Below, piece by piece: positions 1 through 64,000 of a DNA stretch of 64,000 bases. Under the pieces are notes generated by a model. The model saw only the letters and a list, made by a program, of their open reading frames with translations. It did not search any database and was not told where the DNA came from. Origin of the DNA: Acidobacteriota bacterium (GTDB lineage: Bacteria > Acidobacteriota > Terriglobia > Terriglobales > Acidobacteriaceae); NCBI GenBank assembly GCA_016196065.1, contig JACPYL010000010.1:1364001-1428000 (forward strand), written 5' to 3'. Position 1 is the first letter of the stretch, and each line of letters starts with the position of its first letter. The position numbers and the translations under genes are program-made.

Positions 1-471
1 ACCGTGCTATCGGCGGAGCAGGCGAAACGATGCATCGATGCCGGCGCGGAATTTGTTGTGAGCCCAGGGCTCTCAATCCCTGTTCTCTCGGCCGCCTTGG
101 CCTGCGACAAGCTCGCGATTCCAGGGGCGCTGACGCCGACCGAATTGATGAGTGCACAGGACAAAGGTGCAAAGGTGATCAAGATATTTCCGTGCGGGAA
201 CATGGGGGGGCCCAAGTACCTCAGGGCGCTAAAAGCGCCTTTTCCAGGTGCAGCGCTTATTCCTACCGGTGGAGTGAACGCTTCCAATGCCGCCGAGTTC
301 TTCCGGGCAGGCGCGTTCGCCCTTGGAGTGGGTGCGGATCTGGTGGATGCAACTGCGATGCAAGATGGAAATTGGGCGAAGATCACGCAAGCCGCTCTGG
401 ATCTAGTGCAGGCAGTGCTGGCGGCACGAGTTCAACCTAATGTTCACAACACACCTGCAACCAGTTTGTAG
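1..471 (+). CDS. eda: KDPG/KHG aldolase, 5' end cut by window
   Basis: Class I aldolase of the Entner-Doudoroff pathway, cleaving 2-keto-3-deoxy-6-phosphogluconate to pyruvate and glyceraldehyde-3-phosphate in the cytoplasm. The frame is open from base 1, so the gene starts outside the window. About 156 residues are visible against a usual 205-215, so the first ~55, including the expected catalytic Glu region, are missing. The Schiff-base lysine is seen in VIKIFPCGNMGG (about residue 61 of the visible part), followed by the phosphate-binding LIPTGGVN loop. The family order is kept. A PfkB-type sugar kinase follows 114 bp downstream on the same strand, which suggests a 2-keto-3-deoxy-sugar-acid route (kinase then aldolase). 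The family is clear; the exact substrate stereochemistry cannot be read from sequence. Confidence 0.9.
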   Translation, partial: TVLSAEQAKRCIDAGAEFVVSPGLSIPVLSAALACDKLAIPGALTPTELMSAQDKGAKVIKIFPCGNMGGPKYLRALKAPFPGAALIPTGGVNASNAAEFFRAGAFALGVGADLVDATAMQDGNWAKITQAALDLVQAVLAARVQPNVHNTPATSL

Positions 472-490
472 AGGCAAGCTTCGATGGCGC

Positions 491-526
491 GAGCACGGCC
501 CGTATCGACACCGGATGGCCGTGCTC
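491..526 (+). other. Intergenic hairpin between aldolase and kinase
   Basis: A perfect 10-bp inverted repeat (GAGCACGGCC at 491-500, GGCCGTGCTC at 517-526) with a 16-nt loop lies between two genes of the same strand. No T-run follows, so it is not a standard intrinsic terminator. It may be an mRNA-processing or stability element, or a weak terminator. Only the repeat itself is certain. Confidence 0.5.
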
Positions 527-585
527 TCCAGGTTTCCAGGGCTGGAATGAACCAGCATGTTCGAATTTGAAGGGAGAGTGCTGCG

Positions 586-1557
586 ATGGCGAAAGTCGAT
601 GTCTGCATCGTCGGTGAAATCAACATGGACATCATTCTCAGTGGCCTGCCCAAAGAACTGGTGTTGGAGCGCGAGTTGCTGGCCACGGATGCATCGATGA
701 CGCTGGGCAGTTCATCCGCCATTTGTGCTCACAATCTGGGGATGCTTGGTTCGAAAGTCGGTTTCGTTTCCAAGATCGGAAACGACCCTCTTGGAAAGAT
801 GGCACTGGAGCGGTTAGCGGCTGGCAATGTCGATGTTTCCCAGGTCAAGCGCAGCACTTCCAGGACATTGACGGGTCTAACCGTCATCATGCCACATGGG
901 CAGCTTCGCTACATCGTTACCTATCCGGGAACGATGTTCGAGATGCAATTTTCCGACATCGATATGGGATACGTACGGGCTGCGCGCCATCTGCACGTCT
1001 CGTCTTTCTTTCTGCATCGCGCCTTGCGTCCCCGGATCGTCGACTTGTTCCGTCAGGCTAAAGACGCCGGGTTGTCGACATCGCTCGACACCAATGACGA
1101 TCCGGAGAACAAATGGGGCCGCGATCTTCTGGAGGTGTTGAAGTATGTCGACATTTTTTTGCCGAACGACCGCGAGGCAAAAAAGGTAACTGGCACAGTT
1201 GATCTCTCTCAGGCTCTGAATGTTCTCGCCGGTCTCGTGAAGGTCGTTGCGGTCAAGCGCGGTTCTGCCGCATCCATTTGCCGCTCCGGGGAAGAACAGT
1301 GGAGCGTGGCGCCCCCTGCCAATGAGCACCCCGTAGACGTTGTGGGCGCGGGAGACACATTCAACGCGGGCTTTCTTCACATGTACCTGCGAGGAGGAAA
1401 TCTCGAGGACTGCCTTACTCTTGCAAACATCACGGCTGCCTGTTCTGTCACCAAAGAAGGTGGTACGGAGGCTTTCGTGAATCGATCCAACATGCTTGCC
1501 TTTGTCCGGCAACATTGGATTGCAACGGGGCGAGACGCTCAAAAGCTTGGAATCTAG
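586..1557 (+). CDS. PfkB-family carbohydrate kinase
   Basis: Ribokinase/PfkB-fold sugar kinase of 323 residues. The N-terminal substrate side (VDVCIVGEINMDIILSG) and the C-terminal PfkB signature VDVVGAGDTFNAGF are both present; the catalytic base is the Asp of GAGD at about residue 257. The NDREAKKVTG stretch is the usual PfkB 'N-x-x-E' metal/phosphate region. The ATG at 586 follows a good AAGGGAGAG ribosome site. Its neighbours are KDPG aldolase upstream and a Tat-secreted protein 32 bp downstream. A 2-keto-3-deoxygluconate kinase role would fit the aldolase, but PfkB substrates are not readable from motifs, so this remains inference. Confidence 0.88.
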   Translation: MAKVDVCIVGEINMDIILSGLPKELVLERELLATDASMTLGSSSAICAHNLGMLGSKVGFVSKIGNDPLGKMALERLAAGNVDVSQVKRSTSRTLTGLTVIMPHGQLRYIVTYPGTMFEMQFSDIDMGYVRAARHLHVSSFFLHRALRPRIVDLFRQAKDAGLSTSLDTNDDPENKWGRDLLEVLKYVDIFLPNDREAKKVTGTVDLSQALNVLAGLVKVVAVKRGSAASICRSGEEQWSVAPPANEHPVDVVGAGDTFNAGFLHMYLRGGNLEDCLTLANITAACSVTKEGGTEAFVNRSNMLAFVRQHWIATGRDAQKLGI

Positions 1558-1589
1558 GTGTGAAGGTGACACGCAAGGAGAGGACATCG

Positions 1590-3167
1590 ATGCAGCGCAG
1601 AGACTTTATAAAAAGCAGTGTGGCGTTGGCGGTAGCTGCCGAACTCGGAACCGGTCAGGCTCACGCGGTTGTCCCAAGTCATAACTGGGGTAGCTTCGAC
1701 TTTGGTTCTGGCCCACCCGTGAAAGACCGTCTGAATCAAGGCCCCTTTCCCCAGTATGCGCCGGACGCGGTAATCCCCACTGACGATGTGGTGATGACCA
1801 CTACTTCCACGGAAGACGTTGTACCGAACTATGGCAAGGGGCTGATCACCTATATCACGGCCGACAGTGGCACGGACGAAATCAAGGCAGACAACATCCC
1901 CCAGGCGATTGAAGATCTGGTTCGATTTCCATTGGGCCAGCAGCTCTACATTCGCCCGACGTGGCGAGAGGTTCAGCCGCGGCCTGGACGCCTGGATCTG
2001 CCCGATTACCTCAAGCTTGTTTTTGAACTGGCGAAGAAGAACAGCAAACGCGTCGGATTGCGAATTCAGATGTGCGCTCCCGACTATACCCACCAGGCTG
2101 CCCTCCCCGATTTTGTCCTGGATAAAGTGCCGAAAGTCGACCTGATTCTTAGCGACCAGGAAAGCAGCGCATCAGCAAAAAGATATTTGGAGAACCCGCA
2201 TTCGCGTTATCAACCCCGATATGACCATCCTTTTTTTCAGCAGGCATTCAAAGAACTGGTTGAAGCGTTGGCGGCGGAATTCGATGGCAACCCTCAAATC
2301 GAATTCATTGACACCTTCATGTACGGCTTCTGGGGTGAAGGGCACACTTGGCCATTTGCCAACAATCCTTTCCCAGACTCTCTGACAGCGGAGCGCACCT
2401 GGGTCAATATGCTCGAAGTCCAAATCGAGAACTTCAAGAAGACCCCGCTGCTCACGAATACTCAACCGGACTACAGCCGGGTTGGCAATTCAGAACTGGT
2501 TGACCGCACGGTCCGCAGCTACAACTGGATTCGGAGCGACACCATCTTTATCGAGAACGAGCAGATTGAAGCACTCAGCAACCGGCCGCCCTGGGTAGCC
2601 GCTCTGCTTGAGCAAGGGCTTCCCGGCAAGCCTCCTGACCCCAAGGCAGCGCATGAAGGGATCTCCCCGGCAGAAAACATGATCGATCACGTGATCGATG
2701 TCGGCGCGAATTACTGGTCGCTTTGGAACTTTCACCAGATCAGCGCCAAGAACCTGATGAACTACTACCAGACCTATCCGGCCGCGTTCGACCGGATTAA
2801 TCGCCGCATTGGCTATCGGGTAAGGCCGTCATACATCTGGAGCTATAAAGACAGCGGTTGCCAGGGGCTGATCGTCGGTTTTGCTAATGATGGCATCACG
2901 GGCGTCCCGGGCGTATTGAGGGTGAACGTGGAGAGCCAGGACGGAAAAATCCTCAAGAGTGGTTGCCTGGATGCCGGCTACCCCTTGCCGGGCAAGATCA
3001 GACAAGCACAATTCGTGTTGCCAAACGTGACAGATTGGAAGGGATTGAAACTGAGAGCCGAAATTGAGGTGAAGGGAATGCGTTATCCGGTTCGATGGGC
3101 GTGTCACCAGAAACTGAACGATGATGGCTCGCTTACCCTGCGGGCCAACCTCCGCCAGGACGTGTAA
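1590..3167 (+). CDS. Tat-exported TIM-barrel glycosidase-like protein
   Basis: A 525-residue secreted protein. The start at 1590 is chosen because it follows AAGGAGAGG and gives a textbook Tat leader: QRRDFIKSS, then a hydrophobic stretch and AHA cleavage site near residue 25. The 75 bp of open frame upstream overlap the kinase gene and are probably not translated. The mature part has segments typical of the beta-galactosidase-like/DUF4832 secreted group (IRPTWREVQPRPGRLDLPDYL, then GLRIQMCAPDY, EFIDTFMYGFWGEGH). Its Asp, Glu and Trp residues sit at the expected ends of barrel strands. A beta-sandwich-like C-terminus follows from about residue 420. I infer a periplasmic glycoside hydrolase or lyase serving the sugar-acid catabolic genes upstream; the substrate is unknown. 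Confidence 0.7.
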   Translation: MQRRDFIKSSVALAVAAELGTGQAHAVVPSHNWGSFDFGSGPPVKDRLNQGPFPQYAPDAVIPTDDVVMTTTSTEDVVPNYGKGLITYITADSGTDEIKADNIPQAIEDLVRFPLGQQLYIRPTWREVQPRPGRLDLPDYLKLVFELAKKNSKRVGLRIQMCAPDYTHQAALPDFVLDKVPKVDLILSDQESSASAKRYLENPHSRYQPRYDHPFFQQAFKELVEALAAEFDGNPQIEFIDTFMYGFWGEGHTWPFANNPFPDSLTAERTWVNMLEVQIENFKKTPLLTNTQPDYSRVGNSELVDRTVRSYNWIRSDTIFIENEQIEALSNRPPWVAALLEQGLPGKPPDPKAAHEGISPAENMIDHVIDVGANYWSLWNFHQISAKNLMNYYQTYPAAFDRINRRIGYRVRPSYIWSYKDSGCQGLIVGFANDGITGVPGVLRVNVESQDGKILKSGCLDAGYPLPGKIRQAQFVLPNVTDWKGLKLRAEIEVKGMRYPVRWACHQKLNDDGSLTLRANLRQDV

Positions 3168-3211
3168 CGAAGAAACGCCGCGATCGGCAATGCGGCTAGA
3201 AGGTTCTTGTG

Positions 3212-3241
3212 CGTGGCGGGTCGCTTAATACACCCGCCACG
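3212..3241. terminator. Hairpin between convergent genes
   Basis: A 10-bp perfect inverted repeat (CGTGGCGGGT / ACCCGCCACG, 10-nt loop) lies between the end of the Tat-secreted protein gene and the end of the PQQ dehydrogenase gene on the opposite strand. An A-run follows on the + strand, so there is no proper U-tract in either direction. Its position between converging genes makes a bidirectional, possibly factor-assisted, terminator the likeliest role. Confidence 0.45.
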
Positions 3242-3282
3242 GCAAGAAAAAAATCCTGGGACGATTGAGTTGAACCTCGATT

Positions 3283-4878
3283 TCAAGGCAGAGCAAATGT
3301 GAAGATGGCGCTCCCCGCTGCGATGGTCACGAATTGTTTTCCATCAATCGCGTAGGCAATCGGCGAGGAGTAAACCGCTCCGCCCATTTGAAAATGCCAA
3401 AGCGGCTTTCCGTCCGCGGCATCGAGCGCGATGAAATTGCCCTCGGCGTCACCAGTGAAAACCAGCCCACCAGCAGTCGAGAGAACACCCGACCACGTTG
3501 GTGACACATGCCGGAACTCCCACTTCATTTTTCCAGTTGTGGGATCGAGCGCGCGCAGTGCACCCAGGTAAGGCTCCGCCTTGTCCGACGGGAAGTAGGC
3601 GCTGCCGTAGTAAGCGTGTCCGGCTTCATACGGTTGAGGAGCCGTGCTGAAGACATCGCATTGCTCACGAGCGGTGACGTAGAAAAGGCTGGTATCAGGA
3701 TTGAAGCTGGGGGACATCCAGTTGGTGCTGCCCAGCGCGCCGGGGCATACGGTGCGACCTTCGAGAGTTGGAGAACTCGTTGCGTTCGGGGCTGGCCGGC
3801 CATCGGCATCTTTCGTATCGCTCCAGGTGATGTGCGCGTACGCTTCGGCCGAGAGCAGCTTGCCGGTCGTGCGGTCCACCACATAGAAAAAGCCGTTCCG
3901 GTTGGCCTGCGCGATCAGATGTTTGCCCTGCACATCAATAAGGATGGGCACCTGTGTGGCGTCCCAGTCATGCTCGTCGTGGCGGGTGAATTGAAAAAAC
4001 CAGTTCATCTTGCCGGAGTCGACATCGAGCGCCAGCAGGGAATTACTGAATAAGTTGTCACCCGCCCGTCCTTCACCGCGATTGGAGGGAGACGGATTGC
4101 CAGTGGGCCAGAACAGTTGATTGGTCTCCGGATCATACGTGCCGGTCATCCAGGCAGGAGCCCCGCCTACTTTCCATGAATCTCCTTCCCACGAATCATG
4201 ACCGGCTGCTCCCGGCTCAGGAGTCGTGTAGACACGCCACTTGCGGCGACCTGTCTCCGCCTCGTAGGCATCGATGAAACCGCGAATGCCGTACTCCCCG
4301 CCGGAGACTCCCACGATGACAAGATTCTTTACTGCCAGAGGCGCGAGAGTGAAGCTGTAGCCAGTTTTGTAGTCCGCTGCTTCCACATCCCAAACGACAT
4401 TGCCGGTTTTGGCATCAAGCGCGATCACGCGTGCGTCCAGAGTGGCAAGAAACACTTTGTTCCCGGAAGCTGCGAAGCCGCGATTGACACGGCCGCAACA
4501 AGGTCGGATGTCGCTGGGAAGGGGATGTTGGAATATCCAAATCGGACGGCCAGTGCGAGCATCCAGTGCAAAGGCGCGATCCTCCTGCGCAGTCGCATAG
4601 AGGATGCCATCGATCACCAAAGGAGTGGTTTCGAGTTTGCCGGTAGCCGCAGTCTGATAGACCCACTTGCTGACCAGCGAAGAAGCGTTGGCGACGTTGA
4701 TTTGTTTTAGCCCACTGAAGCGCCGTCCGGAATAGTCGCCTGAATAGGTCAGCCAATTTTGCGGCTCGCGCGCAGCGTTCACCAGTCGTTCGGACGTGAC
4801 CTGCGCTTTGGACGTACAGCAAGCGAGGACGAGGAAGACGAATACGGTACCGTGACGGAGAAGTCGGTTCATTTTCAT
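3283..4878 (-). CDS. PQQ-dependent alcohol dehydrogenase, lanthanide-type motif
   Basis: Periplasmic quinoprotein dehydrogenase, 531 residues, eight-bladed propeller. A signal peptide ends near residue 25 (CCTSKAQ). The vicinal disulfide C127-C128 that sits on PQQ is present, as are the metal ligands Glu195 (GGEYG) and Asn261 (TGNPSP). The active site reads HDEHDWDATQ: catalytic Asp304 plus Asp306 two residues on. In methanol and ethanol quinoproteins this second Asp marks lanthanide-dependent enzymes (XoxF, PedH), whereas calcium enzymes have Ala or Ser there. There is no fused C-terminal cytochrome; the two-haem cytochrome gene lies 14 bp upstream in the same transcript and is the likely electron acceptor. 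The start could also be the Met at 4872. The substrate (alcohol or aldose) is unknown. Confidence 0.9.
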   Translation of the reverse strand: MKMNRLLRHGTVFVFLVLACCTSKAQVTSERLVNAAREPQNWLTYSGDYSGRRFSGLKQINVANASSLVSKWVYQTAATGKLETTPLVIDGILYATAQEDRAFALDARTGRPIWIFQHPLPSDIRPCCGRVNRGFAASGNKVFLATLDARVIALDAKTGNVVWDVEAADYKTGYSFTLAPLAVKNLVIVGVSGGEYGIRGFIDAYEAETGRRKWRVYTTPEPGAAGHDSWEGDSWKVGGAPAWMTGTYDPETNQLFWPTGNPSPSNRGEGRAGDNLFSNSLLALDVDSGKMNWFFQFTRHDEHDWDATQVPILIDVQGKHLIAQANRNGFFYVVDRTTGKLLSAEAYAHITWSDTKDADGRPAPNATSSPTLEGRTVCPGALGSTNWMSPSFNPDTSLFYVTAREQCDVFSTAPQPYEAGHAYYGSAYFPSDKAEPYLGALRALDPTTGKMKWEFRHVSPTWSGVLSTAGGLVFTGDAEGNFIALDAADGKPLWHFQMGGAVYSSPIAYAIDGKQFVTIAAGSAIFTFALP

Positions 4879-4892
4879 ATCGAGGCTATTCG

Positions 4893-5732
4893 TTACTCGG
4901 CTCCAAGGCTTGCCAGGTAGGCCAAAATATCTTTCAGATCCTGCTCGGAGAGATCCTTTTCGCTATACGCCGGCATGAGCGATTCGCGAGTTTCTCGGAA
5001 CGAGCGCAGCTTACTCTTATCGAAAGAATGGATCCCCTGAGCCATATCCATAATTTGCACGGTGAACTGATCCTCGTTCAACGTGACGCCTTTGATCTGT
5101 TTGCCGTCCTCGGCCACTACCGTGACGGAACGATACTCCTGAGCAAATTCTTTTGTCGCCTCAGTGAGCCCCCAGGCTAGATGCTGGCTGGGATTGCGAA
5201 CCGACTCGCTGAGAGCAGAAGTCGTCCGCGAGATCGATACCCCACTGAGATCAGGTCCGAGGCGTCCTCCCTTTCCATTCACCATATGACAGTTGGAGCA
5301 ACTCGCGTCACCCTCGAAGAGCTGCTTCCCATGCGCCGCACTTCCCGAAGATGCTGCGGGAGCTTTCACCTCGATGCTTCGCAGATACGTGATGATTTGC
5401 CAGATCTCTGCGTCGGTCATTCCGACGCCCTGGCCGTTCGTGCCATTGGCAGGCATGGCGGTTCCGGCCACACCACCGCTGATGGTGTGGAAGATGTCAG
5501 CGTCGGAACTCCCGTGACGTTTGACGGCCTTGCTCAGGTCAGGTCCGCGTCCGCCGCCGCGAGCGCCGAGTCCATGACAGAAGGCGCAATTGATGCGGAA
5601 CTCATACTCGCCGGCCCGTGCAGCCTTGGAATCGCCGGCAAAAGGGTTGGACTCTTGTCCGGTAGCCACGTTGGCTAGCGCAAACATGCTTAGAGAGAAG
5701 TAGAGCAGCGACCATCGACCAGCGTTAGTCAT
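4893..5732 (-). CDS. Two-haem c-type cytochrome
   Basis: Secreted cytochrome of 279 residues from the ATG at 5732; an open frame runs 27 bp further upstream, but MTNAGRW gives the cleaner signal peptide, ending near ATGQES. Two CxxCH sites are visible, CAFCH (residues 49-53) and CSNCH (145-149). The second half (KQLFEGDASCSNCHMVNGKGG, GPDLSGV, then a late MPAYSEKDLS segment) resembles the 'putative haem-binding domain' found in planctomycete and acidobacterial proteins. The gene is followed after 14 bp by the PQQ dehydrogenase, so electron transfer from that enzyme to the respiratory chain is the natural role. No separate axial Met for each haem was assigned with certainty. Confidence 0.88.
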   Translation of the reverse strand: MTNAGRWSLLYFSLSMFALANVATGQESNPFAGDSKAARAGEYEFRINCAFCHGLGARGGGRGPDLSKAVKRHGSSDADIFHTISGGVAGTAMPANGTNGQGVGMTDAEIWQIITYLRSIEVKAPAASSGSAAHGKQLFEGDASCSNCHMVNGKGGRLGPDLSGVSISRTTSALSESVRNPSQHLAWGLTEATKEFAQEYRSVTVVAEDGKQIKGVTLNEDQFTVQIMDMAQGIHSFDKSKLRSFRETRESLMPAYSEKDLSEQDLKDILAYLASLGAE

Positions 5733-5785
5733 TAGAGTGCACTCGATTGTATACAACAACGGATCTTGTTCTGGATCGATTACGC

Positions 5786-6892
5786 CTAGTGCTTCAGCAC
5801 GTCCGCAATCGGCTTTCCAGCCTTGGGCACTTCGGTGTTGTAGTCTTCCCCGAGAAATGTCGCCAAGGTTGCAGCGATCTGATTCTGCGTTACTACGGGG
5901 ACATGGGAACGCTCGCCAAGAGCTTGGGTATCAGGCCCCATGAATGCCATCCAGATAAATTTTGATGGCGGTTCCTCACTCCCGTGCTCCGTCCACTTGG
6001 GACCACTCCCGCGACCGTGGTCCGGAGAGAAAATCAATGTCGTCTTGCCGCGATACTCGGGCATGGATTGCACCATCTCCCACAGGACACGCAGGTACTC
6101 ATCGACACGGTGCGCTGCATCGAGGTAGTTGGCGTAGTTGTGGTCATGCGCCCAATCGTCGGTCTCTCCCATCGAGATGTAAAGCACTCGCGGTTTACGC
6201 TCTTTGAGATATTCAACCGCCGTATAGAACGGGAGGTTGTCGAAGGGCTCCTCGTCCCAATAGCGCGGCGTTTCTACCTTAAGGTGATTGAGAAGGTCGA
6301 CCCGAGGGTTATCCGGCAGCGTAGTTAACGGATCGTATCCCGCGATCACCGGAAACCCAGCACGCGGCGCGTTGAGAATGGAAGGAAACACATCCCACGC
6401 AGCGAACGCGGCAACTTTGCCTTGATAGGACGCTTTCTTGTTCAACCATTCTAAGACCGAGATGTTCGGGTTCGGAACCTTGTCGTTACTGTTGACACCG
6501 GGATCGGCGAATCCGCAGAGCGTTTCGCTGTAGCCGGGGTAGGAAAAGAAAAATTTGTTGGTGACGTGGGCAACGGACCCCTTGTCGCGATTGCCATAGA
6601 TCTGTCCCTGTTTGGCAATCGTTCTCCAAAGGAAGGGCATGAGCGCTTCGCGGCGAGCTTCAGGAGTGTCGCGCCAGTAGGCCTTTTTCAAGGCAGCCGC
6701 ATCTTTGACTTTATTTTGTTTTGTAATCAAAGACGCTTCCGCCCCACGAAAAACTTCCTGCCATCGTAGGCCGTCGGTCATGACCATGATGATGTTTTGA
6801 GTGGCGCGTACCTCCGTAGACTGAGCCGAGCCAGCAACGGCGCAGAAAACCGTGAGAACGAGTGTTGCTATGCAACGAGTAATGATGGTCAT
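5786..6892 (-). CDS. Secreted alkaline-phosphatase/sulfatase-fold protein
   Basis: A 368-residue exported protein with a signal peptide (cleavage near VAGSAQS). It has the alkaline phosphatase superfamily frame: IIMVMTDGLRWQEVF near the N-terminus (first metal Asp), SMGETDDWAHDHNY in the middle (Asp/His metal ligands) and FSPDHGRG followed by TEHG at the end (Asp-His and His ligands). Similar proteins are annotated as nucleotide pyrophosphatase/phosphodiesterase-like or sulfatase-like. I could not assign the nucleophile (Thr, Ser or formylglycine Cys), and no CxPSR sulfatase motif is present, so a sulfatase that needs formylglycine is unlikely. The upstream neighbour (gap 40 bp) encodes a SUMF1-domain fusion on the same strand. 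Confidence 0.78.
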   Translation of the reverse strand: MTIITRCIATLVLTVFCAVAGSAQSTEVRATQNIIMVMTDGLRWQEVFRGAEASLITKQNKVKDAAALKKAYWRDTPEARREALMPFLWRTIAKQGQIYGNRDKGSVAHVTNKFFFSYPGYSETLCGFADPGVNSNDKVPNPNISVLEWLNKKASYQGKVAAFAAWDVFPSILNAPRAGFPVIAGYDPLTTLPDNPRVDLLNHLKVETPRYWDEEPFDNLPFYTAVEYLKERKPRVLYISMGETDDWAHDHNYANYLDAAHRVDEYLRVLWEMVQSMPEYRGKTTLIFSPDHGRGSGPKWTEHGSEEPPSKFIWMAFMGPDTQALGERSHVPVVTQNQIAATLATFLGEDYNTEVPKAGKPIADVLKH

Positions 6893-6932
6893 GATCGGAT
6901 TGATCCTACTCCCGGAAACAGGTTCGATTTCT

Positions 6933-9098
6933 TCAGTCTTGTACGCAACGAAACCCCACAGTGCCGGAGCGATCGTAGCTGGGTGCCATCAGCAGGTATT
7001 TCCCGTGTTCGGTCAGTTTGTAAGCCTGCGGAAAATACCAGATGGCCCCCTGCGGCTGGTAGTAGCTGCCCCCTTTGAGAACCGCGGCGCGCGTCCGTTC
7101 ATCGGTGAATTCATCCGTCCACTGCCACACGTTGCCGACAAGATCCCGAACACCGAAGGGGCTGGAATTCTTGGCGAACTCGGTCACGGCTGTCGGAGGA
7201 CGCATCCGGCGGCTCTTGTCTGGAGAAGGTACAGCCGTCGCGTCCCATTCGTTGCCCCAAGGATACAGGCGTCCGTCCGTGCCCTGCGCTGCGTATTGCC
7301 ACTCCCACTCATGAGGCAGACGCTTTCCCGCCCATGCCGCGTAAGCGCGCGCATCTTCAATCGAAACCCACGTCACCGGTTTGTCCTCCCAGTCTTGCGG
7401 AAAATTGCCGCCTTTCCAATCTCGCAGAAAATTGTGATCGTCAGCCGGGCGATAGTGAGCGGCATCGAGAAACTTCTTGAACTGCGCATTGGTGACCGGG
7501 TACTTGTCGATATAGAAGGACTTCATGTGGAGGCCGTGCTGGTGATAGCGCTGCGGCGCCGCTTCCCACGGATACTGCACATCCACGCCCAAATTGTTGG
7601 AGCCCTCAATCTCGATGCCGGCGACGTTGAATGCGTAGTCACCTTCCGGAATCTGGACCATGCCCTCCGGCGTGGCTGCGGCTGGCTTGGTAGGCGGAAT
7701 CGCTACGATCTGTTGGAGTAGCGGTTTCCATTCATGCGAGAAGTTGCTGAGCGGCTGCTTCGAAAGAAGCGCCATCTCCGACAACACTCGCTTGAGGTTC
7801 TCTGGCAGGGGCGCAGTAGTTTCAAACACTGCTCCGAACCCCTTCGCTTCTAATTCGAAGCTGAGAATTGCCGCGTCTCCATCATGTCGCGGCGTCAGTT
7901 CTGCGCCGTGCCAAACATCGAAGAAGTGTGCGCCCTCCTTCCACGGTGTTCGCACTTGCCCGACATTGCCGACTCCGTACGGATTCCGGTTGACGATCGT
8001 CCACAGTGAGCGATCGCCCATCGTGAACTTGCTCGCGAAGACGCCATAGTTGAGAGTCAGCGTGTGCGGCTCCCAGTCCGGACTGATCAGCATATCCGCG
8101 AACGCGCGCTCAATCTTGCTCACGCGTCGCAATGCCTCAGCGTCACGCGGAGTGATCTGGTTCCATATGCCCCAGATATTTTCCCAACTCACGTAGCCGA
8201 TCCCGTTGAAGAACGTGGCTTGCAGGTCTTCCGTCTTGTCCTGAGCCCAGCGGTCGGTCATGTTCACCATGTGGCGATGTTCCAGCCATTTGTAGCGGGA
8301 CACGGCAGGAACAAACTGATAATCCCAAAACCCCCAAGTCAGGTTGTTCCACTGGACCGCCTCATCTTCGGGCCCACCTTCAGGCTCCAGAGCGATGGGA
8401 TGGCCGGTAGCGTCGGAGGCCACTCGAAAGGCGCGCGGGACACCCTCGAAGGTGTCGCCGTTGATGCCATCCGCTCCAACGTCAGCCATCAGTTTTGCTG
8501 TGATAGTCCATTCGTTCGCGCCTTCATCCCGCGTGCCCTGGTCCCAGGGAACAATGGGAAACAGCACCCTCACGCCACGGCGATGAAAGTCGCCGACCAT
8601 TTTTCGAACGCCTTCCAAACCTCCCGGCAAATCACGCAACAGATCGAACTGGTCGCGGTCATCAATTCCTAGATTTGGATAAGGGTGCCAGATCAGCACG
8701 CTGTCGATGCCGCCGTAGCGGCGATCCAAATCATCCAGGTAGCGGTCCACGGTATACCTGCGGAGGGCAGGATCGTAGAAATAGCGTTCGTGAACCATCA
8801 TTTGCGGCTGAATGAAACTGCTTTGGGTCCACTTCAGTTCGGGACGGTCGTATTCAGACGAATCGAAGCCGATTCGCACCATGCGTTCACGACGCCAGTG
8901 CTCCAGATCAGCCAGCCATTCCTGGATGTCGCGTGCCTGGCAAGGCCGTGGCGGTTGCAACCAAAGAGACGGCAAGCCACCACAGTCTGGTCCGGGAAAC
9001 TGTTCGGCTTGCGGAGGATTCTTGACGTCTTGCGCCAGCAGAGCTGCCGAGAACGCACAACACAAACAGAGAATAGTGCGAAGAAAAAATCTCGCCAT
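6933..9098 (-). CDS. Glycosidase-like domain fused to SUMF1/FGE-sulfatase domain
   Basis: A 721-residue exported protein (signal peptide to about residue 22). The start follows a GGAGGG site 9 bp upstream. Residues ~30-450 look like a TIM barrel of glycosidase type (DSVLIWHPYPNLGIDDRDQ, GVRVLFPIVPWDQGTRDEG, GINGDTFEG, FFNGIGYVSWENIWGIW). Residues ~480-721 are a formylglycine-generating-enzyme-type (SUMF1) domain: MVQIPEGDYAF, YIDKYPVTNAQFKKFL, RLPHEWEWQYAAQG, GNVWQWTDEF, VLKGGSYY, GTVGFRC. The pair of catalytic cysteines used by true FGEs is absent; only the structural FRC cysteine is left, so formylglycine synthesis is not expected. The SUMF1 fold may serve as a binding or accessory module. 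It sits between the TonB-dependent receptor and the phosphatase-fold gene in a - strand series. Confidence 0.75.
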   Translation of the reverse strand: MARFFLRTILCLCCAFSAALLAQDVKNPPQAEQFPGPDCGGLPSLWLQPPRPCQARDIQEWLADLEHWRRERMVRIGFDSSEYDRPELKWTQSSFIQPQMMVHERYFYDPALRRYTVDRYLDDLDRRYGGIDSVLIWHPYPNLGIDDRDQFDLLRDLPGGLEGVRKMVGDFHRRGVRVLFPIVPWDQGTRDEGANEWTITAKLMADVGADGINGDTFEGVPRAFRVASDATGHPIALEPEGGPEDEAVQWNNLTWGFWDYQFVPAVSRYKWLEHRHMVNMTDRWAQDKTEDLQATFFNGIGYVSWENIWGIWNQITPRDAEALRRVSKIERAFADMLISPDWEPHTLTLNYGVFASKFTMGDRSLWTIVNRNPYGVGNVGQVRTPWKEGAHFFDVWHGAELTPRHDGDAAILSFELEAKGFGAVFETTAPLPENLKRVLSEMALLSKQPLSNFSHEWKPLLQQIVAIPPTKPAAATPEGMVQIPEGDYAFNVAGIEIEGSNNLGVDVQYPWEAAPQRYHQHGLHMKSFYIDKYPVTNAQFKKFLDAAHYRPADDHNFLRDWKGGNFPQDWEDKPVTWVSIEDARAYAAWAGKRLPHEWEWQYAAQGTDGRLYPWGNEWDATAVPSPDKSRRMRPPTAVTEFAKNSSPFGVRDLVGNVWQWTDEFTDERTRAAVLKGGSYYQPQGAIWYFPQAYKLTEHGKYLLMAPSYDRSGTVGFRCVQD

Positions 9099-9216
9099 TA
9101 CTCAATACCCTCCGTAAGTGATGTGCAAGTGTCGAGACCTGGTCTCAGCGGCAATAGTCTCCTCCGGCCGTGCGAAGTTCTTTTGTGCGCGAACTCGATG
9201 AGTAGTTTAATGCTGC

Positions 9217-9242
9217 GCGGGGAGGAGGGCCGTCCTCCCCGC
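9217..9242 (-). terminator. Strong hairpin downstream of TonB-dependent receptor gene
   Basis: A perfect 10-bp GC-rich stem (GCGGGGAGGA / TCCTCCCCGC, 6-nt loop) 14 bp after the receptor's stop codon. No U-run follows on the - strand. It probably ends or attenuates the abundant receptor transcript before the glycosidase/SUMF1 gene, or protects its 3' end. Confidence 0.5.
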
Positions 9243-9256
9243 AAAAGCCCAGCCGG

Positions 9257-12200
9257 TTAGAACTCCAGGCGAAGTGAGACCTGGCCAGTGCGGTTCCCTC
9301 CGAAATCGGCATCGCGCGAGGATGTTATGCGGCCGAAGTCCCCGCTGTCGATATTCATTTCGGGGTCGGACAGGTTCGTGTGGTTGAGCACGTTCGTAAA
9401 ACTCGCGTTGAAAGTCAGGTTCACGTGCTCCGTCAAAGCAAACTCCTTGATCAAGCCAGTCGAGAGGTTCACGGTGCCAGGACCCACGACTGCTCCCGGG
9501 CGAGAGTTACCGAAGCGTCCAATCGGAGCTAGACTGCTGCCGCCGGTGCCGATATTGCAAGAGGTTACCCCTCCCGGTTGCCAGTCCGGATCGCCGGGAC
9601 AGACGAATGCTGCCGGATTGATCCACTGGTCAGCGCTCTGATGTGCGGGGACAGGATTGCCGACTTGGTCCGGATACTGCGAGCGGGATGCGAGCCGATC
9701 GTCTCCCGAACCGGTGCCCGATGGATCCCCGCTGTCAAAGAACGGGGTGAGATAGGGACCACTCTGCCACAGGAAGATGTTGGACAAGCGCCATCCGCCC
9801 ACGGCACCGTTCAGAAATTTGCCCCAGTTATTGCCGAGCGCGTGTCCCCGGCCAATCGGCAGCGTATAGATGGCGGTCGATATCCATCGATGGCGTCGGG
9901 TTCCATAGACCCTGCCGTAATCGAGATGACGATCGAAGAAATAGGTGGCGCGGGAACCGCCGTTCTCGTCGGCAAAGCTTTGCTGGTGTGCCTGGTTGTC
10001 AGCCATGCTCCGAGCCAGGGTATAAGCCGAATTGAACGAGAGGCCGTTGTGGAAACGGCGATTGACCTCCATTTGCAGTGAATTGTAGGTGGCCGTTGCG
10101 CTGCTTGCACGGTTGTTGACCGCCACCCAGTTGGGGAAGGGGCGATCGCTCTGGGGACGGTCGATGGCTGCCGTCGTGGTCGAGTAAGACATGTCATTGT
10201 AACTGGGCGCCCAGACCAGATGCGTCGTCTTCATTCCAATGTAGGAGACTCGCGCCCCTATTCCGTGCGGCAGTTCGTGATCGAAAGAAACATTCCATTG
10301 AGAGGAAAGCGGATCTTTGAAGTGGATATCGTTTGCCGTCCCAAAGTAGTCCGCGTTGTAATCCGGTTCGCCGAATCCCGAGCCTCCGCCGCTGATGAGC
10401 GGCCACTGGTAAAGCGGGCCCGTTTCCGTTTGCTGGTTTCCAAACACCTGTGTTCCGGACTGAAGGGTGCCGGTCAGCGCGAAGAAGATGGCTCCCAGGG
10501 TGGTGATGTTATACATGCCAAACCCAGCGCGGATCACGCTCTTGTTGTTGTTGAACGGACGGAATGCGACTCCGATTCGGGGCATCAACCGCAATTTTTC
10601 CGCGGTACGAAGCGATTGCGGTAAGTGGGCCTGGCTGGCCGAAAGAACCTGCGTACAAGGGGCTCCGTTAATTACCGGGCCAGGATCGGTGAGATTCGGG
10701 CAGGCGTTGAAGTTGGCCAGAAAGCCTGGATTAAGCAGCGACGCATGGCCATCCGGATAGATGACCCGACCTGATTTCGGCACCGAGGGATCGAAGTTGC
10801 CGATGTTTCCTGAGGAATCATGGTAGCCGGGGTGATACTCGTAGCGCAGTCCGTAGGAAAGAGTGAAACGCGGCGTGACCTGCCATGTGTCCTGCCCGTA
10901 GAAATTGTAGTGAGTGGAAATCCCGCGGTTGTCCTGCTGCACCGTGTCGTAGAACGTATTCGTGGGAAGGCCAAGCAGGAAGTCAGCGAAATCGTAACCC
11001 GTGAATGTCGATGTGAAGTCAAAGCTGCCATAGTTATCGGCGCCACTGAAACCAAGCGGCGTGATCGACTCGAGATGGCGCACGTCAAAACCGAATTTCA
11101 TGTTGTGGCGCCCTTTCGTCCAGGTCGCCGTATCGGTGTACTGAAAGGTGTTGGACTGGGAAACGCTGCTCAGCCGATCCACTCCGATATTGCTGATACT
11201 GCTCTCGAAAGATATCTGCGTGACCCCATTAAAGAAGAGGTTGTTGTCCCCGATATTGTTCAGACCGAGGTCCTTGGCAAATCCGGGCCCGTCAAATGGA
11301 TTGGTGTTTCCTGTGTGGTTCCGTGTGAAGCCAAAACGAAACTCGTTGAGCAGGTTCGGTTTGAAGTTGTAGGTTCCCGATACCACTAACATCCGGTACT
11401 GGTCGATGAAGTCGCTGGTAGGGAGGACGAGATTCGTAGGCTGGTTTTGATGGATGTTCTTCCAGCTGAAACGGCCGAAGATCTGCATCTTGCTGCCGAG
11501 GTACTGATCACCACGAATATCGAACTGCTTCGAATAGTAGCTGTTGTCTACATTCTCAGTGTAGTTGCTGGTGCCGTCGAACAAATTGACATCGCCGACA
11601 TTGGGGAGAGGAAACAGCGTCATCAGTTTGGTTGCAGCCGAACTGATCTCGTCGGTGGGAATCTGGTTACCATAAGAACCGCCGGTGAACGGGTTGTTCA
11701 GGTTCTCGATTCCAGCATTGGAGAAGTCCCCGTTGCGCATGGCCTGTGTCGGGACGGTATCGTGGATGATGTCTCCTTTCGGGAATTGGAAACCCTCGTA
11801 GGTCCCATAGAAGAAGGTGCGGTCGTGTCCGTTGTAGAGTCCCGGTATCCGCACCGGGCCGCCCACGGTGAAGCCGTAGTCATTTCCAATCTTCTGCGGT
11901 TTCCCGTCCTCACCGGCGCCGTAAGGAGTCGCATCCAAGGCACGGTTCTGGTGGTACCAGAACAAAGCCCCGTGATAGGAATTCGTGCCACTCTTGGATA
12001 CTGTCGTGATCTCGCCGGGCTGGCCGAACTCGGCATTGTTGCCCACTCCATCCACGCGCAATTCGCCAATCGACTCCGCGGAAGGCCAGGCATTCCGCAG
12101 CGGATTGTTTGAGGTCGTGTCCTGGGTCGTAATGCCGTCCACGGATGTTTCCGACATGAACGGCAGCCCGCCCTGCACGGAGTACTTGCCGTCGCTGTCC

Positions 12201-12808
12201 GGCTGCACGCCTGGCAGCGATTGCACCAGAGTCAGCGGGCTGGTACTGGAACCGCTGGCGCGGTAGTTCGCAGGCAGTTGCAGGACTTCGACGGTACTGT
12301 GGCTGGCGCCGATCGCGGGCGTCTCCGAGTTAATGGCTCCCGTATAAGTCCCGTTTACTTCCACGGTTTCCGCGACCGTTCCGACGTTGAGCTGAAAGTC
12401 CACACGAAGCTCCTGGTGGGCCTGCAACTGAACCCCTTCCAGGACTTGTGCTTTGAACCCAGCCTTGCGCGCTTCCAGGCGGTAGTGTCCTGGCTTGACA
12501 TCGAGAACCCGATAGTTGCCTTCAGCGTCGCTGCGGACAACGCGGCTGGCTCCCTCCTCGATACTCTTGATCGTGATTTCCGAGTCCGGCACCACACTCC
12601 CGCCCGGGTCTTTCACCGTCCCCAGCAAAGTACCGTGGGTCGATTGCGCCACCATTACGGTGGGATGGACGAGAAGCATCAAGCAGAGCAGGCCGGTGAC
12701 ACCGGCCACTGCACGCCACAAAACCGCAGGCTGGCGGAGCTTCGAATGGACCATTGACACACTCACGCGCAGAGCTTTCGCACTTGACAGTCTGAAGTTC
12801 GGAACCAT
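9257..12808 (-). CDS. Oar-like TonB-dependent receptor
   Basis: Outer-membrane receptor of 1183 residues, the size class expanded in Acidobacteria. The start at 12808 has a GAGGGG site just upstream. A signal/anchor region runs to about residue 55 (VMVAQS). It is followed by a carboxypeptidase-regulatory-like beta-sandwich (GTLLGTVKDPGGSVVPDSEITIK, residues ~58-140), then a plug region (VLQLPANYRASG...SLPGVQPDSDGKYSVQGGLP) and a long barrel ending in a terminal Phe (VSLRLEF), the usual outer-membrane insertion signal. No canonical TonB box was picked out. Its place next to sugar-processing genes and the DeoR regulator suggests import of an oligosaccharide or sugar acid. Confidence 0.93.
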   Translation of the reverse strand: MVPNFRLSSAKALRVSVSMVHSKLRQPAVLWRAVAGVTGLLCLMLLVHPTVMVAQSTHGTLLGTVKDPGGSVVPDSEITIKSIEEGASRVVRSDAEGNYRVLDVKPGHYRLEARKAGFKAQVLEGVQLQAHQELRVDFQLNVGTVAETVEVNGTYTGAINSETPAIGASHSTVEVLQLPANYRASGSSTSPLTLVQSLPGVQPDSDGKYSVQGGLPFMSETSVDGITTQDTTSNNPLRNAWPSAESIGELRVDGVGNNAEFGQPGEITTVSKSGTNSYHGALFWYHQNRALDATPYGAGEDGKPQKIGNDYGFTVGGPVRIPGLYNGHDRTFFYGTYEGFQFPKGDIIHDTVPTQAMRNGDFSNAGIENLNNPFTGGSYGNQIPTDEISSAATKLMTLFPLPNVGDVNLFDGTSNYTENVDNSYYSKQFDIRGDQYLGSKMQIFGRFSWKNIHQNQPTNLVLPTSDFIDQYRMLVVSGTYNFKPNLLNEFRFGFTRNHTGNTNPFDGPGFAKDLGLNNIGDNNLFFNGVTQISFESSISNIGVDRLSSVSQSNTFQYTDTATWTKGRHNMKFGFDVRHLESITPLGFSGADNYGSFDFTSTFTGYDFADFLLGLPTNTFYDTVQQDNRGISTHYNFYGQDTWQVTPRFTLSYGLRYEYHPGYHDSSGNIGNFDPSVPKSGRVIYPDGHASLLNPGFLANFNACPNLTDPGPVINGAPCTQVLSASQAHLPQSLRTAEKLRLMPRIGVAFRPFNNNKSVIRAGFGMYNITTLGAIFFALTGTLQSGTQVFGNQQTETGPLYQWPLISGGGSGFGEPDYNADYFGTANDIHFKDPLSSQWNVSFDHELPHGIGARVSYIGMKTTHLVWAPSYNDMSYSTTTAAIDRPQSDRPFPNWVAVNNRASSATATYNSLQMEVNRRFHNGLSFNSAYTLARSMADNQAHQQSFADENGGSRATYFFDRHLDYGRVYGTRRHRWISTAIYTLPIGRGHALGNNWGKFLNGAVGGWRLSNIFLWQSGPYLTPFFDSGDPSGTGSGDDRLASRSQYPDQVGNPVPAHQSADQWINPAAFVCPGDPDWQPGGVTSCNIGTGGSSLAPIGRFGNSRPGAVVGPGTVNLSTGLIKEFALTEHVNLTFNASFTNVLNHTNLSDPEMNIDSGDFGRITSSRDADFGGNRTGQVSLRLEF

Positions 12809-12969
12809 AACACCCCTCGCTTTGGATAGATTGAATTGGCTCGCCGGATTGAAAACCCGAGCTTGGCGAACAAATCACTGCAACAACAATCTTGCACTGA
12901 AACTCTCAGATCGAAGACATGCCCCCACGAAAAGCACGCTAGCCGATACCCACCTCGCCACAGCTTTGC

Positions 12970-13725
12970 TTACTGGGCGACCATCACGCCGGTCAATTTG
13001 CGAAGCCGCACCGCGTCGGCCGGCTTGATGCCACTGTCCGTCACTACCATGTCGCACTTTTCTACTGCGCAAAACCGGTAAGGCGCCTCCGTCCCGATCT
13101 TGGTGCTATCGATTACGAGCACGCGCTCTCGGCCTGCTCGCAAGAACTCCGTGGGCATTTCCCCGTCGTAGTTCATTACGCCTTTCTGAAAGGAAAAAGC
13201 CGCTGCCCCAAAAAATACCTTGTCAGCATGGACGCCCGAGAGAGCCTCCACCACAGCATTGCCGTAAAGGTCGTGGCTGCTCCGGCGGTATTTCCCCCCA
13301 GTCAGCCGTACTTGCACACCCGGACTGCCCGCCAGTTCCTCCAGCACCGCCAGCGATGTCGTCACGACGGTGACGTCGCGCCTCGACGCGAGGTAGCGCG
13401 CCACGTATCGTGTTGTGGTTCCGGAATCGAGCACTACGATTTCGCCATCATGTACCAACCGGGCCGCTTCGCGCCCAATTGCGTCCTTAGCGCCAGACAT
13501 CCTTGCGGAGCGTTCCAGGAAACTCTTTTCCATGGAACCCGAAGGCGTTGCCATCGCGCCGCCCGGCGTCCGGATCACCAGTCCCGCGTCCGCAAGTTTA
13601 TGAAGCACGCGCCGTATCGTCATTTCGGACACGTTGAATTGGGCCGCTGTCTCGGCGATCGAGGCGGTCGCCCTCTCCTTTATGAACAGCAGAATTTCGC
13701 GCTGCCGATCCTGGATCACTGGCAT
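12970..13725 (-). CDS. DeoR-family transcriptional repressor
   Basis: Cytoplasmic regulator of 251 residues. The start at 13725 (MPVIQDRQREILLFIKE) fits the family; the open frame extends 111 codons upstream over the operator and the kinase gene and is not used. The N-terminal winged helix-turn-helix covers residues ~6-57 (ATASIAETAAQFNVSEMTIRRVLHKL). The C-terminal part is the sugar-phosphate sensor (VLDSGTTTRYVARYL, LTGGKYRRSSHDLYG, KVFFGAAAFSFQKGVMNYD, VLVIDSTKIG). DeoR proteins usually bind a phosphorylated sugar intermediate, which matches the kinases and aldolase around it. A nested palindrome right before its start is the likely autoregulatory operator. Confidence 0.93.
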   Translation of the reverse strand: MPVIQDRQREILLFIKERATASIAETAAQFNVSEMTIRRVLHKLADAGLVIRTPGGAMATPSGSMEKSFLERSARMSGAKDAIGREAARLVHDGEIVVLDSGTTTRYVARYLASRRDVTVVTTSLAVLEELAGSPGVQVRLTGGKYRRSSHDLYGNAVVEALSGVHADKVFFGAAAFSFQKGVMNYDGEMPTEFLRAGRERVLVIDSTKIGTEAPYRFCAVEKCDMVVTDSGIKPADAVRLRKLTGVMVAQ

Positions 13726-13732
13726 ATGCGTG

Positions 13733-13771
13733 CTGTTACAAATGCTCACAAAAAATGTGAAATAGTAACAG
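13733..13771. promoter_or_regulatory. Nested palindromic operator before deoR-type gene
   Basis: Two nearly concentric inverted repeats: outer CTGTTAC (13733-13739) with GTAACAG (13765-13771), inner TCACA (13746-13750) with TGTGA (13756-13760). The start codon of the repressor lies only 7 bp away. TGTTA-type arms are common in DeoR-family operators. A weak -10-like TACTAT lies inside on the - strand. Autorepression, with possible control of the neighbouring kinase or receptor, is inferred. Confidence 0.6.
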
Positions 13772-13850
13772 ACCATAGTTCCGAGAATCGAGTCAAGGTA
13801 TTTCTGCGTATGCCCGAAAAGATAAAGAGTGGAGAAACGTTCTTTCCAGG

Positions 13851-15254
13851 TCAGACTCCCGACATGTTGCGGATGCCGAAGCGGTCCGCGCCCGCTGAGC
13901 TTCCCTCGAAGACATGTGGCTCGTAGTCGCGAGCCTCGGCATAGCGGCGCACGACTCTTCGGAACGATTCCTCGGCGCCCTCGTTCCCCAACACCGCCAC
14001 CGTGCCGCCACCTCCGCCGCCGGTAATCTTGGCGCCCAATAGTTTGCCAGGGCCGCATTCGTCTCGCACCAACTCGATCAATAAATCCGTGGCGTCACAT
14101 CCCAAACCGCATTCTGTGTAGGACCAATGGGACTGAAACATCAACTCGCCCATGAGGCGAAAGCGTTCCTCGGTCTCTTCCGAATCGGCTGCTCGCGCCA
14201 GTTCCACAAATGTTTCTATGCGGTGGTTCTCTTCCACCGCGTAGCGCGTACATGCGCGCACTCTGTACTGCACTTGCGGACGTATCGCCGTAAACGCGTC
14301 GGGATGGGTCTTCCCGCGCGCAAGTATCTCCTCTCCTGAGATAAGAAGCGGCAGGCGATTTTCATATTGCGACCGAAAAAGTGAAGGCGGAATGTTCGAG
14401 ATGTAGCCATTCCATCGCGGCTCGACGAATCGGGAAATTCTGCCGCTTTCGTCACGGGTCAACTCCAAATCCTCCCATTCGCAGATCATCTCGTATCCCA
14501 CAAAAGCTGCGGCACGAGTTGCCTCATATTCAATACCCGTCACCGCATGGCGTACTCCAGAATCGATCCCCCAGCACCGTAGCCCCGCCGGCAGCGGCAC
14601 GAGCGGTCCCGGTTGACAGGGTTGGCAGCGAAGAGGCAAGAGTCCGCATTCGTCGCCCAGCACAGAGGCAGCTTGATCCATGATTCCGCAGGCAGACTCG
14701 GCGATAACGTTCTCCGTCCATTGGCAGGCTTCCGCCAACTCGACTCCCTGCAAGTGAATGCCGTAGGCGGCGGAGGCAGCCTTCATCACCGCGACTTCGA
14801 TCGCCGCCGAGGAACCGACCCCGCGATTGAGCGGGACTTCAGACTCCAGATAAATATTGGCTCCGCTCGTGACTAGTGATGGATACTTGCAGCGCAGCAG
14901 GTAGAACACCCCTAGCACGTATGCAGTCCAGCGTGATTCGGGTGTGCGGTTTACAAGTTCCCGGACTGACGGTTCATCTTTCAACCAGGAGAAATCGAAA
15001 TCCACTCGCTCGAGCCAGCCCTCTTGTTTCATTTGTGGATTCCAGAAAACGATACGTTGGTCTTTCCGTCGTTGGACGGCCGCCCAAGTTGCCTCGCGGA
15101 TGGTTGACTGAAACACCAAGCCGCCGGTGTAGTCCACGTTGCCCCCCATCAGATCAAGGCGGCCGGGTGCGCGGCTGATGTGAATCGCCGATCCCGCGCA
15201 GAAAAAGGTGCCTGCTCCACGCAAGCGGGCTACCGTTTCCTCGAAGGCGGTCAC
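13851..15254 (-). CDS. GHMP sugar kinase, arabinokinase/galactokinase-like
   Basis: Cytoplasmic kinase of 467 residues phosphorylating a sugar at the anomeric position. It starts with GTG at 15254 behind GGGAGG. Motif 1 (RAPGRLDLMGGNVDYTGG, residues 29-45) is the galactokinase signature in the variant form seen in plant L-arabinokinase rather than the GRxNLIGEHTDY of true galactokinases. The ATP loop is PLNRGVGSSAA (141-151), and the C-terminal GHMP motif is GAKITGGGGGGT (about 407-418). The gene is upstream of the DeoR repressor on the same strand (125-bp gap). L-arabinose, D-galactose or a uronic acid are all possible substrates; glucuronokinase and arabinokinase belong to this branch. Confidence 0.82.
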   Translation of the reverse strand: MTAFEETVARLRGAGTFFCAGSAIHISRAPGRLDLMGGNVDYTGGLVFQSTIREATWAAVQRRKDQRIVFWNPQMKQEGWLERVDFDFSWLKDEPSVRELVNRTPESRWTAYVLGVFYLLRCKYPSLVTSGANIYLESEVPLNRGVGSSAAIEVAVMKAASAAYGIHLQGVELAEACQWTENVIAESACGIMDQAASVLGDECGLLPLRCQPCQPGPLVPLPAGLRCWGIDSGVRHAVTGIEYEATRAAAFVGYEMICEWEDLELTRDESGRISRFVEPRWNGYISNIPPSLFRSQYENRLPLLISGEEILARGKTHPDAFTAIRPQVQYRVRACTRYAVEENHRIETFVELARAADSEETEERFRLMGELMFQSHWSYTECGLGCDATDLLIELVRDECGPGKLLGAKITGGGGGGTVAVLGNEGAEESFRRVVRRYAEARDYEPHVFEGSSAGADRFGIRNMSGV

Positions 15255-15465
15255 ACTACCTCCCTGATCATGCTGGCTCCAGTCATGGACGAAGAGGATA
15301 TCAGGATTGAATCTGCGTAGTTGTCGCCATAGTCGAACCAGCTAACCGCCCCCTGGACCTGGTCCTGGGACAGGCGCCTGGTCGCCAGCCTGACTAAAGA
15401 ATCTGGTCCGTGGAAATATATTCACGGCCCCCTGTAATAATCCCGCCGGCGGGCCGTCTTTAGTT

Positions 15466-16029
15466 ATGAAAGCAAGTCTTCGGAGGCGTAACCTGCAAAG
15501 CATACTGGCAGAGGAACCGGCAATCGCGATTCCCTACGAATTCGAGCAGGCGTTTCGGACGCAGCACGGAATGGTGTTCCGCACAGCGTACCGGATCACG
15601 GGAAACTCGGCGGATGCCGAGGATGTACTGCAGACGGTATTTCTTCGCCTGCTGCGAAGCAGATCGCTCGCCGAAGGAATTGAAAACGAAGAGAGTTACC
15701 TGCGTCGGGCGGCAATCAATGCGTCCCTGGATGTAATTCGGATACGGCAGTGGGATCGCACAATCGGGCTGTCAGAAATGCCCGAGGAACCCGCCGATCA
15801 CAGCGACGGCGAGGTCAGGCCTGCACTGCGGCAGTCGTTGGTTCGGGCGCTCGCACAACTCAAGCCCCAGCAGGCAGAGGTCTTCGCCCTGCGTTTCCTC
15901 GAGGGCCTGAATAATGCGCAGATCGCGACAACGCTAGGCATTTCGCAAGTATTCGTGGCGGTCATTGTCTACCGCACACGGCAACAGCTCCGGAAGGAGC
16001 TCAGTTCTTATCTAGGAGACCGGCCATGA
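15466..16029 (+). CDS. ECF-type RNA polymerase sigma factor
   Basis: Sigma-70 family, extracytoplasmic-function size (187 residues). Region 2 is visible as FRTQHGMVFRTAYRITGNSADAEDVLQTVFLRLL (residues ~27-60), and region 4 as LKPQQAEVFALRFLEGLNNAQIATTLGISQVFV (~136-168) with the helix-turn-helix. There is no long linker or C-terminal extension. The stop overlaps the ATG of the anti-sigma/FecR gene (ATGA at 16026-16029), so the two are translationally coupled. The downstream ABC genes are probably under its control. The 211 bp upstream (15255-15465) contain an imperfect CCGTG/CACGG repeat with an AT-rich centre, but no promoter I can call. Confidence 0.93.
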   Translation: MKASLRRRNLQSILAEEPAIAIPYEFEQAFRTQHGMVFRTAYRITGNSADAEDVLQTVFLRLLRSRSLAEGIENEESYLRRAAINASLDVIRIRQWDRTIGLSEMPEEPADHSDGEVRPALRQSLVRALAQLKPQQAEVFALRFLEGLNNAQIATTLGISQVFVAVIVYRTRQQLRKELSSYLGDRP

Positions 16030-18653
16030 AGGACAAAAAGTTTGACCGTTTGCTGTCGGCAATTCGCAACGAGCACGTGGACGACGAGACTGTTGCCCAT
16101 GCCAGCGACCATGTTTGGCAGTCGATTGCCGGCTCGTCTCCTGCCGCGGAACTCGGAAAACACACTCTGCGCAGCTGCGAAGATTTTCAAGAGCTGATCC
16201 CCGCATATCTTGGGAAGGAACTCGCTCCGGCCCGCGCCATGTTGTTGGAAGATCATACGCACGCGTGTGTAGCGTGCCGCCACGCCGTTGAACGAGCGCG
16301 TACAGGCGAGTCGCAAGTGGTTTGGCGGGCGGATAGCAGGCGCCGTCGTTCACCGCTGGCGTGGTCTTGGGCCATGGGAGCAACCGCGGTGGTTGCAGTC
16401 GCCTTCGCGGTGCTGGCTTACAGCAACGGATTTCTTCCCGGCCAACATCCCGTTCGCGCTTCGGTCCAGACGGTGGACGGCTCGCTCTATGCAGTATCGG
16501 GCGAGGAAATGCGCCTTGTTCCAGCGGGCTATGAGATCCGGAACGGAGACGAGATCCGCACGGCGAAGGGATCATCGGCGGTCGTTCGACTTTTGGATGG
16601 CTCGTTGGTCGAGATGGGCGAACGTGCCGAACTCTCGGTATCGCGCGCCTGGAGGGGAACGACCATCCATCTGGATGGCGGTCAGGTCATTGTGCAGGCA
16701 GCGAAGCAACGTTCGGGTCACCTGTACGTCGCAACTGCCGATTGCCTGGTCGCGGTGAAGGGAACAATCTTCTCTGTGAATCATGGGACCAAAGGCTCAC
16801 GCGTGGCGGTGATCGAAGGCGTGGTCCGGGTCGACTACGCAGAACGCACAGACGAATTGCGCGCCGGGGATCAGGCAACTTCCAACGCCAGTGTTTCGAA
16901 GGTATCGATCCAGAACGAAATTGCGTGGAGCAGGAATTCAGCGAAGTACCTTGCCTTGCTTGGAGACTTCTCCATCCTGCAGAAACAGCTGGCGGCGATT
17001 CCGGGGCCGGGACTGCGCTATAGCTCCGATCTTTTGCCGTACCTTCCGGACAACACCGTGGTCTATGCCGCGATCCCGAATCTTGCCAGCACTCTCGGTG
17101 AGGCCAACCGGCTTTTCCAGGATCGCCTGCAGCAGAGTCCGGCGCTGCGCAATTGGTGGAAGCAGCAACAAAAAGGAAACGGGCCGAAACTCGAAGATGT
17201 CCTCGATCAGCTGAAGACACTCAGCAGCTATCTCGGAGACGAGATCGTGTTCGCTGCGGGAAAGACGGGTACGACCTATACCGAGCCGGTAGTGCTGGCG
17301 AGAGTGCGGCAGTCGGGACTGGAAGGATTCCTGAAGAGTGAGAGCCGCCATCTGACTTCCAATCCATCGCAGCCTGCCCTGCAAGTCGTTCGCAACCCAT
17401 GGGCAGTGGTGCCGGTGTCTAACAAACCGTTACTGGTTTACGTAAATAATGGACTGATGATCGCGAGTTCCGACGTGGCGGAACTGCAGCGTGCCGTGAT
17501 GCGCACACAGCAAGGCAACAGCAGCCATTTTGCTGAAACGGCTTTCTACCAGCAGATTGCGCACGCCTACCAGCAGGGAGCGGAGTGGCTTTTCTGCGCC
17601 GACATGGAACAAATCGTGGTCCAGAACGTACATGTGGATAGCAATGGCAATAGCAGTTTGCCGCCGGGGATCGGGGACGTGCGCTACTTGACCATGGAAC
17701 ATCGCGAAGTCGGCGGCAAGACGGAGAATCAGGCCGCCTTGTCGTTTGCCTCGCAACGGCAAGGGGTTGCATCGTGGCTGGCCGCACCTGCTTCCATGGG
17801 GTCGCTGGAGTTTGTTTCGCCCGAGGCCAGCATGGTGACGTCTGCGGTGATCAAGAATCCCAGAAGCATCATCGAAGATCTCTTCCAGATGGTCGGTGGC
17901 AATAACGGAGAGTTTTCTCAACACCTGGCCGAATTCGAAGCGAAGAGCGGAGTGCGTGTGCTGGACGACATCGCGGCTCCTCTAGGCGGCGAGGTGACCA
18001 TGGCGTTTGACGGCCCGGTGTTGCCAACGCCGCGCTGGAAATTGATTTTCGAAGTGTACGACCCGGCAACGCTGCAAGCGACAATCTCAAAACTGGTGGA
18101 TAGTTTTAATCGGGAAGGGAACACGCAGGGCCACTCGCTCCGGTTGTCGACGCGGAAAGTGGGTTCGCAGACTTACTTCATCATCAACAGTTCCAACAAG
18201 CTGAACTCCGAAGTGGACTATACCTTTGTCGACAGTTATCTGATTGCTGCACCCGACATCAACACCATCTCGCGAGCCATTCAAACTCGCCAGGCGGGAT
18301 ATGCGTTAACCCACTCGACGGCATTTCAAGCGCTGCTTCCGAATGATGGCTACACTAACTTCTCGGCAATTTTCTATCACAACATAGGCCCGGTAGTGGG
18401 CCCGATTGCTGAGCAGTTGAAGGCAAGCGGAGCACTGACTCCGCAGCAGCGCCAATCGATCGACGCGCTCACGGCAAATTCGGCTCCCGGCTTGATTTAT
18501 GTGTACGGCGAACCGGACCGGATCGTCGTGGCGAGTAACACGGGCTTCATGGGATTTGATCTGGGCACACTGCTGACGATGGGCGATAATGGGCCCTTCC
18601 TGCCGCAGATGATGCTGGGCCAAGCCCTGAGTCATCCTTCTCAAACTCAGTGA
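16026..18653 (+). CDS. Anti-sigma zinc-finger/FecR membrane protein with large C-terminal domain
   Basis: An 875-residue single-pass protein. Residues ~45-90 form a zf-HC2 anti-sigma finger ([19 protein letters not shown], then H and CVAC). A membrane helix follows ([20 protein letters not shown], ~118-137), then a FecR-type domain ([56 protein letters not shown]; ~150-285). The remaining ~540 residues (from [16 protein letters not shown]) resemble DUF3352-like periplasmic proteins and have no known activity. The finger presumably binds the preceding sigma factor in the cytoplasm while the outer domains sense envelope state. The gene overlaps both neighbours (ATGA upstream, GTGA downstream). 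Fusion of anti-sigma, FecR and this domain is unusual. Confidence 0.85.
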
Positions 18654-19627
18654 GTACAACGACACAAACCGAAGTGGCAGACGGCGAAGGGAATCAAACG
18701 CCGCCTGCTGCTTCATCGACACCTCTGGTCGAACTGCAGGGACTTTCGGTGAAGTTCGGAAGCCGCCAGATCCTGAATGGCCTGACCACTTCGCTCCGGG
18801 GACGCGCGATCGGGCTGCTGGGTCCAAATGGCGCGGGCAAATCTACACTGATCAATACTCTCCTCGGTTTCTACAAAGCGTCTGCTGGTTCCGCGCGAGT
18901 ATTCGGCTACGACATCAGGACCGAAACAGCAAAAATCCGCAGCCTGGTTGGATACATGCCGGAGAACGACGCGTTCATTTCGAAAATGAGTGCGGTATCG
19001 TTCGTCCAGATGATGGGAGAACTCTCGGGTCTGCCCGCGCCTGTGGCGCTGGAACGCGCCCACGAGGCTTTGTTCTATGTTGGCCTTGCCGAAGCGCGTT
19101 ACCGCGAGGTGGGGACCTACTCGCTGGGCATGAAGCAACTGGCGAAGTTGGCCCAGGCGATCGTGCACGGACCAAAGTTGTTGATCCTCGATGAGCCCAC
19201 GAACGGCCTTGATCCTTCGGCGCGGCAGCGCATGATCCGCATGATCCGCGAAATTCGAGACGGCCAAGAACTGCGCATTATTTTGTGTTCCCACCTGCTG
19301 CGCGATGTCGAGGATACCTGCGACGAGGTGCTGATCCTGAAACAGGGGCGCATCGCCCACTACTCGGATCTCAACGTAGAGCGCCAGTCCAACAAGCGTT
19401 TCCTGGAACTGGAGATTTACGGCGCCAATGGTGACTTCACTGCCGCGATCGAAAAGCTCGGGTGCGAGTGCGCGGTGACGTCCAATCGCATGAAGATGAT
19501 TCTGGCGGATGGCGTGGAGACTCGCGACATCTACCGGCTGGCGGCGGAACGCCAGGTGCGCATCCGGCGGCTCAATTGCCGGCGCGACACGCTTGAGGAT
19601 ATTTTCCTCAAGGCCATGGAGAATTAA
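18650..19627 (+). CDS. ABC transporter ATP-binding protein
   Basis: ATPase subunit of 325 residues, starting with GTG at 18650 inside the GTGA overlap. Walker A is GPNGAGKST, Walker B is [14 protein letters not shown], and the signature is a degenerate [11 protein letters not shown] in place of LSGGQ, as often seen in the CcmA/NatA-type export group. The C-terminal ~80 residues form the usual small domain ([20 protein letters not shown]). It pairs with the permease gene that overlaps its end (TAATGG). The cargo is unknown; the link to an ECF sigma system points to an envelope-stress or export function. Confidence 0.93.
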
Positions 19628-20484
19628 TGGCGGTCTATCGACGCACTTACACAGCGTACACGGGATCGCTCACTCCAGCATGGTCGCGATTTCTCGTCTT
19701 CTTCCGGTATTCCCGGCGAAGCCTGTTTCGGTCGAAATTTCAAACCGGATTGTTTGTGGCTTGTTTCTTCTTCCCGACCGTGTGTCTGCTCTCGATTTAT
19801 CTTGCTCATAACCTGAGCTTTCTTGAAAAGCTAGGCGCAGCGAGCCAGTTGATTGCGATCGACAACAAATTCTTCTTCTACTTCATGAATGTGCAGGGTG
19901 TGCTGGCGTTCCTGGTGACCGCATTCGCCGGGCCGGGCCTGATTTCGCCGGACCTCGCCAATGGCGCACTGCCGCTGTACTTCTGCCGCCCATTTTCCCG
20001 CGCGGAGTATGTGCTCGGAAAATCCTCGGTGCTGGCGATCCTGCTTTCACAAATCACGTGGATACCGGGACTGATTTTGTTCGCAGTGCAGGGGAGTCTC
20101 GCCGGCGCCGGCTGGACCTGGAGTCACTTGTGGATTGCGGGCAGCCTGATTCTTTCTTCACTCATCTGGATTGCGATTCTGTCTCTCCTGGCGATGGCCC
20201 TCTCGGCGTGGGTGAAGTGGAGGATTGTCGCCGGCGCTCTGCTGCTGGCATTCCTGTTTTTCGGGGCGGGCTTCGCGCAGGCGATCAACGCAGTGATGCG
20301 GACCAATGCGGGCCATTTTTTCAATGTAGCGTACTTGATGGGAACGGTTTGGAAGTCTCTGTTCCAGGTGGATAACGGAACCGAATTCTCGGTGGCGCAG
20401 GCGTGGATTGCGTTGCTCATCTACTGTGCAGTGTGCCTCGGCTTGCTGATGCGCAAAGTGCGCGCCTACGAGGTAGTCCGATGA
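19627..20484 (+). CDS. ABC transporter permease (ABC-2 type)
   Basis: Integral membrane protein of 285 residues with about six hydrophobic segments ([111 protein letters not shown]). [14 protein letters not shown] is the cytoplasmic coupling-loop region of ABC-2 permeases. Its ATG overlaps the stop of the preceding ATPase by one base, and its stop overlaps the next ATPase start (ATGA). It forms the first ATPase/permease pair of this operon. Confidence 0.9.
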
Positions 20485-21434
20485 GCACCGCTCAAGTGCA
20501 CGATCGCATCGTTTTCGAAGATGTGTCGAAGTTCTATGGGGAGATCCTGGGAGTGAATCGCGTGAATCTCTCGATTCCACCTGGTATCACGAGCCTGGTA
20601 GGTCCGAACGGATCTGGCAAGACCACGCTGATGAACCTCATGACGGGGCTGGTGCGACCGTCCCGCGGGCAGATTCGAGTTCTAGGACTGGACACGGACG
20701 ATCCCGAGAACCTATTTAAGGTTGTGGGTTATAGCACGCAATTCGACGCCTTTCCCAAGGGGCTGACAGGATTTCAGTTTGTGTACTCTTACTTGCGCCT
20801 GGCAGGCAGAGATACGCGCAGCGCGGAAGAGCTTGCCTGGCGAGCCATTGAGCGTGTGAACCTGGTTGACGCAGCAGCGCGCAACGTCGCTGCCTACAGC
20901 AAGGGAATGCGGCAGCGAATTCGGTTAGCGCAGGCTCTGTCACACGAACCGAGGGTGCTGGTGCTGGATGAACCGCTGAACGGACTGGACCCGCTGGCTC
21001 GATCGGAGATGATCGCGTTGTTCCGGGCATCGGCGGCGGACGGCTGCTATGTGATCATCTCCAGCCACATTCTGCACGAAGTCGATGTCATTTCGGACCA
21101 GGTCATCCTCTTGAGCAACGGCTACGTGGTCGCGGAGGGCCAGATTCACAGCGTACGCAACGAGATTCAGGAACATCCGACGCAGATCTTGATCCGTTGC
21201 AATCGGCCGCGCGAACTAGCCGCCAAAATGATGGAGAGCCAGCACACGATTGAGATTGCCATCCATAAAGACGAGCGCGGTCTGCTGCTGAAAACGCGAG
21301 ATGCTGACCAGTTTTATCTGGCGCTGAATGAGATCGCATTGAACGGGATCGAGATCGAATCCGTTGCCCCGGCTGATGACGATGTGCTTTCCGTCTACGA
21401 GTACCTGATCGGAAACGAAGAGGTCGTCCGATGA
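20481..21434 (+). CDS. ABC transporter ATP-binding protein (second pair)
   Basis: ATPase of 317 residues from the ATG at 20481 ([20 protein letters not shown]). An open frame runs 26 codons further upstream inside the permease gene and is discarded. Walker [10 protein letters not shown], signature [15 protein letters not shown], Walker [16 protein letters not shown] and the switch His ([10 protein letters not shown]) are all intact. The last ~90 residues are the small C-terminal domain of export-type ATPases. It pairs with the permease that overlaps its stop (ATGA at 21431). Confidence 0.93.
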
Positions 21435-22531
21435 CGAATCTCTGGTTAGCGCAAATCAGGGCAGTGATCCGTCTGGAGTTGAGGAAAACGTTTTTTGCAC
21501 GACGCGGCCTCTGGATCTATGTGCTTGCGGCCCTCCCGATTCTGCTCTTCGTGGCATACGCCGTCGGCACTTCCAGCCAGCAAAATGCAAGTGCCCGGGT
21601 CGCGCGGCAGGGTGAAAAAACGCTGACCTATCAGGAATTGCTGGCAATTAAGTCCGGCATGGCAAAGCAGGAGGTGATGGCAATCCTCGGGAGACCGCCG
21701 ATCAAGTTTCAGTGGAAGGAACCGCGCGAGACAGATGCCGGCAAACCTGGCGACGTTCTACGCGAGAGCTACCACTACTCTGACGGGCAGAACGATCTGT
21801 TCCTGGAACTGGCGGATGGGAAGGTTGAGGGCATCAGCGTTCGCGAGGGGAACGATCCGGGGCAGGACGCGGTGATGTACGCGGGAGTTTTTCAGTTCTT
21901 CTTCCTGCGGCTCGCAGTGTTCTTTGGTTGCCTGGGAATATTCATGAACCTGTTCCGCGGCGAGATCCTCGACCGAAGCCTTCATTTCTATTTTCTCGCT
22001 CCGATGCGCCGCGACGTCCTGATGGTGGGGAAGTTTCTCGCCGGACTTCTGGCCACCTGTGCGATCTTTGTGACGAGCGAGATCCTGCAGACGATTGCAT
22101 TCCTCTGGCACTTTCCGCCGAACGTGCGCGACCTTTACCTGTACCACAATCATGGACTTGAGCATGCGGCAGCGTATCTTGGAGTGACCGTGCTGGCATG
22201 CATCGGCTATGGAGCTTTTTTTCTGGTTGCAGGAATGCTGTTCAGGAATCCAATCCTGCCGGCGGCGGCGATCTTGATCTGGGAAGGGATCAATCCATTT
22301 TTGCCATCATTGCTCAAGCAGTTCAGCGTCATCTATTACCTCAAATCGCTTTGCCCGGTGGAGATTCCCACTCCGCCCGGAATGCCCCCCCTGCTGGCGC
22401 TGCTGATCTCGAACTCCGATCTTGTATCCGCGCCCGTCGCGGTGTTAGGTGTGGTGGGCGTGGCATTATTGGCGCTCTATGTTTCGAGTCGTCAGGTCAG
22501 GCGCATGGAAATCAATTACACGACGGAATAG
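21431..22531 (+). CDS. ABC permease with SmpA/BamE-like periplasmic insertion
   Basis: A 366-residue ABC-2-type permease. A first membrane helix ([21 protein letters not shown], ~27-46) is followed by a ~100-residue extramembrane segment, then five more helices from ~150 to 350. The insert contains [20 protein letters not shown] (residues 71-90), the 'GM-x3-EV-x3-LG-P' pattern of SmpA/OmlA/BamE-like small domains, and a following strand pair ([24 protein letters not shown]) that also fits such a domain. This is a sequence-pattern judgement. The gene closes the sigma/anti-sigma/ABC operon; a hairpin lies ~140 bp downstream. Confidence 0.85.
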
Positions 22532-22669
22532 TTCCGCGCCTGCCTTCCTATTCGAATGGATACGAACCCCCTGCCGATAGCCCTCGACTTCAAACTCCCA
22601 TGCCGAAGTCATGGAAAATATCGATGCGCCGAATCGCTTCTGGCAAGCCACGGAGAATGATGTGGAGGC

Positions 22670-22691
22670 GATCGGCTAGAAACAGCCGATC
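22670..22691 (+). terminator. Hairpin after the ABC operon
   Basis: A perfect 8-bp stem (GATCGGCT / AGCCGATC, 6-nt loop) lies in the 461-bp gap 22532-22992. It lacks a U-run, so a factor-dependent terminator or 3'-end structure is the most that can be said. The rest of the gap holds two short leader-like frames (22764-22799 and 22874-22996) and no other gene that I can support. Confidence 0.35.
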
Positions 22692-22763
22692 AGCCGTGCT
22701 CTGATCCCGCGAATCACAACTACTTCGTCCTCTTCTGCTGACCGCATTACTTAAAGGAGATCG

Positions 22764-22799
22764 ATGTTGTCTGTCGCATTCCTTCCTAACTTGCACTAA
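22764..22799 (+). CDS. Possible 11-residue upstream mini-ORF
   Basis: ATG at 22764 sits behind AAAGGAG at near-ideal spacing and reads MLSVAFLPNLH before TAA. It is in the leader of the porin/amt/glnK group. It could be a regulatory upstream frame or a chance ribosome site; it has no clear run of one amino acid that would mark a classic attenuator. Confidence 0.25.
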   Translation: MLSVAFLPNLH

Positions 22800-22873
22800 C
22801 TCCCTCCGACGTGCTGAGAGTAGTCGCAATTCCTTATCGACCTCATAACTTTATTTTCTCAACTGAAAAAACG

Positions 22874-22996
22874 ATGAGCGTCACAAAAACTATGCGTTGG
22901 ACTGCGCAGTTGCAGGTCGGTACTGTCGGCGTGCTGGCAACGGACGCGCTCGGTCGTTCGATGCATGCACCAGGGGAGAAAGCGGCAACCATATGA
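22874..22996 (+). CDS. Possible 40-residue upstream ORF coupled to porin gene
   Basis: A 40-codon frame (MSVTKTMRWTAQ... ending EKAATI) stops at TGA 22994-22996, overlapping the porin's ATG at 22993 in an ATGA arrangement. The overlap is the only support for translation, suggesting coupling. The product resembles nothing I know and may be chance. Confidence 0.25.
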   Translation: MSVTKTMRWTAQLQVGTVGVLATDALGRSMHAPGEKAATI

Positions 22997-24321
22997 GAGG
23001 TCGCTCCTGTACAGGGGCTGTAATCGCGATCGTGAGTCTATTGCTGTCTGCGGGCTATGCGCAGGACCAGGCCAGCACGGCGGCACCAACAAATGAGGCA
23101 ATCCTGAAACACATGGAAGAACTCGAACAGCAGGTCAAGGAACTGCGCGCTGAAGTGACTACGCTCAAGAGTTCCGACAAGCCGGTGGTTACTGCCGCCG
23201 AGGTTCCCCAAAATGGTCTGGTCAGCAGCACGCCCGCCGCCGCGCCACCGGCTACGCCTGCACCTTCTCTGGCAGGTCTGCTCGGCCCCACCTCCGTGAG
23301 CGGCTTCGTAGATATCTACTACGGCCAGAACTTTAACAATCCCTCGGGGCGCACCAATGGATTGCGTTTCTTCGACGGAGCTACGAACCAGTTCGGACTA
23401 AATCTGGTGGAACTAGTCGTGGACAAGGCGCCCGACGTCTCGAACAGCCGCACCGGCTACCACCTCGCTTTTGGATTCGGACAAGCGATGAATGCCGTCA
23501 ACGGCTCTGAACCACAGGCTGGACTGGGCTTCGACCAGTACTTGAAGGAAGCCTACTTCTCTTATCTCGCGCCGGTCGGTAAGGGGTTGCAAATCGATGT
23601 CGGGAAGTTTGTTACTCCTCATGGCGCCGAGGTGATTGAGACGAAGGATAATTGGAATTACTCCCGCGGCATTTTGTTCTCGTACGCCATTCCGTACTAC
23701 CACTTCGGAGCGCGGGCGAAATACTCGTTCAACGACAAATACTCGCTGACCGGATTTTTCGTCAACGGCTGGAACAACGTGGTCGATAACAACACCGGAA
23801 AAACCTACGGCATGAGTTTTGCCTGGAATCCGAACAGGAAGTTCGGAGTCGTCCAGAACTACATGGCGGGCCCCGAGCAAAACAGCATCAACACCAGCTG
23901 GCGGCAGCTGAGCGACACCGTCGTCACCTATTCACCGAATAGCAGGCTGTCGTTCGTGGTCAACGGCGACTACGGACGCGGCGACAGGATCGACGAGGGC
24001 GAAGGTGGACTCTCGAATCCCGTCTACTGGACCGGCGTCGCTGGATATGTGAAGTACGCATTCACGAGCAGCTCGGCGTTCGTCGCCCGCTACGAGTATT
24101 ACGACGACCACGACGGCTTTACGACCGGAACGGCGCAGCATTTCAACGAGTTCACGACGACCCTGGAACGGGTGGTGGCGCACCACATCATCAGCCGGTT
24201 TGAATTTCGTCGCGACATGTCGAATCGGCCTGCCTTCCTGAAAGGTGAGAACCCAGTCACTGCGCAAAATACGCTGACTGCTGGGTTGGTATTCACCTTT
24301 GACAGCCGAGAGGGCAAATAG
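22993..24321 (+). CDS. Outer-membrane porin (OmpL-like beta-barrel, BBP2 type)
   Basis: Exported outer-membrane protein of 442 residues; the start at 22993 gives a signal peptide ending at AGYAQ. A coiled-coil segment follows (LKHMEELEQQVKELRAEVTTLK, ~37-58), then a Pro/Ala-rich linker and a barrel starting at VSGFVDIYYGQNFNN. The barrel is of the putative porin-2 family (alternating aromatic strands, GFVDIYYGQNF start, ending LTAGLVFTFDSREGK). Neighbours downstream are ammonium transporter and GlnK genes, so it may be the outer-membrane entry for a nitrogen source. An open frame extends 32 codons upstream but lacks a signal peptide. Confidence 0.85.
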   Translation: MRGRSCTGAVIAIVSLLLSAGYAQDQASTAAPTNEAILKHMEELEQQVKELRAEVTTLKSSDKPVVTAAEVPQNGLVSSTPAAAPPATPAPSLAGLLGPTSVSGFVDIYYGQNFNNPSGRTNGLRFFDGATNQFGLNLVELVVDKAPDVSNSRTGYHLAFGFGQAMNAVNGSEPQAGLGFDQYLKEAYFSYLAPVGKGLQIDVGKFVTPHGAEVIETKDNWNYSRGILFSYAIPYYHFGARAKYSFNDKYSLTGFFVNGWNNVVDNNTGKTYGMSFAWNPNRKFGVVQNYMAGPEQNSINTSWRQLSDTVVTYSPNSRLSFVVNGDYGRGDRIDEGEGGLSNPVYWTGVAGYVKYAFTSSSAFVARYEYYDDHDGFTTGTAQHFNEFTTTLERVVAHHIISRFEFRRDMSNRPAFLKGENPVTAQNTLTAGLVFTFDSREGK

Positions 24322-24509
24322 AGAATGCGCACTGCACGAACAAGACATTATGACTTTGGACAGCCGGTGAAACTGCCGTCCGTTCAATGGGGATCGGCGG
24401 CTTGGGTTCAATCCCAGTCCCCTGGTGCTAGCACCCTCGCCGCCCCCCACGAGTTCCTCGCGCCGTTCGCCGGACATCAGGGAATTGTCTGCCGGCATCG
24501 GAGATCCCG

Positions 24510-24788
24510 ATGAACAGCATGCGCGTGGCATGGAGTGTCGCATTAGCGCTCGCAGCTGGTGCCAGCCTTTTCGCAGGACTCACGGAACTGGACACGGGGC
24601 CACTGTCCGCGGTCCTGATCATCCTCGGTGCAATGGGGATCCTGATGTTTGCGGCAGGCGGATTGCCTGGAGCACCGGTAAGAGTTAGCGAGTATCCCAA
24701 GCTTTGTAAATCGACTTACACACTGCGGAGGCGATTTAGCTTCCCCGACAAGGAGAACACGAATGTCAGGCCGAACACTCAACGCTAG
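24510..24788 (+). CDS. Possible small two-helix membrane protein overlapping amt
   Basis: A 92-residue frame preceded by GGAGATCCCG before ATG. Two hydrophobic segments (VAWSVALALAAGASLFAGL, residues ~6-24, and LSAVLIILGAMGILMFAAGGL, ~32-52) make a small inner-membrane protein plausible. The C-terminal ~40 residues are polar and the last 26 bp overlap the start of amt. No family is recognised. The rest of the 24322-24762 interval shows no other gene. Confidence 0.4.
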   Translation: MNSMRVAWSVALALAAGASLFAGLTELDTGPLSAVLIILGAMGILMFAAGGLPGAPVRVSEYPKLCKSTYTLRRRFSFPDKENTNVRPNTQR

Positions 24789-26385
24789 CAGACTTTCAAT
24801 GTCAGAAAAGTTTGTTCGTCTCCGCACTCGCCTGAAAGACAGCGAGTGGCGCAGATACGGAAAACTCCTACTCGCCGGCAAGGCTCTGGGTGTGATTGCC
24901 GTGCTCCTCATCATCACGGTCACCTCTGGACTGTTCTTCACCGTTGTGCGAGCCGCAGATGCCGAAGTGAAGGCGGCTGACGTCATCAATCCACTCAACA
25001 CGGTTTGGACGCTCATTGCGGCCTTTCTCGTATTCGGCATGCAGGTTGGATTCACCATGCTGGAGGCCGGCTTCTGCCGATCCCGCGAGACCGTCAACGT
25101 ACTGATGGAGTGCATTGTTGACACATGCCTGTGCGGCCTGCTGTTCTTCGCATTCGGCTTCGCCTTCATGTTCAGCCATGGCAACGGCTTCATCGGATAT
25201 CACTGGTTCTTCCTCCGTGACGCGCCTGCCACGTATGAAGCCAGCGGCGTCGCGTTTCTCGCCTTCTGGCTATTCCAGTTTGCTTTCGCCGACACCTGCT
25301 CGACCATCACCTCTGGCGCCATGATTGGCCGCACCGGCTTCGTCGGCGATTTGCTCTACAGCGTTGCCGTCTCTGGCTTCATCTATCCAATCGTCGGGCA
25401 CTGGGCGTGGGGACCAGACGGCTTCCTCGCACTCATGGGCAGTGAGGGGCACTTCCTGCCCGGCCTTGGGACTAGTTTCCACGATTTCGCGGGATCGACC
25501 GTCGTCCATACGATCGGTGGATTCATTGCGTTGGCCGGAGCGATCGTGCTCGGTCCGCGTCTCGGTCGGAAGTTCAAGCGCGACGGCGGTGGTCCCATGC
25601 TGCCTCACGATTTGACGATTGCGGCGTCTGGCGGACTGCTTCTGTGGTTCGGTTGGTATGGCTTCAACCCTGGCAGCACGCTTTCCGCCATGGACTTTGA
25701 AGGTATTGGACGCGTAGCGGCGAACACTACACTCGCGGCTTGCGCTGCCGGGTTAACCGCCATGGCTTATGCGTACACCATGGCCAAGAAGTGGGACGTC
25801 AGTTTCACCGTCAACGGATTCCTGGCAGGATTGGTTGCGATTACCTGTCCTTGCTATTGGGTAAGTCCAACAGGAGCGATCCTGCTCGGCGGCGTCGCGG
25901 GAGTAGTCGTGGTCGCTGGCGTCGAACTGTTGGAGTGGCTGCGCATCGATGACCCCATCGGCGCGGTGCCGGTTCACGGCATCTGCGGCATCTGGGGAAC
26001 AGTGTCCCTGGGACTGTTCGCATGCGGCAAGTATGGAGCCACCGGGCCCCTTGCGCCCGACAACTCCGCACCGCTCACGGGACTCTTCTACGGCGGCGGC
26101 TTTCGCTTGCTGGAAGCACAGGCGATCGGCAGCCTGATCGTTACGGCAACAACATTCTCGGTCGCGTTGGCCGTGATGTACGCCGTGAACGCCACCGGAA
26201 CGCTCCGCGTGTCGGCGGAAGGCGAACTCTACGGGCTGGACTTGCACGAGCACGGCATCCCGGCGTATCCGGAGTACGTGATTTCAGCACTGGGCTCGCC
26301 TGCCGGAGTGACGCACATGCAAGCGGAACCGGAGCGCGCAGTGGCGACTGCTCCGCGTGTCATTCTCGACAAGGCGGTATCGTAA
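24763..26385 (+). CDS. amt: Ammonium transporter Amt
   Basis: Inner-membrane ammonium channel/transporter, 540 residues, longer than the usual ~400-430 because of an N-terminal extension (~65 residues with one helix, LGVIAVLLIITVTSGLFF). The start follows AAGGAGAACACGA. The pore residues of the family are visible: ADTCSTITSGAM, the first twin-His region DFAGSTVVHTIGG, the GLLLWFGWYGFNPGS helix and the second twin-His PVHGICGIWGT. It is followed by glnK 79 bp downstream, the standard amt-glnK pair in which GlnK blocks Amt when nitrogen is plentiful. No sigma-54 (NtrC-type) promoter was found upstream. Confidence 0.97.
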   Translation: MSGRTLNASRLSMSEKFVRLRTRLKDSEWRRYGKLLLAGKALGVIAVLLIITVTSGLFFTVVRAADAEVKAADVINPLNTVWTLIAAFLVFGMQVGFTMLEAGFCRSRETVNVLMECIVDTCLCGLLFFAFGFAFMFSHGNGFIGYHWFFLRDAPATYEASGVAFLAFWLFQFAFADTCSTITSGAMIGRTGFVGDLLYSVAVSGFIYPIVGHWAWGPDGFLALMGSEGHFLPGLGTSFHDFAGSTVVHTIGGFIALAGAIVLGPRLGRKFKRDGGGPMLPHDLTIAASGGLLLWFGWYGFNPGSTLSAMDFEGIGRVAANTTLAACAAGLTAMAYAYTMAKKWDVSFTVNGFLAGLVAITCPCYWVSPTGAILLGGVAGVVVVAGVELLEWLRIDDPIGAVPVHGICGIWGTVSLGLFACGKYGATGPLAPDNSAPLTGLFYGGGFRLLEAQAIGSLIVTATTFSVALAVMYAVNATGTLRVSAEGELYGLDLHEHGIPAYPEYVISALGSPAGVTHMQAEPERAVATAPRVILDKAVS

Positions 26386-26464
26386 GCCCGCGAATGAGTC
26401 CCACCGGATCCCGGAGCAGATGCTCCGGGGCTGGTGGCCATCTTCTTATGCCATGGAGGCAAGC

Positions 26465-26803
26465 ATGATCAAAATTGAAGCAATCATTCAGCCCAATCGA
26501 TTCGAGACCGTAAAGGAAGCCCTGATGGAAATTGGTGTCGAGGGCATGACAGTCTCCGAGGTTCGCGGGCACGGCCGACAAAAAGGCCACACCGAGAAGT
26601 ACCGTGGACGTGAATATGATGTCGATCTTTTGCCAAAAATCAAGATCGAACTCGTCCTCGAAGACAAACTGGCGGACGGCGCGGTCGACGCCATAATCCA
26701 GAACGCTTCCACCGGGAAGATCGGCGACGGCAAGATCTTTCTGTCGAAAGTGGACGAAGTGATCCGCATCCGCAATCAGGAACGCGGTGTGGCGGCGTTG
26801 TAG
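26465..26803 (+). CDS. glnK: P-II nitrogen regulatory protein
   Basis: Trimeric signal protein of 112 residues that senses ATP/ADP and 2-oxoglutarate and regulates Amt and nitrogen enzymes. The start at 26465 (MIKIEAIIQPNRFETVKEAL) gives the normal length; the longer open frame begins inside amt. Tyr51 in the T-loop (YRGREYDVDLLPK), the uridylylation site, is conserved, as is the B-loop TGKIGDGKIF with the C-terminal signature (VIRIRNQERG). Adjacent to amt, so named glnK rather than glnB; sequence alone does not separate the two. Confidence 0.96.
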   Translation: MIKIEAIIQPNRFETVKEALMEIGVEGMTVSEVRGHGRQKGHTEKYRGREYDVDLLPKIKIELVLEDKLADGAVDAIIQNASTGKIGDGKIFLSKVDEVIRIRNQERGVAAL

Positions 26804-26819
26804 TGCCAGTGTCTTATGG

Positions 26820-26835
26820 GGAGCGGGGACGCTCC
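26820..26835 (+). terminator. Hairpin after glnK
   Basis: A 6-bp stem (GGAGCG / CGCTCC with a GGGA tetraloop) 16 bp past the glnK stop; a T-run (ATTTTT) comes only 17 bp later. It may end the amt-glnK transcript, though it is weak as an intrinsic terminator. Confidence 0.35.
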
Positions 26836-26893
26836 AGGTCGCGCGTCCTCGCATTTTTGCAACTCTTGAGGCCAGGTCACGGAAGCAGGCAAT

Positions 26894-27919
26894 TCATTCG
26901 GCCGGTCCGTAATAGCCCTTCCGCGCGTAGATCCGGACTTTACTTTCAGGCGGCGGCCCCATGAAATGAATTTTCACCTTCCGCCACTTGCCATCTCGAC
27001 TTCGATTGCTCGGGTAATAACCAAGCACGTATTGATTGCGCAGTTCCAGGCTGATTTGATTGACGGAGCGGGAGAGGTCCGTCGAGTCGTGTACCGAAAA
27101 AACTCGCCCTCCCGTGATCGATGTGACCTCATCAAGTTGGAGGGGACCGACTCTTTCCTCGTGCCGGGTTGCATATCGGTTGAATATGCCGATGGCATAC
27201 ACCTGCACATCGGCTTCTTTCAGCAGCGCTTTCAACTCCGACTCGCTATGCCGGCTGTGATTGTCACCACCGTCGGATATCACCACCATTGCTTTTCTCT
27301 GATGATGTGCTTTCTTCAGTTCCTCGATGCCCAGGACCATGCCATCCCAGAGCGCGGTTGCTCCGTTCGGTTCGAGTGGTCCCGTGACCCGCCGGATGTC
27401 ATCGGTGGAATCGCCAAACTGCAACGCGATGCGAGGCGTGTCACCCACTACGATCATCCCGAAATCATCGAGTGGATTGGACGTATCGACAAGATCAGCA
27501 AAAGCGTTTCGGGCTTTCTGGATATTCCCGGCCATACTCCCGCTCGCATCCAGAACCACTACCCACGATATCGGTTCGTCGACGCTGGAAACGTATTTGA
27601 TGACTTGAGGATGCTTGTCGTCTATGACCGCAAAATTCGACGCGGCCAGTCCGGTGATTGCGCGATCAGCGTGATCGAGTACGGTGACGTTGACCATCAC
27701 GAGGTCGACGTCGGCCCGGAGGGCGTGCTCTTTGGGAAGCCGGGCAGTGGAGTCGGAACTCGGAAGGACGTGTGCTTCATTGATTCCGATTTGTCCAACC
27801 ACACAAATGGGGACAGCGAGTAGCGCAACCGAGAAAAACAGAAAACGTTGCAGGGTGCTGCGGATAGAGATTTTGAATGGATGGAAAATGTCCGGTTGAC
27901 GTGCAATTGAGGACGACAT
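26894..27919 (-). CDS. Secreted VWFA-related protein (acidobacterial type)
   Basis: A 341-residue exported protein with a von Willebrand factor A domain. The start at 27919 (MSSSIARQ) is preferred because the hydrophobic signal (FLFFSVALLAVPICVVG) then lies close to the N-terminus; Met codons 18 and 81 bp further upstream are alternatives. The N-terminal half has the family's strand pattern (VDLVMVNVTVLDHADRAITGLAASNFAVIDD), followed by the VWA domain with a MIDAS motif DASGSM, and a Thr and Asp later (GATALWDG, VISDGGDN). This is the 'VWFA-related Acidobacterial domain' type of protein; its function is unknown, probably protein or matrix binding outside the cell. Confidence 0.88.
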   Translation of the reverse strand: MSSSIARQPDIFHPFKISIRSTLQRFLFFSVALLAVPICVVGQIGINEAHVLPSSDSTARLPKEHALRADVDLVMVNVTVLDHADRAITGLAASNFAVIDDKHPQVIKYVSSVDEPISWVVVLDASGSMAGNIQKARNAFADLVDTSNPLDDFGMIVVGDTPRIALQFGDSTDDIRRVTGPLEPNGATALWDGMVLGIEELKKAHHQRKAMVVISDGGDNHSRHSESELKALLKEADVQVYAIGIFNRYATRHEERVGPLQLDEVTSITGGRVFSVHDSTDLSRSVNQISLELRNQYVLGYYPSNRSRDGKWRKVKIHFMGPPPESKVRIYARKGYYGPAE

Positions 27920-28075
27920 GGCCCCTACATTGACCATCAGACTCTTCTGGGCATAATCGTACTCCAGAATAACGCTATACCTATGCGATAGGCACGTCAC
28001 GACTCAAGATGCTCACCAGCAGGGAATCGGTACTGTAGGAGATACGCCGGTGCGTCGGAGTCTTTACCCTGGGCT

Positions 28076-28122
28076 GCCGAGAGGAGGTGAAGGTTGTCAA
28101 TCCCTTCAGTGCTCCTCTCGGC
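28076..28122 (-). terminator. Long hairpin downstream of RND pump gene
   Basis: An 11-bp outer stem (GCCGAGAGGAG / CTCCTCTCGGC) with an inner TGAAGG/CCTTCA stem, 11 bp past the pump's stop on the - strand. There is no U-run. It probably ends the efflux transcript before the VWFA gene. Confidence 0.45.
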
Positions 28123-28133
28123 GGCAGGTTTTG

Positions 28134-31100
28134 CTACGCTGCCGTTTCAGCCGCCTCCGGCAACAGGTCTTCCATCGCAGATTCCTTTTTTGACTCCGCG
28201 ACGTGCGTCCGAGCTACGAGTACATAGATCGACGGCACCACGAACAGCGTGAATAGAGTCCCGATGATCATGCCGCTGACCAGCATGATACCGATGCTAT
28301 TTCTCGCTCCGGCTCCCGGGCCCTTCGCGAGGACGAGCGGGAAGTGACCGATCACCGTGGCGGCTGTTGTCATCAGAATCGGCCTTAGCCTGGTGCTGGC
28401 CGCTTCAATGACTGCCGACAGCTTGCTTAGACCGGTCTCCTGCAGGTGATTGGCAAACTCCACAATCAGGATGCCATTCTTCGACACCAATCCCACCAGC
28501 GTGATCAGGCCGACCTGACTGTAAATATTGAGCGTGGTGAGTCCCAGGAAAGAGAACATCAACGCACCAGAAATTGCGAGAGGCACGGAGCCAACCAGAA
28601 TGATGAACGGATCGCGGAAGCTCTCGAATTGTGCGGCCAGAACGAGATAGATCAGCACGGCGGATAACAGGAACGTTCCGAGGAACTTGCTGCCTTCCAC
28701 ACGAAGCTGGCGTGACTCGCCTGCGTAATCAACCGTGAAACCTTGTGGCAGGATCGTCTTGGCTTCCGATTCCAGGAATCCTAGCGCCTTGTCGAGAGGT
28801 ACGTTCGGCGGGATCACGCCTTGAATGGTCACGGCGTTGAGTTGCTGAAATTTCTTCAGTTCTCTTGGTTCGGTAGTGGTCTTAACCGTAGCGAACGTGG
28901 ACAGCGGTACGAGCTTGTCCGCGGATCCCTTGACGTAGATCTTCGAGAGCTGATCCGGAGTCAGGCGTTCCGCGCGCTTGATCTGCGGGATCACCTTGTA
29001 GCTCCGGCCCTGAATGCTGAACCGGTTTACGTAGTCGCCACCCAGCATGGTCGATAGATCCTGCCCTGCCTGGGTCAGGTCGACTCCCTGCGATCGGAGC
29101 TTGTCGCGATCAAAGACGACCTCGGCCTGGGGCTGGTCGAACTTCAAGTCGGCGTCGGCAAAAATAAACAGGCCACTGGCGAACGCTTTTTGCACGAGCT
29201 GTTTCGCAAAGGCGTCGAGCTGTCTTGGTTCCATCGCCGAAGTAATCACGAATTCAACCGGGTAGTTTCCACCGCCGGGTAGCGGAGGCGGCGTCAGGGG
29301 GATCACCCGTATCCCGGGAATTTTCGACAACGGCCCAACGGACTGTACCAGCAGTTGTTGCGCAGTCTTGGTGCGCTGGCTCCACGGCTTAGTGACCATG
29401 CCGCCGAACCCGCCGGTCGGAGATGTGATCTGGAAAACACTCGCGCTTTCAGGGAACGAGTGGTACACGTCATAGACCTGCTGCGTGAACAAGTTCGTCT
29501 GATCGATCGTCGAGTTTGCGGATCCCTGGATCACTCCGAAAACTACACCTTGGTCTTCAGCAGGCGCCAACTCGCGCTGCGAGAACATGTAGAAGGGAAC
29601 GATCAGCACAACCACAATCGCCCAAACCACGAGAACGACGGGGCGATATTGCAGTGTTCCAGCGAGAGTTCGGGAATAGGCATTGCGTACTATCTCGAAG
29701 TGGCGATTGATCATGCCCGCGAAGCCACGGTTGTTGTCGCCGGCTCGGAGCAGCTTGGACCCCATCATGGGTGACAAAGTCAGGGCGACGATGCCCGACA
29801 CAATCACCGCTCCCGCCAGCGTGAACGCGAACTCCCGGAAGAGAGCTCCCGTCAGGCCGCCCTGAATTCCGACTGGTGCGTATACCGCCGCCAGCGTAAT
29901 GGTCATCGCAATAATCGGTCCAACTAATTCGCGGGCCGCATCTTTGGCCGCTTGTATCGACGTCTTGCCCATCTGCAGATGGCGCTCGACGTTTTCGACG
30001 ATCACGATCGCGTCGTCGACAACCAACCCGACCGAGAGCACGATCGCTAGGAGCGTCAGCAGGTTGATGGTGAAGCCTGCCACCAGCATTAAGAAGACCG
30101 CGCCAATCAACGAAATCGGAATGGCGATCACCGGAATCAGAACCGACCGGAACGATCCGAGGAACAGGAAGATGACAACAACCACAATCAGTAACGTCTC
30201 AGTGAGAGTGCTGAGCACTTCGTCGATGGCGTCCTGAATGTAGGCAGTCGAATCGTAAGGAACGCCGACCTTCATGCCCGGAGGCAATTGCGCCTCGATC
30301 TCCGGCAATGTCGCTCGGACTTTCTTGATCACATCCAGCGAGTTTGCCGTGGGCAGGACCCAGACGCCCATGAACGTCGCGGTTTCTCCGTTGAAGCGAA
30401 CGTCTTGCTCGTAATTCTGTGCGCCCAGGACGACGTCGGCAATTTCGCCGAGTCGGACGACGACTCCTTTGTCTTCCTTAACGACGAGTTGGCGGAACTC
30501 ATCTGCCGTCCGCAGATCAGTGTTGGCGATAAGGTTCACCGACACCATCGATCCCTTTGTTTGACCGAGTGCAGACAGGTGGTTGTTTTTCGACAGCGCG
30601 TCGCGCACCGCAGAAGCGGAAATGCCGAGTGCTGCCATCTTGTCGGGCTTCAGCCAGATTCGCATCGCAAACGTGCGATCGCCGAGAATGTCGGCGCGCT
30701 GGACGCCGCTGACCGCGCTCAGCTTGGGCTGCACGACGCGCGTCAGATAGTCGGTAATCTGATTTTGGTCCAAACTTGCGGACGAAAAGCCGAGATACAT
30801 CGCGGCAAACTGGTTATCCGCAGTTTGCAGGTCGATCACGGGCGCCTGCGACTCCGGCGGCAGATCATTGCGCACCTGCGCCAGCTTTGCCTGGATCTGC
30901 GTCAGCGCGGCGTTCGTGTCGTAGTTGAGCTTCAGATGCACGGTGATCGTGCTCAAGCTCTGCGCGCTCGACGACTCCATGTAGTCGATACCGTCGGCGC
31001 TCGCGATCACGCGCTCCAAGGGCGTCGTGATGAATCCGCGAACCAGGTCCGCGTTCGCGCCAACGTACACGGTCGTCACCTGCACCACGGCGATGTCGCT

Positions 31101-31217
31101 GCGCGGGTACTGACGAACGCTCAGCGAACGAATGGCCTGGAGCCCGGCAATCACGATCACCAGGTTTACGACAATCGCCAGGACCGGCCGCTTAACAAAA
31201 AGATCGGTGAACTTCAT
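28134..31217 (-). CDS. RND multidrug efflux transporter, HAE1/AcrB type
   Basis: Inner-membrane proton-driven drug exporter, 1027 residues, normal for AcrB/MexB proteins. The first helix (FVKRPVLAIVVNLVIVIAGL), two large periplasmic loops and twelve membrane segments can be followed. The proton-relay aspartates are in helix 4 (SVGLVVDDAIVIVENVERHL), and the family's FREFAFTLAGAVIVSG and KNGILIVEFAN motifs are intact. The ATG follows the adaptor's TAA directly. No TolC-like outer-membrane gene is in the window. The substrate is unknown. The pump lies downstream of a STAS/sigma-like pair with a sigma-54 promoter, which may be its regulators. Confidence 0.96.
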   Translation of the reverse strand: MKFTDLFVKRPVLAIVVNLVIVIAGLQAIRSLSVRQYPRSDIAVVQVTTVYVGANADLVRGFITTPLERVIASADGIDYMESSSAQSLSTITVHLKLNYDTNAALTQIQAKLAQVRNDLPPESQAPVIDLQTADNQFAAMYLGFSSASLDQNQITDYLTRVVQPKLSAVSGVQRADILGDRTFAMRIWLKPDKMAALGISASAVRDALSKNNHLSALGQTKGSMVSVNLIANTDLRTADEFRQLVVKEDKGVVVRLGEIADVVLGAQNYEQDVRFNGETATFMGVWVLPTANSLDVIKKVRATLPEIEAQLPPGMKVGVPYDSTAYIQDAIDEVLSTLTETLLIVVVVIFLFLGSFRSVLIPVIAIPISLIGAVFLMLVAGFTINLLTLLAIVLSVGLVVDDAIVIVENVERHLQMGKTSIQAAKDAARELVGPIIAMTITLAAVYAPVGIQGGLTGALFREFAFTLAGAVIVSGIVALTLSPMMGSKLLRAGDNNRGFAGMINRHFEIVRNAYSRTLAGTLQYRPVVLVVWAIVVVLIVPFYMFSQRELAPAEDQGVVFGVIQGSANSTIDQTNLFTQQVYDVYHSFPESASVFQITSPTGGFGGMVTKPWSQRTKTAQQLLVQSVGPLSKIPGIRVIPLTPPPLPGGGNYPVEFVITSAMEPRQLDAFAKQLVQKAFASGLFIFADADLKFDQPQAEVVFDRDKLRSQGVDLTQAGQDLSTMLGGDYVNRFSIQGRSYKVIPQIKRAERLTPDQLSKIYVKGSADKLVPLSTFATVKTTTEPRELKKFQQLNAVTIQGVIPPNVPLDKALGFLESEAKTILPQGFTVDYAGESRQLRVEGSKFLGTFLLSAVLIYLVLAAQFESFRDPFIILVGSVPLAISGALMFSFLGLTTLNIYSQVGLITLVGLVSKNGILIVEFANHLQETGLSKLSAVIEAASTRLRPILMTTAATVIGHFPLVLAKGPGAGARNSIGIMLVSGMIIGTLFTLFVVPSIYVLVARTHVAESKKESAMEDLLPEAAETAA

Positions 31218-32345
31218 TTAGCTGTCCTCAGGCTTGGGAGCCGGATTGTTTCCAGGTTGAACCTTGTTGTTGACCAGAACGGCAGCGCCATTGCGAAGCT
31301 TGAACACGCCCGAGGTCACCACTTCGTCTCCGGCCTTGATGCCCGAAATGACTGCGACCTGATCGCCGCGGGATGCCCCGACTTTCACGAACTGCTGACG
31401 CACGCCGCGGTAGGTCTGACCTTTTGGATCTTTCAAGTCGGTGATGACATAAACCGAGTCGCCGTAGGGCGCATAGCTGATCGCGGAGGTCGGTAACGCA
31501 ATCACCGGTTGCGGCGCGCCCAACGCCACTTCTATTTGGACGAACATTCCCGGTTTCAGCTTGCCGTCAGGATTCGAAAGCGTAGCCTGCACCTGGATGT
31601 TGCGGGTTGTTTCGTCGACCACCGAATCCACTGCAGTGACACGGCCAAGGAACGCCTGACCGGCAATATCTTCGGTCGTGACACGCAGAGTGCGTCCCGC
31701 CCGAATCTGGCTGGCGGATTGTTGCGGAACGCCGAAGTTTACATAAATTGGATTCAGCGATTGCAGAGGAACAATTGCCCCGCCACCAGCGAGATACTGG
31801 CCAAGATTCACCTTGCGAATGCCGAGAACGCCTGAGAAAGGTGCGCGGATCGTCTTGCGCGCGATCGTGGCGCGGATTTCCGCTACGTTGGCGATCGTCG
31901 ATTTTTGCTGTGCGGTTGCCTGGTCATACTCCATTCGCGAGATGACGCCGGCCTTTACCAGACCGTCCATTCTGTCGTAATTGACTTTCGCCAGTTCGCG
32001 CTGCGCCTCGAGAGAAGCGAGCTGCGCGTGTTCCTGACGTGTGTCCAATTCGACCAGCACATCTCCCTGGTGAACGGCCTGGCCGGATTCGAACGTGATT
32101 TTGTCGACGATTCCCGGGAGATCAGCACTAACCGTGACCCCGTGGACGGCTTCGACAGTACCGATCATGCTCAAAGATCCAGCCCATTGCTCCTGGCTGG
32201 CAACCAGGCTTGTTACAGCGGTCGGGGGCGGTTGAAAGGAGGAGCCAGCTGCGATCGCTGTCTGAACTTGCTTGAATTTGACGAAGCCAAGGGCTGTGAT
32301 CAGAACCAACATCACCGCCACCGTCAGGATCATTCTTCTTGCCAT
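31218..32345 (-). CDS. RND efflux periplasmic adaptor (membrane fusion protein)
   Basis: Adaptor of 375 residues linking the RND pump to an outer-membrane channel. It has an N-terminal anchor (ILTVAVMLVLITALGF), a lipoyl half (VSADLPGIVDKITFESGQAVHQGDVLVELD), an alpha-helical hairpin (LASLEAQRELAKVNYDRMDGLV...AEIRATIARK), the second lipoyl half (IRAPFSGVLGIRKVNLGQYL), and beta-barrel and membrane-proximal domains to the end. AAGAGG precedes the ATG at a suitable distance. There is no lipobox cysteine, so it is a membrane-anchored rather than lipid-anchored form. It is followed without gap by the pump gene. Confidence 0.95.
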   Translation of the reverse strand: MARRMILTVAVMLVLITALGFVKFKQVQTAIAAGSSFQPPPTAVTSLVASQEQWAGSLSMIGTVEAVHGVTVSADLPGIVDKITFESGQAVHQGDVLVELDTRQEHAQLASLEAQRELAKVNYDRMDGLVKAGVISRMEYDQATAQQKSTIANVAEIRATIARKTIRAPFSGVLGIRKVNLGQYLAGGGAIVPLQSLNPIYVNFGVPQQSASQIRAGRTLRVTTEDIAGQAFLGRVTAVDSVVDETTRNIQVQATLSNPDGKLKPGMFVQIEVALGAPQPVIALPTSAISYAPYGDSVYVITDLKDPKGQTYRGVRQQFVKVGASRGDQVAVISGIKAGDEVVTSGVFKLRNGAAVLVNNKVQPGNNPAPKPEDS

Positions 32346-32483
32346 AATTACCTCTTGAGATCGACTGCGAGAATTACTGTCATCTACCTACTCGTCGAAT
32401 AGACATCCATCAAATCGACAAAGACCCAATATCTTCTTGAGTTGTAACAATCGCTTTTTTGCGCCCGTCTGCGGATATCTGAA

Positions 32484-33056
32484 TCAAGCCGTCTGCGCCA
32501 ACAAGCGTGGTGCTGTGAGGAGGTCGACTGCAACAGGAGTAGCCCCATGCTCCTGGTTGCCGCCAAACGACGCCATTTTCAAAAGTGCATGCGCTCGCGC
32601 CCGCACAATGTCCCGCCGGGAACATCGCAGTAGCGTTTTGCAGTCCTGGTCGGAGTGCCGCTCCAGCACAGACATAACAAACACAAACCTCTCGAATACA
32701 GTCAGCTGGAACACTCCACTGAGGAGTGAGGGAGAGCTAGATGCCTCCGGTCCGTTTTCCGGGGAACTCGGCGCTACTGGGACATTTTGTTGCTGGTTCG
32801 GTTGAATCAGCCGGATCGCATTCTGGACAATCGCACGGCGCGCCCAGGACGCGGCCCATTCCTTAAATATCCGATTCGCGCCCGCGCAATCCTCCAGGCC
32901 GGAAACAAAGCATTGTTCGGCGATAGTCGGATTGGCCGTAAGCAAAAAGGACAACTGGTATAGCCCGCTCATCTGTGTATTGAAGATCCGGCAAAAATCG
33001 CTCCCTATCGCGTAGGGTGTCGCCGAAACTCTGGAGGATTGCAACGCCAGTGTCAT
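32484..33056 (-). CDS. Sigma-70-like regulator of unknown role
   Basis: A 190-residue cytoplasmic protein. Tandem ATGs at 33059 and 33056 follow GGGAGG; 33056 has the better spacing, and the open frame further upstream overlaps the STAS-like gene. The N-terminal half (FCRIFNTQMSGLYQLSFLLTANPTIAEQCFVSGLEDC) resembles sigma region 2 helices with the 'L-x-x-x-F-LLT-x-x-x-AE' pattern. The C-terminal part (TVFERFVFVMSVLERHSDQDCKTLLRCSRRDIVRARAHAL) resembles region 4 with a helix-turn-helix. Between them is a Pro/Gln/Ser-rich linker. Similar proteins are frequent in Acidobacteria; whether they bind RNA polymerase is not known to me. It is in an operon with the STAS-like gene (gap ~26 bp). Confidence 0.6.
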   Translation of the reverse strand: MTLALQSSRVSATPYAIGSDFCRIFNTQMSGLYQLSFLLTANPTIAEQCFVSGLEDCAGANRIFKEWAASWARRAIVQNAIRLIQPNQQQNVPVAPSSPENGPEASSSPSLLSGVFQLTVFERFVFVMSVLERHSDQDCKTLLRCSRRDIVRARAHALLKMASFGGNQEHGATPVAVDLLTAPRLLAQTA

Positions 33057-33082
33057 CATGCCTCCCTTGGGAATTGGTGCTT

Positions 33083-33397
33083 TCACTCGACCGGTTGCTT
33101 CGCTTTGACTGCAAAATGCCCGCGACACTTGTGGGACAGCTGTTTCAATACGTACCGGGTGAGCACTCCGCAACAAGAGAACTTCGCACCTTCTCTCATC
33201 AACTTCAGGAGTTCATCCTCTCCCTCGCGCCCGATCACGGTCGCATTCGTCAGATCGATGACGAGTTTGCGTCCGTCAAGATGCGCATTCGCGTCCCGCC
33301 ATGTCCGGCTCAGTTCGCCGACCCATGGTTGAATGAGTTTCCCCTCCACGAGCAACCGGCGCTCGGAAGGTTTATTGATGGTTGAGATTTTCAGCAT
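33083..33397 (-). CDS. STAS-like domain protein
   Basis: A small cytoplasmic protein of 104 residues from the ATG at 33397 (MLKISTINKPSERRLLVEGKL). The strand-helix order and VIDLTNATVIGREGEDELLKLMREGAKF fit the STAS fold of anti-anti-sigma factors. The serine or threonine that is phosphorylated in SpoIIAA-type proteins (in 'DSSG') is replaced by Gly-Arg-Glu-Gly, so partner switching through that phosphate is not expected. A sigma-54 promoter lies immediately upstream (33419-33435), with an mRNA leader of only about 12 nt and no clear ribosome site. It is followed by the sigma-like gene, suggesting a small regulatory pair. Confidence 0.65.
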   Translation of the reverse strand: MLKISTINKPSERRLLVEGKLIQPWVGELSRTWRDANAHLDGRKLVIDLTNATVIGREGEDELLKLMREGAKFSCCGVLTRYVLKQLSHKCRGHFAVKAKQPVE

Positions 33398-33418
33398 TGC
33401 GCGAGAACACTTCGACAG

Positions 33419-33435
33419 TTGCAATACGCGGGCCA
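33419..33435 (-). promoter_or_regulatory. Sigma-54 promoter of the STAS/sigma-like operon
   Basis: On the - strand TGGCCCGCGTATTGCA keeps the invariant GG (-24) and GC (-12) with exactly 10 bp between them, matching TGGCACG-N4-TTGCA at all but one specified base. The predicted start is near 33409, just before the ATG at 33397. TGTCGA repeats lie 95-125 bp upstream and the sigma-54 activator gene ends 140 bp upstream. Confidence 0.7.
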
Positions 33436-33504
33436 CGTTGACAGAGATTTAAGTGGACGTAAGCGAATGAAAAATCAGGGGATCGTGCGCTGTTGATTGG
33501 CAAG

Positions 33505-33533
33505 TGTCGAAAAGTGTCGACCGACAGTGTCGA
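33505..33533. promoter_or_regulatory. Triple TGTCGA repeat, likely enhancer site
   Basis: Three TGTCGA copies at 33505, 33515 and 33528, the middle one forming TGTCG-AC-CGACA with its neighbour. They lie about -95 to -124 from the predicted sigma-54 start, the normal distance for an activator-binding enhancer. The same hexamer forms a palindrome at 35746-35762 upstream of the other sigma-54 promoter. Confidence 0.6.
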
Positions 33534-33572
33534 ACTAGCCCTACCCGCGGATTAGAGTTGTGTTGGCACGCA

Positions 33573-35630
33573 CTACGACAGGCGACGGGGATCGATCTCT
33601 AATTTCTTCATCCGTGAGATCAGAGTTGTGCGCTTGAGGCCAAGGAGAGCCGCCGCGCCATCCGGTCCGCCTACTCGCCCTCGAACCGTTCTCAGGACCT
33701 GCAGAATCTGGTCTCGCTCACTGGTATCGTAAGTTCCCGTTGCCGGAGCGTCTTTGCTGCCGTTCGTCAGTTCGCTGACAGGGACCTGGAGGGCAGAACC
33801 GTGCGTCAGAATCACGGACCGCTCGATGAAGTTCTCCAACTCTCGAATGTTGCCGGGCCAGTGCCAGCTCGACAATTTCTTCATCGCTGCAGCGGGCACG
33901 GACTCGATTTGTTTTTCCATGCGGCGTCCGTACTTCTGCGCGAAGTAGCGCACGAGCAATGGAATATCTTCCGGGCGTTCACGCAAGGGCGGGATTCGAA
34001 TGGGAAACACATTCAGCCGGTAATATAAATCGCTGCGGAATTCACGGTCTTCAATCATCTTGCCCAGATCGCGATTGGTCGCGGCCACCAGCCTGATGTC
34101 CACTTTCTTTGTTTTCGTACTGCCCAGCCGTTCAAACTCGCGTTCCTGCAAAGCGCGCAGCAGCTTCGGTTGAATCTCAAGTGGAATGTCTCCCACCTCA
34201 TCAAGGAACAGTGTCCCCTGATCCGCCAGCTCCAGGCGGCCGACCTTCTGCGAGATTGCCCCGGTGAATGCGCCGCGTTCATGTCCGAACAGTTCGCTCT
34301 CGAGCAGGCCGGTGGGGATCGCAGCGCAATTGAGCTTTACAAAGGTCCTTTGTTTGCGGCGGCTGCGATCGTGGATCGCTCGCGCGATCAATTCTTTGCC
34401 GGTACCAGTCTCACCCAGCAACAACACCGTCGAATCGCTGGGAGCTACAGTTTCTACCAATTGAAGAACGTGGCGAAGGGCGGAACTCTGGCCGACAATT
34501 CCTTCAAAATCCAATTCACCGCGAATTTCTTCCTCAAGGTAAAGCTTCTCCTGCGCCAGCCTGTTTTTCAGATCGGCGATTTCGCTGTAGGCGAGAGCAT
34601 TGTCGACTCCGATCGCCACCTGGTTCGCTACCTGCGTCAGGAAAGAGACTTCTTCCGCATCGAATGTATTCTCGTCCCGCCGCGCCACCGCGAGAATGCC
34701 TAATAATCGTCCCTTGCTGATGAGAGGTACGTCGCAGAAGGAATTCAATCCTTCCCCGACTGCCTTGCGATACATCTCAGGAGGGATCTCGGCGGGATCG
34801 AGCCGGTTCACGACGATCGGCGTTCCAGTGCGAAACGCGCTGCCCGGCATCGTTCCTTCGACAGGAATGACGGCGCCTTCAGCGAATATTCCCCGGCTCT
34901 CAGGGAAATCCAGGGCATGGACTTTTAAATTTTTGCCCTCCGCATCGGCCAGCATGACTGCAGCCGCTTCGCATCGCATGACCTGTCGCACGCTCGACGA
35001 AGTGGTATGCAGAAACTCATCGAACTCCAGGTTCGATACCACCTGATTATTGAGATCGAGAATCAGTTTCAGTTGATCTTTTACGCGCTGCGAAACGCAG
35101 AAATTCATCGCAGCATCGATGGCGAGGCCGATCTGATCCGCTACCAGCGACAGGAAGCGAACTTCTTCTTCGTCGTAGGCGTTGGGGTAAGACCTGCCGA
35201 ACGTCAACACGCCCAGGAAACGGTCTCCCCGCTTCAACGGCAATGCACAGGTCGACGCAATGCCGAGCTCGTTCAGGAGATGTCGGTGTTTTTGAAATCG
35301 CGTTTCACGACTCCAGTCATCCGTCACCAATGGAAGTCCTGAGTCCCGCACGAACTCCATCGGACTATCGGCTATGGAAACGGCAGGATCGTGAGGGTTG
35401 TCGATTCTCTTGCCGCCTACTTCACACAGAAACCAGAGCGGCTTTTTGGTGCCTTCATCAAAGGCAACGGAATGTAAATACTCAAAGGGGGTAACGTCGC
35501 GCAATTGAGCGGTGAGCGTATCCAGAGCGTCGTCGCAATTACTGTTCGCAATCACACTTGCGGCGCGCAGTAACGCCAGGTAGCGCTCTTCTTCAACCTG
35601 CGGGTATAGCTCTGCTTTCCCCGACATCAA
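33573..35630 (-). CDS. Sigma-54-dependent transcriptional activator with two GAF domains
   Basis: A bacterial enhancer-binding protein of 685 residues, FhlA/NorR-like in layout. Two GAF sensor domains (~25-180 and ~190-345) precede the AAA+ domain (from LDFEGIVGQSSAL), with Walker A GETGTGKE, the sigma-54-contact loop GAFTGA (intact), Walker B TLFLDEVGD and the R-finger region NVFPIRIPPLRERPEDI. A Fis-type helix-turn-helix closes the protein (GPDGAAALLGLKRTTLISRMKKL). Neither GAF domain has an obvious haem or iron ligand set. Two sigma-54 promoters and TGTCGA sites flank this gene, which makes them its likely targets. Confidence 0.93.
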   Translation of the reverse strand: MMSGKAELYPQVEEERYLALLRAASVIANSNCDDALDTLTAQLRDVTPFEYLHSVAFDEGTKKPLWFLCEVGGKRIDNPHDPAVSIADSPMEFVRDSGLPLVTDDWSRETRFQKHRHLLNELGIASTCALPLKRGDRFLGVLTFGRSYPNAYDEEEVRFLSLVADQIGLAIDAAMNFCVSQRVKDQLKLILDLNNQVVSNLEFDEFLHTTSSSVRQVMRCEAAAVMLADAEGKNLKVHALDFPESRGIFAEGAVIPVEGTMPGSAFRTGTPIVVNRLDPAEIPPEMYRKAVGEGLNSFCDVPLISKGRLLGILAVARRDENTFDAEEVSFLTQVANQVAIGVDNALAYSEIADLKNRLAQEKLYLEEEIRGELDFEGIVGQSSALRHVLQLVETVAPSDSTVLLLGETGTGKELIARAIHDRSRRKQRTFVKLNCAAIPTGLLESELFGHERGAFTGAISQKVGRLELADQGTLFLDEVGDIPLEIQPKLLRALQEREFERLGSTKTKKVDIRLVAATNRDLGKMIEDREFRSDLYYRLNVFPIRIPPLRERPEDIPLLVRYFAQKYGRRMEKQIESVPAAAMKKLSSWHWPGNIRELENFIERSVILTHGSALQVPVSELTNGSKDAPATGTYDTSERDQILQVLRTVRGRVGGPDGAAALLGLKRTTLISRMKKLEIDPRRLS

Positions 35631-35745
35631 TGCTGGTCACTCCCGTGACTTCGTGAACCGACGTGCGCGCCCGTATTGCGGGCGAATTTGAAAAGTCCAC
35701 TGATCTCTAATCAGATGCACTGATCTTGAGGAACGCTTCTTAAAG

Positions 35746-35762
35746 TGTCGAAAAAGTCGACA
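35746..35762. promoter_or_regulatory. TGTCGA palindrome, likely enhancer site
   Basis: TGTCGAAAAAGTCGACA is a perfect 6-bp inverted repeat with a 5-bp spacer. It lies in the 338-bp region between the sigma-54 activator gene and the outer-membrane protein gene, centred ~138 bp upstream of the predicted sigma-54 start of the latter and ~125 bp upstream of the activator's own ATG. An extra half site (TAGTCGA) follows at 35764. Confidence 0.65.
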
Positions 35763-35865
35763 TTAGTCGAAAGCGCTCCGACGAACCCGACAGACCGGAC
35801 CGAATCCATGCCCGGATCCATCTGAAACCTGCTGAAATCCATGGTTTTGCGGGGTCTCCACGCTT

Positions 35866-35881
35866 TGGCTCGGCTGGTGCA
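35866..35881 (+). promoter_or_regulatory. Sigma-54 promoter of the outer-membrane barrel gene
   Basis: TGGCTCGGCTGGTGCA has GG and GC at the required 10-bp separation and differs from TGGCACG-N4-TTGCA at two positions. The predicted start is near 35892, giving a 77-nt leader before the ATG at 35969. The other parts of 35631-35968 hold the TGTCGA palindrome and no gene. Confidence 0.65.
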
Positions 35882-35968
35882 AATACCAAGGAAAAGTGAG
35901 TTGGCTGAGCCCATCTGCAACACGGCGAGGCGGGCGCATGACGATTTGTCCAAAAGGAGAAGTTAACA

Positions 35969-36583
35969 ATGCGGAAAGCAGTAAGAGCACTGACAATTGG
36001 GATTACGGTTCTGGTTCTGGCAATGAGCGCACTCGCTCAGGAATCCCGCTCCGAAATCAGTTTGCAGGGAACTGGCCTCTTTACAAAAGACTCGACCGGA
36101 CAGGGAACGACTCAGCGCGCGACCGACGCCGGTGGGTTCTTGGTCGGTTATCGATATCACATTAACCGCTGGCTTGCCGGCGAGGGCGTTTACGGGTACG
36201 GACGCAACACGCAGGAGTTCTTTTCGGCCGCGGGACTTTCCCGGATCCAGTCGAACGTCCATCAGGCTACCGGAGGCTTCGTAGTAAACGTGCCGGCGCC
36301 GGCAAGGTTCCGAATCCATCCTTATGTGCTGGCGGAAGGTGGAGCCTTGGTGTTTGATCCGACAAACAACGCATTCGGATCAGTCGCTGGCGCGCAGAAG
36401 CAAACTGTCGGTGTCTTCTCCTACGGTGGCGGAGCGGACTTCCCACTCGTAAAGCACGTTTCTTTGCGGGCAGAATATCGCGGTTTGGTATACCACGCCC
36501 CCGACTTCGGAATCAGCGCGCTGAATACCGACAAGATTACTCATGCGGTTCAGCCTTCGGCTGGAATCGTGTTTCACTTCTGA
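35969..36583 (+). CDS. Small outer-membrane beta-barrel protein
   Basis: An exported 204-residue protein; AAGGAG precedes the ATG and the signal peptide ends at SALAQ (~residue 24). The mature part has alternating strands typical of an eight-stranded OmpA/OmpW-size barrel (GGFLVGYRYHINRWLAGEGVYGYG, FRIHPYVLAEGGALVF, VSLRAEYRGLVYHAP) and ends in GIVFHF with the C-terminal Phe used for barrel assembly. It probably belongs to the sigma-54 regulon described above; a strong intrinsic terminator ends its transcript. Function beyond membrane barrel is unknown. Confidence 0.85.
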   Translation: MRKAVRALTIGITVLVLAMSALAQESRSEISLQGTGLFTKDSTGQGTTQRATDAGGFLVGYRYHINRWLAGEGVYGYGRNTQEFFSAAGLSRIQSNVHQATGGFVVNVPAPARFRIHPYVLAEGGALVFDPTNNAFGSVAGAQKQTVGVFSYGGGADFPLVKHVSLRAEYRGLVYHAPDFGISALNTDKITHAVQPSAGIVFHF

Positions 36584-36617
36584 TTTGAACATGCAGTAGA
36601 GAGTGCCTTGTTTCCAG

Positions 36618-36649
36618 GGGGTGCGCTCAACCGGCGCACCCCTTTTTTT
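36618..36649 (+). terminator. Intrinsic terminator after the outer-membrane barrel gene
   Basis: A perfect 9-bp stem (GGGGTGCGC / GCGCACCCC, 7-nt loop) followed directly by seven T. It lies 35 bp past the stop codon and isolates the barrel gene from the sortase genes. Confidence 0.9.
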
Positions 36650-36839
36650 GCCCGATCGGTGAGCAACGAGACTGCGTGGCCGGCTAACCACACCCGTGGT
36701 CATTGGGCCACAACTTGGTCTGATCGATCGCCAGAGGCCCGTCGCTAACTCATTCAGGAAATTAGTGCTTGCCTTTCCAGCCGGGGTGGCCTGTCCCGTG
36801 CCTTTCACCATGGCGAAGCCCTTTTGCGGTGGAGGCAAT

Positions 36840-38936
36840 ATGTCAGGATTGGTTGCGAACTGGTTTAGGAATGCATTGTGTCCACGTTTTATTCTGGCGC
36901 TCGTTGCGCTCGCCGGACTCCTCTGTGCGCCGGCATCTGCTGGACAAGGGGAGAAAGCCCTCCCGCAGGTCGGGGAAGGGACCCTTCTCTGTCGATCTCC
37001 GCTCTCGGGGCGCTATGAAACCGTCCCGCTCCTACACACGGATGTCGCCGTCGATGTGCGCGGTCTGGTTGCCGCGGCGACAGTCACCCAGCAATACGCC
37101 AACTCCAGCGCTCAGCCCATAGAAGCCATCTACGTATTTCCTCTTCCGCATGACGCAGCAGTCTACGACATGGAAATCAGGATCGGAGACCGCCTGATCC
37201 GCAGCTCGATTCGCGAACGCGAGGAAGCCAAACACGTGTATGAGGCCGCGAAGTCTGAAGGGAAGCACGCTGCTTTGATGGAACAGGAGCGTCCGAATAT
37301 CTTCACCATGTCGGTCGCAAACATCATGCCGGGCGACCGCATCGATGTCCGTCTGCGCTATGTGGAGCCGCTGCGCTGGGAAGACGGGCGGCTGCGGCTA
37401 GTCGTTCCATCGGTCGTGGGTCCACGCTACATTCCAGGAACACAGGCCGCGGGCCACGCCGGAACGGGTTGGGCCGCCGATACCAACGACGTCGCCGATG
37501 CTTCGCGAATTACGCCACCGGTTCGCAATCCAGACAGCCGGTCCGGTCACGACATTTCCCTGACCGTTGATCTGGACACCGGCTTCGATACCGGGTCGAT
37601 CAAGAGCATTTCGCATGTGGTGAATGTGCGCCACTTGGAGGATGGCCGGCAACGCGTCGAACTCGCTACGGGAGCCACTCTTCCGAATAAGGATTTCGTG
37701 CTCGAAGTGCAGGAGGCTGAGAGTAAGACACCCAAAACGGCTCTCTTCTTATCTCCTGCCAGCGACTCCGGCGAAACTCATTTTCTGTTAGCCGCACTGC
37801 CTCCGACGGTGCAGTCCAGCGAGCGCATGCCGGTGGAAATGCTCTACATGATCGACGTGTCAGGATCGATGGCGGGTACTTCGATCGAGCAGGCTCGCGG
37901 AGCCTTGCTGCAGGCTCTCGACCGTCTGCGGCCGAGCGATCGTTTCGGAATCCTCGAGTTCAGCAGTGGCTATCACGAATTTGCGCCAGAACCTTTACAG
38001 GCCACCTCAGAAAACCTGGATGCGGCGCGCAATTACGTGCGGCACCTCGAAGCCAATGGCGGCACCGAAATGCTTCCCGCCTTGCTTCACTTGATGAAGA
38101 AACCTCAGATTCCCGGCTACCTGCGCCACATCATCCTTTTGACTGATGGCGATCTTGGCAACGAAGAGCAGATATTCTCCGCGCTCCGCTCTGATCTCGG
38201 CGACGCAAGGCTGTACACGGTTGCCATTGGTAGCGCTCCAAATTTCTTCCTGGCTACCAAGATGGCACAATTTGGACGCGGAACGTTTACTCACATTGCC
38301 GACATCAATGAGATCCGCGAACAGATGGCCCGCCTTTTCGAGAGCATCGAGAGTCCAGTCTTGACCGACGTGAAGTTGACTTTCACTGGAGTCGAAGTAG
38401 ACCAAGTCTATCCAGAGCGTATTCCAGATCTGTTCCTGCACCAGCCGCTTCTCATCTTCGGGCGTATCTCCAAAGGCAGCACGGGTACTGTGCATCTGAC
38501 CGGCCGTGCAGGGAATCAACCGTACGAAACGAGCATTGCGTTCGATGCGTCGAAAGCCACGTTCCATCCGGGTATCACGACTTTGTGGGCGCGGCAGCGG
38601 GTTGAAGACTTGATGGACCACTGGCGGCACTCGGATGAGAAAGGACAGTCCGAGATTCGTTCCAGCGTGATTGCTCATGCGATCCGCTACCGGCTTGTCA
38701 CGCGCTTCACTTCGCTGGTCGCGGTCGAGGAAGTAGTCGTCAATACCAGTGGCCAATCCAACAAGTCTCCAGTGCCGACGGAGTTGCCGGCTGGCTGGCA
38801 AATGGAGAAAGTGTTCGGTGCTCCAGCAACCGGAACTGCCGACGATTTTCTTCAAACTCTCGGACTCGCACTTCTGTTCGCCGGACTGTTGTCATCACTT
38901 GTGCTACGCCGAGTGAGAGTAGGAGCGTTGTCGTGA
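36840..38936 (+). CDS. VIT/VWA-domain sortase target protein
   Basis: An exported, surface-anchored protein of 698 residues from the ATG at 36840, which follows GGAGG; the 48 codons of open frame before it lack a signal peptide. The signal peptide ends near APASAGQ. A VIT domain covers ~45-190 (TVTQQYANSSAQPIEAIYVFPLP, RSSIREREEAKHVYEAAK, ERPNIFTMSVANIMPGD). A VWA domain with MIDAS DVSGSM follows (~330-520). The C-terminus is tripartite: APATG (661-665, an LPXTG variant with Ala for Leu), a hydrophobic helix (LGLALLFAGLLSSLVL) and RRVR. It overlaps the sortase gene by 4 bp. This is the arrangement of the dedicated sortase/target pairs known from Gram-negatives. Confidence 0.9.
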   Translation: MSGLVANWFRNALCPRFILALVALAGLLCAPASAGQGEKALPQVGEGTLLCRSPLSGRYETVPLLHTDVAVDVRGLVAAATVTQQYANSSAQPIEAIYVFPLPHDAAVYDMEIRIGDRLIRSSIREREEAKHVYEAAKSEGKHAALMEQERPNIFTMSVANIMPGDRIDVRLRYVEPLRWEDGRLRLVVPSVVGPRYIPGTQAAGHAGTGWAADTNDVADASRITPPVRNPDSRSGHDISLTVDLDTGFDTGSIKSISHVVNVRHLEDGRQRVELATGATLPNKDFVLEVQEAESKTPKTALFLSPASDSGETHFLLAALPPTVQSSERMPVEMLYMIDVSGSMAGTSIEQARGALLQALDRLRPSDRFGILEFSSGYHEFAPEPLQATSENLDAARNYVRHLEANGGTEMLPALLHLMKKPQIPGYLRHIILLTDGDLGNEEQIFSALRSDLGDARLYTVAIGSAPNFFLATKMAQFGRGTFTHIADINEIREQMARLFESIESPVLTDVKLTFTGVEVDQVYPERIPDLFLHQPLLIFGRISKGSTGTVHLTGRAGNQPYETSIAFDASKATFHPGITTLWARQRVEDLMDHWRHSDEKGQSEIRSSVIAHAIRYRLVTRFTSLVAVEEVVVNTSGQSNKSPVPTELPAGWQMEKVFGAPATGTADDFLQTLGLALLFAGLLSSLVLRRVRVGALS

Positions 38937-39556
38937 AGGCCCTACGCTTGGCATGCGCACTCGCACTCATCGTGGGAACATCTCTCACAGCTCGCGCACT
39001 GTACATGCATGCGAAGGCAGAGCTCGCGGGGATTCTGATTCGTAGAGCGTGGGACGAGAGCCTGGTATCGGGTGAGCATCGAGCGCCCTGGCCATGGGCG
39101 GACACTCATCCGATTGCGCGGCTGCGAATCCCGCGGTTGGGTTACGACGAAATTGTTCTGGAGGGCGCGACTCCACGAACGTTGGCCTTTGGTCCAGCCC
39201 GTCTGTTCAGCGGCGCTGCACTCGGCGAACCGGGAAACCTGCTGCTGGCAGGTCACCGCACCAGTTGGTTCCGGTCGCTCGAACGCATCTCGCAGGGAGA
39301 CTCCATTCAAGTCGGTTGGTTTGATTCGCGGGAAAGAAAATTGCGAGAGCGGGACTATACCGTCACTCTAATTCGAGTGGTGGATCCACAGGATGTAACT
39401 TTGCTGGCGCCGACCTCGGAAGATGAGTTGACGCTCGTCACTTGCTACCCTTTTGGCAGTAGTCCGACTTCTCCGCAGCGCTTCATCGTCCGCGCGACGC
39501 CCGCCGGAAGCAGTTGGCTCGCACGGAGTTCAGGTTCGCAGAGCGACAATTTCTAA
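38933..39556 (+). CDS. Class GN-type dedicated sortase
   Basis: A membrane-bound cysteine transpeptidase of 207 residues starting with GTG inside the GTGA overlap with its target gene. An N-terminal helix (ALALIVGTSLTARAL) anchors it. Catalytic residues are His108 (LLLAGHRTS), Cys171 (LTLVTCYPF) and Arg183 (PQRFIVRATP). It is expected to cleave the APATG-like motif of the upstream VIT/VWA protein and transfer it to a cell-surface acceptor that is not known in Gram-negatives. The pair forms a two-gene unit between the terminator at 36618-36649 and the DAHP synthase operon. Confidence 0.92.
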   Translation: MKALRLACALALIVGTSLTARALYMHAKAELAGILIRRAWDESLVSGEHRAPWPWADTHPIARLRIPRLGYDEIVLEGATPRTLAFGPARLFSGAALGEPGNLLLAGHRTSWFRSLERISQGDSIQVGWFDSRERKLRERDYTVTLIRVVDPQDVTLLAPTSEDELTLVTCYPFGSSPTSPQRFIVRATPAGSSWLARSSGSQSDNF

Positions 39557-39680
39557 TTGAAATATATTATTGACCTTCCCATTCGTGCATGTCGTCGCAC
39601 CCTCATTGTGACATTTTGGTGTCTAACGCACAGCCTGATGTGACCCTGGTCACCGATACTGCAATCTTTCAACCCTACCC

Positions 39681-40580
39681 TTGACCGCGGTGAACTCTAA
39701 CCCCAAGTGGAACGGGCAGTTCTCGTGTTTTGATCTGGTCGCCAGAACTGGTGATCAGCCCCGTGTTGTGGTTCGAATCGGGGACATTGAGATCGGTGGC
39801 GACAACGAATTTGTCGTCATGGCCGGCCCGTGCGCAGTCGAATCCGAACGCCAGATTCTGGAGACAGCGGAGTTCGTTGCCGCAGCAGGGGCTCGCATTC
39901 TTCGTGGAGGCGCCTACAAGCCCCGGTCCTCCCCCTATTCCTTTCAGGGCATGGGAGTGGAAGGCCTGAAAATTCTGCGCAAGGCCCGGGAATACACCGG
40001 CCTGGCCATTGTCACGGAGGTCATGACCGAGACGGACGTGGATGTGATCGCAGAATACGCCGACGTCATGCAAGTCGGGACCCGGAGCATGGAGAACTAT
40101 GCGTTGCTGGAGGCGCTCGGGCGATGCGGCCGGCCGGTCCTTCTGAAGCGCGGGATGAGCGCGACCCTCGAAGATTTCATGCGGTCGGCGCAAGTCATCG
40201 CGATGAACGGCAATCCCAACATCATTTTGTGCGAGCGCGGTATTCGGACCTTTGAGACTGCGACACGAAACACGCTGGACATTGCCGCTGTGCCGGTACT
40301 GCAAACCGTTTCCAATCTGCCGGTGATCGTGGACCCCAGCCATGCCGCGGGGGTGCGATGCCTGGTTCCGATTCTGGCGCGCGCGGCCGTGGCCGTTGAG
40401 GCCGATGGAATGATTGTCGAGGTGCATCCCACGCCTGAGCGAGCATGGAGCGACGGCGATCAGTCACTGAACTTCCCCGAATTCCGCAACATGATGGATG
40501 ACCTGCAACCTTACCTCGCCATCCGGAGAGACATTGTTCGCCCTGGCCCACAATTATTAGAAGCGCGGGGGGCAGACTAG
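39681..40580 (+). CDS. 3-deoxy-7-phosphoheptulonate synthase (paralogue 1, no regulatory domain)
   Basis: DAHP synthase of the AroF/KDO8PS-like class, 299 residues, joining phosphoenolpyruvate and erythrose-4-phosphate. The annotated start is TTG at 39681 (GTG at 39690 is an alternative); neither has a good ribosome site. Core motifs are present: [92 protein letters not shown] and [12 protein letters not shown]. The N-terminal ferredoxin-like/ACT-type regulatory domain of the paralogue at 54384-55415 is absent, replaced by ~35 residues. It heads an operon of secreted haem and propeller proteins, an odd setting for a shikimate enzyme. A GTGACC/GGTCAC repeat lies ~40 bp upstream. Confidence 0.9.
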
Positions 40581-41932
40581 TGCGGCCTGTCTCCGTCGCT
40601 ATGCTTGTGTTCGTCGCCCTGGCCCTGGTGCCCACGGCTAAAGTTCTCTCTTCGCCATCCGGATCGCCTGCCGTTCTTTACACGTCGGCAAAACACTATG
40701 ACGCGCTGGCGTGGGTTGAAGGTGAAGAACGGTTTGTTGCCGGCGCGACCGTCTATGTGGTTGATGGCCGTGGACGCCATCCATTGCTCCCCGCTTTCGC
40801 AGCGTCGGCCGATCCCGCTGTTTCATTTGATGCCAAGAGGGTATTGTTCGCGGGCAAGCGGACCGCAAGCGATCCATGGCAGATATGGGAAGTGTCCGTC
40901 CGTGGAGGCAATCCAAAGCAAATTACAAACTGTCCCGCAGATTGCGTGCGCCCTCTTTATCTACCGGAAGAGCGCATCGTCTATGCAGAAAAAATGAATG
41001 GGCGATTTGTCGTTCAAACCGCAGCGCTGGCAGACGGCCACACACTGCGACTGACGTACGGGACTGACAGCGCATTTCCTACGGATGTTCTCGCAGATGG
41101 CCGCGTGCTGTTCGAGTCCACGACGCGAGTGGAAGGTCGCCCGATCCCTGAAATTTACACGGTCTACTCCGACGGAAGCGGCGTTGAGACCTATCGCTGC
41201 GATCATGGGCACGCACGCTACTCCGGGAAGCAGGTGCGCTCGGGCGACATCATCTTTGCCGAGGAACGTGGCTTGGCTCGATTTACATCCTCCCGTGCGA
41301 AAGAGATGCCTGTCTCCGCGCCGGACGGTGAATACGCCGGCGGCATCGCCGAGTCTCCTGCGGGAGAGTGGTTCCTTCCGTGGCGCTCGAATGCAAAGGG
41401 TTTCTTCCAACTGATGAAGTGGAAGCCGGGGCATGGAGCTCTTCTACCAATAACACAAGAGCGGGGTGCGCACATTATCGAGCCAGTCCTCGTGAGTTCG
41501 CGACTGGTGCCGAAACGGCATCCCTCGGCGTTGCATGATTGGTCGGTTGGAAATCTTCTGTGCCTGAATGCTTACACCTCGAAGTACGACTTTCCCGCTG
41601 CTTCGATCCGTTCGGTCAAGGTATATACGAGAGACTCCTCAGGCGCAGTGCAGCTTTTGGGCGTGGCGCCCGTCGAAGCCGATGGATCGTTCTACGTCCA
41701 GATTCCGGGCGACCAGCCTCTGCAAATCGAACTTCTCGACGCTGCAGGCAAGACCCTGAAGCGCGAGACGGGATTTTTCTGGATGCGCCGCGGTGAACAG
41801 CGCGTCTGCGTGGGTTGCCACGCTGGTCCGGAGACCGCGCCTGAGAATGCTGTCCCCTTGATTCTGCTCAAGTCCACCACTCCGGCGGACATGACCCACC
41901 CTGTTGTCCACAGTTCCGCAGGAGGACACTGA
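40580..41932 (+). CDS. Secreted PD40-propeller protein with C-terminal haem-binding motif
   Basis: An exported 450-residue protein starting with GTG at 40580, overlapping the preceding TAG by one base. The signal peptide ends near KVLSSPS. The middle contains TolB/PD40-type blades (VLFAGKRTASDPWQIWEVSVRGGNPKQIT; IPEIYTVYSDGSGVETYRCDHGHARYSG). The C-terminal region includes a beta-sandwich-like stretch (VKVYTRDSSGAVQLLGVAPVEADGSFYVQIPGDQPLQIELLDAAG) and a CVGCH haem c site (410-414). The layout recalls the middle part of hydrazine-synthase-alpha-like proteins of planctomycetes and related secreted cytochromes. No enzymatic function can be assigned. Confidence 0.7.
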   Translation: MRPVSVAMLVFVALALVPTAKVLSSPSGSPAVLYTSAKHYDALAWVEGEERFVAGATVYVVDGRGRHPLLPAFAASADPAVSFDAKRVLFAGKRTASDPWQIWEVSVRGGNPKQITNCPADCVRPLYLPEERIVYAEKMNGRFVVQTAALADGHTLRLTYGTDSAFPTDVLADGRVLFESTTRVEGRPIPEIYTVYSDGSGVETYRCDHGHARYSGKQVRSGDIIFAEERGLARFTSSRAKEMPVSAPDGEYAGGIAESPAGEWFLPWRSNAKGFFQLMKWKPGHGALLPITQERGAHIIEPVLVSSRLVPKRHPSALHDWSVGNLLCLNAYTSKYDFPAASIRSVKVYTRDSSGAVQLLGVAPVEADGSFYVQIPGDQPLQIELLDAAGKTLKRETGFFWMRRGEQRVCVGCHAGPETAPENAVPLILLKSTTPADMTHPVVHSSAGGH

Positions 41933-41933
41933 A

Positions 41934-43565
41934 TTGATCAAGCGACTCCTACTCCTCTTGTTGCTGTCGAGCGCACTCTGTGCACAGAACCCATCGGCGT
42001 CCGCGCCCGGCAAGATCCGCTTCGAGGACGCGACACAATCGGCCGGCATTGAATTTACACATAGCTTCGGTTCGCAAAAGCTGGGATCACTGCTCGAGAG
42101 TACGGGCGGAGGTTGCGTCTGGTTCGACTACAACAACGATGGATTCGTGGATCTCTACGTGGTCAGCGGCAAACCGCTCGAAGCCGGGATTCATCCGTAT
42201 CCCCTCAAGCAGCAGCCGGCAGTTGCTCCGCACAATCATCTCTACAAAAACAATGGCAACGGCACATTCACGGATGTGACCGACAGCGCTGGCGTTGCCG
42301 CGAACATCTACGGTATCGCGGCGGTAGCAGCCGATTTCGATAACGACGGATTCGTCGACCTCTTTGTCACCGGCTACGGTCGCGCCATTCTGTATCGCAA
42401 CAATGGCAAAGGAACATTCGAAGATGTCACAGTGAAGGCTGGCGTCAACGTCTCTGGTTGGTCGATCAGTTCCGCGTGGCTCGACTACGATCGCGACGGC
42501 TGTGTCGATCTATTCGTCGGACGGTACGTGCAGTTTGATCCCGAGTATCGCAGCTTCTATCCCGCCGACAACTATCCTGGCCCGCTCGATTATGAAGCCG
42601 ATACCAGCCGTCTTTATCACAACAACTGCAACGGCACGTTTACGGACGTCACCGACAAGTCCGGCATCGGCGCATACAAAGGGCGCGCGATGGGCGTGGC
42701 TGCTGCGGATATCGACGGCGACGGCTATCCCGATATCTTTGTCGCCAACGATAAAACCGAGAGCTTCCTTTTTCGCAACAAGCATGATGGAACATTCGAG
42801 GAAATTGGCGGAGACCGCGGTGTTGCCTACGGACAAAACGGCGAGAACACTTCCGCCATGGGTCCGGTGCTTGCCGATGTCGATGGCGACGGGCGCGTGG
42901 ATCTATGGGTGACCGACTCGAAATATAACCGCCTGATGCGCAACACAGGCGGCAACGGGTTCGAAGATATCGGGCCGAGTTCCGGAATCTCGGTAGCGAG
43001 TGCTCAATACACCAGTTGGGGAACCGGGGTCTACGACTTCGACAACGATGGTTGGCTCGACATTCTGATCTTCCACGGTGGCCTCGTCCACATGGTGCCG
43101 CAGGAGCAGTCAATCTTTCGCGGCCTGGGGAATGGAAAGTTTGCCGACGTTTCTCGCGATGCGGGTCCGCCGATCGAGGCCAAGACGGTCTCACGCGGTG
43201 CTTGCTTCGCAGACTACGACAACGACGGCAGAATAGACGCCTTCGTCCAGAATCTGGGCGGACGGGGCACTCTGCTCCACAACGCCAGCGAGAACACCAA
43301 CCACTGGCTCACCGTGAAGTTGATTGGCAAAAAGAGCAATCGGGACGGAATTGGTGCGCACCTCGAGTTGCTCGCCGCAGGACGCAAGCAGATTGCTGAG
43401 CGTGTCGCCGGTTCCGGCTATCTTTCGCAAGACGACGGTCGTGTCCATTTTGGACTCGGTATCGCAGCGAAGGCCGACAAACTCACCATCCATTGGCCAA
43501 GTGGGCGAGATCAGGTTGTGGACAATCCGCCGGTTGATCATGTTCTGACCGTGGAGGAGCCGTAG
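41934..43565 (+). CDS. CRTAC1-like FG-GAP/ASPIC-UnbV protein
   Basis: A secreted seven-bladed propeller protein of 543 residues. The start is TTG at 41934, which follows GGAGG at 8 bp and gives the signal peptide MIKRLLLLLLLSSALCAQ; an earlier GTG lacks both. Seven Ca-binding FG-GAP/VCBS loops are visible (DYNNDGFVDLYV, DFDNDGFVDLFV, DYDRDGCVDLFV, DIDGDGYPDIFV, DVDGDGRVDLWV, DFDNDGWLDILI, DYDNDGRIDAFV). The C-terminus is an ASPIC/UnbV domain (LTVKLIGKKSNRDGIGAHLEL, VHFGLGIAAKADKLTIHWPSG). Such proteins are typical extracellular Ca-dependent binding modules of Acidobacteria and Planctomycetes. It is the third gene of the 39681-48935 operon. Confidence 0.9.
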   Translation: MIKRLLLLLLLSSALCAQNPSASAPGKIRFEDATQSAGIEFTHSFGSQKLGSLLESTGGGCVWFDYNNDGFVDLYVVSGKPLEAGIHPYPLKQQPAVAPHNHLYKNNGNGTFTDVTDSAGVAANIYGIAAVAADFDNDGFVDLFVTGYGRAILYRNNGKGTFEDVTVKAGVNVSGWSISSAWLDYDRDGCVDLFVGRYVQFDPEYRSFYPADNYPGPLDYEADTSRLYHNNCNGTFTDVTDKSGIGAYKGRAMGVAAADIDGDGYPDIFVANDKTESFLFRNKHDGTFEEIGGDRGVAYGQNGENTSAMGPVLADVDGDGRVDLWVTDSKYNRLMRNTGGNGFEDIGPSSGISVASAQYTSWGTGVYDFDNDGWLDILIFHGGLVHMVPQEQSIFRGLGNGKFADVSRDAGPPIEAKTVSRGACFADYDNDGRIDAFVQNLGGRGTLLHNASENTNHWLTVKLIGKKSNRDGIGAHLELLAAGRKQIAERVAGSGYLSQDDGRVHFGLGIAAKADKLTIHWPSGRDQVVDNPPVDHVLTVEEP

Positions 43566-45455
43566 ATGCGACCGGTCCTCCGCATCCCCGAGTGGTGCAA
43601 GGTGGCAGCCAAGGTTGTTCCCATCGCTGCCTTACTGCTCGCCGGGGCGATCGCTAGACCTTCTTCGTCGCAGGCCGGATCGCAGCTCGAGCGTTATTTG
43701 TCTCCCATCGAAATGGTGATGTCGCCGCACGGCCGCCGGCTGTTCGTGGTGTGCGAAGGTACCGACGAAGTGCGTGTCGTCGACACACAGTCAGCGAGGG
43801 TTGTCGCCAGCGTTCCCGTCGGTCATGAGCCACGCGGAATCGTTGCTTCCTCTGATGGCCGGCAACTCTACGTCACCAATTCATGGACAGACAACGTCTC
43901 CGTGATCGACGCTGCGACGCTGAAAGTCACCGCAACACTCCGCACCGGTGCGGAACCAACTGGAATCGTTTTGGATCGCAGCGGTCAAATGCTTTATGTC
44001 GCCAACCGCCTCAGCGATGACATTTCTGTTATCGACGTCAAGACCGGCCACGAAATAAAACGCCTATTGGCCGGCCGTGGCGCAAGCTATCTTGCCTTAT
44101 CGCCTGATGGCAAATGGATCTACGGCACGCATATCTACCCGAACGCGGGAACTTTTCAGGCGCAGCCGAAGTCAGAGATCACGGTGATTGATACGGCGCG
44201 GCAAGTAGTTGTAGCCCGTCGCCCGTTGGTCAACGCAGCCGGGGTATTTCATGTCGCCCTCTCGGCTGACGGCAAACTCGGCGTGGCTACTCAACTTCGC
44301 CCCAAGAATCTCATCCCACTCGCGCACGTGGAGCATGGGTGGGTGTTCGGCGATTCGCTGTCTCTGTTTGGTGCCGACATCGACGGTACCGTTCAGATCC
44401 CAATCGATGAACTGGACCGCTACTACTCTCGCCCCTGGGGCGTGGCGATTACGCCGGATAAATCCAGGATCTTCGTCACGACGTCAGGCTCGGATAGCGT
44501 CTCCGTCATTGGAGTGCCGAAGCTGATGGCCTCTGTGCGTGCGCGAGGTCACAGTATCACGAACGATTTGTCGGCGTCCGCGGATTATGTCGAGGCAAGG
44601 ATGCCGGTTGGCCGCGAGCCTCGTGGTTTGCTGTTTTCCCCCGATGCCCGGCGTCTGTATGTCGTCAATCGCTTGGATGACAACATCTCGGTCATTGATA
44701 CCAATCGGAATAAGGTCATATCGACTATCGATCTTGGCGGCCCGAAGACTGTCAACGCCCTGCGCCGAGGCGAACGAACTTTCTACAAGTCCGACTATGC
44801 GTTCCAGGGACAGTTCGGCTGCGCCAATTGCCACCTGGACGCCACGATCGACGGATTGCAATGGGACCTCGAACCCGATGGTTTCGGGAAAGACATCGTC
44901 GACAACCGGCTGCTGGAGGAACTCTCTGGCACGGAGCCGTTCAAATGGAACGGCGGCAATCCTGACCTGCCTACGGAATGCGGCCCGCGGGTGGAGAAAT
45001 ATTTCTTCCGTTCGCAGAGTTACAGCCCGGAAGAACTGACTGACCTCGTCACCTTTGTTTTCTCTCTGCGTTATCGGCCCAATCGTGAACGCCTTCCCAA
45101 TGGCGAACTGACTCCCGCTCAAGAACGTGGCAAAGCAATCTTCGAACGAACGAAATACAAGAACAAGAAGGCAATTCCAGAAGGCAACCAATGTGCCTTC
45201 TGCCATAACGGCCCGAAATATACGAACCGGCAACAACTGGATGTTGGCACTGGCAAGCCTACCGATCGCTCTCCGCTGATTGACGTGCCGCAGCTTTCCA
45301 ATGTCGTGTACTCCGGCCCCTTTTTGCACGATGGCTCGGCACAGTCGTTAGAGGAAATCTGGACGGTATTCAATCCCAAAGACAAGCATGGCGTGACCAA
45401 CGATCTAACCAAGGACGAACTGAACGATCTCATCGAGTATCTGAAAACGTTATGA
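43566..45455 (+). CDS. YVTN beta-propeller/di-haem cytochrome c peroxidase-like protein
   Basis: An exported 629-residue fusion. The N-terminal ~400 residues carry YVTN-type blades (VRVVDTQSARVVASVPVGHEPRGIV, LYVTNSWTDNVSVIDAATLKV, LYVANRLSDDISVIDVKTG, LYVVNRLDDNISVIDTNRNKV). The C-terminal ~220 residues have two CxxCH sites, CANCH (419-423) and CAFCH (543-547), with the layout of MauG/bacterial cytochrome c peroxidase proteins (LSNVVYSGPFLHDGSAQSLEE resembles their C-terminal haem loop). The ATG follows the preceding TAG directly; the stop overlaps the next ATG (ATGA). It is presumably a periplasmic oxidoreductase acting on a small molecule or on a partner in this operon. Confidence 0.88.
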   Translation: MRPVLRIPEWCKVAAKVVPIAALLLAGAIARPSSSQAGSQLERYLSPIEMVMSPHGRRLFVVCEGTDEVRVVDTQSARVVASVPVGHEPRGIVASSDGRQLYVTNSWTDNVSVIDAATLKVTATLRTGAEPTGIVLDRSGQMLYVANRLSDDISVIDVKTGHEIKRLLAGRGASYLALSPDGKWIYGTHIYPNAGTFQAQPKSEITVIDTARQVVVARRPLVNAAGVFHVALSADGKLGVATQLRPKNLIPLAHVEHGWVFGDSLSLFGADIDGTVQIPIDELDRYYSRPWGVAITPDKSRIFVTTSGSDSVSVIGVPKLMASVRARGHSITNDLSASADYVEARMPVGREPRGLLFSPDARRLYVVNRLDDNISVIDTNRNKVISTIDLGGPKTVNALRRGERTFYKSDYAFQGQFGCANCHLDATIDGLQWDLEPDGFGKDIVDNRLLEELSGTEPFKWNGGNPDLPTECGPRVEKYFFRSQSYSPEELTDLVTFVFSLRYRPNRERLPNGELTPAQERGKAIFERTKYKNKKAIPEGNQCAFCHNGPKYTNRQQLDVGTGKPTDRSPLIDVPQLSNVVYSGPFLHDGSAQSLEEIWTVFNPKDKHGVTNDLTKDELNDLIEYLKTL

Positions 45456-46564
45456 AGCCGAGAATCTGTGTCTTCGCGCTGCTGTTGTGCCTCGCGGCCT
45501 CTGTGGCCGCGGTGTCGCAAGAAATGCCCATGTTCCGTTGGGAGAACTTCACGACCGCGAACGGACTGCCCAACGACCACGTATTTTGCGTCCTGGTCGA
45601 TGACGCCCGTGTGTGGGTAGGGACGGAAGACGGCCTTGCCCTGTACGAAAGCGGCGCGTGGAAAGTCTTTCGCCCGAAGGATGGCTTGGCGCACCAGGCT
45701 GTCCTGTCCCTCGCACTCGATCACCGCACCGGAGACTTGTGGGTGGGCACAATGGGCGGTCTTAGCCGCGTGTCGGCCGGACGGATTGATACTTTCACGC
45801 AACTCAATTCCGGTCTGAGCAACGACATTGTGTATGGAGTCGGCGTGCAAGGTGATTTCGTCTGGACTGCGACCGCGGCCGGCGCCAGTCGCCGAAATAC
45901 CCGCACCGGTCAATGGGCTCTCTTCAATGAGCGCAATACGCCCATGTATGAAATCTGGACCTATGCTGTCAGTCCTGCGGAGGACAAGGTCTACTACGCG
46001 GTGTGGGGCGGGGGCGTGCTCGAGTACGACACGAAGACCGAGCACTGGAAGGATTACAACGATCCCGACGGCGAGACGGAAATGGTCCTCATGAAGGATC
46101 AGGGATTGATTCACGAGATCACAACCTCTGTGAGCTACGTGGACAAAATTCTCTGGGTCGCGACCTACTTCGGAGCGAGTCGCTACGATGGCCGCTACTG
46201 GCACAACTTCCTGCAGAAGGATAGTGGCCTGCCCAGCAACTTCATGAGCCAGGTCAAGGGCGTGGATGGCGATCGCGCCTGGTTTTCAACTGACAAGGGT
46301 TTGGCCTACTACGACGGCGCGAACTGGGCTGTCTACCGCCCAGCACTCGATACGCACAAGCCAGAAATGCTGGTTCGCGATGCCGATGGACACGTGACCA
46401 GCGTCCCAGTCGAGACCGCTCCGGCGCACAACTATGTGTTAGCGGTGGACTTTCAAGGCGACGATCTATGGGTTGCAACCGCGAAAGGGCTGAGCCACGG
46501 AATACGAGTACAAACTGCGACGCATGCCGCCAAGGCGGGCGCCGCGGTCAGCAAAACGAATTGA
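45452..46564 (+). CDS. Secreted two-component-regulator-type propeller protein
   Basis: An exported 370-residue protein (signal peptide ending near AAVSQE) made of Reg_prop-like blades: RWENFTTANGLPNDHVFCVLVDDARVWVGTEDGLAL, GTMGGLSRVSAGRIDTFTQLNSGLSNDIVYGV, LWVATYFGASRYDGRYWHNFLQKDSGLPSNFM, LWVATAKGLS. These blades usually form the sensor part of hybrid kinases; here there is no kinase domain or membrane helix, so it is a free periplasmic propeller. The ATG is within the ATGA overlap with the upstream gene. Ligand unknown. Confidence 0.82.
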   Translation: MKPRICVFALLLCLAASVAAVSQEMPMFRWENFTTANGLPNDHVFCVLVDDARVWVGTEDGLALYESGAWKVFRPKDGLAHQAVLSLALDHRTGDLWVGTMGGLSRVSAGRIDTFTQLNSGLSNDIVYGVGVQGDFVWTATAAGASRRNTRTGQWALFNERNTPMYEIWTYAVSPAEDKVYYAVWGGGVLEYDTKTEHWKDYNDPDGETEMVLMKDQGLIHEITTSVSYVDKILWVATYFGASRYDGRYWHNFLQKDSGLPSNFMSQVKGVDGDRAWFSTDKGLAYYDGANWAVYRPALDTHKPEMLVRDADGHVTSVPVETAPAHNYVLAVDFQGDDLWVATAKGLSHGIRVQTATHAAKAGAAVSKTN

Positions 46565-46599
46565 TATCCAAAATAAGGTACCAACCAAGGAGCAGCGCG

Positions 46600-47082
46600 A
46601 TGAATGTACAAGATCTACTCTCAGAAATTACTGCCGCCCCGATTGTGAAACGGGCGATCACCAACCACTCGGTTCTCAATGAAGCGTATGACTACGGGAG
46701 CGCATTTTCTCGGGGCATTCGGCTCGATCTGAACGGCATCATCGTCCTGCTCATCTCGGGAACCGCGAGCATCGACGAAAAGGGAGACACCGTGCATGCG
46801 GGCGATCTCCGCGCCCAGACTCGTCGCACATTCGACAACATTACTGCCTTGCTTGCCGCCGAAGGCGCCACCTGGCACGACATTGTGCGCACCTCCTGCT
46901 ATATGCGCGACATCGAGCGCGATTACAAAGCGTTCAATGAGGAGCGTGCCGATTTTTACAGGGAACAGAAATTAGATCCCCTGCCGGCATCGACTGGCAT
47001 TCAGGCGATTCTCTGCCGCCCCGATCTGCTCATCGAGATTGAGGCGATAGCCATGTTCCGTCAAAAGACTCACGAGGAGTAA
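46600..47082 (+). CDS. RidA/YjgF-family protein
   Basis: A cytoplasmic protein of 160 residues from the ATG at 46600 (MNVQDLLSEI), which follows AAGGAG. Motifs of the Rid family are IIVLLISGTASIDEKG, QTRRTFDNITALLAAEGATWHDIVRTSCYMRDI and LLIEIEAIAMF. RidA hydrolyses reactive enamine/imine intermediates. The catalytic arginine is not clearly aligned: Arg140 (ILCRPDLL) lies about two positions later than expected, so this may be a Rid subgroup without classic deaminase activity. It is in the operon between the propeller gene and the binding-protein gene. Confidence 0.85.
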   Translation: MNVQDLLSEITAAPIVKRAITNHSVLNEAYDYGSAFSRGIRLDLNGIIVLLISGTASIDEKGDTVHAGDLRAQTRRTFDNITALLAAEGATWHDIVRTSCYMRDIERDYKAFNEERADFYREQKLDPLPASTGIQAILCRPDLLIEIEAIAMFRQKTHEE

Positions 47083-47087
47083 TGGTC

Positions 47088-48935
47088 ATGCGCCGCTGCC
47101 TTGCAATGGTTGTGCTCACCTTGACGTGTACCGCCTGGGGGCAGACATCTGCCCCCTGCGCGTGTGGAAGGAATCCTTCTGGACCGCCTCCCACACGTTC
47201 TCTGAAGCCCTACACAGGCGCGCCGGACGATCTGCGGCCATTTTCGAAGTACACGGCCCCCTATTACGAGCACTATCAGAACTTGGTTGAATACAACGGC
47301 GCAGCTCGCGAAGTGCCTGATCCGAATTTGGACGATTTGAGTGAGATCCTCATCGGCTTCATCGGACCGCTCTACGACCACCGGGATCAGGTGTTCGGCA
47401 ATCGCATGCTGCAGGGCGCCACGATGGCGATCAACGAAGCTAATGCTGCGGGAGGCTATTGCGGCAAACCGTTCAAGTTGATGTTGCACAACGATTCCGC
47501 CATCTGGGGCGCAGCCAGCAACGAAATCGTGAAGATGGTGTACGACGAGAAAGTCTGGGCGATGTTCGGCTCGATCAGTGGAGACACGACCCACATTGCG
47601 TTGCGCGTCACCCTGAAAGCGGAGACCCCGCTCATCAATAGTGCATCCACCGATCCAACGATTCCAGAGACGATCATTCCCTGGTATTTCACCGACCTGC
47701 AGGACGACCGCGTGCAGGGCTACACCCTGGCACGTCACATCTACACGGAACTGGGACTGAAGCGGATTGCGATCCTGCGCGTCAACGATCGTTACGGGCG
47801 CTTTGGTGTGCTGAAATTCCGCGATGCTTCCCGACGGTTAGAGCATCCTGTTGCCGTCGAACAGAAGTTCTTTCCCGGTGACACCGACTTCCGCCGCCAG
47901 TTGCGAGTGATTCAGGACTCACGCGTGGACGGCATCGTGCTTTGGACCGACGTCGCTCCTACTGCGATGATCCTCAAGCAAATGCAGGAACTCGGCATGA
48001 AGCAGCGCGTCTTCGGAAGCCACCGCACGGTGGGAGACGAACTGATCAAGCTAGCCGGGAGCGCCGCGGAAGGGTTCGAAGCTGTTTTCCCATACGAGCC
48101 GAATCGCACTGATCCACGTTGGCTGGAATTCAATGCCAACTATGAAGCGCAGTTCCACGAGAAGCCTGATCACTTCGCCGCGCTCGCCTATGACGCGATG
48201 CAGGCTCTGCTGAAATCGATTTGTCGCGCCGGCCTGAATAAAGGCCGCATTCGCGATGCGATGACAGGGATCACCAGCTATCAGGGTGTGACGGGCAATA
48301 TGGTGTTCGATCCCAACTGCAAGAATATTGCTTCGTTGTTCCTTGCTCGCGTTCACAACGCAAGTATTGAGTATCGCCCGATCACGATGCAGAAACCGTA
48401 TGCGCAGGTAGGCGAAAATGGAACGGAGTATGCTGGCCCGGCCTTGACCGATCAAGCGGAGGGCTCACTTAAGATCGGCATCTTCGGTCCCCACGCAGAT
48501 CAGGTGATCCAATCTCCGGAGATCGTTCGCCTGCTGAATGAGATTCACCGACAGGGAAGTGCCCTCAGTCTCTTGGCAATTCCATCCGAACTCTCCTGGG
48601 GCAAAGCATCGCAACAACTGGTGAAGGCCGTCTATCAGGATCATGCGGTCGCTTTGATTGCGCTGGACCGGCCGTCCAGTCACCTGGCGGAACAGATCGC
48701 GGTGAAATCTTTTCTCCCGGTACTAGCGATTTCTTCCGACCGTACTCTCACGACCACCAACATTCCATGGATCTTCCGACTACCGAAGGATGCTTCTTTG
48801 GATCAGGCTGTCCGTTGTTTGGCCGATGCGATCCATCGAGTCGGCCCCAACCGTGAAAAAGTTCGGGATCTGTTGTCGTCAGGTACTCCGATGGCAGGTC
48901 TAAGCTTTTCGAAGACGGGCGAGTTACAGTTCTGA
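47088..48935 (+). CDS. Periplasmic binding protein (Leu/Ile/Val or amide type), duplicated domain
   Basis: An exported ligand-binding protein of 615 residues. ATG 47088 (MRRCLAMVVLTLTCTAWGQ) is preferred over 47082 because GAGGAG is then 8 bp upstream. Residues ~85-440 form a full Peripla_BP_6 domain (IGFIGPLYDHRDQVFGNRMLQGATMAINEANAAGG, AMFGSISGDTTHIALRVTLKAETPLINSASTDPTI, RIAILRVNDRYGRFGVLKFRD). From ~460 a second, incomplete copy starts (LKIGIFGPHADQVIQSPEI...SLLAIPSELSWGKAS...). No permease or ATPase gene is near, so it may act as a receptor or binding module for the haem/propeller operon that it closes. Confidence 0.85.
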   Translation: MRRCLAMVVLTLTCTAWGQTSAPCACGRNPSGPPPTRSLKPYTGAPDDLRPFSKYTAPYYEHYQNLVEYNGAAREVPDPNLDDLSEILIGFIGPLYDHRDQVFGNRMLQGATMAINEANAAGGYCGKPFKLMLHNDSAIWGAASNEIVKMVYDEKVWAMFGSISGDTTHIALRVTLKAETPLINSASTDPTIPETIIPWYFTDLQDDRVQGYTLARHIYTELGLKRIAILRVNDRYGRFGVLKFRDASRRLEHPVAVEQKFFPGDTDFRRQLRVIQDSRVDGIVLWTDVAPTAMILKQMQELGMKQRVFGSHRTVGDELIKLAGSAAEGFEAVFPYEPNRTDPRWLEFNANYEAQFHEKPDHFAALAYDAMQALLKSICRAGLNKGRIRDAMTGITSYQGVTGNMVFDPNCKNIASLFLARVHNASIEYRPITMQKPYAQVGENGTEYAGPALTDQAEGSLKIGIFGPHADQVIQSPEIVRLLNEIHRQGSALSLLAIPSELSWGKASQQLVKAVYQDHAVALIALDRPSSHLAEQIAVKSFLPVLAISSDRTLTTTNIPWIFRLPKDASLDQAVRCLADAIHRVGPNREKVRDLLSSGTPMAGLSFSKTGELQF

Positions 48936-48960
48936 GGAAGCGCTGTTTCTGGTTTTCGTT

Positions 48961-49479
48961 TTAGAGCAGATCCCCAATTTCTCTTTCGAGTGCGGCAGTG
49001 TCGATCGCGCCCCTGTACCTGGCCTGAATGCGTCCGTCACGCCCGATCAGGAACGCCATGGGCAGCCCTAGAACTCCTCCGTATTGCGTGCCGATCCCGG
49101 CGTTGCCCATCACGACCGGATAGTTCATCGTGAAGCTCTTATAGAACTCGCGTACAGGCTCGGAACTATCGTCCATGGAAACCCCAATAATTTGTAAGCC
49201 CTGGTTGCCATACCTATTCTGCAGGTCCACAAATCTTGGAGTCTCTTCGCGGCACGGTTCACACCACGTCGCCCAAAAGTCGAGCAGCACTACCTTGCCC
49301 CGGTACGAGGAGAGGGTCAACGGATGCCCGTCCATATCGGATAAGGAAAAATCCGGCGCCACGGCATTTTCCGCAGGTGCCCGATGTACCTGACCGGATC
49401 GGAAACGTTTTTCGATGACAGAAATCCCGAACGCAAGTAGAACCACTGCAACTCCCAGCATGACTTTCTTGATGTTCAC
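48961..49479 (-). CDS. TlpA-family thiol-disulfide oxidoreductase
   Basis: A 172-residue periplasmic thioredoxin-fold protein anchored by an N-terminal helix (VMLGVAVVLLAFGISV). The active site is WATWCEPCREE (Cys73, Cys76). FSLSDMDGHPLTLSSYRGKVVLLDFWA and the ResA/TlpA insert follow. It lies 9 bp after the rhodanese gene on the same strand. A reducing or cytochrome c maturation role is usual for the family and would suit the many haem c proteins nearby. Confidence 0.93.
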   Translation of the reverse strand: MNIKKVMLGVAVVLLAFGISVIEKRFRSGQVHRAPAENAVAPDFSLSDMDGHPLTLSSYRGKVVLLDFWATWCEPCREETPRFVDLQNRYGNQGLQIIGVSMDDSSEPVREFYKSFTMNYPVVMGNAGIGTQYGGVLGLPMAFLIGRDGRIQARYRGAIDTAALEREIGDLL

Positions 49480-49488
49480 GGTGTCGGG

Positions 49489-49959
49489 TCAATCCCCCTT
49501 TGCGACGGGATAACCTTTCTCCACCCAGTCCATCCCAAAATTTCCCGCGATGTAGAGCACCTTCACATTGGTAAATCCCATCGCGTGCAAAACGTTAGCC
49601 GCCGGTTCTACGTTTGGGCAATGGTTCCAGGGGCAGCAACCGCAATAGATGACAATGAACTTGTTTTTAGGGAGAGATTCCACCCGCTTGCGTAGTTGCT
49701 GGAGTCCGCTCTCGCTCGATGCCGGACCGATGTACTCGGAACCGGGAATGTGCGCCTGAGAAAAGAGGACATGGGAGCCAACTTGAATCATCAGCGGCTG
49801 CGCACCCTTCGACTGAAGGATCTTGACCAGTTCGTCAGGGTTGATGAGCTGTGTTTTGGGGATGAGGCTTGCCTGATCAGCGACCGCCACTCCAGCCAAG
49901 ACCATACATACGGTCGCCAGGGCCAACGGGAGCATGCGAGATTTCAAAAGAAGATTCAT
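49489..49959 (-). CDS. Exported rhodanese-like protein with Cys-rich active loop
   Basis: A secreted 156-residue single rhodanese domain (signal peptide to about residue 28). The family frame is seen in ELVKILQSKGAQPLMIQVG, FSQAHIPGSEYIGPAS, KNKFIVIYCGCCPWNHC and AANVLHAMGFTNVKVLYIAGNFGMDWVEKGYPV. The active loop holds four cysteines (C106, C108, C109, C114) instead of one, with a GCCPWNHC run, so metal binding or disulfide chemistry is possible. It is followed after 9 bp by the TlpA gene and probably shares a promoter with it. Confidence 0.85.
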   Translation of the reverse strand: MNLLLKSRMLPLALATVCMVLAGVAVADQASLIPKTQLINPDELVKILQSKGAQPLMIQVGSHVLFSQAHIPGSEYIGPASSESGLQQLRKRVESLPKNKFIVIYCGCCPWNHCPNVEPAANVLHAMGFTNVKVLYIAGNFGMDWVEKGYPVAKGD

Positions 49960-49973
49960 ATAAGTCCTACTAC

Positions 49974-50003
49974 ATTATCAATTCCGGATTAGGTTGACGG
50001 CAA
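49974..50003 (-). promoter_or_regulatory. Sigma-70-type promoter before rhodanese/TlpA genes
   Basis: On the - strand TTGCCG and GATAAT (5 of 6 to TATAAT) are 18 bp apart. The start would be near 49967, leaving a very short leader with AGGA before the ATG at 49959. Confidence 0.4.
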
Positions 50004-50039
50004 GATCCAAGAGGATTTGCGGCGGGACCTGATTGCTCC

Positions 50040-50474
50040 TCATTCCGGAAGGCGTGCTACTGCTAGCCAGAAGCGCTGGATCGACTGCACGGCTTTCCGG
50101 AATTCATCCAGGCTGCCGGGTTTGCTGACGTAGCAATTTGCTCCCAACGCATAGCAATCGATCACGTCTTGCCGCGATCCGGAGGTAGTAAAAAGAACAA
50201 TCGGAATCGACCGCAAGTTCGGATCGCCCTTGACGTTGGCCAGCACCGCCCGGCCGTCTTTTCGTGGCAGATTCAGGTCAAGAATCACAAGATCGGGACG
50301 GGATACCCCACGGAACTGCCCTGAATGCGTGAGGAAGGCAATGGCAAGTTCGCCGTCCTGGACGATGCTGACTGCAGGTTTGTGATCGACACCGGAAAGC
50401 GCTTCACGAATCAAGTCTAAGTCGGCTGGGTTATCGTCCACCAGCAGGACTTCGCGTCTGACGTGGGAGTTCAT
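50040..50474 (-). CDS. Single-domain response regulator
   Basis: A 144-residue receiver protein without output domain (Rcp1-like). Acidic pocket LLVDDNPADLD, phospho-acceptor Asp in VILDLNLPRKDG, switch Thr in VLFTTSG and Lys in YVSKPGS are all present. It starts in an ATGA overlap with the hybrid kinase gene upstream. It is the last gene of the four-gene signalling operon 54134-50040 and is probably a phosphate shuttle. Confidence 0.94.
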   Translation of the reverse strand: MNSHVRREVLLVDDNPADLDLIREALSGVDHKPAVSIVQDGELAIAFLTHSGQFRGVSRPDLVILDLNLPRKDGRAVLANVKGDPNLRSIPIVLFTTSGSRQDVIDCYALGANCYVSKPGSLDEFRKAVQSIQRFWLAVARLPE

Positions 50475-51652
50475 TCGGCGTGCTGTTCGTGCAGTCGTGT
50501 TGCTGGCAAAGTGAAGCGGAATGTAGATCCAACGCCTGGCTCCGATTCCACCCAGAGTTTGCCTCCGTTTTGCTCGACGATCTTCTGGCAGATCGCCAGC
50601 CCCAGTCCATTTCCAGCGTATTCTTCACGCGAATGTAAACGCTGAAATATGACAAATATGACATCGCGATGTTCAGGTGCAATGCCGATGCCGTTGTCGG
50701 CGACGGAGAAAGCCCACGCCTCACCTTGCCTTTCCACAGAGATCTTGATCGCAGGTTTCTCTTTACCCCGGAACTTGATGGCATTGCCGATCAGGTTCTG
50801 AAAGAGTTGGATCAATTGCGTCGGATCGGCGGCAATGGTTGGGAGTGAATCATGAGTGATGCGGGCGCCGCTGTCTTCAATCACCGCTTGCAGGTTCAGG
50901 ATCGCGCCCGCCAATGCAATATTGCAATCCGCATTGCCCTGCTTCGCGTCGCGTCCGACGCGCGAAAACGCAAGCAGGTCGCGGATCATTGCCTGCATGC
51001 GAAGGGCACCCTCTACGGCGTAGCCCATGTATTTATCAGCGTCCGCATCCATTTTCCCGCGGTACCGTTCGGACAAGAGCTGGGTATAGGCAGCCACCAT
51101 GCGCAACGGTTCCTGCAAATCGTGGGAAGCCACGGATGCAAACTGTTCCAGGTCGCGATTCGAGCGTGCCAGTTCTTCTGCTTTTTCTGCCAGTGCATGT
51201 TCACTGCGTTTGCGTTGTTCGCGCGCTCTCTGCGCTTCCAAAGTTCGGCGGATCGCCAGTGGGAGACGCGTCAGCGAGCCTTTGAGAACATAGTCCGACA
51301 CGCCCTGCTTGATGCAGTCGACTGCCGTTACTTCGCCCAGAGCGCCCGTGACCAGAATCAGGGGAATATCCAAACCCTCGTCATGCAGAATGTTCAATGC
51401 ATCCAGTCCGCGCCAGTCACCCAGGTTGTAGTCGGCCAGGATGATGTCGGGACGATGGGCGCGTACGTGCTGGCGAAATTGCTCGGCAGTTTCGACCGTT
51501 GTGCTGGTGAAGGTGAAGCCACCGTTGTGGAGGGCGCGGATGACTAATTCGTTGTCCGCGACGCTGTCCTCAACCAGGAGAAAGCGAAGCGCCGGGCCGC
51601 TCTCGACAGCGAGATGGCCGGCGAACGCCGGTGCAGTCGCGGCTTCGGTCAT
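50471..51652 (-). CDS. Receiver-histidine kinase hybrid
   Basis: A cytoplasmic 393-residue protein. An N-terminal receiver (FLLVEDSVADNELVIRAL, DIILADYNLGDWRGLDAL, VLKGSLTRLP) is followed by a coiled coil, a HisKA domain (FASVASHDLQEPLRMVAAYTQLL, phospho-His in SHDLQEP) and an ATPase domain (NLIGNAIKFRG, VADNGIGIAPEHRDVIFVIFQRLHS, GNGLGLAICQKIVEQNGG). It has no membrane segment. It overlaps both flanking response regulator genes by 4 bp. The ATPase side resembles bacteriophytochrome-type and Rcp1-paired kinases. Confidence 0.94.
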   Translation of the reverse strand: MTEAATAPAFAGHLAVESGPALRFLLVEDSVADNELVIRALHNGGFTFTSTTVETAEQFRQHVRAHRPDIILADYNLGDWRGLDALNILHDEGLDIPLILVTGALGEVTAVDCIKQGVSDYVLKGSLTRLPLAIRRTLEAQRAREQRKRSEHALAEKAEELARSNRDLEQFASVASHDLQEPLRMVAAYTQLLSERYRGKMDADADKYMGYAVEGALRMQAMIRDLLAFSRVGRDAKQGNADCNIALAGAILNLQAVIEDSGARITHDSLPTIAADPTQLIQLFQNLIGNAIKFRGKEKPAIKISVERQGEAWAFSVADNGIGIAPEHRDVIFVIFQRLHSREEYAGNGLGLAICQKIVEQNGGKLWVESEPGVGSTFRFTLPATRLHEQHAE

Positions 51653-52125
51653 ACGTGCCCAGCTTCCTTGGGATGCTTCTCGCCAGCAAACGCGGGCACT
51701 TGATTCACGACCAGCCAGTACATGCCGAGTGTCTTTATCGTCTGGCGGAACTGCTCGAAGTTGACAGGTTTCTGAATATAGCTGTTTGCGCCCAGGTTAT
51801 AGCTGGCGATCAAATCCCGTTCCTCCTTCGACGAAGTAAGGATCACCACGGGCACTCCCCTGGTGTGCGTGTCTCCCTTGATCTGTTTGAGGATTTCGAT
51901 GCCGCTGAGTCTTGGTAGCTTCAAATCCAGCAACACCAGTTTAGGAAGAGCGTCCGCTGATCGCCCGGCATAGTCACCACGGCAGAAAAGAAAGTCGAGG
52001 GCTTGTTCGCCGTCGCGAGCGAGGAAGATCCGGTTCGCGAGATGCTCCCGCTGCAATGCGCGCAGAGCGAGCGTGATGTCGTCTACATCGTCTTCCACGA
52101 TCAAAATATCCACCTGTCCGATCAT
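51649..52125 (-). CDS. Single-domain response regulator
   Basis: A 158-residue receiver of the same type as the one at 50040 (ILIVEDDVDDITLAL, LVLLDLKLPRLSGIE, VILTSSKEERD, YIQKPVNFEQF). The receiver is complete; a short polar tail (PAFAGEKHPKEAGHV) follows. It sits 2 bp after the PAS kinase and overlaps the hybrid kinase by 4 bp, so the order is kinase, regulator, hybrid kinase, regulator. Confidence 0.94.
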   Translation of the reverse strand: MIGQVDILIVEDDVDDITLALRALQREHLANRIFLARDGEQALDFLFCRGDYAGRSADALPKLVLLDLKLPRLSGIEILKQIKGDTHTRGVPVVILTSSKEERDLIASYNLGANSYIQKPVNFEQFRQTIKTLGMYWLVVNQVPAFAGEKHPKEAGHV

Positions 52126-52127
52126 CG

Positions 52128-54134
52128 TCAGACTCCGGCGCCGACACGAGCGGCGATCGTTTCATTTTCATGCGACGTGGGGGAGTCCACTGTGAAATAG
52201 AAGGTCGCTCCCTTGTAGAGTTGAGCCTCGGCCCAAATCCGGCCTCCGTGCTTTTTGATAATCCGCTGGGCGGTCGCAAGGCCTACACCGGTGCCTTCAA
52301 ATTCTTCGGAACGGTGCAGTCGTTGGAAAACCCCAAAAAGCTTGTCGTAGTACGTCATGTCGAATCCCATGCCGTTGTCGCGAACGAAGATGACCGTTTC
52401 ACCGCTGATTTCGCTTGCGCCCACTTCGACCACTGCCGGGTGTCGCGGGCGCGAATACTTGAGCGCATTCGACAGCAGGTTTTGAAAAACCAGTTGTATG
52501 AGGGGTTCGTCACACTCCAATTGCGGAAGAGGCGCGATTTTCCATTCGACTTCGCGGCCTTCCCATTCGGGCTTGAGCAACGCTACGATCTCTCCGACAA
52601 TCCTATTGAGATCCACTTTACGGACGTCGATGCACTGCCTCCCGACTCGAGCCAGACTCAGCAACTCATCGATCAATATCCCCATCTTCTGAGTCCCTTC
52701 CTGAATTCGATTGAGGTAGTGCCGGACCTGAACATCGAGTGAAGGGCCAAACTCCTCCACCAAGATTCCGGAGAAACCCGCGATATGGCGCAGGGGTGCC
52801 CGAAGATCATGAGAGACGGAATACGTGAAAGATTCCAGTTCCTGGTTGGCCGCCTCCAATTGGGCGGTGCGTTGCTGGACGCGTAGCTCGAGGTTGCGAT
52901 TCAACTGCTGGATCTCACGTTCGGCGAGTTTTCGCTTTGTGATGTCGCGGAAGGCGATGACTCCGCCGTGCCGGACTCCCTGCTCATCGAGCAAGGGCCA
53001 GGCATTGCCCTCGATCCATACGCCGCCGGACACGGCTGGGTTGAGCAGATACATTTCTGCGCTGCTTGCTTCTCCGTGTACGGCGCGCACGAGGGGATTG
53101 TCCCTTTCAGGGAAAGGCGTCACCTGGTCCGGCTTGAACACGTGGTAGTGTTCCGCCCATTCCTGCATTGGAATCTTCGTGGGCCCCATGCCCACAATTG
53201 CGTTCGCTGCAGGATTCCAGAGTACAAAGTCTCCATTTTCATCGGCCGCAACCAGACCTTCGCCAATGTTGTCGAGCACGGACCGCAATAGGGTCGTTTG
53301 AGCCTGCAACGCGGTCCGTGACAGCCGCAACTCCTCCGCCTGTGCTGCCAATTTCTCTTCTGTCTGTTTGCGCTCCGTGATATCCGTACGGATGGCAACA
53401 TACTGCCGTACGTCTCCATCTTCGTTGAACAACGGAACGATGGTGGAATCGAGCCAGTACATCGAGCCATCTCGGGCGCGGTTCTTGATCTCGCCGTGCC
53501 AAACCCTGCCGTTGGCGACAGTGCGGTATAGGCCCGTGAAGAATTCTCTTGAGTGAAATCTGGAGTTCAGAATGCGATGGTTCTGGCCAACTAGTTCCGC
53601 TCTGGAATATTTGCTGATCGCGCAGAATTTGTCGTTGACGTAGGTAATCGTGCCATCAACATCGGTTATCGCCACGAAGGCGTGCTGGTCCATGGCGAAT
53701 TGTTGATCGGCCAGATCTTTCAGCGCTCTGCTGTTCTTGTCGAGGTCGGCAATGAATTCTGGAACGACTGAAATGAGGAGTGCAACTGTGATGGCCGACG
53801 CGATGGCTGTAATCGCATTCATCACGCCGGCGAGGATGTAGTTCGCGTGCCAGACGTTCCAAACTTCCATCCAATGTGAGGTTCCGCAGGCCAGAATGAA
53901 GATCGCGAACATCCACGTTAACCGGTTCGACAGCAACCGGCGGTTCTTGCGGATCAAGAAGATCAGGGTGAGCGGGATGCAGTAATAAGACAGCGCGATC
54001 ACGCTGTTGGAAATCACATTCAGCCACAGAGTCGTCGGATCCCAGAGATAGCAATATCCGTGGGGCATGAAGTCCGGGAGCCGGAAGGAAATGTTCACCA
54101 CGGCCGACAGATCGGAAGCAGATTGAGCGATCAT
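52128..54134 (-). CDS. PAS histidine kinase with ethylene-receptor-like membrane domain
   Basis: A membrane kinase of 668 residues. The first ~135 residues contain three helices that align without gap to the ethylene-binding domain of plant ETR1 and cyanobacterial Etr1: NVISNSVIALSYYCIPLTLIF (helix 1), FAIFILACGTSHWMEVWNVW (helix 2) and VMNAITAIASAITVALLISVVP (helix 3). The copper ligands Cys83 and His87 are present and Tyr50 matches ETR1 Tyr32, but the position of ETR1 Asp25 is Asn43. Two PAS domains (~145-258, ~285-405), a HisKA domain (SVSHDLRAPLRH) and an ATPase domain (NALKYSR, VGLATAQRIIKKHGG) follow. It heads a four-gene phosphorelay operon. Confidence 0.92.
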   Translation of the reverse strand: MIAQSASDLSAVVNISFRLPDFMPHGYCYLWDPTTLWLNVISNSVIALSYYCIPLTLIFLIRKNRRLLSNRLTWMFAIFILACGTSHWMEVWNVWHANYILAGVMNAITAIASAITVALLISVVPEFIADLDKNSRALKDLADQQFAMDQHAFVAITDVDGTITYVNDKFCAISKYSRAELVGQNHRILNSRFHSREFFTGLYRTVANGRVWHGEIKNRARDGSMYWLDSTIVPLFNEDGDVRQYVAIRTDITERKQTEEKLAAQAEELRLSRTALQAQTTLLRSVLDNIGEGLVAADENGDFVLWNPAANAIVGMGPTKIPMQEWAEHYHVFKPDQVTPFPERDNPLVRAVHGEASSAEMYLLNPAVSGGVWIEGNAWPLLDEQGVRHGGVIAFRDITKRKLAEREIQQLNRNLELRVQQRTAQLEAANQELESFTYSVSHDLRAPLRHIAGFSGILVEEFGPSLDVQVRHYLNRIQEGTQKMGILIDELLSLARVGRQCIDVRKVDLNRIVGEIVALLKPEWEGREVEWKIAPLPQLECDEPLIQLVFQNLLSNALKYSRPRHPAVVEVGASEISGETVIFVRDNGMGFDMTYYDKLFGVFQRLHRSEEFEGTGVGLATAQRIIKKHGGRIWAEAQLYKGATFYFTVDSPTSHENETIAARVGAGV

Positions 54135-54383
54135 GCGCGATCACAATGGCGACACGGGAGCACACGTTCACCCCGTCCATACCATCGTCAGTGCGGCGGG
54201 AAACTTCAGGAGAGAAAAACGATGTCGGCGCTGTGAAGCAGGGAAGAAACTGCACCGGAAGGGATTGCCCCTTGGGGGAGGCCTCCGGTAGTGGTCTGCA
54301 GCAGTGATCAACTGCCGGCCTTGGATCTGCGACGGGGCCGCCCGTCGCAGCATGCTAGAGCCTCAGGCAAGCGGTGGCGTCAA

Positions 54384-55415
54384 CTACGCGACCGCTTCGG
54401 ATTTTCTGACTGCAAGGGGACGCAGCGGGGCGTGCAATCCACGCATCACCTTCTCGAATTGCGCCAGGTCCAGCGACTGCGGTCCATCGGAAAGTGCGCG
54501 TTCCGGACAGGGATGCACTTCGACGATGATGCCGTCGGCGCCCACCGCGAGCGATGCTCGTGAAACGGGGCCGATCAGGCTCTGTTTGCCCGTTCCATGC
54601 GAAGGATCGGCGACCACCGGCAGGTGGGTCAGTTCTTTCGCCAGTGCGAGAGATCCAAGATCAATCGTGTTGCGGGTTCCCGTCTCGAAGGTCTTGATCC
54701 CGCGCTCGCAAAGCACCACCTGCTGATTTCCGCCGGAAAGCAGGTACTCCGCCGCCAGCAGCCATTCCTTCACGCTGGCCGAAGGACCTCTCTTCAGCAG
54801 TACAGGTTTGTTGGCGAGGGCCAACCGGCGCAGCAAAGCGTAATTCTGCATGTTGCGTGCGCCGACCTGCAGCATGTCGGCATATTCGCAGATCAGGTCC
54901 ACGTCCTCGGTACCCATCACTTCGGTGACGACCGGCAGTCCAGTTTGCTCGCGCGCTTCGCGGAGAATTTTGAGCGCCTCGATCCCCAACCCTTGAAACT
55001 CATAGGGCGAAGTGCGCGGTTTGTAGGCTCCGCCGCGCAGCATGTTGGCGCCGGCCTTCTTCACGCCATGAGCAGTTTCCAGCAGTTGTTCCCGGGATTC
55101 GACCGAGCACGGTCCAGCGATTACCACCACTTCCTCGCCGCCGATCTTGATCCCGCCCACATCCACGATGGATGAGGTCGGTCGAGTTTGCCGGCTTACC
55201 AACTTGAATGGCTGAGCGATGGCGACGACGTTATCGACACCCGGGGCGACCGACAGCGCTTCAATCTCGTGCCGGCGCCCTCCGCTACCGACGGCAGCCA
55301 CGATCGTGCGTTCCGTTCCGCGGGTAACGTGAGGTGTGAATCCCGCTTCCCGGATTCGCTGGATGATGTGTTCGATCTGCTCAGGACTGGCGCTGTCGGA
55401 CATGTTGACGATCAT
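54384..55415 (-). CDS. aroF: 3-deoxy-7-phosphoheptulonate synthase with N-terminal regulatory domain
   Basis: DAHP synthase of 343 residues, first enzyme of the shikimate pathway. The ATG at 55415 ([20 protein letters not shown]) gives the standard length; the open frame above it runs through the terminator. Residues 1-70 are the ferredoxin-like regulatory domain ([32 protein letters not shown]). The catalytic barrel follows with [91 protein letters not shown] and [12 protein letters not shown]. Just upstream is an aromatic-rich leader peptide with an intrinsic terminator, so expression is probably attenuated by Phe/Tyr/Trp supply. A second paralogue lies at 39681. Confidence 0.97.
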
Positions 55416-55440
55416 GGGAGGTCCTTTCGTAGTTGAATCC

Positions 55441-55476
55441 AAAAATAAAAACGCCGCGATCCTTGGATCGCGGCGT
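55441..55476 (-). terminator. Attenuator terminator in the aroF leader
   Basis: On the - strand a perfect 12-bp stem (ACGCCGCGATCC / GGATCGCGGCGT, 55451-55476) is followed by TTTTATTTTT (55450-55441). It lies between the leader peptide's stop and the aroF ATG, only 26 bp before the latter, so it must be read through for aroF to be made. The 5' arm CGCCGCG can also pair with CGCGGCG in leader codons 17-19 (55533-55539), a possible antiterminator. Confidence 0.9.
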
Positions 55477-55499
55477 CGGTGCAAAATCTTGAGCTGTCT

Positions 55500-55589
55500 C
55501 TATTTTCCGGACTCGCTCCAGACGGCAACCTCCGCCGCGTACCTAAACCAGTAGCGGCTAAATCGGCTGGAGGCGCTAAATCGAGTCAT
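55500..55589 (-). CDS. Aromatic leader peptide of aroF
   Basis: A 29-codon frame (ATG 55589, TAG 55500) behind GAAGGAA. Its middle reads RFSRYWFRYAAEVAVW. Phe is at positions 4, 10 and 15, Tyr at 13 and 17, Trp at 14 and 24: seven aromatic residues of 29, with four in the run YWFRY. Codons 17-19 can pair with the 5' arm of the terminator downstream, and codons 6-7 (GCCTCC) can pair with GGAGGT just after, which would give the pause and antitermination structures of classic attenuators. Stalling for lack of any of the three aromatic amino acids would favour aroF transcription. The leader lies 43 bp after the Flp pilin gene. Translation is inferred from ribosome site and context. Confidence 0.8.
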   Translation of the reverse strand: MTRFSASSRFSRYWFRYAAEVAVWSESGK

Positions 55590-55632
55590 CACGATTCCTT
55601 CGAGAAATGTCATTGCTGCACTAAAACCGGCT

Positions 55633-55800
55633 CTACTGGCTCAAAGAGCTGGCAACGCTGGAAAACGCGTTGTTTGCATTGCCGCCGATCAGACGTACTG
55701 TACCGATCACCAATACCAGGATCACCGCCAGCATGACTGCGTATTCGGCAATGTCCTGCCCCTGCTCGTCCGACCACAAGTTGCGGCAAATCTGAAGCAT
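55633..55800 (-). CDS. flp: Flp/Fap-type IVb pilin
   Basis: A 55-residue prepilin from the ATG at 55800, which follows GGAGG; the open frame upstream crosses the promoter. The class III leader is MLQICRNLWSDEQG, cut after Gly, followed by QDIAEYAVMLAVILVLVIGTV with Glu at +5 and Tyr at +6, the Flp signature. The C-terminus is Gly/Asn/Ser rich. The Tad assembly genes are not in the window, so this is a solitary pilin gene. A strong promoter precedes it, and no terminator lies between it and the aroF leader. Confidence 0.92.
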   Translation of the reverse strand: MLQICRNLWSDEQGQDIAEYAVMLAVILVLVIGTVRLIGGNANNAFSSVASSLSQ

Positions 55801-55854
55801 TCCATCCTCCGAGCCGTCGTTTTGAAAGCGTTCCCAAAACGAAACTAGGGAACA

Positions 55855-55883
55855 ATAATGCCGACTCCAATCGTGATTGTCAA
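55855..55883 (-). promoter_or_regulatory. Sigma-70 promoter of the flp pilin gene
   Basis: On the - strand a consensus TTGACA is followed after exactly 17 bp by CATTAT (4 of 6). The start would be near 55848, giving a ~48-nt leader. A CGTTTTG/CAAAACG inverted repeat (55818-55841) lies just downstream and could be an operator. Confidence 0.65.
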
Positions 55884-55944
55884 TCCACCTGTACGATGGA
55901 TTTTTCACAGGTTTACGAGGCGCCAAGTAGAATCAAAAGAGTCC

Positions 55945-56880
55945 ATGCCTGTCGCTTTGGAATTCGAAGCAATTACCAAGGAATACCGCTCGTGGCCGCG
56001 AGGAAAACGGGTTCAGGCGCTGCAAGAGTTTTCTCTTTCTGTGCAACAGGGAGAGATTTTTGGTTTTCTCGGACCGAATGGCGCGGGAAAAAGCACCGCC
56101 ATCCACCTCGCCATGGGATTCATGCAGCCTTCCTCTGGTAAGGGCCAAATGCTGGGGAAGCCCTTTGGAGACGCTGGGACCCGCCGCCGCGTCGGATTTC
56201 TAGCTGAAAATGTCGCGCTTTACCATCGCCAGGCCGAGGCGGCGATCCGATTCTACGGTGGCCTGAACGGAATGCATGGCGTGTCACTTGCCAGTGCCGC
56301 GCGCGCCGCCCTGGTATCCGTTGACCTACAGTCGGAATCCCGACGCAATCTGGCGCAGTTTTCGCGTGGAATGGTGCAGCGGGTGGGTCTGGCCCAGGCA
56401 CTCGTAAGTGACCCAGAGTTACTTATTCTCGATGAACCGACCTCGGCGCTCGATCCGGCGGCACGCGTCGCGGTTCGCGAATTATTGCTTCGATCACGAA
56501 GTCAGGGGAAAACGATCTTCCTCAGCTCGCATCTGCTTTCGGAAGTGGAACTCGTCTGTGACCGCGTGGCGATACTGAGCCGCGGCCAAGTAGTTCGAAC
56601 GGGTTCGCTCAGTTCGATGCTCGAAGCCAGCGACCAGGTTGAGATCGTTGCGCAAGGCGAAGCCCTGCGCCAGTTCGACCACGCCATCGTCGAAGGTACC
56701 CGGGTCCGGTTCACGGTTCCTAAGAGCGCACAGCGAAATTCTATTGAAAGAGTCTGGGCTGCGGGCGGGGAAGTGGTCAGCGTGAATCCCGCGCGGCGTT
56801 CCCTGGAGGAACTTTTTCTCGAACTGACCGGCCCGGAACCAAATGGCACTGCCCGAAAGCAAGCGGGAGAACTGAACTGA
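55945..56880 (+). CDS. ABC transporter ATP-binding protein
   Basis: Export-type ATPase of 311 residues. The ATG at 55945 (MPVALEFEAITKEYRSWPRG) starts the conserved domain; the earlier open frame lies over the flp promoter. Walker [10 protein letters not shown], signature FSRGMVQRVGLAQAL, Walker [15 protein letters not shown] and switch His (LSSHLLSEVE) are intact, and the small C-terminal domain is present. It forms a pair with the permease gene one base downstream. The cargo is unknown. Confidence 0.93.
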   Translation: MPVALEFEAITKEYRSWPRGKRVQALQEFSLSVQQGEIFGFLGPNGAGKSTAIHLAMGFMQPSSGKGQMLGKPFGDAGTRRRVGFLAENVALYHRQAEAAIRFYGGLNGMHGVSLASAARAALVSVDLQSESRRNLAQFSRGMVQRVGLAQALVSDPELLILDEPTSALDPAARVAVRELLLRSRSQGKTIFLSSHLLSEVELVCDRVAILSRGQVVRTGSLSSMLEASDQVEIVAQGEALRQFDHAIVEGTRVRFTVPKSAQRNSIERVWAAGGEVVSVNPARRSLEELFLELTGPEPNGTARKQAGELN

Positions 56881-56881
56881 G

Positions 56882-57592
56882 ATGAGACCGGTCTTCTTGA
56901 TCGCACAGAACTTCGCACGCGAACAACGCTGGCCACTCTTCTTCCTGCTTCTCTGGGTGCTCGGTTGGGCATTGTTTGGAGTTCTGGCTGATCCGCGCTC
57001 GGGACCGGATGACGCGCTACTGATTTTCCGTCAGCTTGCGGTGTATTCGGTCACGTTCGGAGTGTTCTTTGGCAGTTCCGCGATCCAGGCCGACCAGAGG
57101 TCCCGTCGCATCCTTGCCGTGCTGTCCAAAGGGATCTCGCGCCGCCAATATGTGTTCGGCCTGCTCCTGGGTATCGCCCTGGTGCTGGGCGTGTTTTGCC
57201 TGTGTATGGGATTTACCGCCAGCTGGCTGCTGGGCCGTTACGGTTTCAGCCTAGGTGCGATGTGGTTCGGGGTACTCGCGCTTTGGACAGCGTGCCTGCT
57301 GACCGCATCCTTAACGCTGTCTCTTGCGGCCTTCATGCCTCCCATGTTTGCTGCGATCGGGGCGGGCACAATCGCGGGAATTCCCGCACTCCTCGCAATG
57401 CGCGGAGACGTGTTTTCAAAGTATGTGATTCCGGTGCATGGATTGCTGGAGCCGTCGATCCGGGCGGACTTTACCTATACATGGCAAGCAAGCATCGGCA
57501 TGATTGCTTTCGGATGGGTGGAAACCGCAGCCTTCTGGTTTGTGGCTGCGTGGATTTTCTCGCGACGCGATCTGTCGGTGGCGGTGGAGTAG
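56882..57592 (+). CDS. ABC transporter permease
   Basis: A 236-residue membrane protein with about six helices (WPLFFLLLWVLGWALFGVL, LAVYSVTFGVFFGSSAI, YVFGLLLGIALVLGVFCLCMGF, AMWFGVLALWTACLLTASL, FAAIGAGTIAGIPALLAM, ASIGMIAFGWVETAAFWFVA). The SKGISRRQYVFG loop fits ABC-2 permeases. It follows the ATPase gene by one base and converges on the nuo operon, ending 16 bp from nuoN. Confidence 0.85.
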   Translation: MRPVFLIAQNFAREQRWPLFFLLLWVLGWALFGVLADPRSGPDDALLIFRQLAVYSVTFGVFFGSSAIQADQRSRRILAVLSKGISRRQYVFGLLLGIALVLGVFCLCMGFTASWLLGRYGFSLGAMWFGVLALWTACLLTASLTLSLAAFMPPMFAAIGAGTIAGIPALLAMRGDVFSKYVIPVHGLLEPSIRADFTYTWQASIGMIAFGWVETAAFWFVAAWIFSRRDLSVAVE

Positions 57593-57608
57593 AGAAAGTG
57601 GAAATCTC

Positions 57609-59147
57609 TTAATGCCCGGTCGCGTTCGTAGTAGTGGACGCAACAATGCCGGGCAGAAAGTCATGTGCTGACTGAGTAGCGTAGTCCAGCACGCGTCCCG
57701 GGAACACTCCCAGATAGAGAGTCGCTAACACGCACGCAGTGATCGCCAATCCAGTCGCCATGGGAACGGGAGTGACGGGCACTTCGCCGCGCGGTTCGCG
57801 CATGTACATCATCACGATGACGCGCAGGTAGTAGTAGGCTCCAATCGCACTGTTCACCAATCCAATGACCGTCAGCCAGACCAGATTCGCTTTCAGGGCG
57901 GCGCTGAAGATGTAGAACTTTCCGAAGAAGCCGCCCGTGATTGGAATCCCAATCAGCGACATTAGGAAGAAAGTCAGTGTGGCTGCGAGGATCGGCGAAC
58001 GCCGGCCGAGCCCGGCATAGTCTTCGAGTGTCAGGTACTTCTCGCCCACATTGGCAAAATGGCTTACCACCGCAAACGCGCCCACATTCATCGCGGCATA
58101 AGCGGCGGTGTAGAACATGACCGCCGTCGTGCCGAGTTCAGGGGCAGCGGCGAACGCCACGAGCATGTAGCCCGCGTGCGCAATGGATGAGTAGGCTAGC
58201 AGGCGCTTGATGTTGTCCTGTACCAGCGCGCTGATGTTTCCGATGGTCATGGAGAGCGCAGCAGAAATCCAGACCAGCCAGAACCGTGAGGGGGCGTCAA
58301 TTTCGAACATCACGCGGAGCAGCACGGCAAATGCAGCGGCTTTCGGACCGGTGGACATCAGTCCGACGATCGGCGCTGGCGCACCTTCGTAGACGTCGGG
58401 TGTCCAGACATGGAAGGGCGCCGATGCCACTTTGAACCCGAGGCCTACGAACATTAGCGCTACCGCGACATAGGCCAGCGTCGGTATGTTGCCTGCTGCG
58501 AGCGCGCGCCCGATGGCGTCAATGTTGGTCGAACCCGTGGCACCGAACATCATGGCCACGCCATAAAGGAAAAATGCGGTCGCAAACGATCCCAGCAGGA
58601 AGTATTTCAGCGAAGACTCGCTGCTCGCCGCTTCCCGGCGCCGGAAGCCGGCCAGAACATAGGTGGCAATCGAAGAAATTTCCAGTGCGATGAAAATCAG
58701 GACGAGTTCGATCGCCGACGACATCAGGCACATGCCGACGGTGCCGAGCAGAATCAGTCCGTAGTATTCGCCGGCACGGATACGCTGCACTGCCATGTAC
58801 TCGTACGAACTCAAAATGACGACGGCCGCGATCGCGATCACTAGAACATGAAAGAAGATGCTGAAGCCGTCTACCCGGACCATGTTCCAGAAGCCAGTGC
58901 CCGGATACATGGCCATGAAGTAGGTCGAGGCAAGAGCAGCGAGCGTTCCGATCAGCCCAATCGCGCCGAGAGATTTGTGGCTGCTATGGTCGTCCAGCAG
59001 CGGGTCGACCACCATGATAATCATGCCGAAGATCGACAGAATGATTTCCGGCAGGATGCGCATATACTCCGCGCCAGTGGGTAGCGGCACGGTTTGGGCC
59101 TGCGCCAGTAAGGTCGGCAAGAAGTGAGCGAGCGTCGTCATGGTCAT
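57609..59147 (-). CDS. nuoN: NADH-quinone oxidoreductase subunit N
   Basis: Antiporter-like proton-pumping subunit of respiratory complex I, 512 residues with about 14 helices. The lysine/glutamate channel motifs are APFHVWTPDVYEGAPAPIVGLMSTGPKAAAFAVLLRV and DNIKRLLAYSSIAHAGYMLV. The ATG overlaps the stop of nuoM by 4 bp. It is the last gene of the nuo transcript here. Normal length. Confidence 0.97.
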   Translation of the reverse strand: MTMTTLAHFLPTLLAQAQTVPLPTGAEYMRILPEIILSIFGMIIMVVDPLLDDHSSHKSLGAIGLIGTLAALASTYFMAMYPGTGFWNMVRVDGFSIFFHVLVIAIAAVVILSSYEYMAVQRIRAGEYYGLILLGTVGMCLMSSAIELVLIFIALEISSIATYVLAGFRRREAASSESSLKYFLLGSFATAFFLYGVAMMFGATGSTNIDAIGRALAAGNIPTLAYVAVALMFVGLGFKVASAPFHVWTPDVYEGAPAPIVGLMSTGPKAAAFAVLLRVMFEIDAPSRFWLVWISAALSMTIGNISALVQDNIKRLLAYSSIAHAGYMLVAFAAAPELGTTAVMFYTAAYAAMNVGAFAVVSHFANVGEKYLTLEDYAGLGRRSPILAATLTFFLMSLIGIPITGGFFGKFYIFSAALKANLVWLTVIGLVNSAIGAYYYLRVIVMMYMREPRGEVPVTPVPMATGLAITACVLATLYLGVFPGRVLDYATQSAHDFLPGIVASTTTNATGH

Positions 59148-60661
59148 TGCCCCACCAGTTTGGCGGCATACTGCGGAATGTTGGCCAGGGCCGAATGTAC
59201 GGCGGGATCAATTGAACTCAGCCACAAGATCGGAGCGACGCCCATGACGAGGGCAATTGCTGCGGCTGGCAAGAGCGCCGCCTTCTCGCGCATGTTCAGG
59301 TCGGGTAATGCCAGATTCTCGTCGTGCTTTATGACTCCGAAGAAGACGCGTTGATACATCCAGAGCAGGTAACCGGCGCTCCAGATCACGCCCGTGGCCG
59401 CCAGTATTCCGTAGATGGGGCTGGCCTGAAACGCGCCGCTCAGCACCAGGAATTCGCCAATGAAGCCATTGAGAAGCGGGAGCCCGACGGAAGCGAGAAC
59501 GATGAACAAGAAGTAGGCTGCATATTTCGGCATCACCGTCGCCAAGCCGCCGAATTCGGAGATCTCATAGGTATGCCGGCGCTCATACAAAATACCTGCC
59601 AGCATGAAGAGTCCGCCGGTCGCAATTCCGTGTGCCAGCATGACGAACACCGCGCCATCGACTCCAGCCTGCGTGAAGCTGAAGGTGCCCAGTACGACAA
59701 ATCCCAAGTGGCTGACCGAGGAATAGGCGATCAGCTTCTTCATATTCGGCTGCACCAATGACACCAGCGCGCCGTAAATAATGCCGATGATTGCAAGCGT
59801 AATGATCCAGGGTGCATTGCGCCGGGCTTGCTCGGGGAATAGTCCGAGATTGAAGCGCAGCAAGCCGTACGTACCCATCTTCAGCAGCACGCCTGCCAGC
59901 AGGACCGATCCGGCGGTTGGCGCTTCGACGTGAGCGTCGGGCAACCATGTGTGAAGAGGGAAGAGAGGTACTTTGACGGCGAACGCGACAAAGAATCCGA
60001 GGAAGAGCCATTGTGCTGCGGCGGCAAAGTTCTCCACATTGCCGGCCTGGATTGCATGCTGGATGTCGACGAAGTCGAAGCTGCCGGTCTTGCTGTAGAG
60101 CCAGATAATCGCCGCCAGCATAAACACCGACGCGATCATCGTGAAAAGGAAATACTTCACGGCCGCATATACGCGACGTCCGTGGCCGTACATGCCGATC
60201 AGCAGCGCCATCGGGATCAGCGTCGCTTCCCAGAAGAAGTAGAACAGGAACAGGTCGAGCGACGTGAACACGCCGATCAGCGCCGACTCAAGAATCAGCA
60301 GCAGAATGAAGAATTCCTTCACTCGTTCGTGAATCGACGTCCACGAAATCAGCACGCACAGGGGCGTAAGGAATGTCGTCAACACCACCAGCCACACGGA
60401 AATGCCGTCGATGCCCATGTGGTAGTGAATGTTAGGAGTGGTGATCCAGATCTTGTTGATCTCGAACTTGAAGGGGTGGGGGTCACTGTGCAGGTAAACC
60501 GGCAGATGCAGCGACGCTACAAAGGCAATCAGGGAAATGCCCAGCGCAAAGCCCTTAATGTCCCGGTCGCGCCGCGGAATGATCAGCAGCAACAAGCTTC
60601 CTGCCAGCGGAAGGAATGTTACCAGCGTGAGAATGTATTGGTTGAGAGCAGATGTATTCAT
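59144..60661 (-). CDS. nuoM: NADH-quinone oxidoreductase subunit M
   Basis: Proton-pumping subunit of complex I, 505 residues from the ATG at 60661 ([10 protein letters not shown]), in an ATGA overlap with nuoL; the open frame extends 19 codons further. Motifs: FFWEATLIPMALLIGMYG, VPLFPLHTWLPDAHVEAPTAGSVLLAGVLLKMGTYGLLR and NMKKLIAYSSVSHLGFVVLG, with the channel lysines and glutamate. Fourteen helices are expected. Confidence 0.97.
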   Translation of the reverse strand: MNTSALNQYILTLVTFLPLAGSLLLLIIPRRDRDIKGFALGISLIAFVASLHLPVYLHSDPHPFKFEINKIWITTPNIHYHMGIDGISVWLVVLTTFLTPLCVLISWTSIHERVKEFFILLLILESALIGVFTSLDLFLFYFFWEATLIPMALLIGMYGHGRRVYAAVKYFLFTMIASVFMLAAIIWLYSKTGSFDFVDIQHAIQAGNVENFAAAAQWLFLGFFVAFAVKVPLFPLHTWLPDAHVEAPTAGSVLLAGVLLKMGTYGLLRFNLGLFPEQARRNAPWIITLAIIGIIYGALVSLVQPNMKKLIAYSSVSHLGFVVLGTFSFTQAGVDGAVFVMLAHGIATGGLFMLAGILYERRHTYEISEFGGLATVMPKYAAYFLFIVLASVGLPLLNGFIGEFLVLSGAFQASPIYGILAATGVIWSAGYLLWMYQRVFFGVIKHDENLALPDLNMREKAALLPAAAIALVMGVAPILWLSSIDPAVHSALANIPQYAAKLVGQ

Positions 60662-62628
60662 CGCACCCCCATCCAGACCATGTAGGCAATTACCGCAGCG
60701 CCACCGGCGGCCACCCAACCTGCGTACGACCGCAAGTTGCCGGACTGCATGTGCCGTATGTTGTCGGAAGTGTGGCGCGCCGAATCAGCGGCGCCATTCA
60801 CCGTGGCATCGATCATGCCTTGATCCACTCCCTTCCACAACACAGCGCTGGAACCATCCACTAACGGTTTCACAAAGACTGCCGCATAAATTTCGTCGAC
60901 GTAATACTTGTGGACCACCGCGTTGTACAAGCCGCCCAAACTGGCAGCAATTTTCTCAGGCAAATCGCGGCGTTTGTAATAGAGAAAATATGCCAGTCCC
61001 CAGCCGAGGAAGGCGACGGCGATCGATGCGCCCATCAACAGGTGTTCGGTATTGGGGTTGCCCTCCACCGCCTCGGTTGCCACTTCGGTCACTCCGGCGT
61101 GAAATACCGGATCGAGGAAGTGCTCAAAGCGATGCTGGTAGCCAACCAATCCGCCAATTACGGATAACAACGCGAGAACCACGAGCGGCCCCAACATCAC
61201 CCATGGGCTTTCGTGTGGATCGCCGTGTCCATGACCATGATCGTCATGGCTGCTGTGTCCGTGCGCATCATGGCTGGCGGCTCCGCGGTACTCACCGAAG
61301 AACGTCATGTAGAGGAGGCGGAACATGTAGAAGGAGGTGATGAAGGCGGTGGTGATGCCGATCAGCCAGAAAATCCAGCTTCCATGCGGGCTTGAATAGG
61401 CTTTCCAAAGAATCTCGTCCTTTGACCAGAAGCCAGCGAAAGGAGGAATACCGGCAATCGCCACCGTGGCGATCGCCATCGTCCAGAACGTGACCGGCAT
61501 GTATTTCTTCAGGCCGCCCATCTTGCGCATGTCCTGCTCGCCGCCCACGCCGTGAATCACCGAACCTGCGGCCAGGAACAGCAGACCTTTGAAGAACGCA
61601 TGCGTCATCAAATGGAAGATGCCTGCCGAGAATGCTGCCACACCGCAGGCCATGAACATGTAACCGAGTTGCGAGACAGTCGAGTAGGCCAGAACCTTCT
61701 TGATGTCGGTCTGCGCGATGCCGATGGTCGCCGCGAACAACGCCGTCAGCGTGCCGATCACAGCAACGACTGTCAGGGCTCCCGGCGCGTGTTCAAAAAT
61801 CATGTGCGAGCGCGCCACCATGTAGACTCCCGCCGTAACCATCGTCGCAGCGTGGATCAAGGCGGAGACTGGAGTTGGCCCCTCCATCGCGTCCGGCAAC
61901 CATACATAAAGAGGAATCTGCGCGGATTTTCCAGCTGCTCCGACCATCAGCAGCAATCCGATCGAAGTCAATAATCCGACTCCGGCCATCTCTACTGGTT
62001 TCCCTGCAACCTGCTCAAACACTTTCGTGAAGTCCAGAGAGTGATAATTCTGGATGATCAGGAACAGGGCGATCAAGAATCCGAAGTCGCCGATTCGATT
62101 GACGATGAATGCCTTCTTGCCCGCTGCTGCCGCCGAATCTTTCGTGAACCAGAATCCGATCAGCAAGTACGAGGCCAGGCCCACGCCTTCCCATCCGATG
62201 AACATGACCAGATAGTTCTTCGCCAGCACCAGCGTCAGCATGAAGAACATGAACAGGTTCAGATAGGACATGAAGCGGTAGTAGGAAGCGTCGTCCCACA
62301 TGTAGCCGACCGAGTAGATGTGGATGAGGAATCCGACCCCGGTGACGACCAGCAGCATTACAAGCGATAGTTGGTCCAGATAGAAAGCGAAGTCGACTTG
62401 AAAATCGCCGGCTCGCATCCAATGGATGCCCCGATCGAAGACATACGGAGCTTCTGCTGCTGAAAACCCGAACGCAATCTTGAGTGCAAGCAGGAATGCA
62501 GCGCCACAGAAGACGAGCGCAATCGTCGTGACTGCGGTCTTCGACGACCGGCGTCCGAAGATGCCGTTGATCGCCGCTCCAGCCAGTGGCAGGACCGGAA
62601 TGAGCCAGAGATAAGGGTTCGGCGTCAT
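60658..62628 (-). CDS. nuoL: NADH-quinone oxidoreductase subunit L
   Basis: The distal proton-pumping subunit of complex I, 656 residues, with the C-terminal lateral helix expected for NuoL. Motifs: [54 protein letters not shown] and [21 protein letters not shown] His/Asp-rich cytoplasmic or periplasmic loop ([19 protein letters not shown], around residues 449-467) is inserted between late helices. It overlaps nuoK and nuoM by 4 bp each. Confidence 0.97.
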
Positions 62629-62927
62629 AGTTTGAGCAGGTTCACCTGGTCCACATTCAAAGTTTCGCGCGTACGGTAGACCGCAATGATGATTGCCAAT
62701 CCCACCGCGGCTTCTGCAGCCGCCACCACCATCACAAAGAACACGAAGATCTGTCCGCTCAGCGCATGCCAGTGCGCGGCGAAGGCGACGAAGGAGAGAT
62801 TCACGCCGTTCAGCATCAACTCAATCGACATGAAGATGGTGATGATGTTGCGCTTGATGAGGAAGCCGAGCACACCGCACACAAAGAGGATTCCACTCAA
62901 TGCCAGATAGTAATAAAGAGGAATCAT
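62625..62927 (-). CDS. nuoK: NADH-quinone oxidoreductase subunit K
   Basis: Small three-helix membrane subunit of complex I, 100 residues (usual length). The conserved glutamates on helices 1-2 are in [19 protein letters not shown] and [18 protein letters not shown]. It overlaps nuoJ (ATGA) and nuoL. Confidence 0.97.
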
Positions 62928-63493
62928 CGCCGCTCCCTTCCCGCGCCCACCAGTTCGAGCGTTTCTTTGTCCGCCGGTTCTTCATGCGTGCGGGCGATCG
63001 ACTCGGGCTTGCTGGCGAGAACTACCGCGCCCATGATTGCAATCAGGACCAGAACGGACGTCACTTCAAACGGAAGCAGGAAATCGTGGAACAGCAATTG
63101 AGCGATATCGTGGGGAACTCCGGGCAGGGCAAACAACGAAACCGAACCCATCTCGGAGTGACGCAACAACACCCATGCCACCAATACTGCCCCGATCACG
63201 ACTCCCGGCACTCCCAACAAAACGGCAACCCGGCTCCCGCCCGCGCGTTCTTCTTCGCCGGCGTTCAGCAACATGATGGTGAAGATGAACAGCACCATGA
63301 TCGCGCCCGCATAAACGATGACCTGGATGGCGGCGACAAATTCCGCGCCCAGCAGAAGGTACTCGCCGGCGAGCGAGGCCATCACCACCACCAACGACAA
63401 CGCGCTGTTAATGGGGTGACGCTGCACCAGCAGGTTGACCGCTCCCGCTACGCAGATCCCGCCGAAGAACAAAAATAGTATGAGATGAACCAT
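62924..63493 (-). CDS. nuoJ: NADH-quinone oxidoreductase subunit J
   Basis: Five-helix membrane subunit of complex I, 189 residues. Motifs: NPINSAL-type [24 protein letters not shown], and [22 protein letters not shown] (here [16 protein letters not shown]). It follows nuoH by 29 bp; the usual nuoI is not between them. Confidence 0.96.
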
Positions 63494-63522
63494 TCGTTTC
63501 GCAGTTCTCGTGCTGATTCCAA

Positions 63523-64000
63523 CTACTTCGCTGCTACGGAAAACACATTCGGATACAACGCCACCACCAGTGCCGTTGCGACCAGATTTGCGATCGCAAC
63601 GGGCAGCAGGAACTTCCAGCCAAACGCCATGAGCTGGTCATAGCGGAAACGGGGAAGCGTCCAGCGCACCCAAACGTACAGAAACATGAAAAAGAAAACT
63701 TTCAGACAGAACCAGACAATGGGTAGTACCGCTCGCACGATGTAAGGCCCAAACAATGGACCCGACCATCCGCCGAAAAACAGCAGCGTCGACAGACACG
63801 CTACCGTTACCATGTTGGAATATTCCGCCATGAAGAACATGGCAAACTTCATCGCGCTGTACTCGGTGTGATATCCCGCCACCAATTCGGATTCCGCTTC
63901 GGGAAGGTCGAACGGGGTACGGTTTGTTTCCGCGTATGCGGAAATCAGATAAACAAAAAATGCGATCGTCCCGAGCGGGAAAAAGAAGATGTTCCAGTGC
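63523..64000 (-). CDS. nuoH: NADH-quinone oxidoreductase subunit H, 5' end cut by window
   Basis: The C-terminal ~158 residues of the quinone-site membrane subunit. The frame stays open to base 64000, so the true start is outside. The conserved TM5-6 loop [30 protein letters not shown] lies right at the edge (63856-63945 region), followed by three helices. The family length is ~330-420, so about half is missing. It is transcribed before nuoJ. Confidence 0.95.

Follow-up and report, generated by a model that had tools for sequence, protein, structure and literature searches.

A putative ribosome-mediated attenuator with an aromatic-rich leader before the DAHP synthase gene aroF in Acidobacteriota and other phyla

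The aroF Locus

The DNA considered here, called the window throughout, is a stretch of 64,000 nucleotides from an Acidobacteriota bacterium (contig JACPYL010000010.1, positions 1,364,001 to 1,428,000). Its minus strand carries, in order, a 29-codon open reading frame (ORF) at 55589-55500, a hairpin of 12 bp followed by T-rich sequence (55477-55441), and aroF (54384..55415, with its ATG at 55415). The aroF gene encodes a DAHP synthase of the PRK08673/type Ibeta kind with an N-terminal ferredoxin-like regulatory domain. The product scores 475.6 bits against profile NF006421 (cut-off 335), contains the Pfam family DAHP_synth_1 and a ferredoxin-like domain, and has 1rzm as its closest solved structure (E 3.8e-102). 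The sequence AAAGGA (55422..55427, minus strand) offers aroF an SD-like site, and an SD-like 4-mer is found before 84 of 89 aroF genes.

Several neighbors help to place the locus. The gene immediately 3' of aroF (52128-54134, minus strand) encodes a histidine kinase whose N-terminal domain is ethylene-receptor-like (PF25487, E 5.6e-29) and which also carries PAS domains. On the other side, a small ORF at about 55633-55803 (minus strand) ends 44 nt 5' of the leader; it was named Flp-pilin-like by eye, and a Pfam search of its longer frame returned no family. This ORF is retained 5' of the leader in 17 aligned members of the window's genus. A second DAHP synthase core with 55% identity to aroF lies elsewhere in the window (39729-40511, plus strand), and the source genome has five DAHP synthase matches in all.

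The Leader Open Reading Frame

The leader ORF (ATG55589-TAG55500, i.e., 55500..55589 on the minus strand) reads MTRFSASSRFSRYWFRYAAEVAVWSESGK and contains the seven aromatic codons that a preliminary sequence-only reading of this DNA had reported, namely F4, F10, Y13, W14, F15, Y17, and W24. Additional in-frame starts occur 5' of the leader ATG (ATG 55613 and GTG 55592), and conservation in the alignment of the window's genus begins at ATG 55589. A codon comparison that used 15 of the 17 genus members found F4, F10, and F15 to be invariant in all 15, with Y13 kept in 12 and W14 in 13. Codons 10, 13, and 15 (F10, Y13, and F15) show synonymous changes, and the adjacent codons 16 and 17 vary freely. 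The excess of third-position differences that is typical of coding sequence is absent from the genus leader, where the differences per codon position number 666, 660, and 649. Across leaders more broadly, no sequence conservation is seen in the peptide beyond its aromatic content. From this pattern of change, constraint on the genus leader seems limited to the aromatic codons and the RNA pairing.

The way in which translation of the leader would begin appears to differ among lineages. The sequence-only reading gave the ORF its own ribosome site, GAAGGAA; this motif is present at 55601-55595 (minus strand) but is not conserved, given that an SD-like 4-mer precedes only 1 of 17 genus leaders, which is the window's own. 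Among 71 leaders outside the window's genus, an SD-like 4-mer is found in seven, and in 37 a -10-like hexamer starts 14 or 15 nt upstream of the leader ATG, from which promoter geometry would place the 5' end of the transcript no more than about 3 nt from that ATG. The scarcity of SD-like sites together with the frequency of the hexamer suggests that much of the class, the window's genus excepted, probably has a leaderless leader ORF. A leaderless start was rejected as a universal feature because no -10-like hexamer stands at the expected place in the window's genus, where the leader start showed no promoter. It was also rejected for the other phyla described below, where the same strict rule found the hexamer within 25 nt in only 3 of 24 leaders and an SD-like site in 8 of 24. 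A sigma-70-like site is found at 55883-55855, 5' of the pilin-like ORF, and in the window's genus aroF may possibly be reached by read-through from the pilin transcript.

Conservation Across the Class

A search for aroF orthologues gave matches in 61 genomes of relatives and 299 genomes of the class. Upstream DNA was collected for the 115 best-matching orthologues rather than for all matches, and one (L035) with too little upstream sequence was dropped to leave 114 regions. These were scanned for an ORF with at least four aromatic residues per eight codons and a terminator hairpin no more than 90 nt beyond it; a stricter rule called for at least five. Cluster and terminator occur together in 87 of the 114 regions by the looser rule (window included) and in 69 by the stricter one, as opposed to 6/570 and 1/570 dinucleotide shuffles put through the same scan. 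Reverse complements gave 0/114 at the stricter threshold. DAHP synthase paralogues yielded a single case in 20 by the looser rule (L161) and none by the stricter, and the second DAHP synthase in the window, near 39729, is without an aromatic leader upstream. When other residue groups were counted by the stricter rule, the 114 regions gave 29 for PGA, 20 for TSN, 16 for LVI, 4 for ICM, 2 for DEK, and 1 for HQN, compared with 69 for FYW. Clusters of common residues are also picked up by the scan, and not negligibly, yet the rare residues Phe, Tyr, and Trp rank first. The contrast between orthologous regions and shuffles supports the earlier proposal of an attenuator at a DAHP synthase gene. The sequence-only reading had named a hairpin kept without the ORF or its aromatic codons as the observation that would count against it; instead, both are kept in the genus, in the family, and in no fewer than eight of the class's family groups (f1, f3, f5, f6, f7, f8, f9, and f11).

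A curated set of 89 leaders was drawn from the 87 regions at the looser threshold by removing L072 and L076 after inspection by eye and adding L004, L014, L015, and L017, which score three of eight and were included since they align with relatives. Two further leader-like regions, L063 and L069, were left out. Examples from the class include MTRRFSRYYWFTCQVGG (L023), MRFSRFYFYGGWADH (L024), MYTAFANSHFYFSYWYWSYAPSR (L054), and MNARLANSYWWYRFTWHPSGWRGVFL (L099). Phe is found in all 89 curated leaders, Tyr and Trp in 82 each, and all three in 78, with Trp making up 5.8% of residues.

The remaining 25 of the 114 upstream regions stand outside the curated set, and some of them truly have no leader. 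A pheA ACT-like motif lies directly 5' of aroF in eight of these 25 (L028, L056, L059, L067, L081, L082, L102, and L109) versus 2 of the 89 with a leader. The greater frequency of the motif in regions outside the set suggests that the leader may be dispensable where aroF comes after pheA. The same arrangement was seen in three regions of the phylum sample without a curated leader (L116, L119, and L122). In the source genome itself, the region upstream of trpE has no aromatic leader with terminator. Upstream of pheA, a 67-codon ORF that overlaps the preceding gene scores four of eight (Phe/Tyr) and is followed by a terminator; this was taken as chance.

Distribution Beyond the Class

A scan of named records covered the best 80 of at least 593 stretches and gave 78 usable upstream regions, of which 15 reached the looser threshold. 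Ten of these 15 come from the 16 records that are named as Acidobacteriota or its subgroups, including Candidatus Acidiferrum typicum, Bryobacter sp., and Candidatus Sulfopaludibacter. Three others are Planctomycetota (Thermoguttaceae, Roseimaritima sediminicola, and Planctomycetaceae) and one is from Calditrichota; the remaining match, L213, is probably due to chance. The 28 usable loci from the phylum to which Roseimaritima belongs yielded 14 leaders, and the 23 from that of the Calditrichota record yielded 7, the starting one included. The 24 leaders outside Acidobacteriota hold all three aromatics in 16 cases, and the antiterminator is better than shuffles in 21.

Some leaders in these phyla are very rich in Tyr and Phe and sparse in Trp (e.g., MKSLKNTFYYYGYYYYFGGWCSDSQ), as in L284-L290 from the phylum of the Calditrichota record and L268 and L270-L273 from that of Roseimaritima. 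A sample of 28 loci from the window's phylum covered other classes, apart from three loci of the window's own class (L130, L131, and L141); terminator and cluster were found in L118, in L127 (doubtful), and in L130. A further locus from another class of the phylum, L139, has an aromatic-rich ORF end, FSPFVPSYYWYSWYWFSPRG, at about -271 of its DAHP synthase, with no terminator accepted by the scan.

Alternative RNA Structures

The hairpin between leader and gene has the form of an intrinsic terminator (55450..55477, minus strand), with a 12-bp stem of -22.9 kcal/mol, a T-rich tract at 55441..55451, and 25 nt from the last T to the aroF ATG, which confirms the arrangement proposed from sequence. 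Its 5' arm is referred to as segment 3 and its 3' arm as segment 4. Segment 2 (AGGTACGCGGCGGAGGTT, 55527..55544, minus strand) lies within the leader ORF and is the predicted antiterminator strand. As the sequence-only reading had pointed out, leader codons 17-19 can pair with the terminator 5' arm in a helix that extends across a 2x2 loop, here calculated at -21.7 kcal/mol. Segment 2 can also be drawn into a protector hairpin. The inner part of this hairpin is formed with segment 1 (CCGCTAC, 55551..55557, minus strand), which overlaps the Arg-Tyr codons. The outer helix is formed by codons 6-7 (GCCTCC, 55569..55574, minus strand) with GGAGGT, a pairing that was likewise foreseen and that covaries among 22 relatives.

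In nearly all leaders, sequence that lies where the aromatic cluster ends, or close to that point, is able to pair with the terminator 5' arm. The 2:3 pairing of a leader with its own terminator is stronger than its mean cross-lineage pairing in 71 of 89 cases (means -13.2 versus -10.3 kcal/mol; Wilcoxon p 3.9e-9), and in 87 of 89 it is stronger than the pairing formed by shuffles of the leader. The advantage of own over cross-lineage pairing indicates that leader and terminator change in concert from one lineage to the next. In a more distant group (27 leaders aligned out of 33 prepared), antiterminator cells are paired at 96% and terminator cells at 99%, and the hairpin counted there sits 5' of segment 2 without overlapping it.

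Within the window's family (22 of 25 prepared sequences aligned), changes on both sides are found at 7 of the 13 pairs of the protector hairpin, a result matched by 0 of 500 shuffles. The sequence-only reading had also named covariation in the antiterminator as something to look for. Across lineages its pairing does follow sequence change, but within the window's family it shows no more covariation than shuffles (167/500), and its columns there are nearly fixed. The antiterminator pairing across lineages and the covarying protector hairpin together support the idea that mutually exclusive structures can form.

Where a Stalled Ribosome Would Matter

The effect of ribosome position was modeled by placing each codon in turn in the A site and folding the RNA downstream of the ribosome as far as the loop of the terminator. 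The model is purely thermodynamic, and its choice of segment 2 as the best duplex works in its favor. For the 89 leaders, the modeled probability of 2:3 pairing, P(2:3), is 0.65 with the ribosome at aromatic codons, 0.41 at other codons, and 0.05 at the stop codon, and 85 leaders have the higher antiterminator score at aromatic codons. Codons at which a stall would free segment 2 are aromatic in 37% of cases (521/1391), versus 12% (101/839) for the remaining codons, a contrast that holds whether the footprint is set at 13, 16, or 19 nt. The position of the aromatic cluster shifts across leaders with segment 2 and not with the stop codon.

The window itself gives a P(2:3) of 0.7 at F10, 0.6 at Y13, 0.4 at W14, 0.2 at F15, and 0.0 at Y17, with 0.67 for naked RNA. 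By these values, stalls at F10 and Y13 are the best supported by the model for the window species, and the protector hairpin has little modeled effect. Codons of all three aromatic types reach a P(2:3) of at least 0.5 in only 53 of the 89 leaders.

Proposed Mechanism and Alternative Explanations

The evidence points to control of aroF by ribosome-mediated transcription attenuation of the trp type, a reading given a probability of about 0.87. We infer translation of the ORF, ribosome stalling, and the resulting change in read-through from the sequence. RNA polymerase would transcribe the leader while a ribosome translates the short aromatic-rich ORF. With charged Phe-, Tyr-, and Trp-tRNA in plentiful supply, the ribosome would pass the cluster and cover segment 2, allowing the terminator (3:4) to form and leaving aroF untranscribed. 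If any one of the charged tRNAs were scarce, the ribosome would stall within the cluster and leave segment 2 free to pair with segment 3 as the antiterminator, and aroF would be transcribed. Such an attenuator would very likely turn the pathway on when Phe, Tyr, and Trp run short. Provided that the attenuator is real, the codon content somewhat favors a role for all three amino acids.

One alternative accepts the attenuator and narrows its input to a single amino acid, most likely Phe, with the Tyr and Trp codons being incidental or auxiliary. This reading draws on the AroR leader of Corynebacterium, which contains Phe-Tyr-Phe and is reported to respond to Phe and not to Tyr (PMC11802643). It also draws on the standing of Phe as the commonest aromatic, found in every curated leader, on the invariance of F10 and F15 in all 15 genus members where Y13 and W14 vary, and on the limited number of leaders, noted above, in which all three types occur at favorable stall positions. 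Against it, Tyr and Trp are each found in 82 of 89 leaders even though they are rare residues, Trp at the frequency given earlier, and the aromatic mix persists while the surrounding sequence changes. On balance, sensing of one amino acid seems unlikely, if far from fanciful. The position of a short peptide rich in aromatics, Trp among them, ahead of a terminator also brings to mind nascent-peptide arrest of the TnaC-like kind, in which free aromatic amino acids would be sensed rather than tRNA charging. The leader peptides share only their aromatic content, however, and the cluster tracks segment 2 rather than the stop codon, which makes arrest of this kind quite improbable.

Other explanations dispense with the leader ORF altogether. 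The Flp-like pilin ORF that ends about 44 nt 5' of the leader in the genus, with a sigma-70-like site before it, could mean that the hairpin is the ordinary terminator of a small pilin gene accompanied by a chance ORF. This is contradicted by lineages with quite different upstream sequence that keep the leader-terminator pair, by the absence of the pair at DAHP synthase paralogues (0/20 at the stricter threshold), and by the conservation of aromatic codons, and there is little to recommend it. A terminator-bearing region before an amino acid gene might also be expected of a T-box or riboswitch. However, an Rfam search of window positions 54000-57000 (E up to 5) gave no match, and 15 related loci gave no cis-regulatory match at the gathering score and no known leader, T-box, or riboswitch. 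The chance of this explanation is close to nil. The Rfam families without a match here presumably include the Trp, Phe, and His leaders.

The preferred reading of a trp-type attenuator can be extended to a broader picture. An old family of DAHP synthase attenuators, retained widely across Acidobacteriota, Planctomycetota, and Calditrichota, would act as an OR gate on Phe, Tyr, and Trp tRNA charging and would be leaderless in much of Terriglobia. Taken with all of its parts, this picture has about even odds. The first enzyme of a branched pathway must answer to several end products. E. coli handles end-product control of the first aromatic-pathway step with a set of three isoenzymes together with repressor proteins. 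In the present case, one RNA element seems to monitor all three end products simultaneously at the first step of the pathway, which makes it a directly testable multi-input sensor.

Relation to Known Attenuators

The trp, phe, and his leaders of Proteobacteria are each usually taken to sense one amino acid. The present element resembles these operon attenuators in its leader codons, protector hairpin, antiterminator, and terminator; it differs in the gene controlled, in the number of amino acids apparently read, and in having no Rfam match. An attenuator at aroR-aroF of Corynebacterium glutamicum was reportedly described by Neshat in 2014. As far as the accessible text of two sources goes, this AroR leader stands before aroF, contains Phe-Tyr-Phe, and responds to Phe limitation and not to Tyr (PMC11802643, PMC4046766). 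The likeness lies in the pairing of a leader peptide and attenuation with DAHP synthase, the first gene of the aromatic pathway. Compared by description, the actinobacterial leader differs from the present one in that no Trp is mentioned in the accessible text.

A second relative is the uORFC-13-1 motif before aroF, a bioinformatic prediction that, in the accessible part of its source, is confined to Acholeplasma and environmental sequences (PMC8632094). It too has an upstream ORF with Phe codon(s) and a terminator 5' of aroF; by its description, as far as this is accessible, it is defined by a ribosome-binding site and at least one Phe and not, as here, by three aromatics. In Sinorhizobium meliloti, the trpL leader is described in the accessible part of the source as leaderless, with a transcript that begins at the leader ATG (PMC7298713). 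The resemblance to the present leaders is one of a leaderless leader ORF, which here is predicted only and not for the window's genus. Unlike the present leader, trpL senses Trp before trpE(G) and belongs to an alphaproteobacterium.

Surveys provide further context within their accessible portions. One of Actinobacteria from 2005 reported finding no structure conserved at genes for phenylalanine or tyrosine (PMC1262725), and another from 2010 assigned almost no function to attenuators in the phyla concerned here (PMC2965389). The accessible parts of PMC4833913 and PMC12508126 contain no comparable aroF leader. Among the matches listed from the openly licensed literature, none describes an aroF leader with three aromatics, nor an aroF leader in Acidobacteriota, Planctomycetota, or Calditrichota. 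The design had been put forward as undescribed. This does not hold for aroF attenuators in general, which are already known in Corynebacterium and Acholeplasma, but the version with all three aromatics in Acidobacteriota, Planctomycetota, and Calditrichota is apparently undescribed in the literature covered. Set beside these systems, the leaders described here would provide a clear example of amino acid attenuators beyond Proteobacteria, Actinobacteria, and Firmicutes.
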